From positions 124,001 to 188,000 of the forward strand of contig CALWPP010000001.1 in the NCBI GenBank assembly GCA_944383455.1: a stretch of DNA of 64,000 nt. Direction: 5' to 3'. Positions 1-64,000 of this stretch are shown here, piece after piece; within the stretch, counting starts at the first letter, position 1, and each line of letters opens with the position of its first letter. The DNA is from an uncultured Peptostreptococcaceae bacterium. Its GTDB lineage: Bacteria > Bacillota > Clostridia > Peptostreptococcales > Peptostreptococcaceae. A program made the translations under genes and the position numbers. A model generated the notes under the pieces. It did not search any database. It was given only the letters and a program-made list of their open reading frames with translations, and was not told the DNA's origin.

Positions 1-391
1 TTAATTTTATTTTTTCAATACCAGGTCCATTAAACTCAACATCTTCAAGTTCATAGCCATAATCATTTAATTTTAGTTTTAATACTTCTTTTACCCCATC
101 TTCATATCCTTTTGATAAATTATTAAGTTTTGCTTTATCATTCAGTTTATTAATACTATCTACATATTCTTTGTTGTATTTATTTATTGATTTTAGTATG
201 GTGTCTTCAAGGCTTGAATTTTTTGAAAAAAAACTTATTATTGGATTTATAATAATAAAAACAAATATAAAACTAATAACTAAGTTTATATAAGGATTTA
301 ACTTTGATTCTGGAAGAATCATAGAAACTAAATTAACTATAAAAGCTCCTATCAAAATAGTAACAATCCATATTTTAATACTTTCTAACAT
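1..391 (-). CDS. spoIIIAF: Stage III sporulation protein AF (3' end outside window)
   Basis: The frame opens with ATG at 391, eight bases after a GGGGG-type ribosome binding site, and is still open at base 1, so about 130 residues are visible and the C-terminus is missing. The visible part has two adjacent hydrophobic segments (about residues 8-27 and 33-50) followed by a charged, Lys/Asp/Glu-rich soluble region. This is the known SpoIIIAF layout, a membrane-anchored ring-building domain of the mother-cell SpoIIIA-SpoIIQ channel. It starts 8 bases after the spoIIIAE stop, as the last visible gene of the leftward spoIIIA operon. Identity rests mainly on order and topology, because this family is poorly conserved in sequence. 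Confidence 0.85.
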   Translation of the reverse strand, partial: MLESIKIWIVTILIGAFIVNLVSMILPESKLNPYINLVISFIFVFIIINPIISFFSKNSSLEDTILKSINKYNKEYVDSINKLNDKAKLNNLSKGYEDGVKEVLKLKLNDYGYELEDVEFNGPGIEKIKL

Positions 392-399
392 AATTCCCC

Positions 400-1557
400 C
401 TAATTAGCAATAACACTCATAGATGTTAGTATTGCAACAGTAACGAAAAACATTACAGTAATGGCTATTATACAGGCAAGTACTACTGTCATTAAGTTTG
501 AAACTTCATTTAAAAAACTAGAAATTTTATCCTCACCAATTGGTTCAATAATTATAGAAGAAATTTTATATACAAAAATAACAGAAAGTATTTTTATGAT
601 TGGAATAGCACAGATAGAAATTAAAAGTAAAAGCCCTATACCTCCAAAAATTCCTTTTATAAGTTGTGATGATGAAAGTAGTATATCAACAGAGTCAGAA
701 ACAAAATTACCTACAACTGGGATAAAATTTCCAACTGCAAATTTAGCAGTTTTAACTGTAAAGTTGTCCAAATTATTGACATAAAGTCCTTGTATTGAAA
801 TAAGACCTAAATAAATAGTAAAAATTGCTCCTATTGATACTAAGTTTATATTTCTTATAAAATTTGATAGTTTATTCAATTTAATACTTTTTGACAAACC
901 ATTTATAACAATAATTGCAAAAGCTATAGATATTGTAACTACCAAAAAATCTTTAAAAAAAACATTTATAAATGTAACTCCACCAACAAAAATTGGATTT
1001 AGTACTGTTGATGTTATTGGAAGTCCAATTAGCACCAAAAGAGTTATTAAAACCGGCATAATAACATTCATAAGTCCTATTGTTGAGTCAATAGTTTTAG
1101 TAGCTATATAAAGCACATCTCTAAACCCAACTAATACAAAAGAAATCATTGTTATAAAAATTATGTAGTTAGTTATTTGACTTATACTTCCAGATGAAAA
1201 AGAATTATCAAGGCTTTTTAGGATTGATGATAAAAGTGCTAAAACTAAAATTATTGATGCAATTTTTAGACTTGATTTTAACTCGTCAAATATGAATAGT
1301 TTTATTGACTCCTTATTAAAAATATCTAAAAGACTTTTTTTACCTGAGAGTACATCTTTAAAAAAGGTTTCTAAGTTTTTTTTATCTAAAATTAATGACT
1401 CATCAATATAACTTTGTATTTCTTCTAGATTTAGGTTTCCAAGTTGATTTTCTATATATTTATTTATATCATTTTTAGTTTCATCATAATTTTCGTTAGC
1501 AAAAGAAACACTTTTAAAACTAATAAATATACAAATTACTAAAAATATTTTTTTCAT
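400..1557 (-). CDS. spoIIIAE: Stage III sporulation protein AE
   Basis: 385 residues. It has an N-terminal signal peptide (about residues 1-20, ending near SFANEN), a hydrophilic region of about 70 residues, then a series of hydrophobic helices from about residue 92 to the C-terminus. Length and topology fit SpoIIIAE, the polytopic membrane component of the SpoIIIA complex that links mother cell and forespore during engulfment. It starts with ATG behind AGGGGGAT, 11 bases after the spoIIIAD stop. It should be expressed with the rest of the operon under mother-cell sigma-E; that is family knowledge, and I could not pick out a convincing sigma-E promoter. Confidence 0.93.
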   Translation of the reverse strand: MKKIFLVICIFISFKSVSFANENYDETKNDINKYIENQLGNLNLEEIQSYIDESLILDKKNLETFFKDVLSGKKSLLDIFNKESIKLFIFDELKSSLKIASIILVLALLSSILKSLDNSFSSGSISQITNYIIFITMISFVLVGFRDVLYIATKTIDSTIGLMNVIMPVLITLLVLIGLPITSTVLNPIFVGGVTFINVFFKDFLVVTISIAFAIIVINGLSKSIKLNKLSNFIRNINLVSIGAIFTIYLGLISIQGLYVNNLDNFTVKTAKFAVGNFIPVVGNFVSDSVDILLSSSQLIKGIFGGIGLLLLISICAIPIIKILSVIFVYKISSIIIEPIGEDKISSFLNEVSNLMTVVLACIIAITVMFFVTVAILTSMSVIAN

Positions 1558-1568
1558 AAGTTATCCCC

Positions 1569-1955
1569 CTACGGAATAATATCTAAAACCATCTCTATTA
1601 TTGATAAAAGAATAGGAAATGACATTGTCATAACAATAATTTTTCCTCCAAATTCAAGTTTTGATGCTATTGAGTTTTCTCCTGAATCTTTGCAAAGTTG
1701 AATTGCAAATTCCATAAGATATGCAATTCCTATAAGCTTTATAATTAAAGTTATATACATACTTGGTATATTAGCTCTATTTGCCAAATTTTCTATTCCA
1801 TCAATTATAAAGTTTAGTTTAAATATTACTGATAAAAATATCATAATACCAGTAAGTATACCTATAAACATTGCTATTTCTGGTCTATCCTTTTTTATTA
1901 TCATACATAATACAGTCGAAAAAAGAGATATACCAATTAGCTTCATAACTTCCAA
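1569..1955 (-). CDS. spoIIIAD: Stage III sporulation protein AD
   Basis: 128 residues, nearly all hydrophobic, with about four membrane segments. The family is a small integral-membrane part of the SpoIIIA channel. I chose the TTG at 1955 as the start. It lies 8 bases after an AAGG core and gives an N-terminus MEVMKLIG, which resembles SpoIIIAD proteins. A GTG three codons upstream would overlap the ribosome binding site itself, and an ATG three codons downstream is also possible. It lies between spoIIIAC (17 bases upstream) and spoIIIAE (11 bases downstream), so it is part of the polycistronic unit. Confidence 0.9.
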   Translation of the reverse strand: MEVMKLIGISLFSTVLCMIIKKDRPEIAMFIGILTGIMIFLSVIFKLNFIIDGIENLANRANIPSMYITLIIKLIGIAYLMEFAIQLCKDSGENSIASKLEFGGKIIVMTMSFPILLSIIEMVLDIIP

Positions 1956-1972
1956 GTGTTTCACCTTCTTTT

Positions 1973-2170
1973 TTAGTAAAGTTGAAACATAGTTCTAACT
2001 GCATTAAATAAATCATTTATCTCAGTTAAAACCATACCTAAAACTATAATTATGCCTGCAAGTGTAGTAAAGGTTGCCCAATTTTTTCTATCAGCTTGTT
2101 CTAAAAGCATATTAACAACAGATATTAAAATACCAATACCAGCTACTTTAAGTATCAAACTTATATCCAT
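1973..2170 (-). CDS. spoIIIAC: Stage III sporulation protein AC
   Basis: 65 residues with two membrane helices (about 4-22 and 32-52) separated by the polar turn EQADRKNWA, the hallmark of this very short family. It is thought to assemble with SpoIIIAD in the mother-cell membrane as part of the SpoIIIA export or feeding-tube complex. Start ATG follows AAGGGGGATATT. Length is exactly what the family usually shows. It sits 10 bases downstream of spoIIIAB. Confidence 0.95.
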   Translation of the reverse strand: MDISLILKVAGIGILISVVNMLLEQADRKNWATFTTLAGIIIVLGMVLTEINDLFNAVRTMFQLY

Positions 2171-2180
2171 AATATCCCCC

Positions 2181-2702
2181 TTAGATTAAAATTATCCCAA
2201 TCATAACACCTATTATTGTAGACAATTTCTTATATACTACCCCTTTTTTTTCAATATCTTCTTTAGTTTCTAAAGTAGTTTTTTTGAAATTTTCAATAGA
2301 TAAATCTATAACTCTTTGTTGAGATGATACATCACTCTTTCCTAAACTTATTAATACTTCCTTTAATTCTTCTATATCTTTATCATTTAGATAACTTTCT
2401 TTTTGTAAGTTTTTTATATTAAATAATATTACTTCTTCTAATGTTTTATCTGTATTTTTAGTTAAATCGTCTGAAATACATCTAAAAAAATTTGATAACG
2501 AAAAATCTTTTTTATTTCCAATTCTATTAAAAACTTCATTTAAAGTATAAAGTCCAAAAGAAATATCTGACCTTATATTTTCTAATATCCTTATAATTTC
2601 ATTAACTTCTTTGTGTCTAGTGGTATAAATTTTTGATATAAAGTCTCCTATCAAATAACTACAAGAAACTAAAACTCCTATTATAATTATTTTAATTTGC
2701 AA
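2181..2702 (-). CDS. spoIIIAB: Stage III sporulation protein AB
   Basis: 173 residues: an N-terminal membrane anchor (about 3-21), a helical soluble domain, and a short C-terminal hydrophobic tail (about 158-173). This is the usual SpoIIIAB arrangement; the soluble domain resembles type II secretion GspF modules. Start is TTG at 2702, spaced correctly behind AGGGTGA. It follows the spoIIIAA stop by 9 bases. It is a structural component of the SpoIIIA complex needed for forespore sigma-G activity. Confidence 0.92.
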   Translation of the reverse strand: MQIKIIIIGVLVSCSYLIGDFISKIYTTRHKEVNEIIRILENIRSDISFGLYTLNEVFNRIGNKKDFSLSNFFRCISDDLTKNTDKTLEEVILFNIKNLQKESYLNDKDIEELKEVLISLGKSDVSSQQRVIDLSIENFKKTTLETKEDIEKKGVVYKKLSTIIGVMIGIILI

Positions 2703-2711
2703 AAAATCACC

Positions 2712-3674
2712 CTAACTTACAAAATACCATCTTTTTTCTTCTAAATCATAAATCTTTTCAATAGTGCCTGCACCATTTTTTGATGAAAGTATTATGACTT
2801 TTTGAAAAAGTTCTTTATCAAGTAAACTACTTAATTCTTTTCTCTCTTTTATATCTTCAATTGAATTTCCGTGAACTGTAGTTATAAGATTTACTCCACC
2901 ATTTAATGCAGTATATAAAGATTTTATTTCTTCAATACTTCCAATTTCATCAGTTACTATAACATTAGGAGACATTGACCTAAGTAGCATCATAATCCCA
3001 ATTTCTTTTGGGCAAGTTTCTATAATATCTGTCCTACACCCCAAATCCATTTGACTTACCCCAAGATAAGAACCACTTATTTCATTTCTTTCATCAATTA
3101 ATGCTACCTTTACACCTTTAAATCCTAAACTTTCATTTCCATCACTTAAATTTCTAACTATATCCCTAAGTAGAGTAGTTTTTCCGCATTGTGGAGGAGA
3201 TATTATTAAAGTATTATATATTTTATTGCTATTTCTTATGTGAGAAATTATCTTATCAGAACAACCTATTATCTCTCTTGAAATCCTTATATTAAGTGAT
3301 GAAATATTTTTTATATTTTTAACTTCTCTATCCTCTATTATTACTTTTCCAACAAGACCTACTCTATGCCCTCCATTTAATGTTATAAATCCCTTCTTTA
3401 TATCATCAATAAATGAGTGAACTGAATATTTACACATTATTTGGAAAGTTTGTTCTATATCTTCTTTTAAGACTTTATATGAATTTTCTATTTTTTCAGT
3501 AAGAGAGTTATTTTTCTCATCATAAAAATAATCTTTATTATTAAAACTAACTATTAAAGGTCTATTTATTCTAAGCCTTATTTCTTCTATTTTATTGTTA
3601 ATTTCAAAAATTTTTTTTACTCTTTGCCTTAAAATAGGCGAAATAGAATTTATTATTTCATCATAAAACCTCAT
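2712..3674 (-). CDS. spoIIIAA: Stage III sporulation protein AA, secretion-type ATPase
   Basis: 320 residues, a cytosolic ATPase of the type II/IV secretion AAA superfamily that energises the SpoIIIA complex. A Walker A-like element SPPQCGKTTL (about 159-168) and Walker B-like VIVTDEIG (about 236-243) are visible, followed by the sensor-like TVHG. The glycine-rich P-loop is slightly unusual (PPQCGKTT) but is typical of this family. First gene of the leftward operon; start ATG behind GGGGGACAAGTTA. The 90 bases upstream are almost pure A/T; a TATACAAA box near 3700 could be a sigma-E -10, but I see no matching -35. Confidence 0.95.
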   Translation of the reverse strand: MRFYDEIINSISPILRQRVKKIFEINNKIEEIRLRINRPLIVSFNNKDYFYDEKNNSLTEKIENSYKVLKEDIEQTFQIMCKYSVHSFIDDIKKGFITLNGGHRVGLVGKVIIEDREVKNIKNISSLNIRISREIIGCSDKIISHIRNSNKIYNTLIISPPQCGKTTLLRDIVRNLSDGNESLGFKGVKVALIDERNEISGSYLGVSQMDLGCRTDIIETCPKEIGIMMLLRSMSPNVIVTDEIGSIEEIKSLYTALNGGVNLITTVHGNSIEDIKERKELSSLLDKELFQKVIILSSKNGAGTIEKIYDLEEKRWYFVS

Positions 3675-3760
3675 TAACTTGTCCCCCTTTTCTTTTGTAT
3701 AATTTATTTTATTAAATTAAATTTTTAAATATTACTAAAATAACTAAATTTTTACTAAAT

Positions 3761-3786
3761 AAAAAAAGACCTAAATAGGTCTTTTA
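3761..3786 (-). terminator. Intrinsic terminator of hpt
   Basis: A stem AAAGACCTA/TAGGTCTTT is followed, in the leftward direction, by a run of T. It begins at the hpt stop codon and separates hpt from the spoIIIA operon. Confidence 0.85.
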
Positions 3787-4323
3787 TCTATCTTCATTAG
3801 TTACGTTAAATACGTAAGGTATATTTCTATAATAATCTCCATAATTTAAACCATATCCAACAACAAACTTATCTTCAATTTCAAATCCTAAATAATCTGG
3901 AACTAAGTCAACTTTTCTTCTACTTGGCTTATCAAGTAACACGCAAGACTTTACACTCTTTGGATTTTTTGATTTTAAGTGATTAATAACGTGATGCATT
4001 GTAAGTGCACTGTCAGTTATATCATCAACCACAAGTACATCATATCCTGTTAAGTCACATTTTATATCATTTACAACCTCAACACTCCCCGAACTTTCTT
4101 CGCTATGACCATAACTTGATGTAGTCATAAATTCAATTTTAGTTGGAACAGTTATTTGTCTAACTAAATCTGCACAAAATATAAAACTCCCTTTCAGTAA
4201 TGACACTACTAAAAGATTTTTGTCTTTGTAATCATTAGATATTTCTTGTCCTAGTTCTTTAAGTCTTGTTTTTATTTCTTCTTCTGAGCATAGAACTTCC
4301 CATTTTTTAGTTTCTATATTCAT
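3784..4323 (-). CDS. hpt: Hypoxanthine phosphoribosyltransferase
   Basis: 179 residues, the usual length. It converts hypoxanthine or guanine and PRPP into IMP or GMP in the cytosolic purine salvage pathway. The PRPP-binding signature VLVVDDITDSALT (about 95-107) is present. The loop SLLKGSF (about 42-48), the flexible-loop region around TSSYGHS and the purine-binding C-terminal part DFYRN-like (DYYRNIP) also match. Start ATG follows GGAGGAAAAG. It appears to be a single-gene unit with its own terminator. In many Firmicutes hpt lies beside tilS and ftsH; that is not the case here. Confidence 0.96.
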   Translation of the reverse strand: MNIETKKWEVLCSEEEIKTRLKELGQEISNDYKDKNLLVVSLLKGSFIFCADLVRQITVPTKIEFMTTSSYGHSEESSGSVEVVNDIKCDLTGYDVLVVDDITDSALTMHHVINHLKSKNPKSVKSCVLLDKPSRRKVDLVPDYLGFEIEDKFVVGYGLNYGDYYRNIPYVFNVTNEDR

Positions 4324-4394
4324 CTTTTCCTCCGTAAATAATATTTAATATTTATAATTTTATAAAATTTTATAAAATTTTGCAATAAAAATAA

Positions 4395-4432
4395 CAAAAA
4401 AGGAACTATCCTAATTGGATAATCCCTTTTTA
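4395..4432 (-). terminator. Intrinsic terminator of the SLH-protein gene
   Basis: A 12-bp stem (4400-4411 with 4417-4428, containing two G-U pairs on the RNA) is followed leftward by a T-run. It starts about 20 bases after the stop codon at 4451. Confidence 0.85.
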
Positions 4433-4450
4433 TTTATATAAATACATTAA

Positions 4451-6118
4451 TTATTTTTTATTGTTGTCTCCAGTTATCATTAATAATGCTTCTACTCTTG
4501 TTATAGAGTTATTTGGCTTGAATGTCTTATCTTCATATCCCTTTATAACTCCAGATTCATATAGTGCTTGAACTGAAGCATCTGCCCAATCTTTTATTTC
4601 AGCATCATCTTTAAATGTAGTCTGAATATCAGCATTTACTATTGTAGAATTAACCTTATATGATACTTCTATACCATATTCTTTAGCTTTATCTAAAGTA
4701 ACAAATTTCTTTTCTACCTTACCTTTATTTGTATCTGTTACTCTTTCTACAAGAACTTTACCTTCATTATTTAATAATTTTCCTTCTTTATCTTTTAATA
4801 AGAATGCTTGAGCTATCATCTTAGCAGCTTCTTGTCTTGTTATGGCATCATTTGGCTTAAATGTAGAGTCAGCATATCCATTTATTATAAGACCTTGTTT
4901 ATCATTTACATTATATAGAGCAGCTATATACTTGTGGTACCAAGAATCATTAGCTACATCGTGGAATGGCTCTTCTTGACCATCTTTGTATTCTATTCCA
5001 AGAACTGTACATAACATCTTAGCAAATTCTGCTCTAGTTACAGAGTCTTTTGGTCTAAACGTTGTAGAAGCATCTACATATCCACTTAACATAGCATCTA
5101 CTATTGTTTTTTCTGCCCAGTGCCCTTTAAAGTCAGAATCTTTTAATAATGGCATATCAACTATTTTCTTAGAATCTAATGATTTTATATTTTTAAAAGT
5201 TAAAGTCATAACTAAAGTCTTAGTGTCATCTTTTTGAGCACCTTTAACATATAACTTCACTAATTTTCCGCTGTTTCCTGTTCCAGTTTCATCTACTACT
5301 ATATCAAACTTTTCTTTATTATTTTCTATAGCAAACTTTAATTTATTAGTAGCTGCATAAACCTCATCTATAGCAGTAGTATCTTTTTCATTAAGAAGAA
5401 AATCTATAGTTATCTTATCTTTCTTAGTTCCTTCTATAGTAACTGCAGTAGTAGTGTCTTTTATTTCTAAAGAACCAAATACTTCTTCTCTTATAGTATT
5501 AACATCTGTATCATTTACTAAGCCACTATCAATATTATTGAATTTAAATTCATAAGTAGGTAAACTTAATTTATTGTCCTTTGGCTTTAAAGTTATTACT
5601 TGGTATCCTGCTTCATAAGTATAGTTATCTTTTCCATCAGGTACTATTTTAGAACTTACAGTTATTGGGTCTTGTTTTTCATATCCATTTTTTTCTAATA
5701 AGTCTATTTGACTTAACATACTATCATATTGAGCTTTAGCTAAGTCAACTTGATTTTTGTTAGTTACATTAGTTAAATCTAATTTCTTACCTAATACTAC
5801 TAAATCTTGACTTGCATTAACACGGTTTTCTTCTACAAATAATACTTCATAATCCTTATAAGAATTCTTTAAAGTATGTTTGCTTCTTTCAGTATCCTTA
5901 TATCCATTATAGTTAAATACTTCTTCTCTCTTATAAACTGTAGCTTTTGTTGTAGAGCCTTTAATAGTGTCTAATTTTATACCTTTAGCTGTTCTAACAT
6001 CTACTTCATATTTAGCTATATTATTATTAGAATTAGCTTTAGTTTCAGCAGCAAAAGCAGGTACAACTGTTCCAAACGCCATAGCAGCAGCCATAGCTGT
6101 TGATAATTGTTTCTTCAT
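4451..6118 (-). CDS. Secreted SLH-domain cell-surface protein
   Basis: 555 residues. A signal peptide ends near residues 22-24 (AFAAET). Residues about 30-330 form a Lys/Asp/Thr-rich region that I cannot assign. Three S-layer homology repeats follow, at about 333-375, 385-440 and 505-550, each with the ITR/VTR-A core (SVTRAEFAK, AITRQEAAK, SITRVEAL). SLH repeats bind pyruvylated secondary wall polymer, so this is a wall-anchored exported protein. There is a strong promoter (6215-6243) and a leader of about 85-90 bases. Possible roles are an S-layer subunit or a minor wall protein; it is short for a main S-layer protein. Start ATG follows GGAGGGAATAAA. Confidence 0.85.
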   Translation of the reverse strand: MKKQLSTAMAAAMAFGTVVPAFAAETKANSNNNIAKYEVDVRTAKGIKLDTIKGSTTKATVYKREEVFNYNGYKDTERSKHTLKNSYKDYEVLFVEENRVNASQDLVVLGKKLDLTNVTNKNQVDLAKAQYDSMLSQIDLLEKNGYEKQDPITVSSKIVPDGKDNYTYEAGYQVITLKPKDNKLSLPTYEFKFNNIDSGLVNDTDVNTIREEVFGSLEIKDTTTAVTIEGTKKDKITIDFLLNEKDTTAIDEVYAATNKLKFAIENNKEKFDIVVDETGTGNSGKLVKLYVKGAQKDDTKTLVMTLTFKNIKSLDSKKIVDMPLLKDSDFKGHWAEKTIVDAMLSGYVDASTTFRPKDSVTRAEFAKMLCTVLGIEYKDGQEEPFHDVANDSWYHKYIAALYNVNDKQGLIINGYADSTFKPNDAITRQEAAKMIAQAFLLKDKEGKLLNNEGKVLVERVTDTNKGKVEKKFVTLDKAKEYGIEVSYKVNSTIVNADIQTTFKDDAEIKDWADASVQALYESGVIKGYEDKTFKPNNSITRVEALLMITGDNNKK

Positions 6119-6197
6119 TTTATTCCCTCCGTATTATCTATTTTATTCAAAAATTATCCCATACTTTAGTATAACAAACTTATGTAGTTGTTTTTAA

Positions 6198-6243
6198 CGC
6201 ATTCCTCACAATATATAATACAATATTCATTTTAATTTATCAA
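6198..6243 (-). promoter_or_regulatory. Strong sigma-A promoter of the SLH gene
   Basis: Read leftwards: -35 TTGATA (6238-6243), a 17-base spacer, -10 TATTAT (6215-6220). The predicted RNA begins near 6207 with TGAGGAATGCG, a word that recurs at 6409-6419. Both the hexamer match and the spacing are near ideal, which fits high expression of a surface protein. Confidence 0.75.
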
Positions 6244-6463
6244 GTTGTTTTTAATTTTTTTTGATTTTTTATACAAAAAGTTTAATATTGTAACTATTTT
6301 GATATATTTTTAAGTGTTATTATTTGCTTTTATTTATTTTTTTATTTATTTTTTAAGTACTTTGGGTTATAATAATAATGCGTTAGAAAGAAAAATTATC
6401 TTTTCTATCGCATTCCTCAATAAATTGCCTTAGAAAATTTCTAAGGCAATAAGTTTTCTAACG

Positions 6464-6489
6464 AAAAAAGGTAGGAAAATTCCTACCTT
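6464..6489 (-). terminator. Intrinsic terminator of rlmD
   Basis: Perfect 10-bp stem AAGGTAGGAA/TTCCTACCTT followed leftward by T6; it begins right at the stop codon of the methyltransferase gene. Confidence 0.9.
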
Positions 6490-6490
6490 A

Positions 6491-7840
6491 TTACTTTCTA
6501 ATTATTTTACAAACAGTCTCAACGTGCATAGTGTGAGGGAACATATCAACAGGCTGAACCTCAACACATTTATAACCATTATTATCTAAATAAAGTAAAT
6601 CCCTTGCCAAAGTTGATGGATTACAAGAAACATAAACTATTTTTTCCGGATTCATAGAAACAATAGTTTCTAAAACTTTTTCATCACACCCTTTTCTTGG
6701 AGGGTCAACCACTACCACATTAGCTTTTTTTCCTTCTTTATAGAATTTTGGTACTACTTCCTCAGCTTTTCCAACAAAAAATTCAACATTACTTAAATTA
6801 TTCAACTTTGCATTAATTTCGGCATCTTTTATAGCATCTTCTATTATTTCAATACCATAAACTTTTTTTGCTTTTTTTGATAAAAATAAAGATATAGTCC
6901 CTATCCCACAATAAATATCAAAAACTGTATCATTCTCATTTAAATCTGCATATTCTAATGCTTTTTCATAAAGAACATTAGTTTGAATAGGATTTACTTG
7001 GAAAAAAGAAAGTGGTGAAATTTCAAATATTAAATCGCCTATATAGTCATTTATTTTTCCACTACCAAAAATAATCTTATTTTTCTTACCTAAAATAACA
7101 TTAGTTTTTTCCTTATTAATATTTAAAACTAAAGTTTTAAATCCTTTTATATTTTTTAATTCATCAACTAAACTATCTAAATTAGGTAAATTATTATCAT
7201 TAATTACCAAACAAACCATAACCTCATTAGTTGTAAAACCAACTTTAGTCATAAGATGTCTAAGACTTCCTTTGTGAGTTTTCTCATCATAAATACTTAT
7301 ATTGTTTTTTATTATATATTCTTTTATAATTTTTATTATCTCATCATTTACATCGTGTTGTATAAAACATTTATCTGTTTTTATTATGTCGTGACTTTTC
7401 TTTTTATAAAATCCAATCTCAATTTCTCCATTATTATTTTTTATTGGAAATTGAGCTTTATTTCTGTATCTATAAGGATTTTCCATACCTAATGTATCAT
7501 ATACTACTACATCATCAAGTTTTCCAATTCTTTTTAAAACTTCTCTTACTTCATTAGTTTTAATTTCTAATTGTTTATTATAGTCAAGATTTTTTATTTG
7601 ACATCCACCACATTCATCTAATTTACAAATACTATCTACTCTATAAATTGAAGGACTTATAATTTTAACTATATCTCCAACTGCATAATTTTTTTTAGAT
7701 TTATTTATCTTAACTTTTAAAGTATCTCCAATAAGCCCACCGTCAACAAATACAGTAAATCCATTATACTTTCCAATTCCAACTCCACCTTGACCTATAT
7801 CAACTATATCAACTATATATTTACTATCTTTTACTAACAT
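6491..7840 (-). CDS. rlmD: 23S rRNA (uracil-C5)-methyltransferase, RlmD/RlmCD type
   Basis: 449 residues. It carries an N-terminal TRAM domain (about 5-62). A four-cysteine iron-sulfur motif follows, with CKLDECGGCQ at about 73-82 and further Cys downstream. The C-terminal SAM-dependent methyltransferase domain has VFDIYCGIGTISL (about 308-320), VVDPPRKG (about 377-384) and the catalytic-Cys motif VYVSCNPSTLARDL (about 402-415). It methylates C5 of specific uridines in 23S rRNA in the cytosol. In Gram-positive bacteria one enzyme (RlmCD) often modifies two sites, so the exact target is uncertain. Single-gene unit with its own terminator; start ATG behind GGAGGTTAAAA. Confidence 0.93.
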   Translation of the reverse strand: MLVKDSKYIVDIVDIGQGGVGIGKYNGFTVFVDGGLIGDTLKVKINKSKKNYAVGDIVKIISPSIYRVDSICKLDECGGCQIKNLDYNKQLEIKTNEVREVLKRIGKLDDVVVYDTLGMENPYRYRNKAQFPIKNNNGEIEIGFYKKKSHDIIKTDKCFIQHDVNDEIIKIIKEYIIKNNISIYDEKTHKGSLRHLMTKVGFTTNEVMVCLVINDNNLPNLDSLVDELKNIKGFKTLVLNINKEKTNVILGKKNKIIFGSGKINDYIGDLIFEISPLSFFQVNPIQTNVLYEKALEYADLNENDTVFDIYCGIGTISLFLSKKAKKVYGIEIIEDAIKDAEINAKLNNLSNVEFFVGKAEEVVPKFYKEGKKANVVVVDPPRKGCDEKVLETIVSMNPEKIVYVSCNPSTLARDLLYLDNNGYKCVEVQPVDMFPHTMHVETVCKIIRK

Positions 7841-7875
7841 TTTTAACCTCCGATTTTATTTTTCATTTTATCAAA

Positions 7876-7902
7876 AAAATAAGGACTTAAAAAGTCCTTA
7901 TT
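7876..7902 (-). terminator. Intrinsic terminator of pfkA
   Basis: Stem AATAAGGACTT/AAGTCCTTATT followed leftward by T7, overlapping the pfkA stop codon. Confidence 0.9.
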
Positions 7903-8860
7903 ATCTAGATAATATTTTAGCCATTTCATAAGTTTCTTTGTCAAACTCTCTTTTCATAGCTAAAGCTTCATTTATATCCATATCTATAATTTTATTGTCT
8001 CTTATACCAACAACTCTTGCTGATTTTCCTTCAAGAAGTAATTCAACTGCTTTAACTCCCATTTTACTTGCAAGTATTCTATCAAAAGCACTTGGACTTC
8101 CTCCTCTTTGCATATGACCAAGAACAGTTATTCTTAAATCAGCATTAGTTCTATCAACTATTTGCTTTCCTAACTCTTGTGCATTTCCTACACCTTCAGC
8201 TAAAACTATTATACTATGTTGTTTTCCTCTTTTTTTAGTTTGCTCTAACTTTTCACAAACTTCATCAACAGTGAAATCAACTTCTGGAACTATTATACTT
8301 TCAGCACCACCAGCAAGACCTGCATATAAAGCTAAATCTCCACAATGTCTTCCCATAACCTCAACTATATTAACTCTCTCATGAGATGCTGAAGTATCTC
8401 TTATTTTCCCAATAGCATCAATTATAGTATTCATAGTTGTATCAAACCCTATAGTATAATCTGTATAGGCTAAGTCATTATCTATTGTTCCAGGTATTCC
8501 TATTGCAGGAAATCCTAAATCACTTAACTTTTGCGCTCCAGTAAATGAACCATCTCCACCCACTACAACTAAACACTCTATACCATATTTATTTAAAGTC
8601 TTAACAGCTACCCCTCTTCCTTCTTCTGTTTTGAATTCTTCACATCTTGAAGACTTAAGTATTGTTCCACCCCTTTGGATTATATCTCCAACTGATGATA
8701 AATTCATTTCAAATATATCATCTTCTATTAATCCCTTGTATCCACGATTTATACCATAAACTTTGCATCCATGATATATTGCACTTCTAACAACAGCTCT
8801 AACTGCTGCATTCATTCCTGGTGCATCCCCACCACTAGTTAATATAGCTATAGTTTTCAT
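7901..8860 (-). CDS. pfkA: 6-phosphofructokinase
   Basis: 319 residues, the standard bacterial ATP-PFK length. It phosphorylates fructose 6-phosphate in glycolysis. The ATP-binding start [13 protein letters not shown] (about 7-19), the [11 protein letters not shown] loop (about 99-109), the catalytic GTIDNDL (about 123-129) and the substrate motif [11 protein letters not shown] (about 160-170) are all present. GGDGS is typical of ATP-dependent enzymes rather than the PPi form. I use ATG at 8860, behind GGAGGAGTTTTTG; a TTG just before it is less likely. A TATAAT-like box near 8930 suggests its own promoter, although dnaE lies only about 100 bases upstream. Confidence 0.97.
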
Positions 8861-8962
8861 CAAAAACTCCTCCTAATATTATTTATATAAATAAGGCATA
8901 GCCTTAATTTTATGTTTTGTTAATATTATAACATAAACTTTGTTATTTTTTAAACTATTATT

Positions 8963-11900
8963 TTATGAAATTACTTTTATCTTTATATCATCATTAGAAA
9001 TTATTTTTTCTAAATCTTTTATTAAATCGTTACATATATTTATACTCATAAAACTGTACTTTAAAACTTTTTTAGTAGCTACCTCATAAAATAATAAATC
9101 TTCATTACCCTTATATCTACTACATACATTTATTATATTATTTAAAATATTTTTTTCATCAAATGAATTTATTCTTATATAAAGAGCTTTTTCCTCTTCA
9201 TTAAGAGTATCAATCTTACTAGCTATTATTTTAGGACTTTCTTCTTCTGTTATATTTAATCTACCATTTATAAAAACTATATTGTCTTCTATTAAAATAT
9301 CTTTGTATTTTTGGAAAACTTGTGGAAAAACTACTACTTCCATACTTCCATACAAATCTTCAATTTCTAAAAATGCCATAATATCATTATTCTTAGTGGT
9401 TTTTATTGTCTTTGAGTTTATTATCCCTCCAATTATAGCATTTGTATTATCAAGTTTTAGATAATTTTCATTTTCTTCTTTTAATTGATTTAGTCTTGCT
9501 GTATCTATTGATATTTTTTTGTTTATAGTTTTTTCATATTGTGATAATGGATGGGAACTAACATAAAGACCTAAAACTTCTTTTTCTAGACTTAATTTTT
9601 CCTTTTCATCAAGCTCTTTTACAAAAGTTAATTTATTAAATGTATTCTCTTCTTCATCAAATGAGTCAAATAAAGAAATCTGTCCTTTTATATTTTTTTT
9701 CTTATCACTTGATATACTGCTTAATAATTCTTCATAGCCATTAAGAAGTGTTGCACGATTTTCACTTATTTCATCAAATGCTCCACATTTTATTAGGCTT
9801 TCTATTCCCTTTTTGTTTAAATCACTAGAATTTATTCTTTTAGCCAAATCTATTATATCTTTGAAGTCTCCATTTTCTTCTCTTTCAGATACAATACTTT
9901 CAATTACATTAACTCCAAGATTTTTAACTGCAGTAAGACCGAACCTTATATTATTTTTTTCAACAGAAAACTTTGAATAACTTTTGTTTATATCAGGTTT
10001 TAAAACTTCAATCCCAAGCAAGTTACACTCTTTTATATATTCAACAACCTTATTAGTATTTCCCATAACACTAGTTAAAAGAGCTGCCATAAATTCAACT
10101 GGATAATGTGCTTTTAAATATGCTGTCTGATATGATAATACTCCATAAGCTGCTGCGTGAGATTTATTAAAAGCATAACGAGCAAAGTCTATCATATCAT
10201 CAAATATCTTATTAGCAACTTCTTCACTAACTCCATTTCTAATACATCCAGAAATTATTATATTTCCATTTTCATCATCTTCACCATATACAAATTTTTT
10301 ACGTTCCTTTTCCATAACATCCATTTTCTTTTTACCCATAGCTCTTCTTACGATATCACTTTGTCCGTAAGTATAACCTCCGAGGTCTCTAACAACTTGC
10401 ATAACTTGTTCTTGATAAACTAAACAACCATAAGTAACATCAAGAATTGGTTTTAATTTTTCGTGAATGTATTTTATATCTTGTGGATTGTTTTTATTAT
10501 TTACATAAGTTGGAATAGAATCCATTGGACCTGGTCTATAAAGTGAAATTCCTGCAACTATATCTTCAAAGTTATCTGGTTTTAGTTGCTTTAAAAATAC
10601 TCTCATCCCTGCACTTTCAAGCTGGAAAACTCCTAGAGTATTTCCAGATGATAAAAGTTCGTATACTTTTTTATCATCAAGATCTATTTTTGAAAAATCT
10701 ATTTTTATGTTATGATTTTTGTAAACTAATTCTATTGCATCTCTTATTACAGTTAAAGTTCTAAGACCTAAAAAATCCATTTTTAAAAGACCTAGTTCTT
10801 CAAGGGTAGTCATTGTAAATTGTGTAGTTATAGCTTCTTGTTGTCTATAAAGTGGAACGTATTCATCTATTGGATTTTTTGAGATAACTACTCCTGCTGC
10901 ATGAGTTGATGCATGTCTTAGCATTCCTTCTATTTGCTTTGATATGTCTATAATTTCTTTAGTTTCTAGGTCTTGTTCATACATCAACTTTAAATCTTTG
11001 TTAGTTTCAAGAGCTTTATCAATAGTCATTCCAAGAGTTAATGGAATTTCTTTTGCTATTTTATCAACTTTATTATAGGCAATATCTAAAACTCTTCCAA
11101 CATCTCTTATCGAAGCTTTAGCACCCATTGTTCCAAAAGTTATAATTTGTGCTACGTGGTCTTTACCATATTTTCTTTTTACATAATCAATTACTTCTTC
11201 ACGTCTTTCATAACAAAAATCTATATCAATATCTGGCATGGATATTCTTTCATCATTTAAAAAACGTTCAAAAATAAGTGAGTATTTAATAGGGTCAATA
11301 TCTGTTATATTTAAAGTATATGCAACCATTGAACCTGCTGCACTACCACGCCCTGGTCCAACCATTATGTTATTTTCTTTTGCAAAATTTATAAAGTCCC
11401 AAGTTATTAGAAAATACTCAACATATCCCATCTTTTCAATAACTTTAAGTTCATAATTTAGTCTTTCAATATATTCATCAGATGGATTTTTATATCTTTC
11501 GTTAAGCCCTTTAAAGCAAAGTTCTTTTAGATAGTTAAATACAGTATATCCTTCTGGAACATCATACTTTGGAAGATGTATAGTATCAAAGTCAAAACTA
11601 ACATTACACATATTAGATATTTTTAAAGTGTTATCGATAGCTTCTAAATTATTTGGAAATAGTTTTTCCATTTCCTCTCTTGACTTTAAATAAAACTCAT
11701 CACCTTCAAACTTCATTCTAAACGGGTCATTAATAGTTTTTCCCATCTGAATACACATAAGTATATCATGAATTTTAGCATCTTCTCTTTCAACATAATG
11801 AACATCATTAGTAGCTACAAGTTCGACATCTATCTCTTTTGCTATTTTTATTAAACTTTCATTTACTTCTTGCTGTTCTTTTGAGCCGTGATTTTGAATT

Positions 11901-12421
11901 TCTATATAAAAGTTTTCCTTTCCGAAAATACTTTTAAATTCAAGCGCTTTATTTTTTGCTTTTTCATAATTTCCCTCAAGAAGTGCTTGTGAAATATCTC
12001 CTCCAAGACAAGCAGATAAGCAAATTAAATCACTACTATATTTTCTAAGTTCATCAACATCAACTCTTGGTTTATAATAGAAGCCTTCTACATATGCTGT
12101 TGAAACTAATTTTATAAGATTTTGGTATCCGTTATTGTTTTTTGCAAGTAGTATAAGATGCCCTTGATTTTTATCAAGATTTGGGTCTTTATCTTTTAAA
12201 GTTCTACTTGCAGTATATACTTCACATCCAATAATCGGCTTTATATTTTCTTTTATACAAGTTTTATAAAAATCAATAACCCCAAACATACATCCGTGGT
12301 CAGTTATTGCAATTGAATTCATTCCAAGTTCTTTTACTTTTGGTATTAATTTTTTTACTCTAGAAAAACCATCTAATAAGCTATATTCAGTATGCACGTG
12401 AAGATGGCAAAAATCAGTCAT
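8963..12421 (-). CDS. dnaE: DNA polymerase III subunit alpha (DnaE)
   Basis: 1152 residues. The order is a PHP domain (HVHTEYSLLDG at about 9-19), polymerase palm with the catalytic DIDIDF motif near residue 400, fingers, tandem HhH around 800, and a C-terminal OB-fold (about 975-1060). It is a replicative DNA polymerase. Clostridia also carry PolC, so this is probably the lagging-strand/initiation DnaE, though only this gene is visible here. I start at ATG 12421, which follows GGAGGTGAAATT; the 13 extra upstream codons contain that ribosome binding site. Downstream is only a weak TAAGGC/GCCTTA hairpin (8892-8906), so some read-through to pfkA is plausible. Confidence 0.97.
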   Translation of the reverse strand: MTDFCHLHVHTEYSLLDGFSRVKKLIPKVKELGMNSIAITDHGCMFGVIDFYKTCIKENIKPIIGCEVYTASRTLKDKDPNLDKNQGHLILLAKNNNGYQNLIKLVSTAYVEGFYYKPRVDVDELRKYSSDLICLSACLGGDISQALLEGNYEKAKNKALEFKSIFGKENFYIEIQNHGSKEQQEVNESLIKIAKEIDVELVATNDVHYVEREDAKIHDILMCIQMGKTINDPFRMKFEGDEFYLKSREEMEKLFPNNLEAIDNTLKISNMCNVSFDFDTIHLPKYDVPEGYTVFNYLKELCFKGLNERYKNPSDEYIERLNYELKVIEKMGYVEYFLITWDFINFAKENNIMVGPGRGSAAGSMVAYTLNITDIDPIKYSLIFERFLNDERISMPDIDIDFCYERREEVIDYVKRKYGKDHVAQIITFGTMGAKASIRDVGRVLDIAYNKVDKIAKEIPLTLGMTIDKALETNKDLKLMYEQDLETKEIIDISKQIEGMLRHASTHAAGVVISKNPIDEYVPLYRQQEAITTQFTMTTLEELGLLKMDFLGLRTLTVIRDAIELVYKNHNIKIDFSKIDLDDKKVYELLSSGNTLGVFQLESAGMRVFLKQLKPDNFEDIVAGISLYRPGPMDSIPTYVNNKNNPQDIKYIHEKLKPILDVTYGCLVYQEQVMQVVRDLGGYTYGQSDIVRRAMGKKKMDVMEKERKKFVYGEDDENGNIIISGCIRNGVSEEVANKIFDDMIDFARYAFNKSHAAAYGVLSYQTAYLKAHYPVEFMAALLTSVMGNTNKVVEYIKECNLLGIEVLKPDINKSYSKFSVEKNNIRFGLTAVKNLGVNVIESIVSEREENGDFKDIIDLAKRINSSDLNKKGIESLIKCGAFDEISENRATLLNGYEELLSSISSDKKKNIKGQISLFDSFDEEENTFNKLTFVKELDEKEKLSLEKEVLGLYVSSHPLSQYEKTINKKISIDTARLNQLKEENENYLKLDNTNAIIGGIINSKTIKTTKNNDIMAFLEIEDLYGSMEVVVFPQVFQKYKDILIEDNIVFINGRLNITEEESPKIIASKIDTLNEEEKALYIRINSFDEKNILNNIINVCSRYKGNEDLLFYEVATKKVLKYSFMSINICNDLIKDLEKIISNDDIKIKVIS

Positions 12422-12482
12422 AATTTCACCTCCAAAAATATTTATATCTAATTTTACCACAAATAATAATCAATAATCCTAA

Positions 12483-12530
12483 ATAAAAAATCCTATAAAA
12501 TAGAATTTTTATCTATTCTATAGGATACAT
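12483..12530 (-). terminator. Intrinsic terminator of whiA
   Basis: Long stem (12490-12505 with 12514-12526; ATCCTATA arms) with a T-run leftward. It closes the murB-whiA cluster ahead of dnaE. Confidence 0.85.
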
Positions 12531-12539
12531 TTTAAGTTA

Positions 12540-13484
12540 CTAAGAGTTTTTTATATTTTGTGCAATTTCTTCAATTTTTCTAAGTCTATGATTTACTCCA
12601 GACTTTCCAATAGGAGGACTTAGCATCTCTCCTAACTCCTTAAGACTTAAATCTTCGTACATAAGTCTTAAATTAGCAATTTCCTGAAGATTAGCTGGAA
12701 TACTATCTATTCCAATAGTTGATTTTATGAGTTTTATATTTTCAATTTGTCTAACTGCAGCATTTACAGTTTTTGATAAATTTGCAGTTTCACAGTTTAC
12801 AATTCTATTAACATTATTTCTCATAGCCTTTACTATCTTTGCATTTTGGAGGTTAAGAAGTGCAGTATGAGCACCAATTATACTAAGTAAATCAGAAATT
12901 TGTTCACTTTCTTTTAAATAAACTACATAATTATTTTTTCTTGAAACAACTTTGCTATTAAACCCAAACTCATTTATCAACTCTTTCAAAGAATGTGCAA
13001 ATTCTTCATTATTAGTTACAAATTCTAAATGATAGTTTTTCCCGGGGTTACTAATAGACCCTCCTCCAATAAAAGCTCCTCTTATAAAAGACTTTATACA
13101 TTCATCACTATTTAGTATATCTTTTGGAACTGTGTTCATAGGTAAAAAGTCTTCATTTGGATTTAATATTCTAAGTTCTTTTAATAAATTTTGAGATCCC
13201 ATTTCATCTGTTACAATTAATACGTAATTGTTGTTTCTTTTTAGAGTTTGATTTTTATTTACATATATCTCTGTATTTATATTAAAGTTATCTTTTAATA
13301 TTTTAAATACTTTTCTAGCAACAGAGCTAAGCTCTGTCGTTATTTTTAGGCTTAATTTTTTGTATCCAACTATTTGTATACTACCAGAAAGCCTAACTAT
13401 ACCAGATAATTCACAAATATTACATTTATTATCTTCTACTAAAATTCTTGATAACTCATTTTTGGTTTCAGTCGAAAACGACAT
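12540..13484 (-). CDS. whiA: WhiA DNA-binding / cell-division regulator
   Basis: 314 residues. An N-terminal LAGLIDADG-homing-endonuclease-like pair of domains (about 1-200, with [13 protein letters not shown] at about 113-125) is followed by a C-terminal helix-turn-helix (about 220-310, with [22 protein letters not shown]). The catalytic acidic residues of true homing endonucleases are not expected. In Firmicutes WhiA influences division and chromosome segregation. I start at ATG 13484 behind AGGTGATTT; a GTG three codons earlier lies inside that site. It directly follows the nudix gene (5-base gap) in the yvcK-rapZ cluster. Confidence 0.95.
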
Positions 13485-13489
13485 ATAAA

Positions 13490-13915
13490 TCACCTATTTT
13501 TTAGTCTTTTTTTCACTTCTAAAAGTGCCACTTTTATTATTTCTTTTTCATCATCATATTTTGCAAGTTCAACTACTCTGTCAATATGTATGTATTTAGC
13601 ATCAACAAATCCTTCTTCTTTTTGAGGAATTGTATTCATATTTTTTGATTTCATCAAATACCAAAATACTGTTTTATGGACTGATTTATTTTCATCCCAA
13701 TTTTCTTTGAATGTATAGTGAATTTCTCCCAAATACTTAGTTATTTCTGCTTTAACTCCAGTTTCTTCAAGTACTTCTCTTAACGCAGCTTGTTTTTTAT
13801 CTTCACCCTTTTCAACTTTTCCCTTTGGGAGTACCCAATCACCATTAAATTTTCTAAGTAAAAGTATCGCATTTCCAAATAAAACTACCCCTCCAGCACT
13901 AATTTCTTCTTTCAT
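13490..13915 (-). CDS. NUDIX hydrolase
   Basis: 141 residues. The complete Nudix box GX5EX7REUXEEXGU is visible from GKVEKGED through REVLEETGV (about residues 32-54), which binds the divalent metal and cleaves nucleoside-diphosphate-linked substrates. The family is broad; the substrate cannot be read from sequence. Position between yvcK and whiA is common in Clostridia and may reflect co-expression rather than function. Start ATG follows AAGGAGATACATTT. The 60-base gap to yvcK has no terminator. Confidence 0.9.
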
Positions 13916-13975
13916 AAATGTATCTCCTTAAATCTAGATAATAATAAGAATTTCAATATAAACTAATAAATACCT

Positions 13976-15073
13976 TTAGTTTGAGTCTGTCTTATGACTT
14001 AGTGCCAAATCTATAATTACTTTGGAAATATGTTTTGCATTATGTCTTGTGTAATTATTTTTAACCTCAACAAAATTATCTTCTATATATTTTATACCAA
14101 TACTATTTAACTTTGACTTTTGTTTTTTATCAAGAAGCACTATATCTGCCCCATCATTTTTGTATTTTGCAAAAACTTCATCAGGAATATTTTTATTATT
14201 TACTAAAACGTAATCAATAATATTTTCACCACAATGATTTATTATAGCTTCTATATGATTAAAGACATCATAATCATTAGTTTCTCCAGGTTGAGTCATT
14301 ACATTACTTATATAAACTTTTTTAGATTTTGAGTTTTTTATAGCCTCAACAACTCCATCAACTAATAAATTAGGAATAATACTTGTGTATAAACTTCCAG
14401 GACCTATAACTATTATATCAGCTTCATTTAGAGAAGATATAACCTCATCAAGTGGTTTTGCATTTTTAGGCTCTAAAGTTATATTTTCTATCTTAGTATT
14501 CTCATTTTTAACTACTTCTGGTATTTTTGATTCACCTTTTACTATTTTCCCATTTTCAAGTTTTGCTACCAGATTTATATCAGTTAAAGTAACTGGTAAT
14601 ACTTTACCAGTTATAGCAAAAATCTCACTCATCTTATATACTGCAACTTCAAAATTTCCATAAAGACCATTCATAGCAGCTAAAAATAAATTACCAAAAC
14701 TTTGACCTTTTAAGGCTCCTTCTTCAAATCTATAATTCATAACCTCTTTCATAGTAGGCTCAATGTTTGCAAGCGATAAAAGACAGTTTCTAATGTCCCC
14801 TGGAGGTAACATTCCAAGGTCTTCTCTTAAAACTCCAGACCCTCCTCCATCATCTGCAACTGTAACTATTGCAGTAATATTTTTTGTGTAGTGCTTAAGC
14901 CCTCTTAAAAAAACTGATTGACCAGTACCACCACCAATAACAACTACCTTTGGAGCATTCTTTTCTTTTTGTTTTTCTATTAGTTCTTTTCTTTTTTGTT
15001 TTTTTGCCTTTATATAGAAATAAACTGATACTAATAAAGATATAAAACCTAAATATCCAAATACTAAAAACAT
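13976..15073 (-). CDS. yvcK: YvcK/CofD-like gluconeogenesis and morphology factor
   Basis: 365 residues. One N-terminal membrane helix (about 4-22) is followed by a basic linker and the YvcK fold. That fold carries the UDP-sugar/nucleotide loop VVVIGGGTGQSVFLRGL (about 48-64) and VADDGGGSG (about 73-81). YvcK proteins bind UDP-GlcNAc and act with RapZ to coordinate envelope precursor supply and carbon use. The anchored N-terminus is seen in many clostridial members and absent in B. subtilis. Odd point: no recognisable ribosome binding site lies before ATG 15073, although rapZ ends only 10 bases upstream. Translation may be coupled, or the true start may differ. Confidence 0.93.
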   Translation of the reverse strand: MFLVFGYLGFISLLVSVYFYIKAKKQKRKELIEKQKEKNAPKVVVIGGGTGQSVFLRGLKHYTKNITAIVTVADDGGGSGVLREDLGMLPPGDIRNCLLSLANIEPTMKEVMNYRFEEGALKGQSFGNLFLAAMNGLYGNFEVAVYKMSEIFAITGKVLPVTLTDINLVAKLENGKIVKGESKIPEVVKNENTKIENITLEPKNAKPLDEVISSLNEADIIVIGPGSLYTSIIPNLLVDGVVEAIKNSKSKKVYISNVMTQPGETNDYDVFNHIEAIINHCGENIIDYVLVNNKNIPDEVFAKYKNDGADIVLLDKKQKSKLNSIGIKYIEDNFVEVKNNYTRHNAKHISKVIIDLALSHKTDSN

Positions 15074-15083
15074 ATTTTTTGAG

Positions 15084-15941
15084 CTATCTAAGTAAAAAAT
15101 CTCTATGATTTTTGATAACTCTATATCCTTTTTCTAAAAGACTATCATATATCAGATTAGAAATAGTAACTGATCTATGTCTTCCCCCCGTACAACCAAC
15201 ACCTATAACTAAATGATGTTTTCCTTCCTTTTCGTATTGTGGAACTAAAAAAGAAATCATATCATTTAGTTTTTGGTAAAATTCTTCACTTATTTTAGAA
15301 TTCATAACATAATCTCTAACTTCTTTATCATCACCAGTTTTTGGTCTTAATTCTTCTATATAATAAGGATTTGGCAAAAATCTAACATCAAACATTAAAT
15401 CACAATCAGAAGGTATACCGTGCTTAAATCCAAAAGATACAACAGAAATTGTAAGCTTTGAATTTACTTTTCCATCTGAATATATTTTTTCTATTTCTTC
15501 TTTTAAATTTTTTGGTTTCATATTAGTTGTATCTATTATACAACTTGATTTTGATTTAAGTGGCTCCATAATACTTCTTTCTTTTTTTATACCATCTGGT
15601 ATTTGAATATCTTTTGATAATGGGTGATTTCTTCTTGTCATTTTGTATCGTTTAAGAAGTACTTCATCAGAACAATCAAGATAAAGTATTTCATAATCAT
15701 ACATTAATTCTTCTAGTTGATTTAAACTTTCATACAATTTCTCAAAAAACTTTCTTCCTCTTATATCAACACCAAGTGCAACTTTGTCTATACTTGAATT
15801 TGGTTGATAACAAAGCTCTGCAAATTTTACTATTAAAGTTGGTGGTAAATTATCAACACAATAAAATCCTATATCTTCTAAAGATTTCATTGCCTCACTT
15901 TTTCCAGAGCCTGAAAGTCCTGTTATTATCACAAACTTCAT
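15084..15941 (-). CDS. rapZ: RapZ/YvcJ nucleotide-binding RNase adapter
   Basis: 285 residues. P-loop [11 protein letters not shown] (about 8-18), a Walker B-like region near [14 protein letters not shown], and the C-terminal signature [13 protein letters not shown] (about 246-258) are all present. The family binds UDP-GlcNAc or nucleotides. In enterobacteria it controls GlmS through sRNA decay; in Gram-positives (YvcJ) its role is less clear. ATG follows AGGAGGGATTTTT. It lies 10 bases before yvcK and 14 bases after the PHP gene, a conserved pairing. Confidence 0.96.
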
Positions 15942-15955
15942 AAAAATCCCTCCTT

Positions 15956-16669
15956 TTATAAAACTATATTCTTAACATACGAAACATCTATTTTTGACTT
16001 TTTTATTATATCAATAGCCACATCAAAATTTCCAACATCACTTGGTTTGTGTGCATCAGAACCAACTATAAAGTTACAGTTTATATCTTTTATTTTTTTC
16101 AGTTGTTCTACAGTTAAAAAACCGTGACTACTATTTATTTCAAGATTTGTATTAGTATCTTTTGCAACTTTTGCTACTTCTTCAATATATACTTCTCCCT
16201 TATCTCCTGGGTGAGTTATTATAAATATATCGTTATTTTTCATTGCATTTATTATAGCTTTTGTATTGTATTCCTTTGCTTTTTTTCCTTTTATTGTAGA
16301 ATTATTAAAGTGATTCATCAAAGAATCAAATGATATTGGAGTTGAACCAAAATGGTATCCTGCCATTATATAATCGCAAACTTCCAACACTTTATCATTA
16401 GTATCTATATTGCCTTTATCATCAAGTACATTACACTCCATACCAAGTAATATATCTATTTGATTATATTTTTCATTTAATTTATCTATTTCTTCTCTCA
16501 TCTTAAAAATATCATCTAATTTTATACCATAAAGTAAATGCTTATATCCGTGGTCTGATATTCCAATTTTTTTGATACCAAGTTCAATAGCTTTTAAGAC
16601 ATTTTCTTCTATTGTACCAGCTCCGTGACTATATTTTGTATGTGTGTGATAATCTGCAAGTATTTTCAT
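15956..16669 (-). CDS. PHP-domain phosphoesterase (YcdX/HisK-like)
   Basis: 237 residues. The metal-binding PHP motifs [11 protein letters not shown] (about 6-16), ISDHGYKH (about 38-45), a His in AGYHFG (about 108-113), THPGDKG (about 155-161) and GSDAHKP (about 197-203) give a complete trinuclear site. It probably hydrolyses a small phosphorylated metabolite; histidinol phosphatase activity cannot be claimed because no his genes are nearby. It is the gene between murB and rapZ in this conserved clostridial cluster, starting 2 bases after the murB stop with GGAGAGGACTAAAG in front. Confidence 0.88.
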
Positions 16670-16671
16670 CT

Positions 16672-17571
16672 TTAGTCCTCTCCAATTATTTTAACTTCCT
16701 CTTCTAATTGTATATTAAACTTAGATTTTACAATATTTTTAACTATATACATCAAATTTAGTAAATCTTTTGCAGTTGCATCACCATTATTTATTATAAA
16801 TCCACTATGCTTATCTGAAACTTGTGCTCCTCTTAACTTTAGTCCCTTAAGACCTGCATCTTCTATTAGCTTTGCAGCAAAGTATCCTTCTGGTCTTTTG
16901 AATGTACTTCCAGCACTTGGCATATTAAGAGGCTGATTAGTAACTCTCTTTTTAGTTATTTCATTCATAGTGTCTTTTATCTCATCAATATTCCCTTTGT
17001 TAAGTTCTAATGTTGCTGATAAAATAACATAATTTTTCCTATTTAATATACTCTTTCTATATGAAAACTCCATTTCTTCATTAGTTAAAATTTTTATATC
17101 TCCATTTTCATCAATTACTTTAACTTCTCTTACAATATCTTTCATTTCTCCACCATAAGCACCTGCATTCATAGTTAATGCACCACCAATAGTTCCAGGA
17201 ATACCTGATGCAAATTCAAATCCAGTAAGTCCTTCTTTTAATAAAGCTTTTCCAATAACTGATAACATACAACCAGCACTTACAAAAATTTTATTTCCGT
17301 CGATTTTAAAGTCACTAAATTCTTTTGAGATTTTTATTACTACTCCTCTAATTCCACCATCTTTTACTAATAAATTAGACCCATTTCCCATTACAAAGTA
17401 AGGTATAGAATTTTCTTTTAAATACTTTATTAAATTTATTATTTCTTCTTCACTTTTTGGCTTTACCAAAACATCAGCCAAACCACCTACTCTAAAAGAT
17501 GTATGATTTTTCATAGGCTCATTAAATTTTATACTATCTATATCAACAAACTTAGTTATTTCGCTATACAT
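16672..17571 (-). CDS. murB: UDP-N-acetylmuramate dehydrogenase
   Basis: 299 residues. This FAD enzyme reduces UDP-GlcNAc-enolpyruvate to UDP-MurNAc, the second committed step of peptidoglycan synthesis. The FAD-binding motif MGNGSNLLV (about 61-69), ASGIPGTIGGA (about 119-129), the catalytic-Ser region SAGSTFKRPEG (about 219-229) and a C-terminal Glu (LEEEVKIIG) are visible. Length and loop structure fit type II MurB. ATG at 17571 follows GGAGGAGTTTTG. First gene of the leftward murB-whiA unit; its promoter must lie in 17572-17785, shared with the divergent channel gene. Confidence 0.96.
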   Translation of the reverse strand: MYSEITKFVDIDSIKFNEPMKNHTSFRVGGLADVLVKPKSEEEIINLIKYLKENSIPYFVMGNGSNLLVKDGGIRGVVIKISKEFSDFKIDGNKIFVSAGCMLSVIGKALLKEGLTGFEFASGIPGTIGGALTMNAGAYGGEMKDIVREVKVIDENGDIKILTNEEMEFSYRKSILNRKNYVILSATLELNKGNIDEIKDTMNEITKKRVTNQPLNMPSAGSTFKRPEGYFAAKLIEDAGLKGLKLRGAQVSDKHSGFIINNGDATAKDLLNLMYIVKNIVKSKFNIQLEEEVKIIGED

Positions 17572-17705
17572 CAAAACTCCTCCTTTTGATTATATAATTA
17601 CTATATTAATCATTTACAACTAATATAATAATGTATTAAAAAAAAAATAACAATATATAAACATCTAATAAGGTAATTTTGATATAAATAAAATAATTAT
17701 TATTG

Positions 17706-17734
17706 TATACAAAATAAATCATTTATTGTATAAT
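17706..17734 (+). promoter_or_regulatory. Putative promoter of the FNT channel gene
   Basis: TATACA (17706-17711), a 17-base spacer and TATAAT (17729-17734), about 50 bases before the start codon. The -10 is perfect and the -35 matches four of six positions. A small TTGTATACAA palindrome (17703-17712) overlaps the -35 and could be an operator. Confidence 0.5.
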
Positions 17735-17785
17735 CTTAGTTGTTATTTTCATATATATTTTGATAAAAAGAAGGAGAATTAAGGT

Positions 17786-18649
17786 ATGTCTGATAAAAAA
17801 ATGCTTACTCCGGCTGAGATTGCCTCATATACAGTTGAAGCTGGAATAAAAAAGGCAACTATGAAACCATCAAAAGTTTTAGCTTCTGCATTTTTAGCAG
17901 GTGCTTATATTTCATTTGGTGTTTTTGGTTCTGTTGCTGCATCTTATAATTTACTTGCAAACCCAGCAACTTATGGACTAGGAAAAGCAGTTGCAGGACT
18001 AATGTTCCCTACTGGACTTATTTTAGTATTGATTGCAGGAGCTGACTTATTTACAGGTAATATACTAATAACTTTAGCAGCTCTTCAAAAGAAAGTTACT
18101 TGGAGTAGAGCATTTACTAATTGGGCTCTTGTTTGGATAGGAAATTTACTTGGAGCTTTAGTAGTTAGTGGATTAGTTACTTTATCTGGAGTTTTTGATT
18201 GGTCAAGTGGACTTTATGGGGGAGTAATAGTTAAAAATGCAATTGGTAAGCTTAGTTATGACTGGATAGCTCTTATTGCATCAGGTATTTTATGTAACTG
18301 GTTAGTTTGTGCTACTGTTTGGATGACTTATGCTGCAAAAGACGTTGTAGGAAAAGTATTTACAGGATTTTTTGGTGTATTCTTATTCGTATGTACAGGA
18401 TTTGAGCATAGTGTTGCAAATATGGGATACTTATTCTCAGGATTGTTTAATAAATTAAATCCTATGTATTTAGAAGCTGCTCACAAAACTGTGGCTGACA
18501 CTTCTGTAATAAATATACCAAATATATTTATGAACAATTTAATACCAGTTACTATTGGTAATATATTAGGTGGTATGATATTTATTGCATTTATATATAA
18601 CTTTATATTCTTAAAAGAAGATAAAAAAGAAGTTAGCAAAAGTAGTTAA
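17786..18649 (+). CDS. Formate/nitrite transporter family channel
   Basis: 287 residues with six membrane helices in the aquaporin-like FNT fold. Family motifs include ADLFTGN (about 91-97), the conserved central His in GFEHSVANM (about 206-214), and NWLVC. FNT members pass formate, nitrite, hydrosulfide or lactate with protons. Candidates here are formate export during fermentation or hydrosulfide, as for the C. difficile FNT3 channel; no formate lyase or sulfite reductase gene is adjacent to decide. Single-gene unit, promoter at 17706-17734, ribosome site AAGGAGAATTAAGGT. Confidence 0.9.
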   Translation: MSDKKMLTPAEIASYTVEAGIKKATMKPSKVLASAFLAGAYISFGVFGSVAASYNLLANPATYGLGKAVAGLMFPTGLILVLIAGADLFTGNILITLAALQKKVTWSRAFTNWALVWIGNLLGALVVSGLVTLSGVFDWSSGLYGGVIVKNAIGKLSYDWIALIASGILCNWLVCATVWMTYAAKDVVGKVFTGFFGVFLFVCTGFEHSVANMGYLFSGLFNKLNPMYLEAAHKTVADTSVINIPNIFMNNLIPVTIGNILGGMIFIAFIYNFIFLKEDKKEVSKSS

Positions 18650-18650
18650 T

Positions 18651-18680
18651 AAAAGTACATCATTTGATGTACTTTTTGTT
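18651..18680 (+). terminator. Intrinsic terminator of the FNT channel gene
   Basis: Stem AAAGTACATCA/TGATGTACTTT followed by T5 and more T, just after the stop codon. Confidence 0.9.
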
Positions 18681-18739
18681 TTTACAAATTATTTATAATT
18701 GTGATAGAATAATATCTAATTAAATATTTAAAAAAAGAG

Positions 18740-20218
18740 GTGATTTTTATAATTAGTTATTTGGAAGGATACTGGTATGAAATATTTATAACATCTATTT
18801 ATGTAATAAATTTTTTAGTTGTTATAAGCCTTATTTTTAAAGAAAGAAGAAGTACAGAAACAACTTTTGCTTGGATATTAATTCTTAGTTTAATTCCTGT
18901 TTCAGGATTTTTTATTTATATGGCTTTTGGTAGAACTATTGCAAAAGAAAACATGTTTAAACTTAAAAAAGCAGAGAATAATGCATTGAAAGAAGAAATA
19001 ACTAAAAATCATAAAGAATTAAGCAAAAATAACTCTATAAATAATGAATTAGTTGAGTTTAAAGATATGATTTATTCTCTCTCAAATGCTAATAATGCTG
19101 TACTAACTACTAATAATAAAATAGATATTTATTCAGATTCAACTGAGTTTTTTAACTCACTCCTTGATGAACTAAAAAAAGCAACAAAATTTATAAACAT
19201 AGAATTTTATATTTTTAAAGATGATAATATCGGAAATGAAATAATAGATATATTAATTGATAAAGCTAAAAATGGTGTTGAAATTAGATTTTTATATGAC
19301 GGTGTTGGAAGTAGAACTTTAAAAGATAAAACAATAAATAAACTAATAGATGCTGGCGTTAAAGTTGGTTGTTTCTTCCCTTCTTTTATGAAGCTTTTTA
19401 ATGTTAATGTTAATTATAGAAATCATCGTAAGATTGTTGTTATAGATAATAGAGTTGGTTTTTTAGGTGGTAATAATGTTGGAGATGAATATCTTGGAAA
19501 AAATCCTAGATTTGGTTATTGGAGAGATACTCATCTTAAAATGAATGGAGATTGTATAAGAGACCTTAATATGAGGTTTTGGCTTGATTGGAGATATGCA
19601 ACTAATGAATATATGGATCTTAGTAAGTATTTTAACGAAAAAATAGAATATGTAAATTGTGATTATCTTCCTGTTCAAATAGTTTCTAGCGGTCCAGATA
19701 ATATAGAACTTGACGAGATAAAGTTTGGATATATGAAAATGATACAAAATGCAAAAAAATATATTTATATTCAAAGTCCTTATTTTATTATAGATAGAGC
19801 ACTTACAGAAACGTTAAAAATTGCTTGTTTTTCTGGTGTTGATGTTAGAATAATGTTTCCAGGTAAACCCGACCATCCATTTGTTTATTGGGCATCTTCT
19901 TCTTATGCTGGAGAACTTATAAAGTATGGTGCTAAAGTTTATAATTATGATGATACTGCATTTTTACACGCAAAAACTATAGTAATTGATGATAAAGTTT
20001 GCTCAATAGGTACTGCAAATATGGATATAAGAAGTTTTGAGCTTAACTTTGAAATAAATGCATTTATGTATTCAAAAGAAATTGCTATAACCCAAAGAAA
20101 AGCATTTGAAAATGATTTAGAAAAATCAAAAGAAATAACTTTAGATATGTATAACTCAAGGTCAAAGGTTGTTAGAATAAAAGAGTCTATTTCAAGACTT
20201 TTATCTCCAGTTTTATAA
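18740..20218 (+). CDS. cls: Cardiolipin synthase
   Basis: About 490 residues. Two N-terminal membrane helices (about 18-36 and 41-62) lead into two phospholipase-D HKD domains, HRKIVVID (about 230-237) and HAKTIVID (about 413-420). It joins two phosphatidylglycerols into cardiolipin at the membrane. The start is doubtful. GTG at 18740 overlaps the only ribosome binding site, AGAGGTGAT, and no ATG lies near. The codon at the normal distance is ATA (18749), giving 489 residues; other options are ATT (18752) and a distant TTG (18761). Single gene; it ends near the hairpin repeats at 20285-20497. Confidence 0.93.
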   Translation: MIFIISYLEGYWYEIFITSIYVINFLVVISLIFKERRSTETTFAWILILSLIPVSGFFIYMAFGRTIAKENMFKLKKAENNALKEEITKNHKELSKNNSINNELVEFKDMIYSLSNANNAVLTTNNKIDIYSDSTEFFNSLLDELKKATKFINIEFYIFKDDNIGNEIIDILIDKAKNGVEIRFLYDGVGSRTLKDKTINKLIDAGVKVGCFFPSFMKLFNVNVNYRNHRKIVVIDNRVGFLGGNNVGDEYLGKNPRFGYWRDTHLKMNGDCIRDLNMRFWLDWRYATNEYMDLSKYFNEKIEYVNCDYLPVQIVSSGPDNIELDEIKFGYMKMIQNAKKYIYIQSPYFIIDRALTETLKIACFSGVDVRIMFPGKPDHPFVYWASSSYAGELIKYGAKVYNYDDTAFLHAKTIVIDDKVCSIGTANMDIRSFELNFEINAFMYSKEIAITQRKAFENDLEKSKEITLDMYNSRSKVVRIKESISRLLSPVL

Positions 20219-20284
20219 AATTAAATCTATTATATAAAGTATTAAGAAAATATATATATTATAATTAATCAAAAATATAATTTT

Positions 20285-20371
20285 TAAATAAAGTAATTTA
20301 ATATAAATAAGGATTAGTTTATGCAATGCTATCAAAATACTAATCCTTTAATTTTTTATATATAAATCTAC
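20285..20371. repeat. Hairpin repeat, copy 1
   Basis: Begins TAAATAAAGTAA, then a perfect 10-bp stem AAGGATTAGT (20309-20318) and ACTAATCCTT (20339-20348) around a 20-base loop, then TTAATTTTTTA. Copy 2 starts 111 bases later with the same order of elements. On the + strand it resembles the cls terminator. Confidence 0.55.
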
Positions 20372-20395
20372 TATGATAGTTAAAGTTTAATTTTC

Positions 20396-20497
20396 TAAAT
20401 AAAGTAAATTATATATAATAAGACAAAGTAGCTATAAGAGTTAATATATGAACAAATTATCCAAATACTAGCTCTTTAATTTTATCCTATATATTCA
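20396..20497. repeat. Hairpin repeat, copy 2
   Basis: Begins TAAATAAAGTAA. It has an 8-bp stem (20436-20443 with 20469-20476, one G-U pair), a 25-base loop sharing ATG...ATC.AAATACTA with copy 1, and CTTTAATTTTAT after it. It carries an insertion of about 14 bases relative to copy 1 before the stem. Confidence 0.5.
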
Positions 20498-20544
20498 CTT
20501 TTACCAATAAACTTAAAATAAAAATAATTAGACTCTCTGTTAAT

Positions 20545-21723
20545 TTATTTCTTATTTATGGCCTTTTCTAACCTAGCTAATGCTAATTCAATTGTTTTTC
20601 TTGAACATCCTATATTTAATCTAGCAAAACCTATACCAGCTTTACCAAAGTTAACTCCTTGGTCTAAGGCTATTTTAGCTTCTTTTTCTAAAAATGATTT
20701 AAGTTCACTACCATCAAGTCCAAGGCTTGTAAAGTCTAACCATAAAAGAAATGTACCTTCTGGTTTTACTAATTTTATATTAGGTATTTTTTCTTCTAAA
20801 AATGTCTCAACAAATTTAACATTTTCTTCTAGGTAATCTATAACTTGCTCAACCCAATCTTCTGCCTCATTATAAGCTGCCTCAGTTGCAACAATACCGA
20901 ATGGATTATGACCTTTTATTCCCATTCTATCTAAAGTCTTAAGATATTCTTTACGTATTTTCTCATTATATATTATTATATTTGAAGTTTCTAGTCCTGC
21001 AATATTAAAAGTCTTACTAGGAGCACTACACACAATACAATTATTTGCAAACTCCTCTGAAATTGATGCAAAAGGTGTATGCTTGTGTCCTTTGTATATA
21101 ATATCTGAATGTATCTCATCTGAAACTACCATTACATTATTATCTATACATATTTGACCAATTCTAGTAAGCTCCTCTTTAGTCCACACACGAGAGATAG
21201 GGTTATGTGGGCTACATAATATCATTAGTTTTACAGAAGGGTTTTTAGCTTTTTTCTCTAAATCTTCAAAATCTATTGTATATCTATTATTTTCATATTT
21301 AAGTCTATTATCATAAACAACACGACCATTATTTTCAACAACTTTAGTAAAAGGACCGTATACAGGTGTTTGAATAATTACTCCGTCTCCCTTGTCTGTA
21401 TAAGTTTGTACAATAAAACTTAAAGCCTTAACTATACCTGGAGTAACACATATACTTTCTTTTGTAATATCCCAGTTATGTCTTTTTTTCATCCACTTTA
21501 CTACAGATTCATAATATGAGTCCGGTTTATCACTATAACCAAAAACTAAATGCTTAGCTCTTTTTTCAATTGCATCAACTATTGGCTTTGCACATTCAAA
21601 ATCCATATCAGCTATCCATAAAGGTATACAACTACTATCTTTACTTATAAACCTATCCATAAAGTCCCATTTGATTGAATTTGTTCCTACTCTATCAACT
21701 ACTTTATCAAAATTATACCTCAT
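20545..21723 (-). CDS. MalY/PatB-type PLP aminotransferase (cystathionine beta-lyase)
   Basis: 392 residues, fold-type I PLP enzyme. The PLP-lysine motif SAPSKTFNIAG (about 229-239), the IADMDFE entry (about 36-42), SPHNP (about 166-170) and the C-terminal Arg region (RLNIGCSRKT) fit the PatB/MalY subgroup, which cleaves C-S bonds of cystathionine or cysteine conjugates. Some members also act as regulators. ATG at 21723 follows GGGAGGAGAGCAT. It is a single gene with a near-consensus promoter overlapped by a 27-base palindrome (21793-21819), so it is probably regulated, perhaps by sulfur amino-acid supply. Confidence 0.88.
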   Translation of the reverse strand: MRYNFDKVVDRVGTNSIKWDFMDRFISKDSSCIPLWIADMDFECAKPIVDAIEKRAKHLVFGYSDKPDSYYESVVKWMKKRHNWDITKESICVTPGIVKALSFIVQTYTDKGDGVIIQTPVYGPFTKVVENNGRVVYDNRLKYENNRYTIDFEDLEKKAKNPSVKLMILCSPHNPISRVWTKEELTRIGQICIDNNVMVVSDEIHSDIIYKGHKHTPFASISEEFANNCIVCSAPSKTFNIAGLETSNIIIYNEKIRKEYLKTLDRMGIKGHNPFGIVATEAAYNEAEDWVEQVIDYLEENVKFVETFLEEKIPNIKLVKPEGTFLLWLDFTSLGLDGSELKSFLEKEAKIALDQGVNFGKAGIGFARLNIGCSRKTIELALARLEKAINKK

Positions 21724-21792
21724 ATGCTCTCCTCCCAAATAATATTATATATGTGAATTATAGTGTTTTTTATTAATTATAATTTCTATTAA

Positions 21793-21839
21793 TTCTATTA
21801 TATTATTAATATAATAGAATTTCGTTTTCCTTATGTCAA
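21793..21839 (-). promoter_or_regulatory. Promoter with overlapping palindromic operator for the C-S lyase gene
   Basis: Read leftwards: -35 TTGACA (21834-21839), 17 bases, -10 TATTAT (21811-21816). A perfect palindrome of 13+1+13 bases (21793-21819, arms TTCTATTATATTA) covers the -10 and start point, where a repressor would block the polymerase. Confidence 0.7.
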
Positions 21840-21925
21840 TATATTTTTATAAATAATATACTTAATATAAAATATTGTATGTTAAGGTTTAATTAAAATA
21901 TTTCAAATTATTATTTCTTCAAATA

Positions 21926-21986
21926 AAATTACCCCTTAAAGTAATATCTTACAAGTATTATATACTTGTGTCTACTTTAAAGGGTT
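21926..21986 (-). terminator. Terminator-like hairpin after the dicarboxylate symporter gene
   Basis: A two-tier hairpin: outer arms ACCCCTTAAAGTA (21931-21943) and TACTTTAAAGGGT (21973-21985), inner arms ACAAGTAT and ATACTTGT. It is followed leftward by AATTTTATTT, so the T-run is interrupted. Confidence 0.65.
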
Positions 21987-21990
21987 AATT

Positions 21991-23250
21991 CTATTGTATA
22001 GAAACATCTTTTTTATAATATTTTTCTCTATCAAGTTCTTTTTCACTACTACTTATAATTAATGTACATATACAATCTCCCATTACATTTACAGTAGTTC
22101 TACCCATATCCAGTATTCTATCAATACCCATTATAAGACCAATACCTTCTAGAGGAAGTCCAACTGATGATAATACCATAGATAATGTTATCATACCAAC
22201 ACCAGGTACTCCAGCAGTTCCAACTGATGCAAGTGTAGCTGTTAATATAATAGTTAAAAAGTTTTGTATAGTTAAATCTATCCCATAAATTTGTGCTATA
22301 AATATACAAGAAACTCCTTGCATTATAGCAGTACCATCCATATTAATAGTAGCACCAAATGGTATTGTAAATGAAGAAATAGATTTATTAACTCCTAATT
22401 TATCCATTTTTTCTAAGCTAAGAGGTATTGATGCATTGCTTGATGCAGTTGAAAATGTAACTAAAGCAATTTCAAAAAATTCTTTTAAAAATGGCTTAAG
22501 TTTAAGACCTGTAAAAGCTTTAGCAAGCATACCATAAACTAAAAATGCTTGTACTAAAAGTATTAAATACACCGTAAAGATAAATAACATAAGAGAAAAA
22601 ATTGCCTTTATTCCAGTTGTTGCAAAAGTATTAGATATTAATGCAAAAACTCCAACTGGTGCTAATGACATTATCATTGAAACTAATTTCATACACATTT
22701 CATTTAATGCATCAAAAAATTCTTTTACAATTTTTCCTTTCTCTCCTATCATATTTATTGAAATTCCAACAAGAAGTGAAAATAATATTATTTGTAACAT
22801 ATCACCATTTGCAAGTGATTGTATCGGATTTGTCGGAATTATATTTAATAAAGTATCAATTATAGGTTGATTTTCTGATATTTTTGGCTCTTCTACTATA
22901 ACACTTGACATATCAAGTCCATTTCCAGGATTTATAATTTTTGCAATAAATAATGAAATACTTATAGCAAGTGCCGTTGTTAACATATAAAAACCAAGTG
23001 TTTTCCCACCTATTCTACCAAGTTTTTTAACATCGTCCATACTTGATGCTCCACATACTAAAGAAGTAAATACTAATGGTACTACAAGCATTTTTATTAG
23101 ATTTAAAAATCCCGTACCTAATAATTTAAGTATTCCACCTAATATAAAATCATCTTTAAAAGTACTTGGCTCAAGCATATTTAAAAACATACCAAAAACT
23201 ATACCAAGACCTATTGCTACAAAAATTTTTATAGTTAAATTTTTTCCCAT
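21991..23250 (-). CDS. Sodium/proton:dicarboxylate (glutamate) symporter, DAACS family
   Basis: 419 residues, eight membrane helices plus two re-entrant loops. Diagnostic motifs are the serine-rich STASSNASIPLSLE (about 271-284), the NMDGTAI metal/substrate motif (about 306-312), GVPGVGMITLS (about 346-356) and the final helix DRILDMGRTTVNVMGD (about 376-391). It imports glutamate, aspartate or related C4-dicarboxylates across the cell membrane with Na+ or H+. Exact substrate unknown. Single gene; the upstream 260 bases contain three near-copies of TGAAATAATWATT (23266, 23305, 23409). Confidence 0.92.
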   Translation of the reverse strand: MGKNLTIKIFVAIGLGIVFGMFLNMLEPSTFKDDFILGGILKLLGTGFLNLIKMLVVPLVFTSLVCGASSMDDVKKLGRIGGKTLGFYMLTTALAISISLFIAKIINPGNGLDMSSVIVEEPKISENQPIIDTLLNIIPTNPIQSLANGDMLQIILFSLLVGISINMIGEKGKIVKEFFDALNEMCMKLVSMIMSLAPVGVFALISNTFATTGIKAIFSLMLFIFTVYLILLVQAFLVYGMLAKAFTGLKLKPFLKEFFEIALVTFSTASSNASIPLSLEKMDKLGVNKSISSFTIPFGATINMDGTAIMQGVSCIFIAQIYGIDLTIQNFLTIILTATLASVGTAGVPGVGMITLSMVLSSVGLPLEGIGLIMGIDRILDMGRTTVNVMGDCICTLIISSSEKELDREKYYKKDVSIQ

Positions 23251-23463
23251 AATAATCTCCTTAATTGAAATAATAATTTTATACTATCACATAATACTTA
23301 AAAATGAAATAATTATTTTAATAAATTTCATTTTTTTATTTTATATATTATATTAATATTTAGAAATAATGTTAATACAATCTATTATAAAATTTATTAT
23401 TTTCATAATGAAATAATTATTATGGTATTAACTCATTTTTATTTTGGTAAGTTTGATAAAAAT

Positions 23464-23510
23464 AAAAAAGTGTCACAAAACAATAAAAATTGTTTATATG
23501 ACACTTTTAT
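23464..23510 (-). terminator. Intrinsic terminator of yebC
   Basis: Stem AAAAGTGTCA/TGACACTTTT with an inner AACAAT/ATTGTT stem and a T-run leftward. Confidence 0.85.
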
Positions 23511-23511
23511 T

Positions 23512-24234
23512 TTACTCTGTAATCTCTAAATTATGATATATATTTTGAACATCATCATCATCTTCAAGCATATCAATCATTTTATTCATTGATTTTATTT
23601 GCTCTTCATCAGTTAAAACAGTTGTTGTTTGAGGTATCATTTTTATATCTGCAGATATAAAATTATAACCTTTTTCTTGAAGTACATCTCTTACATTAGA
23701 AAAATCTTCTGGTGTTGTTATTATTTCATATCCGTCTTCCTCTGTTATAAAATCTTCTGCTCCAGCTTCAAGTGATAAATCCATTAATTCTTCTTCATCA
23801 ATACTATCACTTGCTTCTATTAATATTTGACCTTTTTTATCAAACATAAAAGAAACACAACCACTAGTACCTAAATTTCCACCATTTTTATCAAAGTAAT
23901 ATCTAACATTTCCTGCTGTTCTATTTTTATTATCAGTTAAAGCTTCAACTATTACAGCAACTCCTGCTGGACCATAACCTTCATAAACTATTGTTTCATA
24001 GTTTTCATTAGCTCCTGCTCCTGCTCCTTTTAAAATAGCTCTATCTATATTGTCATTTGGCATATTGTCAGCCTTAGCTTTTTCTATTGCAGTTTTAAGT
24101 GCAGCATTGTACTCTGGGTCTTTTCCACCCTCTTTTGCTGCAACTGCTATTGCTCTTGAATGCTTAGTAAAAACTTTCGCTCTTTTAGCATCTTGTTTTC
24201 CTTTTTTATTTATTATATTTCCTATACGTCCCAT
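23512..24234 (-). CDS. yebC: YebC/PmpR family protein
   Basis: 240 residues, full-length for the family. The N-terminal basic part (about 1-75) includes MGRIGNI and [16 protein letters not shown], and the [20 protein letters not shown] segment marks the domain junction. Members act as transcription regulators in some bacteria. More recently, YebC-type proteins have been tied to relieving ribosome stalling on proline-rich stretches. Here no target can be inferred. Start ATG follows AAGGAGCGTGAATT; single-gene unit with a terminator. Confidence 0.94.
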
Positions 24235-24355
24235 AATTCACGCTCCTTATGTATAATTTTTACTATAAAATTCTAACATACCTAAATAATTTAGTAAATT
24301 ATAAGTTTATTCAAAAAGTAGTTTATTTTTATCAAAAATGTAGTATAATATTAAT

Positions 24356-24466
24356 ATAAAAAAGAAATTACAGTCTTTTTTGCATTAGAGTGTGGTTTCA
24401 ATAAAATAAATTAATAGTTGTTTTATTTTTTTGAATCACTCTTATCGCCCTTAAGAGTGATTTTTA
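24356..24466 (+). ncRNA. Candidate antisense antitoxin RNA of a type I toxin-antitoxin pair
   Basis: A TATAAT box at 24344-24349 (weak -35 around 24321) would start a rightward RNA near 24356. It would end at the intrinsic terminator 24434-24466, whose perfect 11-bp stem AATCACTCTTA/TAAGAGTGATT is followed by TTTTTAG. The RNA of about 110 bases would be complementary to the 3' part of the toxin reading frame (24423-24466) and its 3' untranslated region. Its 5' hairpin exposes AATTACAG in the loop, the same word as in the toxin mRNA's 5' end. Layout matches type I antitoxins described in C. difficile. No expression evidence is available here. Confidence 0.55.
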
Positions 24467-24545
24467 GTTTATCATAAATAAAAGCACCCAAAATACTTAT
24501 TATTAAAGCATCTGAGTTATTTATAATTAATCTAATTATTTCCAT
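24423..24545 (-). CDS. Candidate type I toxin: 40-residue hydrophobic peptide
   Basis: ATG at 24545, TAA at 24423. The peptide begins MEIIRLII, has a hydrophobic stretch ALIISILGAFIY (about residues 13-24), then a Lys-rich polar tail ending KGDKSDSKK. This composition is typical of membrane-acting type I toxins. The ribosome site AGGTGG sits in the 3' arm of a perfect 9-bp hairpin (ACCTACTTC/GAAGTAGGT, 24552-24578), so translation should be blocked in the full-length mRNA. A -10 TATAAT lies at 24625-24630 (leftward). It could instead be a small holin-like or regulatory peptide. Confidence 0.6.
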   Translation of the reverse strand: MEIIRLIINNSDALIISILGAFIYDKLKITLKGDKSDSKK

Positions 24546-24630
24546 ACTTCCACCTACTTCCTTTTTATAGAAGTAGGTTTTATTTTTATGGAAATCATCA
24601 CTCTCAAACTGTAATTTCTAATATATTATA
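24546..24630 (-). promoter_or_regulatory. Promoter and structured leader of the small hydrophobic peptide gene
   Basis: The -10 is TATAAT (24625-24630); the -35 is weak (TTAAAA with a 16-base spacer). The leader starts near 24620 and shows three pairings. The ribosome site is in a 9-bp hairpin (24552-24578). ATTTCCAT in the leader (24588-24595) is complementary to the start region (24538-24545). GAAATTACAGT (24608-24618) is complementary to the 3' end (24364-24374), an 11-base match. Such 5'-3' locking is known for type I toxin mRNAs. Confidence 0.5.
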
Positions 24631-24654
24631 TCATAAATTTATTAATTTTTAATA

Positions 24655-25401
24655 TTAAAATTTTGGAGGAGCTGATGGTGTATTTCTCTTATGCTCACTT
24701 ATTCTATGAAGTCTATCTATTATTTCCCTATCTTTTTGAGGAACATTTTCAAATTTACCTTCAACTATATCATCTATATAATTATAAGTTGTTCCCATTT
24801 CATTTTCATCAGTTTGTCCTTCCCAAAGACCAGCTGAAGGAGCTTTATTTATAATATCTTCGTGAACTCCAAGTATTTTTGCCCACTCATACACTTCTCT
24901 TTTTGTAAGGTTTGCAAGTGGTACTAAATCTACCCCTCCATCACCATACTTTGTGAAATATCCTGTATGAATTTCTGCTGCATTGTCAGTTCCAACTACT
25001 AAATATCCTAAATTATTTGCAATAGTATAAACAGTAGCCATTCTAGTTCTTGCTCTTAAGTTTGCATCAGTCATTCTTAAATTTTCTTCTTTGTATAAAT
25101 TTTTATCTTTTAAGTTATCAATTACTTTAGTAAGTATACCTTCTTGTTCATCAGTTAAATCCAAATCTAAATATTCAATTTTACAACCATCTATAACTTT
25201 TAAAGCATCTAATCTATCATTTGGATTACTTTTTATACTCATAATCACTCCCATAGAATTATCTGGAAATGCTTTTTTTATTAAGTAAGTAACAACAGCA
25301 GAATCAATTCCACCACTAACTCCAACTATAAGCCCGTTACAATTTGCTTCTTTAACTTTTTGTCTTAACCATTCAACAGTCTTTTCTATTTTAGCTCTCA
25401 T
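24655..25401 (-). CDS. nadE: NAD+ synthase, ammonia-dependent
   Basis: 248 residues, only the synthetase domain, so it uses ammonia rather than glutamine. The ATP-pyrophosphatase loop GVSGGIDSAVVTY (about 28-40), the GTDNAAE motif (about 134-140) and the KYGDGGVDLVPLANLTKREV segment (about 146-165) are conserved. It makes NAD+ from deamido-NAD+ and ATP in the cytosol. I start at ATG 25401 behind AAAGGAAATATT, dropping nine upstream codons that include the ribosome site. The downstream side abuts the small toxin-antitoxin locus. No other NAD genes are nearby. Confidence 0.95.
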   Translation of the reverse strand: MRAKIEKTVEWLRQKVKEANCNGLIVGVSGGIDSAVVTYLIKKAFPDNSMGVIMSIKSNPNDRLDALKVIDGCKIEYLDLDLTDEQEGILTKVIDNLKDKNLYKEENLRMTDANLRARTRMATVYTIANNLGYLVVGTDNAAEIHTGYFTKYGDGGVDLVPLANLTKREVYEWAKILGVHEDIINKAPSAGLWEGQTDENEMGTTYNYIDDIVEGKFENVPQKDREIIDRLHRISEHKRNTPSAPPKF

Positions 25402-25555
25402 AATATTTCCTTTCTTTTTCTTATACATTTTCCTTATTATACCACATTTTTAATTTTATTATAATAAAGTTATATATTTAAACTTTTCAAAATTTCAAAT
25501 ATTTTTTAAGATTTGAGTATATATATGTTAAAATAAATTATAAAGGGGGAGTTTA

Positions 25556-26836
25556 ATGCTTATTTGTAAACATAACGAGAAAGAACTTCACAAAGAAGAC
25601 AAATTAAAAATATTTGCCGTTTTTCCAGTAGTATTTTTTATTTTTGGAATAGCTTATTCATATTATGAGTCAGGAATTGATTCTTCATTAAAGTCTGGTC
25701 TTAAAAATATAATATTATCGCCAACAATTCTCATAACTGATTTTTTGGCAGTTGGTGGAATTGGAGCAACTTTTATTAATGTAAGTTTGATAGGATTTTT
25801 TAATTTATACTTAATAAGAAAATACAAGCTAAGAATTAATGGTCTTATAATAGCTGCATATTTGACTGTTATGGGATTTTCATTTTTTGGAAAAAATATA
25901 TTCAATATATTCCCTATATATTTTGGTGGATTTCTTTATAGTATAAGAAAGAAAATTGAATTTAAAAATATAATAGTATCCATAATGTTTGCAACTTCAC
26001 TCGCACCTGTAGTTAGTGAAATTAGCTTTTTAGATATTTTACCAGAAAAAATAAGTGTACTTATAGGTATTTCGTTTGGTACATTCATAGGGTTTATAGT
26101 TACACCACTTGCATCTCATATGGTTAAATTTTATGATGGGTATAATATTTATAATCTTGGATTTACTGCTGGTATTTTAGGAACAGTCCTTACAAGTTCA
26201 CTTAGAAGTCTTGATATAAATATTGAGCCTGTAAGTATTTTATATGAGAGAAATAATTATTTTATTATTTTTACTCTCTTAATACTTTTTTTATACTTGA
26301 TGACAATTGGTGTTTATGTTAATAAGGACTGTTTAAAACAATTTAAAATAATATTTAGTTATAGTGGTAAAGTTGTTACAGATTATACATATCTTGTTGG
26401 CTACGGCTTAACATTTTTTAATATGGGTATTATGGGTATTTTATGTATGATATTTGTACTTTCTATTGGTGGTGTTATAAATGGTCCTGTTATTGCTGGT
26501 ATTTTTACAGTTGTTGGGTTTAGTGCTTTTGGAAAGCATCTTAAAAATTGCTTACCAATAATAATTGGAGTTTTAGCTACTGCTTTATTCTTAGATAAAG
26601 ATATAACATCAACTTCAGTAATAATAACAATGCTATTTTCAACTACACTTGCCCCTATTTCTGGAGTGTACGGATTTACAATAGGTATTTTAGCAGGAAT
26701 ATTACACTTTATTTTAGCAACTAATGTTGGTATAATACACGGAGGAGTAAATTTATACAACAACGGATTTGCAGGTGGTCTTGTAGCTGGTTTTTTACTT
26801 CCTATACTAGATGCTTTTTTTGAAAGGAGAAAATAA
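25556..26836 (+). CDS. DUF1576-type polytopic membrane protein with internal duplication
   Basis: 426 residues, about ten to twelve membrane helices. It matches the uncharacterised DUF1576 family from memory. Two halves repeat the same order. The first has GFSFFGKNIFNIFPI (about 106-120), TSLAPV (about 147-152) and YDGYNIYNLGFTAGILG (about 193-209). The second has GFSAFGKHLKNCLPI (about 323-337), TTLAPISG (about 363-370) and HGGVNLYNNGFAGGLV (about 397-412). Duplicated halves with conserved Asn/Gly/Phe suggest a channel or transporter of pseudo-two-fold symmetry, but the substrate is unknown. Start ATG follows AAAGGGGGAGTTTA. The next gene begins directly after the stop. Confidence 0.75.
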   Translation: MLICKHNEKELHKEDKLKIFAVFPVVFFIFGIAYSYYESGIDSSLKSGLKNIILSPTILITDFLAVGGIGATFINVSLIGFFNLYLIRKYKLRINGLIIAAYLTVMGFSFFGKNIFNIFPIYFGGFLYSIRKKIEFKNIIVSIMFATSLAPVVSEISFLDILPEKISVLIGISFGTFIGFIVTPLASHMVKFYDGYNIYNLGFTAGILGTVLTSSLRSLDINIEPVSILYERNNYFIIFTLLILFLYLMTIGVYVNKDCLKQFKIIFSYSGKVVTDYTYLVGYGLTFFNMGIMGILCMIFVLSIGGVINGPVIAGIFTVVGFSAFGKHLKNCLPIIIGVLATALFLDKDITSTSVIITMLFSTTLAPISGVYGFTIGILAGILHFILATNVGIIHGGVNLYNNGFAGGLVAGFLLPILDAFFERRK

Positions 26837-26837
26837 A

Positions 26838-27179
26838 ATGGATTGTGAAGTAAAAAAACTAACAGGTTTAATTGATGAGATAAGTACTTTTTTTCTAAAA
26901 AATGATTCTAATGAAATGGATATAAAAATAAAAAAAGAAAGTAATCTTTCCAAAGTTTTTTTAACTATTTACAATACTAAATTTAGTGATGAAGATATAG
27001 ATGATTTAAGAGATATTTTAAATATTCCAAGACAATGCGAAGTTGAAGGATTTTATTGGGAACTAATGGGTGATGATGCTAGTGGAGATGAACTTTTTTT
27101 AATTGGTTCTATGATAGACTCTGCAATAGTCGAAAAAAGAGAAAATAACTTATATATTGAAATCGAGAGAAAAAATTAA
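26838..27179 (+). CDS. Small acidic protein of unknown function coupled to the DUF1576 gene
   Basis: 113 residues, soluble, acidic (many Asp/Glu, e.g. FSDEDIDDLRDIL), mixed helix/strand, no signal or membrane segment. I do not recognise the family. ATG at 26838 is one base after the DUF1576 stop and its ribosome site (GAAAGGAG) lies inside that gene's last codons. The two are therefore almost certainly translated together, and this may be a cytosolic partner of the membrane protein. A longer reading from 26811 would overlap the upstream gene and is unlikely. Confidence 0.75.
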   Translation: MDCEVKKLTGLIDEISTFFLKNDSNEMDIKIKKESNLSKVFLTIYNTKFSDEDIDDLRDILNIPRQCEVEGFYWELMGDDASGDELFLIGSMIDSAIVEKRENNLYIEIERKN

Positions 27180-27206
27180 AGGTGTGAACTATACACACCT
27201 TTTTAT
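27176..27206. terminator. Bidirectional terminator
   Basis: Stem AAAGGTGTG/CACACCTTT with T-runs on both strands. It serves the rightward small acidic gene and the leftward helicase-like gene. Confidence 0.88.
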
Positions 27207-30200
27207 AATCTTGGCTTATTCTTTTTACCAAATTTATTAAATATTTTTACAAGATACTTATTATCTTTGCAAACTTCTATTGCTTTTTCGTAGCACTTTG
27301 CACCTTCTTCATATCTTTCCATATCACATAATATATTTCCTTTTAAATTTAAAACTTCATCATCAAGTTCTATTTCAAGAAATTTATCAAAACATTCTAA
27401 AGCCTCATCAAAACATTCCATATCATTTAATATAATACCTTTATTATGAAAAGCATTAACATTTTTATCATTAATATCTATAACTTTATCATAATAATTT
27501 AATGACATATCATCTTTTTTTGTTTTTGAATATATATATGCTATTTTGAAATTAGCTTCTTCATTAAACTCGTCTATTTCAATAATTTCATAGTAATATC
27601 TTAAGGCTTCTTTGTATTTTTTTTGGTAAAGATAACAATTACCAATTAAATTTAATGCCCAAATATCTTTTTTTACTTTTAGATATTCATTTAGGTATTT
27701 TAAAGATGTGTTGTATCTTTTATTACTATATACTGACTCTATCTTTATTTTTAGGTAATCTAAATCTATAGCTTCATCTTTGTCAGATATATTCTCAAGT
27801 CTAGGAGATAATTCTAAGTTCTCGATAACTGTTAAACCACCCTCACTTAAAGGTTTTATATAATTTATTTCAAAATCTCTTTTATACATAGATTTAAAAT
27901 TTGATACTTCGTAATAACCTTCTTTGTGCTTATATTTATCAAAAACTTTTTCTTTTAAATTTTCATAGTAATCTCTATCTTCTTTATAAAGCTCAATAAG
28001 TGAAAGTTTTTTATAGTCTTTTACTTCTTTATTTTCTTCTACCTCTGACTTACTACTGTATAAATAATCTTTTACTCTATGAACTTCCTTAAAAAATATA
28101 TCTTTGTTGTTACTAAAGTATTTTTTCCAAGCATTTAATTCATTGTTCCATTCAACATTCAAATACTCATACTCTTTCTTAGAACTAAGGTCATAATCTA
28201 TTATTTCATTTGCAAGTTTTTCTAAATCATATTTTTCTCTATCTTTAAAATGGTAAAAGTCTGGTTTTTCACTAGTTAAATAAAAATAGTTAAATATATC
28301 AAATAAGTCTTTCTTATTAAACCCATATTCTATTTTATAGTCTTTAAATATATTTTCTAAAACATAGTTATATAATTTTTCTAATTCATCTTCTAAAAGA
28401 GTTAATCTAAAAATTTCTACACTATCTAAATCATATTCATTATTTATATCTTCTTGTAATTCTTTCAATAGTTCGTTTTCATTGTTTATATTTTCTTCTA
28501 ATTCTTCTATTAGTTCGTTTTCTTTATTTTCATCTATTTGTTCAATATTATTTTCTGTTATTTCTTCTGTATCTTTATTTTCTACTTCTAAATCTTCACT
28601 ACTATTTTCTAAATCTTCTCCTAAAATAATTGTGTTTAAGCTAATTTCACAAGAGTTAAATATCTCTTCTAAATTATCAATCATATTTTGATATGGCTCT
28701 TTTAAATTTTCAAAAACTAAAACTTCACAGATTTTATTAAAATACACACTCTCATTAAATAAATTAAAAATATAACTTCCAATAGGTATTAAGTCAATAT
28801 ATTTTTCTGGAAGGTTTTTATAACTTATATTATTTATATTTCTAAATTCATACATTAATTTATTTGGTATTAAGGTTTTTTCTAGGCTACTTTTATAGTA
28901 GTGATTTTCCTCTTTTCCAACATACAAATCTATAATGTTACTTGGATTTATAAAATCTATATTGTGTTTATAATTATCAATAAAACTTATTATAAAAAGT
29001 TCATTTTTTCCATCTAATATATCACCATTTATTCCAATAGATATTATTTGGTTCATTTCAATAGTTGATGTTATAAGTTTTGCTATAAATATATTTTCAA
29101 GGTTTTTTAGCTTAAACTTTTCAACTTCCATACAAAAATCTATCAAAACATCTATTTCTGAGTTTTCAAAATTATCTACTTTTTGACTTTTAACTTCAGG
29201 CTCATCATCAGGTAATAAAATATCACATTTTATATCTTTTTCTAAAAGTAAATTTTTAATAACTTTCGCTTGATTTTCGTTGTAAGTAATTATTAAAGTA
29301 TTTTTATAAGACTCTTTTTTATTACTAAAATCTATATAAGTGTTAACTATAAAGTTATTTCTTTCATCATTATGAGATATTTCTTCTTCAATATCATCAA
29401 AATCACTATATATTTCTATATCTGTATAGTATTCTTTCATAGTTGGCTTTGATAATATTTCTCTATTTATAAGAGAACCTATAGTAGTTATATGACATAT
29501 TCCATCTGTAAATATTTTAGATAAAACTCCAACATTATTTTCTTCGTTTCTTCTAATACTAGATGTAAGACCTATTATTTTTAGATAATTTTTACAGTTA
29601 TTTTCTAATATATTAATTACATTTTTATATACATTTGAAATTGCATAGTTAGCTTCATCAATTATTAAACAAATACTATCTTTATTATTTTCTATCCAAT
29701 TTTTTAAATGTTTTTCATCTTTGTTTAAAATAAGACTTGATAGCACTACAAAATCATCATCTTTTTGTAAATTACTTATTTTATCATAGTTCTTTGATAT
29801 AATCCTATAATTAAAACTATTTATATTTGGTATATTTTCCTCTCCAGATAAATCAAATAAAGAGCTTTTTACTTTTTCCAAAGAGTCATATCTGCTACTA
29901 ATCCAAAGTACCTTCTTTTTGCTTCCTATAATATTATTAAGAGCCCAGTAAACTCCAGTAAAAGTTTTTCCACCATTATTTGGTATAACCAAAATAGCTT
30001 TATAAATATCATTTTCATTACTTTGATTTAATGATTTTATAGCTTCTTTTTGATGAATAAAAAAGTTATTAATAATATATTTTGAAGTTGCTAACTCTAC
30101 ATCTTCAAATTCTTCATCATCTTCTCCAACATTATTATTTATACTTTCTTCATTTTTTTCTATATTTTCGATATTTTCAATATCTGATTCTTCATTTGAT

Positions 30201-30532
30201 TTAATGTCTAATAAATAATTTTCTGTATTTTCACTATCATCTACTTTATTGATATTTATTTCTTCTGATAATTCATTTTCTGTAAAATCACTTATCTTTA
30301 CTTCTTTTCCTTTTTCATAAACATTAACATCTTCATGATGTTCTTGTATAGTTTCTTTAACTTTTTCAGTTCTTAATATTATATCTTTACCTTCATTATC
30401 TTTAAATTTATATGCATATTCATCTTCATTTTGTGTTGAATTTATATTATAAGTATTATCTATTTCTAATCTATTTCTTTTTTTTATTTTTCTTAAATAT
30501 ATAGTTCCTGAAAATTTATCATTAAATTCCAT
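27203..30532 (-). CDS. Large helicase-like (SF2) protein with C-terminal TPR repeats
   Basis: 1109 residues. An N-terminal region of about 150 residues, acidic towards its end, precedes a superfamily II core. The core has Walker A PNNGGKT (about 184-190), Ia-like LWISSR, Walker B DEAN (about 292-295) and motif III TSS (about 323-325). The second RecA lobe spans about 410-520. Its motif VI position, usually QMIGRGLR, reads MNQIISIGIN (about 493-502), so the arginine finger is missing. Motif V is also altered (EVEKFKL). An acidic linker (about 660-720), a helical domain and about five TPRs (about 945-1095) follow. It may act as a scaffold or switch. Function unknown. ATG follows AGGGAGAAGTTT. 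Confidence 0.75.
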   Translation of the reverse strand: MEFNDKFSGTIYLRKIKKRNRLEIDNTYNINSTQNEDEYAYKFKDNEGKDIILRTEKVKETIQEHHEDVNVYEKGKEVKISDFTENELSEEININKVDDSENTENYLLDIKSNEESDIENIENIEKNEESINNNVGEDDEEFEDVELATSKYIINNFFIHQKEAIKSLNQSNENDIYKAILVIPNNGGKTFTGVYWALNNIIGSKKKVLWISSRYDSLEKVKSSLFDLSGEENIPNINSFNYRIISKNYDKISNLQKDDDFVVLSSLILNKDEKHLKNWIENNKDSICLIIDEANYAISNVYKNVINILENNCKNYLKIIGLTSSIRRNEENNVGVLSKIFTDGICHITTIGSLINREILSKPTMKEYYTDIEIYSDFDDIEEEISHNDERNNFIVNTYIDFSNKKESYKNTLIITYNENQAKVIKNLLLEKDIKCDILLPDDEPEVKSQKVDNFENSEIDVLIDFCMEVEKFKLKNLENIFIAKLITSTIEMNQIISIGINGDILDGKNELFIISFIDNYKHNIDFINPSNIIDLYVGKEENHYYKSSLEKTLIPNKLMYEFRNINNISYKNLPEKYIDLIPIGSYIFNLFNESVYFNKICEVLVFENLKEPYQNMIDNLEEIFNSCEISLNTIILGEDLENSSEDLEVENKDTEEITENNIEQIDENKENELIEELEENINNENELLKELQEDINNEYDLDSVEIFRLTLLEDELEKLYNYVLENIFKDYKIEYGFNKKDLFDIFNYFYLTSEKPDFYHFKDREKYDLEKLANEIIDYDLSSKKEYEYLNVEWNNELNAWKKYFSNNKDIFFKEVHRVKDYLYSSKSEVEENKEVKDYKKLSLIELYKEDRDYYENLKEKVFDKYKHKEGYYEVSNFKSMYKRDFEINYIKPLSEGGLTVIENLELSPRLENISDKDEAIDLDYLKIKIESVYSNKRYNTSLKYLNEYLKVKKDIWALNLIGNCYLYQKKYKEALRYYYEIIEIDEFNEEANFKIAYIYSKTKKDDMSLNYYDKVIDINDKNVNAFHNKGIILNDMECFDEALECFDKFLEIELDDEVLNLKGNILCDMERYEEGAKCYEKAIEVCKDNKYLVKIFNKFGKKNKPRL

Positions 30533-30601
30533 AAACTTCTCCCTAAAGTTATTATAATATTATATTGATTATACAATATATTTTTAAGTTATAACAATAC
30601 T

Positions 30602-30634
30602 AAAAGAGATATTGCAAAAAGCAATATCTTTTTT
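30602..30634 (-). terminator. Intrinsic terminator of the PH-domain gene
   Basis: Stem AAAGATATTGC/GCAATATCTCTTT on the leftward strand, then T-rich. It separates the PH gene from the helicase-like gene 70 bases further on. Confidence 0.85.
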
Positions 30635-30639
30635 ATAAA

Positions 30640-31266
30640 TTATGCCTGAATATATTTTAAGAAAGTTTCTGAAAAGTCTCTTTGCTTAAATTCTTTTATA
30701 CTTTCATTTAAAAATTTATTGTTAAACTCTACTATATTTTTATAAGCATCTACAATAGATTCATTTTGTTGTATTCCTGACTTACTAAAAACACTACTTG
30801 CTAAATCTAAACTATTTTTATTATTTTCAAGATACATATTATTAAAATATTGTATTCTTCCTATTTCAAATAAAGCTTTGTAAAGATCTTTTAGTTGTTC
30901 TATTTGATTTTTATCCACATCTATACTAAAACTTATATTACCTAAACTAAATTTTATTTCAACATCTAAATCAATATGCCCAGCAGTTTCTATAAAAACA
31001 TTACTCACATAATAGTTTAAAAACTCATATCTATTTACTACTCTTTTTTTAGAAACAGCACTAGAGCCGTCAACATGTATTACAGCATAGTTTGTAAATA
31101 CATACTCATCTGATTTTGATTTTATAACAAAAAATATTTTTTCGTTATCCTCATGAAATATATAATCATCTCCATCAACTTTGTCAAAATCACTTGGAGA
31201 TATTATTTTTCCTATATCAGATAATCCTAAAGTATCTGATGCTATTTTTCCAAAAATTCCTGCCAT
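30640..31266 (-). CDS. PH-domain protein, YvbH-like
   Basis: 208 residues, no signal or membrane segment. The first about 125 residues look like a bacterial pleckstrin-homology domain (strands around DDYIFHEDNEKIFFVIKSK and FTNYAVIHVDG). The remainder is a helical oligomerisation region, as in B. subtilis YvbH. Biochemical role of the family is not established; bacterial PH domains often mediate membrane or stress-linked protein contacts. It reads in the same direction as the helicase-like gene, but a terminator lies between them. Start ATG after AGGGG. Confidence 0.75.
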   Translation of the reverse strand: MAGIFGKIASDTLGLSDIGKIISPSDFDKVDGDDYIFHEDNEKIFFVIKSKSDEYVFTNYAVIHVDGSSAVSKKRVVNRYEFLNYYVSNVFIETAGHIDLDVEIKFSLGNISFSIDVDKNQIEQLKDLYKALFEIGRIQYFNNMYLENNKNSLDLASSVFSKSGIQQNESIVDAYKNIVEFNNKFLNESIKEFKQRDFSETFLKYIQA

Positions 31267-31405
31267 AAAAACCCCTCAAATATTTATAAAAATCTAACTA
31301 AATTATACCATAATAATAAATTCTATAAAATATATATTATATTTTTTATTTGTATATAAATATTAAAATGTAATTTTGCTAAAAATAACTTAAAAAGGTG
31401 ATTTA

Positions 31406-31768
31406 ATGAAAAAGAATACTTTTAGTATAAAAAATGCTTTTATAGGAATTTTTACGGGATTTATTAATGGTATTTTTGGTTCTGGTGGTGGAACACTCTT
31501 AGTTCCAATACTAAATAATATTTTAAAAATCGAAGAACATAAATCTCATGCAACAGCACTTGGTATAATAATTTTTCTAACTACTACAAGTTCTATTATT
31601 TATATTTCAAAAGGAACTTACGATATAAAACTTACATATCAAGTTGCAATAGGAAGTATAGTTGGTGGTGTAGTTGGTGCAAAACTCCTTTGTAAAGTTA
31701 CAGGAAAATTTCTTAGAATTACTTTTGGAATAATAATGATAATAGCATCTATAAGGATGGTGTTTTAA
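31406..31768 (+). CDS. TauE/SafE-family half transporter, first subunit
   Basis: 120 residues with about four membrane helices, half the size of a standard TauE/SafE (TSUP) permease. The GFINGIFGSGGGTLLVP motif (about 17-33) and the second GGVVGAKL motif (about 91-98) are family signatures. TSUP proteins export sulfite, sulfoacetate or related organic anions. Stop and next start overlap as TAATG, so both halves should be made together and probably form a heterodimer. A leucine-rich ATG start follows AAAGGTGATTTA. Confidence 0.85.
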   Translation: MKKNTFSIKNAFIGIFTGFINGIFGSGGGTLLVPILNNILKIEEHKSHATALGIIIFLTTTSSIIYISKGTYDIKLTYQVAIGSIVGGVVGAKLLCKVTGKFLRITFGIIMIIASIRMVF

Positions 31769-32139
31769 TGATAAACTATATTATAGGTTTTTTTGCTGGA
31801 ATTATAGGTGGAATGGGAATGGGTGGAGGAACTATTTTAATTCCTGCACTAATATTATTTACGAATATAGACCCAAAAATTGCCCAAAGTGTAAATTTAC
31901 TCTCATCAATCCCAATGACTATATTTGCACTTATAATTCACATCAAAAATAAAAAAGTTGAATTTAGTATAATAAAGTCAATAGCAATATTTGGAGTTCT
32001 TGGAGCAATATGTGGTTCATTTTTAGCAAATTATATCTCATCAAACATATTAAAAAAAGTTTTTGGTATATTTTTATTTATAGTTGGATGCATTGAGGTT
32101 AAAAAAGGTATTTGTATGAAAAAAAATAAGGGGAATTAG
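31768..32139 (+). CDS. TauE/SafE-family half transporter, second subunit
   Basis: 123 residues, about four membrane helices, homologous to the first half. It has GFFAGIIGGMGMGGGTILIPAL-type glycine motif (about 7-28), then ICGSFLANYI (about 81-90) and a basic C-terminal tail. Its ATG shares a base with the upstream stop, with AAGGATGG as ribosome site. I see no sign of frameshift: each half has its own start and its own complete motif, so a two-gene transporter is more likely than a broken single gene. Confidence 0.85.
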   Translation: MINYIIGFFAGIIGGMGMGGGTILIPALILFTNIDPKIAQSVNLLSSIPMTIFALIIHIKNKKVEFSIIKSIAIFGVLGAICGSFLANYISSNILKKVFGIFLFIVGCIEVKKGICMKKNKGN

Positions 32140-32152
32140 TTCCCCTCTTAAA
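32126..32152 (+). terminator. Intrinsic terminator overlapping the stop codon of the second TauE half
   Basis: Stem AGGGGAA/TTCCCCT with the TAG stop in the loop, followed by a short mixed T-run (CTTAAAAT). Confidence 0.65.
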
Positions 32153-32193
32153 ATATAACATAATAAATAGTTTATATAACTAATCTATTCACA

Positions 32194-32838
32194 TTAAATT
32201 AATATTTCTCCATCTTTTTCAGATAAATAAAACTCATCTAATACAGTAATATTTGCAGTTGCCCTAGTTATATCAGTTATTTTATTTACAAATTCATCTA
32301 CTCTTTCTTTTCTTGAATAAATAATAAGTTCAACATCATTTAAGTATAAAGTATCTTTCACAAAATAATTCATATTCATAATCTCATTTTGAACTTTTCC
32401 AAGTTGATTGTAGTCTATTTTTATTCTAACTTCTTTGTATAAAACTTTTTCAACTATCTTAGCTGACTCTATTCCAATTTTTGCTCCTTTAGTGTACGCT
32501 CTAACAAGCCCTCCTGCACCAAGTTTTACACCACCAAAATATCTAGTAACAACTACAACCACATCTCTTAAGTCTTCTTTTTTTATTACTTCAAGAGTTG
32601 GAATTCCAGCAGTTCCTTGAGGCTCACCATCATCACTATATCTTTGTATATTCATATTTTTGCCGACCGTATATGCCCAAACGTTATGAGTTGCATCTTT
32701 ATGTTTTTTCTTTATCTCATTAATAAACTCAACTGCCTCTTCTTCAGTTTTTATAGGCTTTGCATATCCTATAAAAGTAGATTTTTCTATTATAATTTCA
32801 TCACTTGAAAACTCGTGTAAAGTTTTATAATTAGCCAT
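32194..32838 (-). CDS. yigZ: YigZ/IMPACT family protein
   Basis: 214 residues, the usual length. The N-terminal UPF0029 domain carries the signature around YSDDGEPQGTAG (about 67-78) and VTRYFGGVKLGAGGLVRAY (about 97-115); the C-terminal DUF1949 domain follows. The family is related to the eukaryotic translation regulator IMPACT; in bacteria the role is unclear. Start ATG follows GGGAGGGTTTTT. Single gene, no clear terminator in the 55 bases below. Confidence 0.93.
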   Translation of the reverse strand: MANYKTLHEFSSDEIIIEKSTFIGYAKPIKTEEEAVEFINEIKKKHKDATHNVWAYTVGKNMNIQRYSDDGEPQGTAGIPTLEVIKKEDLRDVVVVVTRYFGGVKLGAGGLVRAYTKGAKIGIESAKIVEKVLYKEVRIKIDYNQLGKVQNEIMNMNYFVKDTLYLNDVELIIYSRKERVDEFVNKITDITRATANITVLDEFYLSEKDGEILI

Positions 32839-32904
32839 AAAAACCCTCCCAAATGCTTATAGCCCAATTATAGTATAAACTAAAATTTATATTAATATTT
32901 AGTC

Positions 32905-34188
32905 CTAACCTTTTATTATATACTCTTTGTAAATATTATAGTCTTCTTCATCTAAACTAACTCTTAATTTAGTTCCATCTTCAACGTATTCAAATTCATC
33001 AACGCTATACTTATCTTTTATTTTACTAAATATATGACCTTTATCATAAGGCAGTAAAAGAAAAACATCGTATGTATTCTTCATAACTGCTTGTTGAATC
33101 ATATTTAAAAGTTTGTCCATATTTATACCTTTTTTAGCAGAAATATAAATAATGTCTTCTCTATTTTTAGGATAAATATCAAGTTCTAATTTATCTATTT
33201 TATTATAAACTAAAATTATTGGCTTATCAGTTACATTAAGCTCTTTTAAAACAGACTCTGTGGTATTTTTTTGAAGCTCATAACTTGAGTTTGTAGCATC
33301 AATAACATGTAATATTAAATCTGCATACTTCACTTCCTCAAGTGTTGCTTTAAATGCTTCAACCAAGTCGTGTGGAAGTTTACTTACAAACCCTACTGTA
33401 TCAACTACTAAAAATTCTTTTTTATTAGGTAAAATAGCTTTTCTTAATGTAACATCAAGAGTTGCAAAAAGCATATCTTTTGCCATTACTTCTTTTTCTT
33501 TATCATAATCTTTATGAGTTTTTATTAACTCATTTAAAAGTGTCGATTTACCTGCATTAGTATACCCAACAAGTGCTACTATAGGAAGGTTTGACTTTAA
33601 TCTTTGAACTCTTTGAGTTTCTCTATTTTTTTTAACTTCTCTTAATTCTCTTCTTATATCAGCTGCTTTATTTAGTATATTTCTTTTATCAATTTCAAGT
33701 TTTTGCTCTCCTGGTCCTCTAGTTCCAATCCCAGCACCAGTTCTACTCATCTGCCCACCTATTCCATAAAGCCTTGGTAGTCTATATTTAAGTTGAGCAA
33801 GTTCAACTTGAAGTTTACCTTCCTTACTTAAAGCTCTTTGTGCAAATATATCAAGTATTAAAGTAGTTCTATCTATTATTTTTATCCCAACAACTTCTTC
33901 TATATTTCTTATATGAGCACCAGATAATTCATCATTAAAAATTACCATTGTAGCTCCAAGTGAATCGCTGTATGCTTTTATTTCTTCAACTTTTCCTTTT
34001 CCTACATAATAAGTGCTATCTTTTGATTGTCTATTTTGAATTAAACTTCCAACAACTTCTGCACCAGCAGCCTTTGTAAGTTCCTTTAATTCTTCCATTG
34101 ACTCGTTTATATCTATATTATCATCTCTTTTTGTAGCTGATGTTATATTAAGTCCAACTAACAAAGCTTTTTCTATTTTATCTTCCAA
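32905..34188 (-). CDS. hflX: Ribosome-associated GTPase HflX
   Basis: 427 residues. The N-terminal HflX domain (about 1-110, with STYYVGKGKVEEI and VIFNDELSGAHIRN) is followed by a coiled linker. The G domain has G1 GYTNAGKST (about 205-213), G3 DTVGFVSKLPHDLVEAF (about 259-275) and G4 NKID (about 325-328). HflX splits or rescues stalled 70S/100S ribosomes after stress. Start is TTG at 34188, spaced behind GAAGGTGATTTT in the same style as several other TTG starts here. Single-gene unit. Confidence 0.95.
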   Translation of the reverse strand: MEDKIEKALLVGLNITSATKRDDNIDINESMEELKELTKAAGAEVVGSLIQNRQSKDSTYYVGKGKVEEIKAYSDSLGATMVIFNDELSGAHIRNIEEVVGIKIIDRTTLILDIFAQRALSKEGKLQVELAQLKYRLPRLYGIGGQMSRTGAGIGTRGPGEQKLEIDKRNILNKAADIRRELREVKKNRETQRVQRLKSNLPIVALVGYTNAGKSTLLNELIKTHKDYDKEKEVMAKDMLFATLDVTLRKAILPNKKEFLVVDTVGFVSKLPHDLVEAFKATLEEVKYADLILHVIDATNSSYELQKNTTESVLKELNVTDKPIILVYNKIDKLELDIYPKNREDIIYISAKKGINMDKLLNMIQQAVMKNTYDVFLLLPYDKGHIFSKIKDKYSVDEFEYVEDGTKLRVSLDEEDYNIYKEYIIKG

Positions 34189-34298
34189 AAAATCACCTTC
34201 TTTTATTATTTTTTGTTTAGTGTTTACTTATTTGGTTATTTTTATTATTATACCATTACAATACTAATTGGTAAAAATATTTTGGAAAGGAAAATAAT

Positions 34299-34556
34299 AT
34301 GAGTCATAAATTTTTTAACAATAAAGAATGTGAATACTTCCCTTGTCATAAAACTAATAAACCAGATGAGTTTAACTGTTTATTTTGTTTTTGTCCACTT
34401 TATGCACTTGGTAAAAACTGTGGTGGAAATCCAAAATTTTTAGAAAATGGAGTAAAAGATTGTTCTAGTTGTATGCTTCCTCACAACAAAAATAACTTTG
34501 ACTTTATAATGAATAAATTCTATGAAATTGTTGAAGTTACTAAAAAGAATAGTTAG
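34299..34556 (+). CDS. Small cysteine-rich protein (Cys-rich small domain, PF04071-like)
   Basis: 85 residues with nine cysteines, in the pattern [21 protein letters not shown] and CSSCMLPH. This looks like the cysteine-rich small domain family found in anaerobes, often presumed to bind metal or an iron-sulfur cluster. A role is not known; some relatives lie near cobalamin genes, which are absent here. No signal peptide. ATG follows GGAAAGGAAAATAAT; it ends in a shared terminator. Confidence 0.8.
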
Positions 34557-34565
34557 TAATTTATA

Positions 34566-34602
34566 AAAAATTAAAAGGAGGTACGCCTCCTTTTAATTTT
34601 TA
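34566..34602. terminator. Bidirectional terminator
   Basis: Perfect stem AAAAGGAGG/CCTCCTTTT (34573-34594), T-rich on both sides; serves the Cys-rich gene and the leftward membrane-protein gene. Confidence 0.88.
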
Positions 34603-35228
34603 TTTATTCTATTTTTAGAAAGTTTATATATAGTATAAAGTAAAATACTACTTAAAAATATAAGTAAAAGTATCATAATTCCACAATGAAGAAAAAACTC
34701 TGCTGGCAAAATATTTATCACTGGGTCTAAATCAGGGTCAAAAATCCAATAATCATTTCTAAAAAATATTTTATGAAAAATAACAAAACTTTTTTCAAAA
34801 TTAAACACTATTGGTATAAATAATATTATTGGTAACAAAAAAAGGGATAAGGATACATACTTAATAAGATTTATATTCTTTTCTTTAATATTTTTGTAAA
34901 TTGCAATTATCCCAATAAAGCTACAAACTACAAATAATTGTCTTAACCTAATAAAAATATCCCTTACTTCTTCAAAATGAATTTTTCCTTCTTCTGAATA
35001 TTTGATAGTTGGCATATGAAACTCTTTTTCATATCCTAAATTATAATCAATTAAATAGTCATAATTTAGGATTATTTCTTCTTTTGATAAGTTAGATATA
35101 CTTTCTATGTCTAGATAGTCTATATCAAAATAATAAAGTTCTTTAAACCTTAAAGTAAAGTTTACACAAAGTATGATTATACTTATACTTATAAAAATCG
35201 AATATAAAAAATTTATAGCTTTATTCAT
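34593..35228 (-). CDS. Membrane protein of unknown function
   Basis: 211 residues. Hydrophobic segments lie at about 7-27, 96-112, 122-142 and 175-200, with an acidic extracytoplasmic-looking region (about 30-85, rich in Asp/Glu/Tyr). I do not recognise a family. It starts one base after the ABC-F stop (TAATATG) without a clear ribosome site, so expression probably depends on translation of the ABC-F gene. It might modulate or simply accompany that ATPase; nothing in the sequence decides this. Confidence 0.65.
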   Translation of the reverse strand: MNKAINFLYSIFISISIIILCVNFTLRFKELYYFDIDYLDIESISNLSKEEIILNYDYLIDYNLGYEKEFHMPTIKYSEEGKIHFEEVRDIFIRLRQLFVVCSFIGIIAIYKNIKEKNINLIKYVSLSLFLLPIILFIPIVFNFEKSFVIFHKIFFRNDYWIFDPDLDPVINILPAEFFLHCGIMILLLIFLSSILLYTIYKLSKNRINKN

Positions 35229-35229
35229 A

Positions 35230-36780
35230 TTAAACTATTTTTGTAGTAAAGTCTTCGATATTAATAACACCACTTACTATATCACTATAAAAATCTGGTT
35301 CGTGTGAAACTAACAAAACAGTTCCTTTAAATTCTTTTATAGCTTTTTTAAGCTCATCTTTTGCATCAACATCTAAGTGATTAGTAGGCTCATCAAGTAC
35401 TAATAAATTTATATTTTTAAGCATTATCTTACAAAGTCTTACCTTTGCTGCTTCTCCTCCACTCAATACTCTCATTTGACTTGTTATATGTTCATTAGTT
35501 AAACCACATTTTGCAAGACTTTGCCTTACTTCAAAATTGCTAAGACCAGGAAACTCTGCCCAAACTTCATCCATTGGTGTATTTGAGTTTTCTCTTGAAC
35601 TTTCCTGCTCAAAATATCCAACTTCTAAATATTCACCGTGAGTTACTTCTCCAGAAAATGGCTTTATTATTCCAAGTAAAGTTTTTAAAAGTGTAGATTT
35701 TCCTATACCATTTATTCCCTTTAAAGCTATTTTTTGATTTCTCTCAAGAGTGAAATTAAGTGGTTTTGTTAAAGCTTCATCATATCCTAATATTAAATCT
35801 TTTGCCTCAAAAATAAATCTACTTGGAGTTCTAGCTTCTTTAAATTCAAATGTAGGTTTTATTTTTTCTTTTGGTTTTTCTAGTATTTCCATTTTATCAA
35901 GTTGTTTTTGTCTACTATTTGCCATTCCACGAGTAGCAACACGTGCTTTATTTCTTTGAACAAAATCTTCAAGTCTTTTTCTTTCTTCAACTTGTCTTTC
36001 GTATGCTTGTTCTTCTTGACGTTTTTTAATGTCATTAAGTCTTACAAATTCGTCATAATTTCCTTTGTATCTGTTAAGTTCACCATTTTCCATATGATAT
36101 ATTACATTACAAGTATTATTTATAAAACTTATATCATGAGAAACTAATATAAAGCTATTTTCATAATCATTAAGGTACTTTGTAAGCCAAGTTATATGTT
36201 CTTCATCTAAATAATTTGTAGGCTCATCAAGTATTAAAATAGTTGGATTTTCAAGTAATAGTTTTGTAAGTAAAACTTTTGTTCTTTGTCCTCCACTTAA
36301 ATCAGTTACATCTTTATCAAGTCCAATACTTGATAATCCTAGACCATTTGCAACTTCTTGAATTTTTGCATCTATCATATAAAATCCACTATTTTCAAGT
36401 ATTGTTTGAATTTCTGATGTTTCTTCCATTAATTTTGCCATTTCTTCATCAGTTGCATCAGCCATTTTATCATACATTAAAAGCATTTCTTGTTCTAAAT
36501 CAAAGCTTTTCTTAAATGCATCTTGTAAAACTTCTTTTATAGTTCTGCCTTTTTCAAGTACTGTATGCTGGTCTAAATATCCTACAGTTACTCTTGAAGA
36601 CCATTTTATATTTCCAGCATCAGGCATTAATTTTTTAGTTATAATATTTAAAAAAGTAGATTTTCCTTCTCCATTTGCACCAACAAGTGCTATATGTTCT
36701 CCTTTTTTTAGCCTAAACGAAACATTTTCAAGTATAGTTCTTGCACCAAATCCGTGACTAACATTTTCAACAACTAGCAT
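35230..36780 (-). CDS. ABC-F family ATPase
   Basis: 516 residues, two ABC domains in one chain and no membrane part. The Walker A loops are GANGEGKST (about 34-42) and GINGIGKST (about 355-363). The ABC signatures are LSGGQRTKVLL and LSGGEAAKVRL, each followed by an LDEPTN(Y/H)LD Walker B. The interdomain linker (about 235-310) is charged and moderately long. The family acts on the ribosome in translation; members range from housekeeping (YbiT, Uup, EttA) to antibiotic protection. Length and linker point to the YbiT-like housekeeping class, with moderate certainty. ATG follows AAGAGGTGAAAAA. Confidence 0.9.
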   Translation of the reverse strand: MLVVENVSHGFGARTILENVSFRLKKGEHIALVGANGEGKSTFLNIITKKLMPDAGNIKWSSRVTVGYLDQHTVLEKGRTIKEVLQDAFKKSFDLEQEMLLMYDKMADATDEEMAKLMEETSEIQTILENSGFYMIDAKIQEVANGLGLSSIGLDKDVTDLSGGQRTKVLLTKLLLENPTILILDEPTNYLDEEHITWLTKYLNDYENSFILVSHDISFINNTCNVIYHMENGELNRYKGNYDEFVRLNDIKKRQEEQAYERQVEERKRLEDFVQRNKARVATRGMANSRQKQLDKMEILEKPKEKIKPTFEFKEARTPSRFIFEAKDLILGYDEALTKPLNFTLERNQKIALKGINGIGKSTLLKTLLGIIKPFSGEVTHGEYLEVGYFEQESSRENSNTPMDEVWAEFPGLSNFEVRQSLAKCGLTNEHITSQMRVLSGGEAAKVRLCKIMLKNINLLVLDEPTNHLDVDAKDELKKAIKEFKGTVLLVSHEPDFYSDIVSGVINIEDFTTKIV

Positions 36781-36847
36781 TTTTTCACCTCTTATTAAAT
36801 TATAATAATTTTATAATATATTTTTTTAAATTTTAAATCAAGAAAAA

Positions 36848-36876
36848 AAGCCATACATATTTTGTATAGCTAATGC
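36848..36876 (-). terminator. Intrinsic terminator of the phospholipase C-like gene
   Basis: Stem AGCTATAC/GTATGGCT (one G-U pair) followed leftward by T7; overlaps the end of the reading frame. Confidence 0.75.
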
Positions 36877-37586
36877 TTAATATTATTTAATATATCATCA
36901 TAAAACATAATCATAACTCCTGATGTTGTTCTTTGTGCCATGGTTACAGTTTTTATAGATGTAAAATAAAATTTAGACTTAATATCACATACATTTTTAT
37001 ATAAGTTATCTATTTTTATTGCATACAAAGAATTATAGTCTATATATGATTCAACACTACTAAGTAAAATAGGCTTCTCGTGAGATTTATATTTATTTAT
37101 TTTATGGTAATTCTTCTTTATAAATATTTCAAAAGGTCTATGATTATCAAGTAGTTTACCTTTTGCGTGATGTGGTATAGTCATATCTTGAATTAAATGA
37201 CAAGATGCACCGAAATAAAACATAGCTCTTTCATAATTTTCAAACGAGAAATATTTAAGTGCTTTACTGTAATACTTTTTTGCTAAAGTAAGTGCATTAT
37301 CTTCATATCCATACATTCCTTTTTTATGTATTGGATTATAAAAATGATGATACGATTTAAAGTCTTGGTCTGCCCAAACAAGACCTCTATCAATATTTAT
37401 AATATGTTTTTTAAAAAAATCATACTCTCTTTTATATCCATACATCCTAAGAATTTCAAGTGCTTGGTCTTGAATATTTAAGTGAGTCTTACAATCTGTT
37501 TTTATTATAGTCTTTTTTATTGGATTAACTATTTTAAAAGTCTTTTTAAGAGCTACTCCATATACTCGCTCTATTTTTCTTTTCAA
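36870..37586 (-). CDS. Zinc-dependent phospholipase C-like protein without signal peptide
   Basis: 238 residues. His/Asp residues characteristic of the alpha-toxin-type zinc phospholipase C are arranged as KTHLNIQDQA (about 33-42), DRGLVWADQDFKSYHHF (about 66-82), then ASCHLIQDMTIPHHAKG (about 127-143) and DNHRPFE. Secreted enzymes use the mature N-terminal Trp as a zinc ligand after signal cleavage. Here the N-terminus is basic with no signal sequence, so it is either cytosolic, exported otherwise, or a relative with another function. TTG start behind GGGGGAATTTA. It follows the amidase by 11 bases in one operon. Confidence 0.75.
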   Translation of the reverse strand: MKRKIERVYGVALKKTFKIVNPIKKTIIKTDCKTHLNIQDQALEILRMYGYKREYDFFKKHIINIDRGLVWADQDFKSYHHFYNPIHKKGMYGYEDNALTLAKKYYSKALKYFSFENYERAMFYFGASCHLIQDMTIPHHAKGKLLDNHRPFEIFIKKNYHKINKYKSHEKPILLSSVESYIDYNSLYAIKIDNLYKNVCDIKSKFYFTSIKTVTMAQRTTSGVMIMFYDDILNNIKH

Positions 37587-37597
37587 ATAAATTCCCC

Positions 37598-38344
37598 CTA
37601 TTTATTAAAGTATTTATCTATACCATTTGCTACACTTTCCATCATTTTATTTTGGTAATTTTTATCTGACATCATTAAATCCTCATTATAATTACTTAAA
37701 AATCCCATCTCGAGAATAACAACAGGAACTTTTGACCAGTTAAATCCTGTTATATCATTTCTTTCAAATATTCCATTTATCTTTATACCCGAATTTTCCA
37801 TACTTTCTTTGATTAAATTGGCAAAATCACTACTTACTTCATAAATAGATGTAGTGTTTGAATTATCTTTAGATGGAATTAAGATACTTGCACCAGTTTT
37901 TGATGAATCATTTAAACTATCTGCGTGAATTCTTATAACAAAATTTGCATTTTTTTGATTTGCAAATATTGCTCTTTCTGAATTGCTAATATTTACATTA
38001 TGACTTTCTCTTGTCATAATTACATTATATCCTTTTTTTTGTAATATGTCTTTTAATACAAGTGATGCTTCTAAATTAAGTACATACTCTGGCTTTTTTG
38101 TAGCAACTCCTGTTGCACCTTGAGATACTCTTGGCTTTTTTTGAGATGAACCTGGTGCTACTTGCTCTAAGTTTTTATCTCCCTTTTCTTGATGCCCTGG
38201 GTCTATACAAATTATTATATTTTTTTTAGTATCTTCCTCAACAAAAGATACTACAGATGTTTTTTCATTTAATAAACTCAAATCGATTAGAATTCCAAAT
38301 ACCCAAAAAAATAATATAATAAAAAATAGTTTGTAGTTTTTCAT
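37598..38344 (-). CDS. N-acetylmuramoyl-L-alanine amidase (amidase_3), membrane-anchored
   Basis: 248 residues. An N-terminal membrane anchor or signal (about 5-24) precedes an amidase_3 domain with zinc ligands in CIDPGH (about 46-51), Glu of NLEASL (about 90-95) and IRIHADS (about 138-144), and the catalytic Glu in VVILEMGFLSN (about 209-219). It cuts the MurNAc-L-alanine bond of peptidoglycan outside the membrane. It could be CwlD-like (spore cortex muramic lactam) or vegetative; a second amidase lies at 61652. ATG follows AAAGGAAAAATTAAACT. Confidence 0.88.
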   Translation of the reverse strand: MKNYKLFFIILFFWVFGILIDLSLLNEKTSVVSFVEEDTKKNIIICIDPGHQEKGDKNLEQVAPGSSQKKPRVSQGATGVATKKPEYVLNLEASLVLKDILQKKGYNVIMTRESHNVNISNSERAIFANQKNANFVIRIHADSLNDSSKTGASILIPSKDNSNTTSIYEVSSDFANLIKESMENSGIKINGIFERNDITGFNWSKVPVVILEMGFLSNYNEDLMMSDKNYQNKMMESVANGIDKYFNK

Positions 38345-38789
38345 AGTTTAATTTTTCCTTTCTTTTTTATTATATTTTTCCAATAACACTAATTTTTATT
38401 ATTACTTTTTTGTATATAATTTTATTATTTTTATCTGTTATTATAGTTAAACTATTAAAAATAGTAAAAAAACTACATACACTTCTTTAATTTTTAAAAT
38501 TATGGTTTATAAACACTAGTCTTTTCAAGATATATCATAAAATTACTCAATAAAGTTAGTAAATTTATTTATAATCATTAAACCTACTCTAATTATTTAT
38601 AAATATTAATTACATTTATTTTCAGTATGACTACTGTAAATTTAAATAATATAGTTAATTATTTTTACATTTATTTTCTTTTATAGTAATGTTTTTATTA
38701 TTAGATTTATGAGAATTAAAAAAAACTTAATGAGTAAAATAAAACAAAGCACCATTGACATTAAAATCAATCAAAAAAGGCGGTGTTTT
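38345..38789. other. Gene-free stretch between the amidase gene and spoIVB
   Basis: 445 bases of strongly A/T-rich sequence carrying the divergent promoters of the amidase operon and spoIVB. I see no convincing sigma-A hexamer pair. spoIVB in this group is normally driven by forespore sigma factors, whose boxes I could not assign with confidence. The last 45 bases form a possible hairpin around the spoIVB ribosome site (AAAGCACC near 38747 with GGTGTTTT at 38782-38789). Confidence 0.5.
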
Positions 38790-39743
38790 ATGTTTTTTAC
38801 GGGTAATAAATTTAAAAATAAATTTAGCGTTTATTTATACATAGCATTTTTAATGCTATTTTCTTTTACTAATTTTGGGTATTGTGAAGAAGATTATTTA
38901 ATACCTATGGGTAATATAATTCAAATTGATGCAGAGTTAAATCAGGTTATAGTTAGAAATCAAGTTAAAAACTCCCCCTTTCTAGTAGGAGATAGATTGA
39001 TAAGCATTAACAAAATAAAAATAGAAAACTACAGAGACTTTTCAGACGTTTTTTATAATTTAGACAATAATAGTTATGTTCAAGTTGAAATTATTAGAGG
39101 AGATAATAAGCTAGAACTAAAAACATCAAAGTCCAATCTAGAAAAGCTAAATCTAAATAATAGTGTGTCAGGATTTGCAACACTTACCTATATAGACCCA
39201 AAAACTAATAATTTTGGGGCTGTTGGTCATCCTATAGGAATTGGTTGTTGTAAAATGCTTCCTATAAAAAATGGCTATATTTTTACAACTAACGAAACTA
39301 CCATAAAAAAATCTACAAAAGGTAATGTAGGATTTTTAAATGCTAAGAGAATACACTCAGTAGGAAAATTTAAAGATAATAACACATTTGGTATAAAAGG
39401 TAATATAGTTACAATGGATACACAAAATTTAAAGAAATACAAAATAGCTTCTCTAAACGAAGTTAAGTTGGGTAAAGCACAACTAGTTCTTCAAAATAAA
39501 AATTCAGAAATAGAAAAATATGATATAGAGATTTTACAAATAGATAAGCAATTATCACCAGAGTCAAAAACTTTTAAAATAAAAATAACAGATGAAAAAC
39601 TTTTAAATATGACTGGTGGAATAGTTCAGGGTATGAGTGGTGCACCAATAATTCAAGACGATAAAATTATAGGTGCTATATCACACGCAATAGAAAATAA
39701 TCCTCAAACCGGATATGCAGTATTTATAAAATGGATGTTATAA
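38790..39743 (+). CDS. spoIVB: SpoIVB serine peptidase (S55)
   Basis: 317 residues: signal or anchor helix (about 13-33), a PDZ domain (about 50-110) and the S55 peptidase domain with catalytic His in AVGHPIG and catalytic Ser in QGMSGAPII near the C-terminus. SpoIVB is secreted from the forespore and triggers pro-sigma-K processing through SpoIVFA. In Clostridioides-type organisms that pathway is partly absent, so the target here is open. I start at ATG 38790 behind GGCGGTG; the in-frame ATG at 38709 has no ribosome site. It ends in a shared terminator with yunB. Confidence 0.92.
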   Translation: MFFTGNKFKNKFSVYLYIAFLMLFSFTNFGYCEEDYLIPMGNIIQIDAELNQVIVRNQVKNSPFLVGDRLISINKIKIENYRDFSDVFYNLDNNSYVQVEIIRGDNKLELKTSKSNLEKLNLNNSVSGFATLTYIDPKTNNFGAVGHPIGIGCCKMLPIKNGYIFTTNETTIKKSTKGNVGFLNAKRIHSVGKFKDNNTFGIKGNIVTMDTQNLKKYKIASLNEVKLGKAQLVLQNKNSEIEKYDIEILQIDKQLSPESKTFKIKITDEKLLNMTGGIVQGMSGAPIIQDDKIIGAISHAIENNPQTGYAVFIKWML

Positions 39744-39744
39744 T

Positions 39745-39782
39745 AAAAAAGATATCAACAATTTTGTTGATATCTTTTATTC
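39745..39782. terminator. Bidirectional terminator between spoIVB and yunB
   Basis: Perfect stem AAAAGATATCAACA/TGTTGATATCTTTT with A/T runs on both flanks. Confidence 0.9.
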
Positions 39783-40457
39783 TGTTTCATACATATTAGG
39801 AGATAATTCTTCTGGAACATTTACATAACTATTAGGTACATCACCAACTATTATAGTTTCGCATATCGGAACTTGAGCTTTTATTTCTTTTGTTTGACTT
39901 ATAAGTGGCACAACAATATCAACTTGAGTACTAACTTCTAAATATATTCTATGCCTTGTTTGATTTATCCCAGCATCTTCAAATTCAGTCTTAAAATTTA
40001 CATAAACTGTACCTATTGGTTCTATTGATAACTTAAGCTTTGGTCCATATTTTGCAAGTATTGGGCTATTAAGCGCTGTACCTATTGGTATATAAGAAGT
40101 AGTTGTTTTTACTTTTTTTAGCTCATTTTGAATTTCAAGTGCAACATCTGATGCTATTTTATTCATTTCTATAGTATTTGATTGAATCATAGATATTTTT
40201 CCATTTGAATCAATCTTTGTTGTCATAAGGTCAGAATAAGCTATTTTGCCATTTATAATTTCTCCAACTGCTTTATTTATAGACCTATTTCCTATTTCTT
40301 CAGCTTTAGTCTCTGCTAGTATTTTTATTGATGGAGTTAGGCTTTTATCTATGTACAAAAAACCTACAAAAAAAACAAAAAATATATTAATAAATAAAAA
40401 ATATATGATAAACTTTTTAAAATTATTTCTTCTTCGTCTTTTTAATCTTCTATTCAC
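39777..40457 (-). CDS. yunB: Sporulation protein YunB
   Basis: 226 residues. A very basic N-terminus (MNRRLKRRRRNNFKK) and one membrane helix (about 16-34) precede an extracytoplasmic domain containing IPIGTALNSPILAKYGP (about 122-138), the family's most conserved part. In B. subtilis yunB is a sigma-E gene needed for normal spore formation; its biochemical role is unknown. Start GTG behind AAGGAGCAAAATT. Neighbouring spoIVB supports a sporulation role. Confidence 0.88.
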   Translation of the reverse strand: MNRRLKRRRRNNFKKFIIYFLFINIFFVFFVGFLYIDKSLTPSIKILAETKAEEIGNRSINKAVGEIINGKIAYSDLMTTKIDSNGKISMIQSNTIEMNKIASDVALEIQNELKKVKTTTSYIPIGTALNSPILAKYGPKLKLSIEPIGTVYVNFKTEFEDAGINQTRHRIYLEVSTQVDIVVPLISQTKEIKAQVPICETIIVGDVPNSYVNVPEELSPNMYETE

Positions 40458-40642
40458 AATTTTGCTCCTTATATAATAACTATATATTTAATATATATGA
40501 AAAAAATAATATTATTTTCTAATTTATTTATATAATAAACATATTTATAAATATAAAGGTAAAAAATAATATAGCATTCATTACACTACAAAATACTTAT
40601 AGTTTATGGTATAATATTAATTCAAGTAAGGAGGTTGTGTTT

Positions 40643-43420
40643 GTGAAAAATAATTCTAATGATAATAAAATAAGACGTAAGCAGACCAGTACTTCTAATA
40701 GTAAAACAGCTAACAAAAGTACTATATCTAAAAATAATCCCCAAAAACCGTCTCCTAAAAAAGACAAAGGTAAACCTTGGAGATTTATTGGAATATGTTT
40801 GCTTGTTATATTAGTTGTTGCTTCTGCAGCAGCTACAGCGCTTGTATCTTCTTCCCTTAAAGATGTTCAGCCTGTAACAAAAGCAGAACTTGATAAAAGA
40901 ACTTATGAAACAACTAAAATAAACTATGCAACTGGTGAACTTATGACAGATGTAAAATCTGTTAATAAAAAATCGCCAATACCTATTGATTATATGCCTT
41001 CAAATATAATAAATGCAGTAGTTGCTATAGAAGACGAAAGATTTTATGAGCACAATGGTGTTGATATTAAGGGTCTAATAAGAGCAGCTGTTATAAATAT
41101 TTTATCTGATAAATCACCTGGTGGAAGTACTATACCTATGCAGATTTCTAAAATGCTTCTTACTACTGACCAAAAGACTTTATCTCGTAAAATAAAAGAT
41201 ATTTACTACGCTTATGATATGAGTAAAACTTTAACTAAAAATGAAATTCTTGAAGTTTACTTAAATAACTTCTTCGTTGGTAGAGGATTAATCGGTGTTC
41301 AAGCTGGTGCTAATGGATATTTTAGTAAAGATGCTAAAGATTTAACTTTAGCAGAATGCGCACTTTTAGCAGGTGTTACTCAATTTCCAACTAAATATTC
41401 ACCTTACAATACAGCAAAACTTGATGGTAACGAAACAAAAGAAGACCTTGAAAACAAACTTTTATTTTATATAAATACTTCAGAAGATAATTTTGATGAC
41501 CCAACTATCGTTGAGATTAATATGATAGATAAACTGCTTGAGTGGGGTCTTTTAAAAGATTATAGTATGGATGAAAATGATTTATACAACAAATTAAAGT
41601 CAGGTTCTATGGTTGTTAGAAAAGCATTACCAAATCCAGATGCAATAACTAGAAGAAATGTTGTACTTGGAAAAATGAAAGAACTTGGTTACATAACTGA
41701 AGCTGAATATAATGAGGCAAAAGCTGAGCCAATAAACATAAAACTTCCAAAGCCTGATGATATTGTAGAGTCTTCTGTTGAATCATATATAGAAACAGAA
41801 GTTATAAATGCACTTATAAAAAATGGACATAGCGAAGATGAAGCTATTAATATGTATTATAATGGTGGTATGACTATATCCTCTACAATAGACCCTAAAA
41901 TGCAAAGTATATTAGAAGATGAATATGCCAATAATTCAAATTTCCCAGGACATAAAGTAGGTCCAAATGGAATAAGTCAACCTCAATCTTCATCAGTAAT
42001 AATAGATTATAAAACAGGTCATATAAAAGCGCTTATTGGTGGTAGAAATATAACTGATAGAAAAGCGTTAAATAGAGCTAAAGAACCTCAACAACCAGGT
42101 TCTACAATAAAACCTTTAACTGTTTATACACCTGCAATAGATACTCTAAAAATTACTCAGTCTACTACTATTAGTGATAAAAAGGGTGGCTATAAATTTA
42201 ATTATAATGGATGGAGCCCAAAGACCACTACATCAGGATCTGGAAATATGAGTTTACGTTTAGCTCTTGCTAAATCATCAAATACAATAGCAGTAAAAAC
42301 TGCCGAAATGCTTGGAGATTCAAAAGAAGAAGTTATTGATATAATGATAGATTACCTAAGAAATTTTGGTGTTAGTACAATTCAAGCAGATTCTCACGAT
42401 AGAAGTATGGCAGCCTTAACTCTTGGTGGTATGAGTAAAGGTATATCTCCTCTTGAAGTTGCAGCAGCCTATGGAACTTTAGCAAATGGTGGAGTATATA
42501 TTGAGCCTATAATATTTACAACTATAACATCTTTTGATGACCAATTAATAGTTAAAAATACACCAGAGACTCATAAGGTCGTTGATCCAGAAGTTGCCTA
42601 TGTTATAACTGATATGTTAAAAGCAGTTGTTACAGAAGGTACAGGAGGTAGAGCAAAGCTTTCTAATATGCCTGTTGCAGGAAAAACTGGTACAACTAAT
42701 AATACTCTTGATGTTTGGTTTGCAGGGTATACACCATACTATGTATGTGCTACATACATAGGAGATGATGCTGGTGTTAGAGACCCAGAAACTGGGGAAA
42801 TAGTTGAAAGAAGAAGTGTAAAAGGTGGAAGTGGTTCTGCTGCTAGTCTATGGCAAAAAATAATGAGTAGAGTTCACAAAAACCTAACTTATACAGAATT
42901 TAAAGTACCTGATAATATATACTTTACTAATATTAATCTAAAAGATGGAGGTAAGTCTTCGTCTGGAAGTAAAGCAGCATTTATAAATGGTACTGCTCCG
43001 AGCAGAAATTCAGTAGAACAACCTACTTATGAAGTTCCTGTTCCAGAAGAAAATACAAATACTAACGATAATATGAATAATAATGAAAATATAAACAACG
43101 AATTACAAGTTCCAGAAGGAGATAACTCAATAAATCAACCCGAATTTGGTAATCCTGAGGAAAATAATAACTCTGGTGTAATAACTCCTCCAGATAATAA
43201 TAACTCAACGACTCCAGTTGAACCAAATATTCCTGTAGACGATGGAAATACTGGACAGACTGAAACTCCAAGTCCTCCAGCTAATAATACTCCTACAAAC
43301 CCAACTGATCCAAATACTCCTGAGGTAAAACCTCCATCTAACAACAATCCTCCAGCACCAGAGGAACCATCACCACCAGTTGTTAGTCCAGACCCTAACC
43401 AACCGGTAGTTAGTGAATAA
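40643..43420 (+). CDS. Class A penicillin-binding protein (PBP1A type)
   Basis: 925 residues. A basic cytosolic tail and membrane anchor (about 50-73) precede a GT51 glycosyltransferase domain (EDERFYEHNGVD, GGSTIPMQI, RKIKDIYYA; about 115-300). A transpeptidase domain follows with PGSTIKPL (SxxK), SSN and GKTGTT (about 445-770). A Pro/Asn/Glu-rich low-complexity tail makes up the last about 120 residues. It polymerises and cross-links peptidoglycan outside the membrane. I use GTG 40643, eight bases after AAGGAGG; GTG 40637 is too close. A TATAAT at 40610-40615 is a likely -10. The tail probably spans the wall. Confidence 0.94.
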   Translation: MKNNSNDNKIRRKQTSTSNSKTANKSTISKNNPQKPSPKKDKGKPWRFIGICLLVILVVASAAATALVSSSLKDVQPVTKAELDKRTYETTKINYATGELMTDVKSVNKKSPIPIDYMPSNIINAVVAIEDERFYEHNGVDIKGLIRAAVINILSDKSPGGSTIPMQISKMLLTTDQKTLSRKIKDIYYAYDMSKTLTKNEILEVYLNNFFVGRGLIGVQAGANGYFSKDAKDLTLAECALLAGVTQFPTKYSPYNTAKLDGNETKEDLENKLLFYINTSEDNFDDPTIVEINMIDKLLEWGLLKDYSMDENDLYNKLKSGSMVVRKALPNPDAITRRNVVLGKMKELGYITEAEYNEAKAEPINIKLPKPDDIVESSVESYIETEVINALIKNGHSEDEAINMYYNGGMTISSTIDPKMQSILEDEYANNSNFPGHKVGPNGISQPQSSSVIIDYKTGHIKALIGGRNITDRKALNRAKEPQQPGSTIKPLTVYTPAIDTLKITQSTTISDKKGGYKFNYNGWSPKTTTSGSGNMSLRLALAKSSNTIAVKTAEMLGDSKEEVIDIMIDYLRNFGVSTIQADSHDRSMAALTLGGMSKGISPLEVAAAYGTLANGGVYIEPIIFTTITSFDDQLIVKNTPETHKVVDPEVAYVITDMLKAVVTEGTGGRAKLSNMPVAGKTGTTNNTLDVWFAGYTPYYVCATYIGDDAGVRDPETGEIVERRSVKGGSGSAASLWQKIMSRVHKNLTYTEFKVPDNIYFTNINLKDGGKSSSGSKAAFINGTAPSRNSVEQPTYEVPVPEENTNTNDNMNNNENINNELQVPEGDNSINQPEFGNPEENNNSGVITPPDNNNSTTPVEPNIPVDDGNTGQTETPSPPANNTPTNPTDPNTPEVKPPSNNNPPAPEEPSPPVVSPDPNQPVVSE

Positions 43421-43452
43421 AAAACACTTGGCATAAAGCCAAGTGTTTTTTA
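43419..43452. terminator. Bidirectional terminator
   Basis: Perfect stem AAAAAACACTTGGC/GCCAAGTGTTTTTT between the PBP gene and the leftward ABC transporter operon. Confidence 0.92.
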
Positions 43453-44385
43453 TCTTTCTCCTTTTTTATATGAATTACCAAGTGATGCTGGAGCCTTAGA
43501 ACTTTTTACAAATAATACTAATATTACTAAAGTTACTATATATGGTATCATAGAAAGTAAACTCTCATTTACATTAAGTCCTAAAGTTGGATTTCCAAGA
43601 TATATAGACATTGCAGTTGAAAATCCAAAAAGTAAACAAGCTACCATAGCCCATTGTGGTCTCCATTTTCCAAATATAACAGCAGCTATCGCTATATATC
43701 CTTGACCAGATATAAGTGTTGGTCTAAATGATGATGATACAGCAAGACTCATAGCAGCTCCACCAAATCCTGCAAGTATTCCTGATATTATTACAGCTAT
43801 ATATCTTATATTTACTACACTTATCCCTAAAGTATCTGCTGCTCCTGGATGCTCTCCAACTGCTCTTACTCTAAGTCCAAATTTTGTCTTATATAATACA
43901 TACCAAGTTAAAAATACAAATATAAATGCCAAAAATACTGTAGCGTAAGAATTAAATAAAGTATCTAGTACACTACCTTGTTCAAAAACTCCATTAAGTG
44001 GTCTTGGTATTTTATTTTCTATTGGTATTGTTGGAGTAGTTGTTGAACCTTCAAATAATATCTTTGACATAAAAAGTGCAAGACCTGGAGCTAATAAATT
44101 TATGGCAACTCCAGATATAGTATGGTCTGCATTAAAGCTAACTGTAGCAATTGCGTGTATAAGTGCAAAAAATGCTCCAGAAATTCCTCCTACAATAAAC
44201 GAAAGCCACGGATTTCCTGTTAATGCTCCACAAGCAGCTCCAGAAAAAGCTCCTATTGTCATCATTCCTTCTATACCTATATTTACAATACCAGAGTTTT
44301 CTGAAAAAACTCCACCTAATGCTGCAAATATAAGGGGTGTTGCATACATCAAGGTAGTACTAATTATTAAAGCTATATCTTCCAT
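43450..44385 (-). CDS. ABC transporter permease, nucleoside type (NupQ/YufQ-like)
   Basis: 311 residues, about nine helices, BPD_transp_2 family. The conserved permease segments ENSGIVNIGIEGMM (about 29-42) and TKFGLRVRAVGEHPGAADTLGI (starting about 167, the EAA-like coupling loop) are clear. With the second permease, ATPase and BMP lipoprotein it forms one complete importer, most likely for purine nucleosides. Its start overlaps the previous stop by one base (TAATG). Last gene of the operon, ending in a shared terminator. Confidence 0.9.
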   Translation of the reverse strand: MEDIALIISTTLMYATPLIFAALGGVFSENSGIVNIGIEGMMTIGAFSGAACGALTGNPWLSFIVGGISGAFFALIHAIATVSFNADHTISGVAINLLAPGLALFMSKILFEGSTTTPTIPIENKIPRPLNGVFEQGSVLDTLFNSYATVFLAFIFVFLTWYVLYKTKFGLRVRAVGEHPGAADTLGISVVNIRYIAVIISGILAGFGGAAMSLAVSSSFRPTLISGQGYIAIAAVIFGKWRPQWAMVACLLFGFSTAMSIYLGNPTLGLNVNESLLSMIPYIVTLVILVLFVKSSKAPASLGNSYKKGER

Positions 44386-45476
44386 TATACATTTCCCCCT
44401 TTATTTTTATTTACTAATTTTAAAACAAAAATTCTTATTACATTACTAAGTGCTATAAAATATATTATAGAACCTATAACTATGCTTATTATTTCAGAAG
44501 GAGCTCCTACTGCTGATTGCATTTTGCTTCCTCCATATTTTAGTAAACCAAATAAAAGCCCTGAAAAAATAGTACCTATTGGATTACTATTTGCAATTAA
44601 TGCAACTGCAATTCCATCAAATCCATATCCTTCTGGCATAGCAAGTACCGATATATTATTTGATACTCCCATAACCTGAATAGCACCTGCAAGTCCTGCA
44701 AGCCCTCCTGCTATAGCCATTGACTTAAATATTGATGACTCTACATTTATACCTGCATATTCTGCACCAAATTTATTAAACCCAACTGCTCTTAATTCAT
44801 ACCCTAAAGTAGTTTTAAATAGTATAAATGCTATTAATAAAACAACTACTATAGTTATTACTATACCCCAGTTTACTCTCACTGAAGGACCTAATAAATC
44901 TTTTAAAAAATCTATTCTAATACTAGCACTCTCGTGTATACTAAGTGATGTTTCACTATTTTCTTGCAAAAGTAGAGGTTGTCTAATCATAAAGTTATTT
45001 AAGTAAAATGCTATCCAGTTAAGCATTATTGTTGCTATAACTTCATTTATGCCAAACTTAGATTTTAAAAATCCTGCTATACCTCCCCATAATGCTCCAC
45101 CTAAAATACCAATTATCATAGTAAGTGGTATATGTATTATAGCTGGAACATCTAAATTAACTCCAATTATAGTTGCAAATAATGAACCAATTATAAATTG
45201 ACCTTCTGCACCTATATTAAAAAGACCAGTTTTAAATGCAAATGCAATTGATAAACCAGTTAATATAAGAGGAGTCGATCTTACTATTACCCAAGCTATA
45301 TATTTTGGCTTACCTATAGTTCCTTCTATTAAAGAAACATAAGCTTCTATTGGATTTATATTTGCAATTAAAAGAACAACTGCTCCAACTAGTAAACCAA
45401 GTACTACTGAAATAAAAGAAAATAATATCGGATTTTCTAAAATAGAAATCTTCTTTTTTTCTACATTAGTGCTCAC
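44385..45476 (-). CDS. ABC transporter permease, nucleoside type (NupP/YufP-like)
   Basis: 363 residues with about ten helices, BPD_transp_2 family. FKTGLFNIGAEGQFIIG (about 82-98) and the coupling loop LGYELRAVGFNKFGAEYAGI (about 224-243) match the sister permease, as expected for a heterodimeric pair. It starts with GTG behind GGAGGTGTAAATA, overlapping the ATPase stop by 11 bases, so production is coupled. The substrate follows from the binding protein; nucleosides are the best guess. Confidence 0.9.
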   Translation of the reverse strand: MSTNVEKKKISILENPILFSFISVVLGLLVGAVVLLIANINPIEAYVSLIEGTIGKPKYIAWVIVRSTPLILTGLSIAFAFKTGLFNIGAEGQFIIGSLFATIIGVNLDVPAIIHIPLTMIIGILGGALWGGIAGFLKSKFGINEVIATIMLNWIAFYLNNFMIRQPLLLQENSETSLSIHESASIRIDFLKDLLGPSVRVNWGIVITIVVVLLIAFILFKTTLGYELRAVGFNKFGAEYAGINVESSIFKSMAIAGGLAGLAGAIQVMGVSNNISVLAMPEGYGFDGIAVALIANSNPIGTIFSGLLFGLLKYGGSKMQSAVGAPSEIISIVIGSIIYFIALSNVIRIFVLKLVNKNKGGNV

Positions 45477-47043
45477 TATTTACACCTCCTGCCATCATAA
45501 GTCCAAGCATATTTTCATCAGCTTCTTTAGAATCAACAATTCCTACTATTTTACCTTCATATATAACAGCTATTCTATCTGAAACGTTCATAACCTCATC
45601 AAGTTCTAGGGAAACAAGTAATACTGCATTTCCTTCATCTCTTTGCTTTACTAAAGCTTTATGTACAAATTCTATTGCTCCAACATCAAGCCCCCTAGTT
45701 GGCTGAGTAGCTATTAAAAGTTGAGGTTTATTAGTTTCTTTTCTTGATGTCTCTATATTATCAACTTCTCTACCTATTATTATTTTTTGTTGATTTCCAC
45801 CAGATAATGCTCTTGCCTTTACAGTATAATCAGTTGGCCTAACATCAAATCTTTCTATTATTTTTTTAGCATATTCATCTATCTTATTATTATTTATAAT
45901 TCCGTTTTTTGAAAATCTTTCATCTTTGTAGTTTTGAAGAACCGTATTTTCTGCAACAGAAAAATCAAGTACTAATCCTCTTTTATGTCTATCCTCAGGA
46001 ATATTTTTTATACCTTTTTTAAATATTTCTCTTGGCTTTTTATTAAGTACTTCTTCACCATTTATATTTATAGTTCCACTTTGCGCTTTTCTAAGACCAG
46101 TTAAAACTTCTACAAGCTCTGATTGTCCATTACCATCAATACCTGCTATCCCAAGTATTTCACCTGCTCTAACTTCTAAATTAAGCCCATCAACAACAGA
46201 TACTTTTCTATTATCTTTTACTAAAAGGTCTTTAATTTCAAGAACTACTTCTTTTGGTTTTGCTTCAGATTTTTCAACTTTAAAATTTACTTCACGACCA
46301 ACCATCATAGATGCTAAGTCATCCTCAGACTTTTCAGAAACCCTAACAGTATCTATGTATTTTCCCCTTCTTATTATAGTACAGTTATCTGCAACTGCTT
46401 TTATCTCTTTTAGTTTGTGAGTTATTATTATTACTGATTTTCCTTCTTTAGTTAAGTTTTTTATTATTTTTATAAGTTCATTTATTTCCTGTGGAGTTAA
46501 AACAGCAGTTGGCTCATCAAGTATTAATATTTCAGCACCTCTATAAAGAGCTTTTAATATCTCTACTCTTTGTTGCATCCCAACACTTATGTCTTCTATT
46601 TTTGAGTTTGGGTCAACATGTAATCCATATTTTTTAGAAATATTATCAACATCTTCTACTGCTTTTTTCATATCTATTGAACCAAATCCTTTTGTTGGCT
46701 CAGTTCCAAGAATTATATTTTGGGCAACTGTAAATGGTTGAACTAACATAAAATGTTGGTGAACCATACCAATACCATTTTCTATAGCAACATTTGGATT
46801 ATCAATATTAACAAGCTTTTCATTTATAAAAATCTCGCCAGAAGTCTGATTATAAAGCCCGTACAAAATGTTCATTAATGTAGATTTACCCGCACCATTT
46901 TCTCCTAAAAGAGCATGTACTTCTCCTTTATGTACAGTTAAATTTACATTGTCATTTGCAACAAAATTGCCGAATTTTTTAGTAATATTTTTCATTTCAA
47001 CTACTTTTTTACCATAATCTACATTACTATCTTCAAAAGACAT
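45466..47043 (-). CDS. ABC transporter ATPase, two-domain nucleoside type (NupO/YufO-like)
   Basis: 525 residues with two ABC domains. Domain 1 has GENGAGKSTLMN (about 44-55), a variant signature ISVGMQQRVEILKAL and LILDEPTAVLTP. Domain 2 has a degenerate P-loop GIDGNGQSEL (about 300-309), where Gln replaces the Walker A Lys, plus LSGGNQQKIIIGRE. That asymmetry is normal for sugar/nucleoside importers of this class. I start at ATG 47043 behind AAAGGAGAGCAAAAA; the extra 11 upstream codons hold the ribosome site. It follows the BMP gene after a terminator-like hairpin, which may lower its level relative to the lipoprotein. Confidence 0.92.
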   Translation of the reverse strand: MSFEDSNVDYGKKVVEMKNITKKFGNFVANDNVNLTVHKGEVHALLGENGAGKSTLMNILYGLYNQTSGEIFINEKLVNIDNPNVAIENGIGMVHQHFMLVQPFTVAQNIILGTEPTKGFGSIDMKKAVEDVDNISKKYGLHVDPNSKIEDISVGMQQRVEILKALYRGAEILILDEPTAVLTPQEINELIKIIKNLTKEGKSVIIITHKLKEIKAVADNCTIIRRGKYIDTVRVSEKSEDDLASMMVGREVNFKVEKSEAKPKEVVLEIKDLLVKDNRKVSVVDGLNLEVRAGEILGIAGIDGNGQSELVEVLTGLRKAQSGTININGEEVLNKKPREIFKKGIKNIPEDRHKRGLVLDFSVAENTVLQNYKDERFSKNGIINNNKIDEYAKKIIERFDVRPTDYTVKARALSGGNQQKIIIGREVDNIETSRKETNKPQLLIATQPTRGLDVGAIEFVHKALVKQRDEGNAVLLVSLELDEVMNVSDRIAVIYEGKIVGIVDSKEADENMLGLMMAGGVNSEH

Positions 47044-47116
47044 TTTTTGCTCTCCTTTATAAAGTTTATATAACAATTATACTAAAACTATTTATATATA
47101 ACAAATGGTTTATAAA

Positions 47117-47149
47117 AAATAGACTATCCATTTGTTGAATAGCCTATTT
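47117..47149 (-). terminator. Terminator or attenuator between the BMP lipoprotein gene and the ABC genes
   Basis: Stem AAATAGGCTATTCA with TGGATAGTCTATTT (G-U pairs) and T6 leftward. As the ABC genes lie downstream with no obvious separate promoter, partial read-through is likely, giving more binding protein than transporter. Confidence 0.75.
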
Positions 47150-47182
47150 AAATATAAGTTACTATTGATTTTACTTGTTGTA

Positions 47183-48283
47183 TTATTCTTTAGTTTCTGA
47201 AGTTTCTTCTGTTTTATCTTCGCTTGTCTTTTCTTTATTTAATTCATTGTACTCTTCTTCAGTTTGTGGAACTTTTATTTCACCAGATTTTATCTTTTCT
47301 GCTTGCTCATTTACAAACTCTAAAATATCTGGTTGAACATTTTTATTAGTAGTAGGAGCTATACCAACTCCTCCCATTTCTAAAGTATTTACTATAGTTT
47401 CTCCACCTTTAAAATTTCCATTAACTAACTCTTTAGCTAAATTAGCAACTGAAATATCTATATTTTTCATAGCTGAAGTTATAACATTATCTGGAGCTAA
47501 GTAGTTTTGGTCTTGGTCAACACCAACCGCTTTTTTATTATTTTCCTTAGCAGCTTCTATTGCACCTGTTCCAACAGCACCAGCGGCTGTTAATATAACG
47601 TCTACACCTTGGCTATGCATTTGATTTGCAGTAGATTTTCCTTTTGCAACATCTGTAAAACTCTCTACATATTGGTCTATGTACTCAGCTTCAGGATTTG
47701 CAGCTTCAACACCCGCTCTAAATCCCCATCTAAATCTTTCTAAAACAGGTCCTTTTACTCCACCTATAAATCCAACTTTATTAGTTTCTGTCATCTTTCC
47801 AGCAACTAATCCTGCTAAATAAGAAGATACGTGGTCTTCATATAATAACGAAACAACATTATCTTTATTAACAACTTCATCTATTATAGCAAATTTTTGT
47901 TCTGGAAAGCTTCCAGCAGCTTCCTCTATAGCAGGCTTTAACTTAAATCCAACCCCTATTATTAGATCCATTTCTTCATCAACAAAAGTTTCTATATTTG
48001 GAGCATAATCTGAATCTTGCTTTGATTCTAAGTATTTAACTTCTAATTTATCTTCTCCAATTTCTTTTTGTGCATCTTGAAGACCTTTCCAAGCTGATTG
48101 GTTAAAACTTTCATCATTAACTCCACCAGTATCTGTAATCATACCTATCTTTATTATACCATCATCAGTCTTTTTTGAAGTGTCTTCACTAGAGTTTTCA
48201 CTTCCTCCATTACTACAACCTACTAACATAGAAGATGTTAGCACAGTGGCTAAACCTAAAGCCATAAATTTTTTAAGCTTCAT
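47183..48283 (-). CDS. BMP-family substrate-binding lipoprotein
   Basis: 366 residues. Signal with lipobox SMLVGCSN (Cys22 or so). The PnrA/TmpC/Med fold follows, with IGMITDTGGVNDESFNQSAWKG from about 46, VGFIGG (about 167-172), and DQDQNYLAP (about 253-261), where the nucleoside-binding residues sit. The C-terminal tail is Glu/Lys-rich. It delivers a substrate, probably purine nucleosides, to the two permeases downstream. ATG follows AAGGAGGATTTC. I saw no purine riboswitch in the 177 bases upstream. Confidence 0.92.
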   Translation of the reverse strand: MKLKKFMALGLATVLTSSMLVGCSNGGSENSSEDTSKKTDDGIIKIGMITDTGGVNDESFNQSAWKGLQDAQKEIGEDKLEVKYLESKQDSDYAPNIETFVDEEMDLIIGVGFKLKPAIEEAAGSFPEQKFAIIDEVVNKDNVVSLLYEDHVSSYLAGLVAGKMTETNKVGFIGGVKGPVLERFRWGFRAGVEAANPEAEYIDQYVESFTDVAKGKSTANQMHSQGVDVILTAAGAVGTGAIEAAKENNKKAVGVDQDQNYLAPDNVITSAMKNIDISVANLAKELVNGNFKGGETIVNTLEMGGVGIAPTTNKNVQPDILEFVNEQAEKIKSGEIKVPQTEEEYNELNKEKTSEDKTEETSETKE

Positions 48284-48460
48284 GAAATCCTCCTTTTTAT
48301 TTATTAAATTTATATAGTCAACTTAATAATACACTATTTTTCTATTTTTTTCTACTTACTTTTTTAAATTTCAATTCGTATTGATAAATATTATATACTC
48401 AATTAAAATTACTATAATATATTATAAATTATTTCCAAATTTCATATATTTATTATAAAT

Positions 48461-48928
48461 TTATCTCATATTTGGGTAATTTAACTGTCTTAATGCTTCA
48501 TAAACTACTATCGCAACTGAATTAGATAGGTTTAAACTTCTAGCTTTTTCTAAATTAACCATAGGTATTCTAATACAAGTATCTAGATTTTTCTTTATAA
48601 GACTTTCTGGTAATCCTTTTGTTTCTTTTCCAAAAACTATAAAAGAGTTTTCTACAAACTTAATATCAGAATGAGCTCTATTAACTTTTGTAGTTGAAAA
48701 ATAAAAAGTTCCATTTGGATTTTTTTCAACTACCTCTTCAAAACTATCATAATATTTTATATTTGCTATATCGTGATAATCAAGACCACTTCTTTTTAAG
48801 TGCTTATCATCAAGAGAAAACCCTAAAGGCTTTACTAAATGAAGTGTTGAACCTGTTGCTGCACAAGTTCTTATTATATTTCCTGTATTTTGTGGTATTT
48901 CTGGTTCTACTAAAACTATATTTATCAT
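48461..48928 (-). CDS. trmL: tRNA (cytidine(34)-2'-O)-methyltransferase
   Basis: 155 residues, minimal SPOUT enzyme. The knotted-fold motifs EPEIPQNTGNIIRTCAATG (about 8-26), VFGKETKGLPE (about 97-107) and the C-terminal IPM...LNLSNSVAIVVYEALRQ (about 123-146) are all present. It methylates the wobble base ribose of tRNA-Leu isoacceptors. Start ATG follows AAAGGGAGAATTT, 21 bases after nth, so it probably shares the leftward queG-nth-trmL unit. Confidence 0.95.
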   Translation of the reverse strand: MINIVLVEPEIPQNTGNIIRTCAATGSTLHLVKPLGFSLDDKHLKRSGLDYHDIANIKYYDSFEEVVEKNPNGTFYFSTTKVNRAHSDIKFVENSFIVFGKETKGLPESLIKKNLDTCIRIPMVNLEKARSLNLSNSVAIVVYEALRQLNYPNMR

Positions 48929-48949
48929 AAATTCTCCCTTTTTAAATTA

Positions 48950-49579
48950 TTAATTAAAATTTTCTTTGTAGTATTTACAAGCATGCTTTATAGCGCAAAT
49001 ATCACAATTTGGATTTTTTGCTTTACAGCATCTTCTCCCATGAAAAATCAAAAGATGATGTGTTTTTGATAGTCTTCCTTTTGGAATAACTTTCATAAGT
49101 TCAAACTCAGTTTTTTCTGGAGTTTTGGTGTCAACTATTCCAATTCTATTTGAAACTCTAAATACGTGTGTATCAACTGCCATACAATCAACTCCAAATG
49201 CATTACTTAATACAACATTAGCAGTCTTTCTTCCAACTCCAGGAAGCTTTATCAAGTCTTCCATATTATTTGGAACTTCTCCATTAAATTCTTCGCAAAT
49301 TATTGTTGAACTATTTTTTATTTTTTCTGCTTTACTTTTAAAAAGTCCACAAGTTTTTATTTCTTCTTCGATTTGTTTTAGACTAAGTTTTTTAAAATCT
49401 TCTGGAGTATTATATTTTTTAAACATCTCTCCTGTTACTTTATTTACTCTAACGTCTGTACATTGAGCCGATAAAATAGTTGCAATTAAAAGTTCAAATG
49501 GAGTAGTATAATTAAGTTCACACTCAGCATTTGGATAAATAAGTTCTAATGTATCTAAAACTTCAACTATGTTATTCAT
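48950..49579 (-). CDS. nth: Endonuclease III
   Basis: 209 residues. The helix-hairpin-helix LPGVGRKTANVVLSNAFG (about 112-129) carries the catalytic Lys, and VDTHVFRVSNR (about 134-144) the catalytic Asp. The C-terminal CCKAKNPNCDICAIKHAC holds the [4Fe-4S] loop with spacing C-x6-C-x2-C-x5-C. It removes oxidised pyrimidines in base-excision repair. Its start lies inside the last codons of the queG gene (8-base overlap) with GAAGGAGAACAAG in front, indicating coupled translation. Confidence 0.96.
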   Translation of the reverse strand: MNNIVEVLDTLELIYPNAECELNYTTPFELLIATILSAQCTDVRVNKVTGEMFKKYNTPEDFKKLSLKQIEEEIKTCGLFKSKAEKIKNSSTIICEEFNGEVPNNMEDLIKLPGVGRKTANVVLSNAFGVDCMAVDTHVFRVSNRIGIVDTKTPEKTEFELMKVIPKGRLSKTHHLLIFHGRRCCKAKNPNCDICAIKHACKYYKENFN

Positions 49580-50495
49580 CTTGTTCTCCTTCGCTTATCT
49601 TTCCATTTATTATTTCAAGATTTCTATTTATTATTTTTTTCCCTCTCCAGCTAAATGCTTTATCTAAATATCTTCTTTTAAATTCTTTATTTGAAATATT
49701 ACTTATTTCTTCTAATTCTAGTCTAGTTAAAATGTTTTCTGTGAATTCTTTTATACTAGTCTTTTCTATATTTTTGTTGTGAGGACATACCTCTTGGCAA
49801 ATATCACAACCAAAAACTTTTTTATTATCCTTTATAAGAGTTTTTTCTTCTTCTGTCAATTCTTCCTTTTTTTGAGTAAGATAAGATAAACATCTCTTAG
49901 GATTCATTTCAAAATTACCAAGTATTGAACTTGATGGACAACTAATAATGCATTTTCCACATTTAAGACAAGTCTTATTAAGTGGAGTATCTTTTTCAAA
50001 ATTAAAATTATTAATTATGTACCCTAAAAACACATAAGAGCCATATTTATCAGTTATAATATTATTATTTATTCCAAAATATCCTATTCCAGATAAATAT
50101 GCTAAGTATCTATCCACCAAAGGCCCTGTATCAGAATAATATTTATACTCAAAATTATTTATTTTACTACTCAAAAAATCACAAATTTTTTGCATAATAT
50201 TTTTAGTAACTATATGATAATCATTTGAAATACAATATTTTGATAAATTACTCTCTTCAAACTCTCCTATATAGTATGGAAAAGCTATAACTATTATTGA
50301 TTTTGCAGTTTCTAGTATATTTTTAGGATTTACTCTATTTTCTATTATACTCTCTTCCATACCAGTTAGGTAATTATTTTTTATCCTATTTTTTATTATA
50401 TTTTCTAAATCATAGTAATAATTAACACCACAAATTCCTACTAAGTCAAGCCCTAGTTTTTCCTTACAATAGTTTTTAAGTATATCACTATTCAT
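49572..50495 (-). CDS. queG: Epoxyqueuosine reductase QueG-like iron-sulfur protein
   Basis: 307 residues. The DUF1730 cobalamin-binding part (about 1-165; YSDTGPLVDRYLAYLSGIGY at about 117-136) is followed by two ferredoxin clusters, CLKCGKCIISCP (about 172-183) and CDICQEVCPHN (about 229-239). QueG reduces epoxyqueuosine to queuosine, the last step of wobble-base synthesis in tRNA. The chain lacks the C-terminal HEAT-like part of E. coli QueG, which is usual for clostridial members. No other queuosine genes are in view. ATG follows AAAGGACAAAAA. Confidence 0.88.
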   Translation of the reverse strand: MNSDILKNYCKEKLGLDLVGICGVNYYYDLENIIKNRIKNNYLTGMEESIIENRVNPKNILETAKSIIVIAFPYYIGEFEESNLSKYCISNDYHIVTKNIMQKICDFLSSKINNFEYKYYSDTGPLVDRYLAYLSGIGYFGINNNIITDKYGSYVFLGYIINNFNFEKDTPLNKTCLKCGKCIISCPSSSILGNFEMNPKRCLSYLTQKKEELTEEEKTLIKDNKKVFGCDICQEVCPHNKNIEKTSIKEFTENILTRLELEEISNISNKEFKRRYLDKAFSWRGKKIINRNLEIINGKISEGEQDE

Positions 50496-50566
50496 TTTTT
50501 GTCCTTTCTAAATTATTTTTTATATATTATACTTAAAATTATAATAATTATAAAGGTTGTGATGAA

Positions 50567-50971
50567 TTGATTAAACTAATAATACCAGGTCGTCCTATAA
50601 GTAAGTCTAATTTTAAGCTATACAATAAAAGTGGTCAAACTTTAATGCCAGTTAAAGGTAAATATTCAAAATACGTTGCATATGAAAATATGATTGCAGG
50701 GTATATAAATAGTCAATATGATGGAGAAATAATAGAAGAAAATTTAATAACAGTCTTAAAACTTTACTTCCCAAATAAAAGAATTGGAGATTTACATAAC
50801 TACCCAAAAAGTATCTGTGATGGTATAGAAAAAAGTGGAATAATAAAAAATGACAAACAATTAAAGCCTGTTCTACTTTTTGATTTTATAGACAAAGAAA
50901 ATCCAAGGGTTGAAATAGAACTTTATAAATCTAGTGAATTTGAAGTTAGTTATACTATATCAAAAAAATAA
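50567..50971 (+). CDS. RusA-like Holliday-junction resolvase family protein
   Basis: 134 residues. The opening IIPGRPISKSNFK, the central RIGDLHNYPKSICDGIEKSG (about 69-88, aligned with the RusA DxDN-type acidic site) and the following NDKQ fit the RusA/YqgF-unrelated resolvase fold. RusA has three essential Asp; here Asp-x-His-Asn replaces Asp-x-Asp-Asn, so one metal ligand may differ. RusA genes are usually phage-borne, yet no other phage gene lies near. TTG start behind AAAGGTTGTGATGAA. The only alternative ATG in the leader runs into a stop at once. Confidence 0.65.
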   Translation: MIKLIIPGRPISKSNFKLYNKSGQTLMPVKGKYSKYVAYENMIAGYINSQYDGEIIEENLITVLKLYFPNKRIGDLHNYPKSICDGIEKSGIIKNDKQLKPVLLFDFIDKENPRVEIELYKSSEFEVSYTISKK

Positions 50972-51000
50972 TGTCTCTATTTGAGACACTATTTTATCTT
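50970..51000. terminator. Bidirectional terminator
   Basis: Short stem TGTCTC/GAGACA flanked by A- and T-rich runs, between the RusA-like gene and nfo. Confidence 0.7.
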
Positions 51001-51827
51001 TTATTTACTTCTTCTTTTATCATTTTTATTTCTTCTTTATGACCCGCTTCATCAAGTGGAGTCTCTAAAAAAAATGGAAGATGTTTTAGTTTTTCATGAG
51101 TTATAAAATTTATTATGGCTTCAAGTCCTATTTTACCTTTTCCTATTTGTTCATGTCTGTCTTTTTTACTGTTAAAATCAGTCATAGTATCATTTAAATG
51201 AATTGCTTTTAATTTATCAAGTCCTATTATTCTATCAAACTCATCAATAATATCATCTAAATTATTTACTATATCATATCCTGCCGAATATATATGACAA
51301 GTGTCAAGACAAACTCCTATTCTTTCTTTGAATTTCACTCCATCTATTATTTCTTTTATTTGCTCAAAAGTAAATCCAATTTCGCTTCCTTTTCCGGACA
51401 TAGTTTCTAAAAGAACTACTAAATCTTCATTTCCTATTATAGCTTCATTTAGTGCATCAATTATTCTTTTAGTTCCAAACTCAATTCCTCCACCAACGTG
51501 ACTTCCTGGATGAAAACATAAATATTCTATTCCTATTGAATTCATTCTAGCTATATCTTCTTTTATAGCTCTTTTTCCAAATTCATATACATCATCTTTA
51601 GTTCCACCAAGGTTTATAGTGTATGGTGCATGAGCTAGTATTGGTCCAAAATTATTTTCTTTTCTTATTTTTTGAAATTTTTCTATATCCTTTTTATCAA
51701 ACTCTTTAGCATTTCCTCCTCTTGGATTTCTACTAAAAAACTGAAAAGTATTAGCTCCTATTTCTACAGCTATCTCACTAGCTTTTGAAAATCCTTTTGA
51801 AATAGTTATATGTGGTCCAATTATCAT
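50994..51827 (-). CDS. nfo: Deoxyribonuclease IV (AP endonuclease)
   Basis: 277 residues, TIM-barrel Nfo. Metal-binding motifs: [12 protein letters not shown] (about 108-119), [13 protein letters not shown] (about 147-159), [13 protein letters not shown] (about 180-192), [22 protein letters not shown] (His and Asp ligands) and [13 protein letters not shown] near the end. It nicks abasic sites during base-excision repair. I start at ATG 51827 (nine bases after AAAGGA); an ATG two codons earlier is nearly as good, while 25 further upstream codons have no support and overlap the lepB terminator region. Confidence 0.94.
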
Positions 51828-51867
51828 AATCATCAATCCTTTCTTTATTATAGTATATACCCACAAA

Positions 51868-51903
51868 AAATAAAAACAAGTACCTAATAAAGATACTTGT
51901 TTA
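51868..51903 (-). terminator. Intrinsic terminator of the lepB operon
   Basis: Stem AAACAAGTA/TACTTGTTT overlapping the lepB stop codon, T-rich leftward (TTTTTATTTTTT). Confidence 0.85.
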
Positions 51904-52449
51904 CTCAACTAAACCTATCCTATTAAATGGAAATAATCTAACCATAACTTTACCCATAACATCTTTCTCATCAACTAATCCAACTTCTGCATGTCTACTA
52001 TCCATACTTCTTTCTCTATTATCTCCCATTGCAAATAACTTACCTTCAGGGATAGTAATATCAATATTAGCTTCAGTTATATTATCATGTATGTACGGTT
52101 CATCAATAAGCTTATCATTTACATAAACGTTTGAATTCTCGATTTTTATGTGGTCACCTTCAGTAGCTATAACTCTTTTTACTAAATCTTTTGTACCTGA
52201 ACCATCATCTTGCATAAGTCCTGTAGAAAAAACTATTATATCTCCCTTTTTAAGCCCAGATATTTTAGGAGAAATTCGATTTATTATTAAATAATCATTT
52301 TCTTCTAGTGTTGGATACATAGATTGACCCTTTACTAGAGTTGGTCTTACAAACTGAGTTATAACAAAAGCTAATACAAATGCTGTTAGTATAATCTTTA
52401 TCCACTCCACTACCTCATTTTTTATCTTTTTTTTAGTTTCTTCAGTCAC
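51901..52449 (-). CDS. lepB: Signal peptidase I
   Basis: About 182 residues. One N-terminal membrane helix (about 16-34) precedes the catalytic Ser in [10 protein letters not shown] (about 38-47) and the catalytic Lys in DLVKRVIA (about 86-93), with [13 protein letters not shown] (about 139-151) completing the box set. It removes signal peptides of secreted proteins at the outer face of the membrane. I prefer GTG 52449 (ten bases after GGGAG); GTG 52458 is only one base from it. Last gene of the operon prsW-like, rsmF-like, HEPN-like, lepB. Confidence 0.93.
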
Positions 52450-52463
52450 AAATTCCACTCTCC

Positions 52464-53258
52464 CTAAAAGTTTTCTTTTCTTCCAATCATATGAACTAAT
52501 ATTTCATTTATATTATCATATTTTTCTACTTCTATATCAAGGTCTAAAAGTTCACATGCCTTCACTAAATCCCTCATAACCTCAAGAGGATTAGCATATA
52601 TATTTTCTATTTCTTCTTTACTAACTCCTTTAAATCCATGACCTATTGGACTGTCATTTCTAAGCTTCATAAGATTTTCTAACTTTAAATTATTTATAAT
52701 ATTTAAAGCTTTTTCCATTTTTTTAGTTTTTCTTACATACTTATTTACATAATTATTTATACCATGAATTAAGTTAGCATTATATATATTATACTTCTTT
52801 TTTAGAGTGTATAAAATATTTTTCTTCGAAAGCATATAACTGTTCATATCTATTTTATATTTTTTATTTTCTTTTGTACTTACAAATATATATTTAAGTA
52901 ATGCTTCTTTAACTCTATAAAGCCTTCCCAAAAAATCTATGTACTCTCTATTTATTATTTGAATTCTTATGTTTTCAATAAGTTCAGATAAAATATCATC
53001 AACTTCTCCATTAATTAAATTTTCTAAGTTATCTCTTACTTTTGATAAACCTTTTAGATTTAAAAAATCATCACTTATTTTATTTAATGAATTTAGAGAT
53101 TTTTTAAATTCAAAATTCATAGAATACATGCAAGACTCAGTTAAGTAATAAAGGTCTCCACTATTTATATCTGCTTCTTCAAGAATGTCTAAAATAGCAC
53201 TATAATCATATCTTTTTAAGAATTTAGCAACTGCATATTCTTGGCATTCATTTAGCAT
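52464..53258 (-). CDS. HEPN-like protein resembling the C-terminal part of Csm6/Csx1-type RNases
   Basis: 264 residues, mostly helical, no signal. Two features suggest a HEPN domain. One is LRNDSPIGHG (about 199-208), which fits the RNase signature R-polar-x(n)-H with Arg200, Asn201 and His207. The other is REYIDFLGRLYRVKEALLKY (about 104-123), like the 'y..a..RlYRa.E' helix preceding it in Csm6/Csx1 proteins. The N-terminus (EYAVAKFLKRYDYSAILDIL) resembles the start of that same domain, so no CARF sensor is present. It may be a free toxin-like or RNA-processing HEPN protein. No CRISPR or antitoxin is adjacent; it lies 14 bases before lepB. ATG follows GGAGGAAATTT. Confidence 0.55.
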   Translation of the reverse strand: MLNECQEYAVAKFLKRYDYSAILDILEEADINSGDLYYLTESCMYSMNFEFKKSLNSLNKISDDFLNLKGLSKVRDNLENLINGEVDDILSELIENIRIQIINREYIDFLGRLYRVKEALLKYIFVSTKENKKYKIDMNSYMLSKKNILYTLKKKYNIYNANLIHGINNYVNKYVRKTKKMEKALNIINNLKLENLMKLRNDSPIGHGFKGVSKEEIENIYANPLEVMRDLVKACELLDLDIEVEKYDNINEILVHMIGRKENF

Positions 53259-53296
53259 AAATTTCCTCCAAAGTAATTTTATTAAGTATGATGAAG

Positions 53297-54589
53297 TTAG
53301 TATTTTATTCTAAGACCTTTTGGATAATGGTTTTTTAAAACTCCATTTGATTCTTTTGCCCAACCAAGTGGAATATTTTCTACACAAACTAAAACCCATC
53401 CTCTACTTTTTGATGTGTTTATAGTGTTACCTCTTAAATAATCTAGAGGATATTTACTATCAAGTTTAAAATTTTCTATATTCTTTACATCACTTGACTT
53501 TAAGTAATGAGATAATGAATGAGAAGGTTCAAATCTATTTTTCTTTAAAGTCCCCAAAAATAGTCCTCTTCTTAAAACTTTTAAATTCTTAGTATCTGGA
53601 AAATTATTTGGCACTAAATAAAGATTTTCTCCTTTTAATTCAAAATTACCATCTAACCCTACATTTAAAAATTCACTTTCAAACTCTCTGTAATCTTTTA
53701 TATTTTTAGTTATATCTTTTAGTTTTAAGTTTCTTGTAATACTTTCTTCATCATCACACTTTTTGATTTTACAAGCAAAATGACCCTCACCTTTTATTTT
53801 ATGTGGCCAAAGTCTTTTCATTTCAATCAATTTTGCTCCTAAATTCTCTTTTAAAAATTCTTCTATTATATCTTCATTTTCTTCTTTTGAAAAAGTACAA
53901 GTAGAATAAACTAGTATTCCATCTTTTTTAAGCATATTATAACCATCTTTTATGATTTGTCTTTGTATATTTTGGCATTCTAAAACCTTTTTATAACTCC
54001 AATCTTTTATAGCAAATTCATCTTTTCTAAACATTCCTTGCCCCGAACAAGGTGCATCTATTACTACTTTATCAAAGTATCCTTTAAATACTTTTTCCAA
54101 ACTTTTTGAATCATTATTAGTTATTATAGTATTTTTTGCCCCAAATCTTTCTAAATTTTCTCCAAGTGCTTTTATTCTTCCTGGGTTTATCTCATTTGAT
54201 ACTAATACTCCAGTATTATTTAATTTAGATAAAATATATGTAGATTTTCCTCCAGGAGATGCACACAAATCTAGGACTTTATCATTTTCTTTTATGTCAA
54301 GAAGAGGTACAACGCTCATAGCAGAAGGCTCTTGAATATAATAAGCTCCTGCATCGTGAAGGGGATTTTTACCTGCATTAAAGTTTCCATCATAATAAAA
54401 CCCTTCTTCACACCAAGGTATCTGATTTAATTCACACAGATTAAAATCTAAAAAAGTTTTTTTGTCTATTTTTAAGGTGTTTATTCTTATACCACTAGTT
54501 TTTTTATCTTTATAGCTTTTAATAAAATCATCAAATTCATCTTTTAAAATTATTCTCATATCATCTAAAAACTTGTCTGGTAAATTCAA
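53297..54589 (-). CDS. RsmF/YebU-like rRNA cytosine-C5 methyltransferase
   Basis: 430 residues. The NOL1/NOP2/Sun domain has the SAM motif VLDLCASPGGKSTYI (about 105-119), VVIDAPCSGQGMFRK (about 173-187) and VYSTCTFSKEENE (about 226-238), with the two catalytic cysteines in PCSG and TCT. A C-terminal RNA-binding tail of the RsmF type follows (about 290-430), ending GWAKESNGVLKNHYPKGLR. It makes m5C in 16S rRNA; the exact base is uncertain. TTG start behind AAAGGACGATAATA. Second gene of the lepB operon. Confidence 0.9.
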   Translation of the reverse strand: MNLPDKFLDDMRIILKDEFDDFIKSYKDKKTSGIRINTLKIDKKTFLDFNLCELNQIPWCEEGFYYDGNFNAGKNPLHDAGAYYIQEPSAMSVVPLLDIKENDKVLDLCASPGGKSTYILSKLNNTGVLVSNEINPGRIKALGENLERFGAKNTIITNNDSKSLEKVFKGYFDKVVIDAPCSGQGMFRKDEFAIKDWSYKKVLECQNIQRQIIKDGYNMLKKDGILVYSTCTFSKEENEDIIEEFLKENLGAKLIEMKRLWPHKIKGEGHFACKIKKCDDEESITRNLKLKDITKNIKDYREFESEFLNVGLDGNFELKGENLYLVPNNFPDTKNLKVLRRGLFLGTLKKNRFEPSHSLSHYLKSSDVKNIENFKLDSKYPLDYLRGNTINTSKSRGWVLVCVENIPLGWAKESNGVLKNHYPKGLRIKY

Positions 54590-54604
54590 TATTATCGTCC
54601 TTTC

Positions 54605-55303
54605 TTATTTATGATTATTAAAATTATTTTTAGAATTTTTAATGTACTCATCTAGCTTATCTAAGCTAAATTTCCATAAAAATACTGTATATATCATAAA
54701 TAATATAATAGACCATCTAGACTCTATCATCAATATAAAATCAAAAACTCCGTGAAGTACCACAGGAAAAATAAGTGATATTACTAGGTATTGTCTTTTT
54801 CTTATTTTAGTATTTTCAAATTTAAATTTTGAAAAATAATACCCCATAATAATTCCAAACATTATATGAGTTGGAATTGATACAAGACCTCTCATAATAC
54901 CGACTTTATAAGCTAAGTTGCTCTCTTCAAAAAATAAATACATTATATTTTCAATACATGCAAATCCAAGGGACAAAATCACAGAGTAAATTATTCCATC
55001 AAGTTTTTCATCAAATGACTTTTCTTTTAGTAAAAATAAATATAAAAAAATAAATTTAAGACCCTCTTCAATAAGTCCTGCAACAATAAAACTTAAGTAA
55101 ATATTATATGAGTTTCCTATAAAGAATTCATATGATAAAAATAAGTCTTCTAAATAAATAGCTAAAATACTACATAAAATACCAAACAAAAAGTACTTAA
55201 AAATAATTAATAATGGCTCTTTATTGTATTTATCTTTTATATATATCCAAATTAAAAATAATACTACTGGAAATATAGATAATATCAATAAATCAAATCT
55301 CAT
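54605..55303 (-). CDS. PrsW-type intramembrane protease
   Basis: 232 residues, about seven helices. The glutamic protease motif GLIEEGLKF (about 76-84), the His motif PTHIMFGIIMGYYF (about 144-157) and LHGVFDFIL (about 184-192) mark the CAAX/PrsW-like superfamily. In B. subtilis PrsW cuts the anti-sigma factor RsiW; in C. difficile PrsW acts on RsiT of sigma-T. No sigma/anti-sigma pair is in the window. ATG follows AAAGGAATAAATT. First gene of the leftward lepB operon, 15 bases before the rRNA methyltransferase. Confidence 0.88.
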   Translation of the reverse strand: MRFDLLILSIFPVVLFLIWIYIKDKYNKEPLLIIFKYFLFGILCSILAIYLEDLFLSYEFFIGNSYNIYLSFIVAGLIEEGLKFIFLYLFLLKEKSFDEKLDGIIYSVILSLGFACIENIMYLFFEESNLAYKVGIMRGLVSIPTHIMFGIIMGYYFSKFKFENTKIRKRQYLVISLIFPVVLHGVFDFILMIESRWSIILFMIYTVFLWKFSLDKLDEYIKNSKNNFNNHK

Positions 55304-55413
55304 AATTTATTCCTTTCATAATATTTTCTATATATTATTTCCAATTTTTCTTAACAAAATAATACTTTTATTCATACTATATTTTAAAATCTTTTTTGAT
55401 AGGGGTGATTTGT

Positions 55414-56685
55414 GTGCAAGAAGGGTTTTTAACTGTTAGTGTTTTTGATTCAACTACAAATAGACCTATAAAAAACGCTCGTGTTAATATATACTCTATT
55501 CCGGATAACAATCAAAGCCAACAGCAAATTTATCAAAATTTAGAAACTAATATTTCAGGACAGATAACAGGTATTAATTTAGCTGCACCAGATATTAAGT
55601 ATTCTCAACAACCATCTTCAAACGTGAGACCCTATAGTGCTTATTCAGTTGAAGTTATTGCAGATGGATATGAACCAATTATAATAGATGGTACTCAAAT
55701 TTTTTCAACTATTGAATCAAGACAAAACGTTCCTTTAATCCCAAGAGCAAGAAGAAGATATCGCTCAAAAAGAGATGAGGAAATTTTTTATGTTGGTGAA
55801 AATACTTTATGGGGTAATTATCCTCCAAAAATACCAGAAGAAAGTTTAAAACCTCTTCCACCTCCAACAGGATTTGTTGTACTAGATAATCCTATTGTTC
55901 CAGAATTTATAGTTGTTCACGATGGTCTTCCAGATGATAAATCAGCTCAAAATTACTGGATTCCATTTAAAGACTATATAAAAAATGTAGCCTCCTCAGA
56001 AATTTATGCAACTTGGCCAACTCAAACTATTTATGCAAATATTATTGCAATAATATCATTTACATTAAATAGGGTTTTTACTGAATGGTATAGAAGTAAG
56101 GGATATAATTTTACAATAACTTCAACTACAAACTTTGACCATAAATTTATATACAATAGAAATATATTTGCAAATATAGGAGTTGCAGTTGATGAAATAT
56201 TTAATAAATTTATAAAAAGACCTCCAAACTCTAGGCAACCACTACTTGCTCAGTATTGTGATGGTAAAAAAGTTCAATGTCCAAATCAAATGACCCAATG
56301 GGGAAGTAAAGATTTAGGCGATAAAGGTCTTAGTTATGAAGAAATACTAAGATATTTTTATGGAGATGATATAGCTTTTATTGAAGCTCCAGTTGTTAGT
56401 GGTGTTCCTGTATCATTTCCGGGATATGTAATACAAGAAGGATCAACAGGAAAAGACGTACGTACAGTTCAAAATCAATTAAATCAAATCTCAAGAGCAT
56501 ACCCTGCAATTAAAAGAGTTAAAGAAGACGGTGTGTATGGATCTCAAACATCAGAATCAGTTAAGGAGTTCCAAAAAATATTTGGCTTACCTCAATCTGG
56601 AGTTGTAGACTTTAAAACTTGGTATGAACTTTCTAGAGTATATGTAGCAGTTACAAAAATTGCATCATTAAACCCTATAATATAA
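55414..56685 (+). CDS. sleC: Spore cortex-lytic enzyme SleC
   Basis: 423 residues. An N-terminal pro-domain (GFLTVSVFDSTTNRPI at about 4-19) is followed by a proline-rich linker, the SleC/SpoIID-like lytic domain (about 140-330, with NFDHKFIYNRNIF and QYCDGKKVQCPNQMTQWGS), and a C-terminal peptidoglycan-binding repeat (about 345-410, GSTGKDVRTVQNQLN). SleC is a lytic transglycosylase stored as a zymogen in the spore and activated during germination by CspB. The csp genes are not in view. I start at GTG 55414, after AGGGGTGATTT, giving MQEGFLTV; the frame is open for six more codons upstream. Ends in a shared terminator. Confidence 0.95.
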   Translation: MQEGFLTVSVFDSTTNRPIKNARVNIYSIPDNNQSQQQIYQNLETNISGQITGINLAAPDIKYSQQPSSNVRPYSAYSVEVIADGYEPIIIDGTQIFSTIESRQNVPLIPRARRRYRSKRDEEIFYVGENTLWGNYPPKIPEESLKPLPPPTGFVVLDNPIVPEFIVVHDGLPDDKSAQNYWIPFKDYIKNVASSEIYATWPTQTIYANIIAIISFTLNRVFTEWYRSKGYNFTITSTTNFDHKFIYNRNIFANIGVAVDEIFNKFIKRPPNSRQPLLAQYCDGKKVQCPNQMTQWGSKDLGDKGLSYEEILRYFYGDDIAFIEAPVVSGVPVSFPGYVIQEGSTGKDVRTVQNQLNQISRAYPAIKRVKEDGVYGSQTSESVKEFQKIFGLPQSGVVDFKTWYELSRVYVAVTKIASLNPII

Positions 56686-56714
56686 AAAGGCATATTTTTA
56701 AATATGCCTTTTAC
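56682..56714. terminator. Bidirectional terminator between sleC and asnA
   Basis: Stem AAAAGGCATATTT/AAATATGCCTTTT just past the sleC stop and at the asnA stop. Confidence 0.9.
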
Positions 56715-57718
56715 AGTAAATAGATTTTTTCATTACTACACTCTTTTATCATTTCTTCTGGCCAAACTCCTACTTGAACTTCTCCAATATGAGCTTTATT
56801 TAAAAAATACATACATATTCTAGATTGACCAATTCCACCACCTATTGTGTATGGAAGTTCTCCATTTAAAAGAGCTTTATGATAATCTAGATTAACTCTT
56901 TCCTCACAATTACTTTCTTTTAATTGTTTAGCTAGACTTTTCTCATCAACTCTTATACCCATTGATGAAAGTTCAATAGCACTATCTAATACAGGATTAT
57001 AAAATAATATATCGCCATTTAGTTCCCAATCATCATAATCAGGGCTTCTTCCATCATGCTTTTTACCATCACTTAATACTTTTCCAATTTGCATTAAAAA
57101 TACAGCACCTTTTTCTTTTACAATTTTATTTTCTCTTTCTGATGGTGAAAGATTAGGATACATATCAAGAAGCTCTTGAGAAGTTATAAAAGTTATTTCT
57201 TCTGGAAGTAATTTTTTTATTTCTGGGTATATCTCTATAACGTGCTTTTCTGTTTCTTTAAAAACATTATATATCTTTCTTACAACTTCTTTTAGTTTAT
57301 CAATAGTTCTTTCTTCTTTTTTAATTATTAATTCCCAGTCCCATTGGTCAACATATATAGAGTGAAGATTATCTAAAATTTCTTCATCTTTTCTTATAGC
57401 ATTCATATCGCTATAAAGACCTGTACCTAGATTAAAACCATATTTTTTTAGAGCCATCCTTTTCCATTTTGCTAATGAGTGAACTATTTCAGCATCTTTA
57501 TTTATAGAGCTTATATTAAATTTAACAGCATTTTCTACACCATTTAAATTGTCATTTACACCAGTTTCAGGTAATACAAAAAGAGGTGAAGATACTCTAG
57601 TTAATTTTAATTCCTCACTTAATCTTTGTTCAAAAAAATCTTTTAAATCTTTTATAGCTTGTTGAGTTTCTATTATACTTAAACTAGATTTATAGTTTTT
57701 AGGTATTATTAAGCTCAC
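56711..57718 (-). CDS. asnA: Aspartate-ammonia ligase (asparagine synthetase A)
   Basis: 335 residues, class II aminoacyl-tRNA-synthetase-like fold. Motifs: VSSPLFVLPETGVNDNLNG (about 40-58), KWKRMALKKYGF (about 82-93), DQWDWE (about 122-127), a GRSPDYDDW loop and GGGIGQSRICM (about 294-304). It makes asparagine from aspartate, ATP and ammonia. I place the start at GTG 57718, correctly spaced after GGAGGAATTTTTT, because the ATG at 57733 contains that ribosome site. It lies after the ptsI terminator. Confidence 0.95.
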   Translation of the reverse strand: MSLIIPKNYKSSLSIIETQQAIKDLKDFFEQRLSEELKLTRVSSPLFVLPETGVNDNLNGVENAVKFNISSINKDAEIVHSLAKWKRMALKKYGFNLGTGLYSDMNAIRKDEEILDNLHSIYVDQWDWELIIKKEERTIDKLKEVVRKIYNVFKETEKHVIEIYPEIKKLLPEEITFITSQELLDMYPNLSPSERENKIVKEKGAVFLMQIGKVLSDGKKHDGRSPDYDDWELNGDILFYNPVLDSAIELSSMGIRVDEKSLAKQLKESNCEERVNLDYHKALLNGELPYTIGGGIGQSRICMYFLNKAHIGEVQVGVWPEEMIKECSNEKIYLL

Positions 57719-57741
57719 AAAAAATTCCTCCATCTATTTAA

Positions 57742-57790
57742 AATAAAAAATCTTTTGTACTATTTTATCACAACAGTACAAAAGATTCTA
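57742..57790 (-). terminator. Intrinsic terminator of ptsI
   Basis: Perfect 13-bp stem AATCTTTTGTACT/AGTACAAAAGATT with a 13-base loop, then T5ATTTT leftward. The asnA ribosome site begins about 10 bases below it. Confidence 0.88.
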
Positions 57791-57814
57791 ATTTTTTTAA
57801 AAATTTAAAATATT

Positions 57815-59530
57815 TTATCTATTGAATTTTTTATCTATGTATTCTTTTATTTCTTCAGAAGTTCCCATAGATAATATTTCATTTGCAAATTCTTGCATTT
57901 CTTTATAGCTTAAAGAGTTTATTAATTTTCTTGATGGAAGTATAGATATTGGGCTCATAGAAAACTCGTCAAGTCCAAATCCTAAAAGTATTGGTATCAT
58001 ATTAGAGTCTCCTGCACTTTCTCCACACATTCCAACCCATTTTCCTTCCTTATGTGCATTATCTATAACCATCTTTATAAGTCTAAGTACTGCAGGATTA
58101 AATTGGTTATATAAGTGACTTATTTTTTGGTTCATTCTATCAACTGCACAAGTATATTGTATTAAATCGTTTGTTCCAATTGAGAAAAAGTCTACATGTT
58201 TTGCAAGTATATCAGATATAACTGCTGCAGAAGGTATTTCTATCATCATACCAACTTCAACATCATCTGAATATTTAATTCCTTCTTTAGTAAGTTCTTC
58301 TTTAACTTCACTTACAACTTCTTTAGCTTTTAAAAGCTCTTCTAAAGAAGAAATCATAGGAAACATTATTCTTAATTTCCCGTGAATACTTGCTCTATAT
58401 AAAGCTCTTAATTGAGTTTTAAATATTTCTGTTTTATCTAAGCAAATTCTTATTGCTCTATATCCTAAAAATGGATTCATTTCATGTTCCATATCAAAGT
58501 ATGGAAGTTCTTTATCTCCACCTATATCTAAAGTTCTTATTACTATAGGTTTATTATTCATTCCTTCAAGAACTGCTTTATATGCTTCATATTGTTCTTC
58601 TTCTGTAGGGAAAGCATCTTCTTTATCCATATATAAAAACTCAGTTCTATAAAGTCCAACACCTTCAGCATCATTATTTATAAGACCTTCAACATCTTTT
58701 GGGCTTCCTATATTTCCTGCTAATTCAACATGTCTTCCGTCAAGAGTTATAGTTTGTTGACCTTTTAGTAGTTTTAAACTTTCTTTGTAATCTTCATACT
58801 CTTTCTTTAAATCCCTATAATTTTCTATAACTTCTTCACTTGGATTTACTATAACTTCACCTGTAGTTCCATTAAATACTATAAAATCTCCATCTTTTAT
58901 AGTTTCTGTAGCACTACTTAATCCAACAACAGCAGCTATTTCTAAAGTCCTAGCCATTATAGCAGTATGTGATGTTCTTCCTCCTATATCAGTCAAGAAC
59001 CCTAATACCATTTTCTTGTTCATAGTAGCAGTGTCTGATGGAGTTAAATCATGTGCAACTAAAATAACTTCCTCATCAAGATTTGCTAAATCAACAACTT
59101 TAACACCTAATATATGTCTTAATATTCTATTTGTAACATCTTTTATATCAGCAGCTCTTTCTCTCATATACTCATTATCCATTGATTCAAATAATGAAAC
59201 AAAAGTTTCTTTTACTTCATTAAGAGCATACTCTGAATTAACTTTCTCGTCTTGTATTTTAGCGATTGTAGAGTCTAATAACTCTGGGTCTTCTAAAACT
59301 AGTAAATGTGCTTCAAATATTTGAGCTTCATGTTCTCCTAGTTCATTAAAAGCCTTTTCCTTAACCTTAACTAATTCCTCTTTTGATATTTTTACGGCAT
59401 CTTCTAACTTATTAATCTCAGCTTGAACATCATGTATACTCTTTCTTTCAATCACTAGTTCAGCTTCTTTTAAAACTAATGCTTTTCCTAAAGCAATACC
59501 AGGAGATGCTCCTATTCCTTTAAAATTCAT
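57815..59530 (-). CDS. ptsI: Phosphotransferase system enzyme I
   Basis: 571 residues. The N-terminal phosphohistidine domain has GGRTSHTAIMAR (about 184-195, His189 region). The PEP-binding TIM-barrel has EGVGLYRTEFLYMD (about 287-300), the DFFSIGTNDLIQYT (about 447-460) metal/PEP motif and GMCGESAGD (about 500-508). It takes phosphate from PEP and passes it to HPr, starting sugar uptake. ATG at 59530 follows GGAGGGAAAGTT; eight earlier codons hold that site. A terminator (59551-59582) separates it from ptsH 52 bases upstream. Confidence 0.96.
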   Translation of the reverse strand: MNFKGIGASPGIALGKALVLKEAELVIERKSIHDVQAEINKLEDAVKISKEELVKVKEKAFNELGEHEAQIFEAHLLVLEDPELLDSTIAKIQDEKVNSEYALNEVKETFVSLFESMDNEYMRERAADIKDVTNRILRHILGVKVVDLANLDEEVILVAHDLTPSDTATMNKKMVLGFLTDIGGRTSHTAIMARTLEIAAVVGLSSATETIKDGDFIVFNGTTGEVIVNPSEEVIENYRDLKKEYEDYKESLKLLKGQQTITLDGRHVELAGNIGSPKDVEGLINNDAEGVGLYRTEFLYMDKEDAFPTEEEQYEAYKAVLEGMNNKPIVIRTLDIGGDKELPYFDMEHEMNPFLGYRAIRICLDKTEIFKTQLRALYRASIHGKLRIMFPMISSLEELLKAKEVVSEVKEELTKEGIKYSDDVEVGMMIEIPSAAVISDILAKHVDFFSIGTNDLIQYTCAVDRMNQKISHLYNQFNPAVLRLIKMVIDNAHKEGKWVGMCGESAGDSNMIPILLGFGLDEFSMSPISILPSRKLINSLSYKEMQEFANEILSMGTSEEIKEYIDKKFNR

Positions 59531-59550
59531 AACTTTCCCTCCAATTATTT

Positions 59551-59582
59551 CCAAAAACCTCGGATATCATCCGAGGTTTTAA
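59551..59582 (-). terminator. Internal terminator between ptsH and ptsI
   Basis: Perfect 12-bp stem AAAACCTCGGAT/ATCCGAGGTTTT, whose T-run (TTTTT leftward, then GGAAATAAT) is short. It can allow partial read-through, so HPr would be made in excess of enzyme I. Confidence 0.85.
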
Positions 59583-59843
59583 TTATTCTCCAAATCCACT
59601 TTCAACTAATTCAACTAATGCATTAACTGCTGCTTCTTGGTCTTCTCCATTAGCAACTATAGTTAATTCATCTCCTTGAGCAAGTCCTAAGCTCATTATT
59701 CCCATTATAGATTTTGCATTAACAGTTTTTCCTTTTGCAACAACATCTACACTTGATTTAAATTCAGCAGCTTTTTTAACAAACATTCCAGCTGGTCTAG
59801 CGTGTAAACCACTAGCATTCTTTATACTTACAACCTTTTCCAC
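59583..59843 (-). CDS. ptsH: Phosphocarrier protein HPr
   Basis: 86 residues. The active-site His is in ASGLHARPAG (about 10-19) and the regulatory Ser in AKSIMGIMSLG (about 43-53). Both phosphorylation sites are present, so it can serve PTS transport and HprK-dependent carbon control; hprK itself is not in the window. GTG start, placed correctly behind GGAGGTATTATAAA. The promoter must lie in 59844-59956, where two TATAAT-like boxes and a TGACA...TGTCA inverted repeat (about 59889-59904) are seen. Confidence 0.97.
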   Translation of the reverse strand: MEKVVSIKNASGLHARPAGMFVKKAAEFKSSVDVVAKGKTVNAKSIMGIMSLGLAQGDELTIVANGEDQEAAVNALVELVESGFGE

Positions 59844-59956
59844 TTTATAATACCTCCAACTTAAATTATGTATTTTATGAAAAATTTTGACATATATTTG
59901 TCATTATAATAATATTATACATATATTTTAAAAATTTTTCTAGTACTATATTTTAA

Positions 59957-61168
59957 TTAATCTATAAAACCAAGCAATAAGTTATTAGTAAGCGCTTTTA
60001 CTAATTTTTGCTTTGGAATATATATAGTTTTTGAACTTTCTAAATTTAGTCTTGATGTTTTTAGACTATTTATATTTTTATTTATTAAAGTTATGACTTT
60101 ATTAAAATCATAAAGATTAATTCTATTTATTTCATTTTCTTGTAGCTTCTTTTCATACACTGAATAAAATAAATCTTTATATGTAAAATCGTTTGGAAGT
60201 TCTAGGATATCTCCTACTTTAGGTACTATATCTTCTAGTAAAGTTCTTATAGTTGGATCCTTTTTTATATTCAATAAATCACACATTAATTTTATTATTT
60301 CTTTATTCATCGATTTTATTTTAAAAAAGCAGTAATCCTCATCAAATTTTGAATCAATATTAAAATAATAATTCACTCCGTCATATCTTGCATAAGATTT
60401 CATAGCATCTAAATATCCAAGCTTCATATTTTTTGATATATGGTCTTTATCTTTATTTAAACAACCACCTAAATCTTCTGATGGGACTATAGTCTTTATA
60501 TTTAGCTCTTTAAATTTATTTATATGCATTTTTCCTAAAAAATCATCTAAAAGTCTTATGACTACTATATCAGTATAACCCTTTTTCTCAAGTAGAGAAA
60601 TTGGTATATTTTCAGAAAACATACCATCTAAGTAAAGCCTATCATCAACTTTATCCTTACAAAGTTTAAATATTGGCAAACTAGCACTAGCTATTAAGTA
60701 ATCAATAAGTCTTCCATTTTCTATTTCTTCTATATACATAGGATGTGGATTGAATTTTTTTTTCCAAGAAACAGTCAAAACTGCAAAATCTTTTTTGGAA
60801 GACCTAACTATATTTTCATCTAATGTATCATTTAGTAATTTTTTTAGTGGAGTAATATCTATTCCTTGATTTTTTCTAGCCTTATTCATAAGTTCTATAA
60901 TATGGTTTATATTTTTTGGTGTAAAGTCTACATTTTTGTATTTTTCATAAAGCTGTTCATCTATATTCATAAAGTGAGTGTAATCATATCTTGTCCAAAC
61001 TTCCTCCATAATATTTATGTCATTTTGAACAATATATGCTCCATTCAAAGCTCCAATAGAAGTCCCAGAAATCCCTTGAAAATCCATTCCTAAATCTTTT
61101 AGTGCTTTGTAAGCGCCTATTTGATAGGCACCCCTTGCACCACCACCTTCTAAAACTAATCCTTTCAT
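59957..61168 (-). CDS. Patatin-like phospholipase
   Basis: 403 residues. Oxyanion hole GGGARGAYQ (about 8-16), nucleophile elbow GTSIG (about 40-44) and the catalytic Asp in LYLDGMFS (about 171-178) give a complete Ser/Asp dyad of the RssA/patatin class. The C-terminal region (about 250-403) is helical and unassigned. No signal peptide, so a cytosolic lipase acting on membrane or stored lipids is expected. ATG follows AAGGTGAGTTT, 30 bases after the small STAS-like gene, so the two likely form one transcript. Confidence 0.88.
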   Translation of the reverse strand: MKGLVLEGGGARGAYQIGAYKALKDLGMDFQGISGTSIGALNGAYIVQNDINIMEEVWTRYDYTHFMNIDEQLYEKYKNVDFTPKNINHIIELMNKARKNQGIDITPLKKLLNDTLDENIVRSSKKDFAVLTVSWKKKFNPHPMYIEEIENGRLIDYLIASASLPIFKLCKDKVDDRLYLDGMFSENIPISLLEKKGYTDIVVIRLLDDFLGKMHINKFKELNIKTIVPSEDLGGCLNKDKDHISKNMKLGYLDAMKSYARYDGVNYYFNIDSKFDEDYCFFKIKSMNKEIIKLMCDLLNIKKDPTIRTLLEDIVPKVGDILELPNDFTYKDLFYSVYEKKLQENEINRINLYDFNKVITLINKNINSLKTSRLNLESSKTIYIPKQKLVKALTNNLLLGFID

Positions 61169-61198
61169 AAACTCACCTTACTTATAAAGGACAAATAA

Positions 61199-61543
61199 TT
61201 ATTTTATATCATCTTTTGATTTAACTATATTAACAAATTTTAAAAACATTTTTCTCTCAATAGAACTAAGATTTATATTATCTATTATTTGTCCAGTTTT
61301 ATCTATTATGTATATTTTTCTATATCCACTTTTATAAAGTGATATACATACCTTTTTCATTATATCATTATTCTCATATTTGAATTCACTAGCATTAACT
61401 ATTAATTTATAGTTAGAATTTTTAATATTTTTTGTCATATTTTTATGATTTTCTAAAAAACTAAGAGCATCATCTTTTGAAATATTTCCCGAAAGATTTA
61501 CTAAAACTTCTTTTTTATCATTCAAAATATTAAAATCTATCAT
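61199..61543 (-). CDS. Small protein, possibly STAS/SpoIIAA-like fold
   Basis: 114 residues with a short alternating strand/helix pattern (VLVNLSGNISKDDALSFLEN, then YKLIVNASEF and YRKIYIIDKT). Spacing of hydrophobic strands resembles STAS or SpoIIAA-like domains, but no decisive motif is present, so I leave the function open. It has ATG behind AGGGAGATTTTT and precedes the patatin gene by 30 bases, so it may be an accessory factor for that lipase. Confidence 0.6.
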   Translation of the reverse strand: MIDFNILNDKKEVLVNLSGNISKDDALSFLENHKNMTKNIKNSNYKLIVNASEFKYENNDIMKKVCISLYKSGYRKIYIIDKTGQIIDNINLSSIERKMFLKFVNIVKSKDDIK

Positions 61544-61623
61544 AAAAATCTCCCTTACAATTTAATTTATATTTAAATTGTATGAAAATAAATCTTTATA
61601 TATGAAAATAATATTTATATTTA

Positions 61624-61652
61624 AAAAGATGGCAAATACTTACCATCTAAAC
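61624..61652 (-). terminator. Intrinsic terminator of the amidase gene
   Basis: Stem AGATGG/CCATCT with a 10-base loop and T5 leftward, just after the stop at 61652. Confidence 0.75.
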
Positions 61653-62458
61653 TACTCACTCAAATATTCATCTAAAAAAGTTAGTATTCCTTGAGCTATT
61701 CCTTGAGCCAACTCACTTTGATAAGTTTCATCTAAAAGTCTTTTCCCTTCCTCTTCATTACTTAAAAAACCAGCCTCTATAAGAACTGCTGGCATTTTTG
61801 AGTTGGTTAATACTGTAAACTCATCAGTCTTTATTCCTCTATCTCTTGTTGGAACATAAGATACTATTGTTTCTTGAATCGATAATGCCAACTCTTCAGA
61901 TTTATATGTACTATCTTTTGTGTAATATGTCTCAACTCCACTAGCTTCTTTTATGTTTGGAAAAGAATTTAGGTGTATAGAAACAAAAACATCTGCTCCC
62001 TGTTTGTTGGCCATTTCAGCTCTATCATTTAAGCTTATAAATTTATCATCAGTTCTTGATAATATAACTTGTACATCATCTTGTTTTAGTAAAAAAGATG
62101 CTACTTTCTTAGCTATTTTAAGATTAATATCTTTTTCTAAAATATCACTTCTTCTTGGCATAGATGAACCACCATCATTACCACCATGTCCTGGGTCTAT
62201 AAAAACAGTATAACTTTTAGCTATACTTGATTTTTTCTCATCTTGTAGATCAAATTGTTCAGAATTTTCACTTGCACTTGCTACATTAGATACTTGTTTT
62301 TTCTCAGTTTTTGATGAAAGTAATCCAAACAATTTAAAAATTATTCCTAATAAAATAGATACAATCAAAATAAATACAATTATAACAAAAGCTAGTTTCT
62401 TTTTATTTAGTCGTCTTCTTTTTACAACTTTAATATTTTTTTTCTGATTGCTCGACAT
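61652..62458 (-). CDS. N-acetylmuramoyl-L-alanine amidase (CwlD-like, amidase_3)
   Basis: 268 residues. A Lys/Arg-rich tail and membrane anchor (about 22-43), a Ser/Lys-rich linker and an amidase_3 domain with FIDPGHGGNDGG (about 85-96), the Glu of EKDINLKIAKKV, SIHLNSF (about 163-169) and catalytic VLIEAGFLSNEEE (about 224-236). It is a zinc peptidoglycan amidase outside the membrane. CwlD makes muramic lactam in spore cortex; both this and the gene at 37598 fit, and sequence alone does not tell which. ATG at 62458 follows AAAGGATAAAACT. Confidence 0.88.
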   Translation of the reverse strand: MSSNQKKNIKVVKRRRLNKKKLAFVIIVFILIVSILLGIIFKLFGLLSSKTEKKQVSNVASASENSEQFDLQDEKKSSIAKSYTVFIDPGHGGNDGGSSMPRRSDILEKDINLKIAKKVASFLLKQDDVQVILSRTDDKFISLNDRAEMANKQGADVFVSIHLNSFPNIKEASGVETYYTKDSTYKSEELALSIQETIVSYVPTRDRGIKTDEFTVLTNSKMPAVLIEAGFLSNEEEGKRLLDETYQSELAQGIAQGILTFLDEYLSE

Positions 62459-62554
62459 AGTTTTATCCTTTCTAGATAATAGTGTCACTATTTTGAATAT
62501 CTAATCATAATAATAGTTATTCTATCATTTAGAAAGTTTTTTTTCAAATACTTT

Positions 62555-63199
62555 TTATCCACCTAAAGTTATATCTTGCTCATTATACCAAGATAATGCA
62601 TCAGTTATATGAGTTTTATTAAAATCTGGCCAATAATCATCCAACGTATAAAAGTCTGCATAAATTGATTGAACTGGTAAAAATCCACTTAATCTTCTTC
62701 TACCACCCCATCTTATTATTAGGTCTATTCTTGATATATCGTTTGATTGTATATGATTTTGTATGTTATTTTTATTTACATTAGTGGCATCAGCTAAAGT
62801 ATTTAAATCCCAGTGCCATCCATAATTAACTAATAAATTTGCTTTTATTTCACCCTTTCTTCCAGTTGTTCTAGTAGTATATTTTAAAAGCTCTTTTGGA
62901 AATAATTTAGATTTTGTATTTCCAATAACTAAAAGTGATGCTCCTTCTTCGTCTAAAATTTTTGCAGCATCTACACAAGCATCTGTAAATGCTTTTGTTT
63001 GATAACTAGGTCTTTTTGTATTATCAGTTGTAAACCCATAAAATGTTACTTCATTAATACCTAAATCTCTACAAGTTCTGTAAGTTTCAAGTCCTGGGTC
63101 TATACCATTTTCATAACCTTTATCTTTTTCCATTCCTTTACTTTTTGCCCATCTCCTATTCCCATCAGGTATTATTCCTATATGTTTTGGTAATCTCAT
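62555..63199 (-). CDS. Divergent undecaprenyl diphosphate synthase-family prenyltransferase
   Basis: 214 residues, cis-prenyltransferase family. The catalytic Asp is kept in IIPDGNRRWA (about 9-18), along with DNTKRPS and DDYWPDF. The usual R-x-G-G-E-x-R-x-S-N-F segment reads RWGGRRRLSGFLPVQ (about 168-182), so the conserved metal-binding Glu is replaced. It is shorter than typical UppS (about 245). It may make a different polyprenyl chain or have lost activity; a normal uppS is expected elsewhere beside cdsA. ATG at 63199 follows GAGGTGTTTT. Confidence 0.78.
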   Translation of the reverse strand: MRLPKHIGIIPDGNRRWAKSKGMEKDKGYENGIDPGLETYRTCRDLGINEVTFYGFTTDNTKRPSYQTKAFTDACVDAAKILDEEGASLLVIGNTKSKLFPKELLKYTTRTTGRKGEIKANLLVNYGWHWDLNTLADATNVNKNNIQNHIQSNDISRIDLIIRWGGRRRLSGFLPVQSIYADFYTLDDYWPDFNKTHITDALSWYNEQDITLGG

Positions 63200-63307
63200 A
63201 AAACACCTCATTTTTAAATCTACTTATTTTAAGTATTTCCATAATTACTAATATTAGTCATATAATAGGTTTGATTACTCCACTTATTATTTGATTTTTT
63301 AAATTTA

Positions 63308-63336
63308 TTGATTGATTTTTACTTATTGGTTATAAT
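63308..63336 (+). promoter_or_regulatory. Promoter of the DUF4358 lipoprotein gene
   Basis: TTGATT (63308-63313), a 17-base spacer and TATAAT (63331-63336), about 30 bases upstream of the start codon with CGGAGGG in between. Good match to a sigma-A promoter. Confidence 0.65.
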
Positions 63337-63368
63337 TAGAATTAATAAATAAAATTCGGAGGGTAAAA

Positions 63369-63830
63369 ATGAAAAAACTTTTATTAGTAATGACTTTATT
63401 TATTACATTCACTCTAGTTGGATGTTCTTCAAAAGAAGTAAAAGATATTCCTGTTGAAGAAATAAAAAATGCTATTAATAATGAAGAATTATTACCAATT
63501 CAACCAGTTGCAGATATGGATGCAAAAGAAAGTTTTATATTTGAAAATGTAAAAGATAAAATAACTGAAGGCTTTACAATTCAAGCAATGATTAATGTTA
63601 AGCTTCAAGATGTATTTGTTATAAAAACTGATGATGTTGAGAGTGTAAAAAAAGCAATAGAAGATTATAAGGCTAATTCTTTAAAACTTTTTGCTGGTGG
63701 ATATGGTGGAGAAGAAAATGCAAATTCAGTTTCTGAATCAATTCTTAATTCAAAAGGAAATTACGTTTACTTTATAGCAGCTCCAAAAGTTAAAGAAATA
63801 GAAGCTAAAATACTTGAAATGATTGAATAA
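63369..63830 (+). CDS. DUF4358 lipoprotein
   Basis: 153 residues. Signal with lipobox TLVGCSS (Cys19). The mature part resembles DUF4358 (EEIKNAINNEELLP, then a helical middle and a strand NYVYFIAAPK near the end). The function is unknown, but these proteins commonly stand beside MBOAT acyltransferases in Clostridia, as here (53 bases downstream). They may take part in acylation of an exported polymer. ATG follows CGGAGGGTAAAA; a terminator follows. Confidence 0.8.
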   Translation: MKKLLLVMTLFITFTLVGCSSKEVKDIPVEEIKNAINNEELLPIQPVADMDAKESFIFENVKDKITEGFTIQAMINVKLQDVFVIKTDDVESVKKAIEDYKANSLKLFAGGYGGEENANSVSESILNSKGNYVYFIAAPKVKEIEAKILEMIE

Positions 63831-63835
63831 ATAAA

Positions 63836-63870
63836 GTTAAAAAGCTATGAATTTTCATAGCTTTTTAAGT
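63836..63870 (+). terminator. Terminator or attenuator between the lipoprotein and MBOAT genes
   Basis: Perfect stem AAAAAGCTATGAA/TTCATAGCTTTTT followed by AAGTTAGGGG. The T-run is part of the stem and the MBOAT ribosome site comes right after it, so read-through is likely. Confidence 0.7.
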
Positions 63871-63883
63871 TAGGGGTGATTTT

Positions 63884-64000
63884 TTGACTTTTAGTAGTAT
63901 AACTTTTTTATTTTATTTTCTCCCACTTGTAATATTTTTTTATTATTTAGTACCAAACAAATTTAAAAATTTAATATTATTAATATTTAGTCTTATTTTT
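63884..64000 (+). CDS. MBOAT-family acyltransferase, N-terminus only (cut by window edge)
   Basis: The frame opens with TTG at 63884 behind AGGGGTGATTTT and is open to the last base, 39 codons. The visible residues, starting MTFSSITFLFYFLP and continuing through YYLVPNKFKNLILL, are typical of the start of AlgI/DltB-type O-acyltransferases. Two membrane helices are seen. It follows a DUF4358 lipoprotein, a pairing common in Clostridia. The catalytic His lies outside the window. Confidence 0.75.
   Translation, partial: MTFSSITFLFYFLPLVIFFYYLVPNKFKNLILLIFSLIF

Follow-up and report, generated by a model that had tools for sequence, protein, structure and literature searches.

Between yebC and nadE, the window (the whole stretch of 64,000 nucleotides analysed, from an uncultured Peptostreptococcaceae bacterium) carries a compact module that is, with high probability, a type I toxin–antitoxin system on a divergent branch of the Clostridioides difficile-type (CD_typeI_toxin) superfamily. 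A first-pass annotation of this DNA had proposed such a pair with a hidden translation start and 5′–3′ pairing of the toxin mRNA, a reading that gains support from homology, from the conservation of two promoters and a terminator, and from compensatory changes. Judged from the comparison of relatives, the RNA architecture is real and common to the superfamily to which the proven C. difficile type I systems belong, since the mRNA ends coevolve with one another, as do the leader and the start region. We further propose that the 3′ UTR would act as part of a translational switch; taking identity and switch as a single statement, we consider it slightly better than evenly supported. The features of the module are collected in Table 1.

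Table 1 Positions of the module, its parts and its flanking genes, numbered from the first letter of the window.
Feature	Position	Strand	Remark
yebC	23512–24234		flank of module
Whole module, ~350 bp	24305–24652	.	lies between yebC and nadE; contains both promoters
Antisense promoter −10, TATAAT	24344–24349	+	position kept just beyond A′ in relatives
Antitoxin RNA, ~110 nt	24356–24468	+	predicted; complementary to the toxin mRNA over its 3′ half
3′ UTR hairpin B′–A′, then T6	24364–24399	-	terminator of the toxin gene; pairs with the leader
Toxin ORF, 40 aa (40 codons), hydrophobic, MEIIRLIINNSDALIISILGAFIYDKLKITLKGDKSDSKK	24423–24545	-	
Antisense terminator stem	24433–24463		
C:C′ inverted repeat within the ORF end	24434–24462	-	encodes the antisense terminator
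Start region D′, ATGGAAAT	24538–24545	-	
Shine–Dalgarno region, AAGTAGGTG	24551–24559	-	T at 24556, G in relatives
Shine–Dalgarno hairpin, perfect 9 bp, 9-nt loop	24552–24578	-	arms 24552–24560 / 24570–24578
D, leader word ATTTCCAT	24588–24595	-	complementary to ATGGAAAT
Leader elements B and D, GAGAGTGATGATTTCCAT	24588–24605	-	D predicted to cover the start codon
Element A, mRNA 5′ end, GAAATTACAGTTT	24606–24618	-	pairs with A′
Toxin promoter, extended −10 (TGATATAAT)	24625–24630	-	
nadE	24655–25428		flank of module

The leftward 40-codon ORF lies exactly where it had been annotated, and its peptide is hydrophobic, as described, over the N-terminal two thirds; Lys-tailed in that annotation, the peptide as a whole proved only weakly basic, with 7 K/R against 5 D/E. 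The peptide is small and probably membrane-acting. Against the R. maritimum homologue the ORF gives dN 0.12 and dS 0.59, and this short hydrophobic frame appears to be under selection, as a type I toxin gene should be. No significant match to the window peptide was found in Pfam, NCBIfam or PHROG, nor a close relative in the phage collection, and an Rfam search returned nothing. That the locus encodes no toxin, just a structured regulatory RNA in which an ORF arose by chance, is scarcely credible: conservation is largely structural and the peptide lacks a library match, as such a reading would have it, but the 40-codon frame is retained, dN is well below dS in most comparisons, and the peptide is homologous to proven type I toxins.

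Homologues of the peptide occur in R. maritimum, R. timonensis, a chicken Romboutsia MAG and Paraclostridium bifermentans plasmids (and on a Paraclostridium chromosome), and genome G002 has three close copies and further, more distant paralogues; those of Terrisporobacter are degenerate or partial. A profile search of 71 genomes of the family found matches in 28 at E 0.01, with E values down to 5e-26, the weaker ones having a common core, YDK(L/I)K(N/S)H. Bridging members that were tested match NCBIfam NF047374 (CD_typeI_toxin) with E 1.7e-14 and 31–54 bits, where the curated cut-off is 60 bits; the window peptide has no match to this model and so falls below that cut-off. At E 0.01, NF047374 itself has matches in 39 of the 71 genomes, and these matches include two further modules in the organism's own genome (C5 and C27). 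Through the bridging members the homologues reach into Clostridioides and C. difficile phages. One bridging peptide, of 34 aa, is 97% identical in the C. difficile phage phiCDKH02; the proven toxin CD0956.3 has the same length (PMC7699646). Profile–profile alignment of the two branches with hhalign gave 96.2% (E 2e-9), and outside the family a single marginal match turned up among 297 sampled genomes of the order. The window peptide is thus, by transitive homology, a member of the superfamily and not of NF047374 as curated, and the suggestion that it might be a new member of the C. difficile-type systems was right. With this placement, a toxin family so far centred on a pathogen also takes in gut commensals, plasmids and phages.

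Some copies have decayed. Those in Terrisporobacter mayombei (L030), an IMG/VR contig (L034) and genome G072 (L068, C121) have an internal stop or truncated tail, or have lost leader and promoter. The viral-contig copy L034 and the T. mayombei copy L030/L041 were left out of the comparisons as degenerate, lacking leader and promoter. A Pelagibacter match (L033) was rejected as a chance match within a large protein.

Taking the −10 boxes and terminators as guides, we placed the start of the toxin mRNA at 24618 and its T tract at 24358, with the elements in the order A (5′ end), B and D (leader), Shine–Dalgarno hairpin, D′, ORF with C:C′, B′ and A′ (3′ end). The extended −10 stands 6–10 nt before A in nearly all loci parsed. 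This transcript (24358–24618) folds at −75.2 kcal/mol, against −36.8 ± 3.9 kcal/mol for dinucleotide shuffles (z = −9.9); for the R. maritimum mRNA z = −6.95. The annotated complementarity between the leader word and the start region is present (ATTTCCAT with ATGGAAAT). That between the mRNA ends is also present and is longer than the 11 bases first reported, with 13 bp (12 Watson–Crick and one G-U) joining 24606–24618 to about 24364–24376.

Covariation across relatives, proposed in the first-pass annotation as a check, was found both for the mRNA ends and for the leader/start pairing (19–32 loci). Among 19 distinct pairs of A:A′ arms, 258 of 271 positions are Watson–Crick, 9 are G-U, 2 A-C and 2 other. 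Paired positions make up 98.5%, a share that drops to 86.7 ± 1.4% once the partners are permuted; an independent count over 23 sequences gave 98.4%, with compensatory double changes in 8 of 14 pairs. Over the whole structure these 23 sequences hold 15 double-changed pairs, compared with 8.3 in shuffled and 4–6 in slid controls, and not one of 500 shuffles scored as high; like the other permutation, control and Wilcoxon statistics given here, this comparison ignores phylogeny and shared ancestry. For the A:A′ duplex, with one locus per sequence group, the cognate energy was −18.3 kcal/mol and the permuted −10.6 kcal/mol; for D:D′, the corresponding values were −11.0 and −8.1 ± 0.4 kcal/mol (32 loci). 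The figure of 57% paired for helix C:C′ is largely an alignment effect, as the sequences are misaligned there between the two tail frames. On this comparative evidence, the leader/start and end pairings are genuine features of the family and not products of chance in an AT-rich window.

A convergent rightward promoter and terminator giving an antisense RNA of about 110 nt had been annotated, and the signals for both are indeed present in the sequence. The −10 was missed by a consensus scan and has no good −35; its position is conserved in relatives, where it was read by hand if the script had chosen a site inside A′. Terminators expected by chance number 0.1 in the whole stretch, and the antisense RNA folds with z = −6.1. 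The search that had been suggested, for a homologous peptide together with a conserved antisense promoter, recovered both across nearly all parsed loci, the exception being the P. bifermentans plasmid-type copies, in which the antisense −10 is lost or doubtful. Read from these signals, the module is predicted to encode an independently initiated and terminated antisense RNA that overlaps the toxin mRNA, as a type I antitoxin should. The C:C′ DNA is retained even though relatives (including L027) read it in two frames, KITLTGNKSD and KNHSNGNKSD, and so differ in their tails, a pattern suggestive of selection acting on the antisense terminator. The 5′ part of the antisense RNA resembles the toxin leader (mean identity 74% over 44 alignment columns), as would be required for both to pair with B′A′.

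Two further observations concern the antisense promoter and the RNA starts. Three P. bifermentans copies, from plasmids and a draft genome (L064, L065, L040), keep toxin and leader, and their antisense −10 beyond the toxin terminator is gone or doubtful. Among Clostridioides genomes and a phage (L092, L093, L085), the toxin mRNA and the antitoxin RNA both appear to start with an AGCAAG(G/A)A-type sequence.

Thermodynamic folding was used to follow the start codon. Over 31 loci, the mean probability that the AUG is unpaired was 0.02 in transcripts cut at the stop codon, which lack the 3′ UTR. Attaching the cognate 3′ UTR raised it to 0.35, a foreign 3′ UTR gave 0.08 and a shuffled 3′ UTR 0.04 (Wilcoxon p 1e-9 to 3e-8). 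Forbidding D:D′ costs 2–9.5 kcal/mol in the cut transcripts and mostly 0–4 kcal/mol in the full-length ones, and B:B′ is stronger than D:D′ in all loci computed. When the antisense RNA was added, 12 of the 14 loci computed returned to a closed AUG, with a small change in G000C5 and the window copy closed throughout. Opening is not predicted for several loci (window, G032, LIBA, Pbif_2, Pbif_4). Since the Shine–Dalgarno is mostly paired in the full-length fold of many loci, the end pairing may free the AUG alone.

We propose the following switch. The leader would be the lock, with D covering the start codon until the 3′ UTR is made. The 3′ UTR would be the key: B′A′ would zip onto the leader from its extreme 5′ end, A:A′ first and then B:B′, stripping the leader from the start codon and permitting translation. 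The antitoxin, a near-copy of the leader on a separate RNA, would occupy B′A′ first and take the key away, whereupon the leader would fall back onto the start codon and the duplex would be degraded. This order of events, and its effect on translation, we hold to be evenly balanced between right and wrong. We give an even chance as well to the wider proposition that, throughout the Peptostreptococcaceae, C. difficile and phages included, a start-region mimic in the 3′ UTR of type I toxin mRNAs, helped by the coevolving end pairing, strips the leader from the start codon only once transcription is complete, the antitoxin being a trans-acting near-copy of the leader.

Two other readings of the same folds were weighed. 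The first is that end pairing keeps the full-length mRNA untranslatable, that 3′ trimming activates it and that the antisense RNA removes the mRNA. Locks of this 5′–3′ type have been established in aapA and reported in hok (PMC6733600), and this reading would suit both the coevolution of the ends and the closed, locked fold predicted for the full-length window mRNA. It is nevertheless rather unlikely, as in most homologues removal of the 3′ end makes the start codon tighter, not looser, and the ends pair with one another here, the Shine–Dalgarno not being their partner. The hok-like locking that had been suggested at first is therefore not favoured; for most relatives the predicted effect of end pairing is to expose the start codon, which would make it a key, the reverse of hok and aapA. 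The second, which we think unlikely, is that the fold serves stability and antitoxin contact, the antitoxin acting only by RNase III-type degradation, like RatA on txpA, with start-codon exposure incidental. The 3′ ends are extensively complementary, as in txpA/RatA (PMC6562991), and a C. difficile toxin mRNA is stable (PMC6563280), but foreign or shuffled 3′ UTRs free the AUG much less than the cognate one does, and the leader/start pairing coevolves.

The proposed architecture, backed by covariation, offers a possible account of how translation at the 5′ end is silenced by an antitoxin whose target is the 3′ end. It could also explain the stability and tight folding of the mRNA, and the specificity of an antitoxin for its own toxin. 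PMC7699646 describes C. difficile toxin mRNAs as stable and ‘tightly folded’ in vitro, with only a fraction binding the antitoxin, and the C. difficile literature examined mentions long 5′ UTRs and tight folding. The examined passages on C. difficile systems contain no description of end pairing, which may already have been described in the founding paper, Maikova 2018 (NAR).

Compared with the C. difficile type I modules CD2517.1–RCd8, CD2907.1–RCd9, CD0956.2/.3 and CD0977.1–RCd11 (NCBIfam NF047374), the module has the same convergent arrangement of toxin and antisense genes, a hydrophobic peptide with a charged tail (34–53 aa), the YDKxKxH core in bridging members, and leader/start and end pairing of the kind found in the Clostridioides loci tested. 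The antitoxins are similar in size (~110 nt here, 125–150 nt in C. difficile). In these C. difficile relatives, growth inhibition by the peptide, and its prevention by the antisense RNA, have been shown (PMC7699646). The window copy differs in that its peptide has no direct NF047374 match, its KITL tail results from reading the same terminator DNA in a shifted frame, and its Shine–Dalgarno is broken.

The bsrG/SR4 pair of B. subtilis offers a second likeness: the antitoxin binds the 3′ end, changes the fold at the ribosome site and blocks translation (PMC6562991), and folding predicts a closed translation start with the antitoxin at the mRNA 3′ end in 12 of 14 loci here. Whereas bsrG/SR4 lengthens a 4-bp lock to 8 bp, the switch proposed here would have the 3′ UTR draw the leader away from the start codon; no sequence kinship between bsrG/SR4 and the window module was found. 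With aapA/IsoA (H. pylori) and hok/sok the module has in common the 5′–3′ pairing of the toxin mRNA ends, found here, and transient leader hairpins. End pairing is the lock in those systems and 3′ processing the activation; folding here predicts the reverse in most homologues, with the window copy locked. No Pfam or NCBIfam match above cut-off links the window peptide to the hok/sok or aapA/IsoA toxins.

The window copy itself departs from its family at the ribosome site. The perfect 9-bp hairpin annotated over this site is present as described, and a single window-specific substitution, T for G at 24556, both makes the hairpin perfect and breaks the Shine–Dalgarno. The anti-Shine–Dalgarno match is 8–11 nt in all 31 other non-redundant loci and 5 nt in the window copy, and the family hairpin is unpaired at the mismatch position in 20 of 23 sequences, where the window copy is paired. 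The claim of a toxin mRNA locked by a perfect hairpin thus holds for the window copy and fails as a conserved device, the lock being made by a substitution that also damages the Shine–Dalgarno. Moreover, B:B′ in the window reaches −15.5 kcal/mol, the weakest of all (family mean −23.7), as its B′ mismatches the leader, and the window mRNA is predicted closed in every state computed. Given the broken Shine–Dalgarno, the perfected hairpin, the mismatched B′ and the closed fold, the window copy is probably an attenuated allele. For aapA3, a Shine–Dalgarno change that stabilises its own hairpin suppresses toxicity (PMC6733600); the window change may act in the same way, and the perfect hairpin is probably a comparable mark of attenuation. 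The window copy would then resemble, in nature, the weakened alleles found by aapA3 suppressor selection.

The module is present or absent as one unit. The only congeneric genome compared (G001) has yebC adjoining nadE, at 84–85% identity, and lacks the segment from about 24305 to 24652, promoters included. A discrete ~350 bp segment that is present or absent, occurs in several copies per genome and has near-identical inverted ends could be a small MITE-like transposable element, with A and A′ as terminal inverted repeats whose likeness is maintained through transposition or gene conversion. We dropped this reading as very unlikely: no clear target-site duplication is visible at the module borders (yebC–nadE junction, window against G001), the repeats lie inside both promoters and coincide with the RNA ends, and their mismatches favour G-U over A-C by 9 to 2. 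The repeats also differ in step between paralogues, and ORF, promoters and antisense terminator are all conserved. Additional matches to the antisense promoter region (C2, C7 and G001 C112) have no surrounding module and look like AT-rich chance.

The organism's own 1.6-Mb genome holds two further complete modules of the superfamily, L115 (C5:67575–67721) and L066 (C27:6694–6780). Their RNA ends differ yet match internally, as GAAATTACAATCTA/TAGATTGTAATTTC and GAAGCTATAATCTA/TAGATTATAGCTTC.
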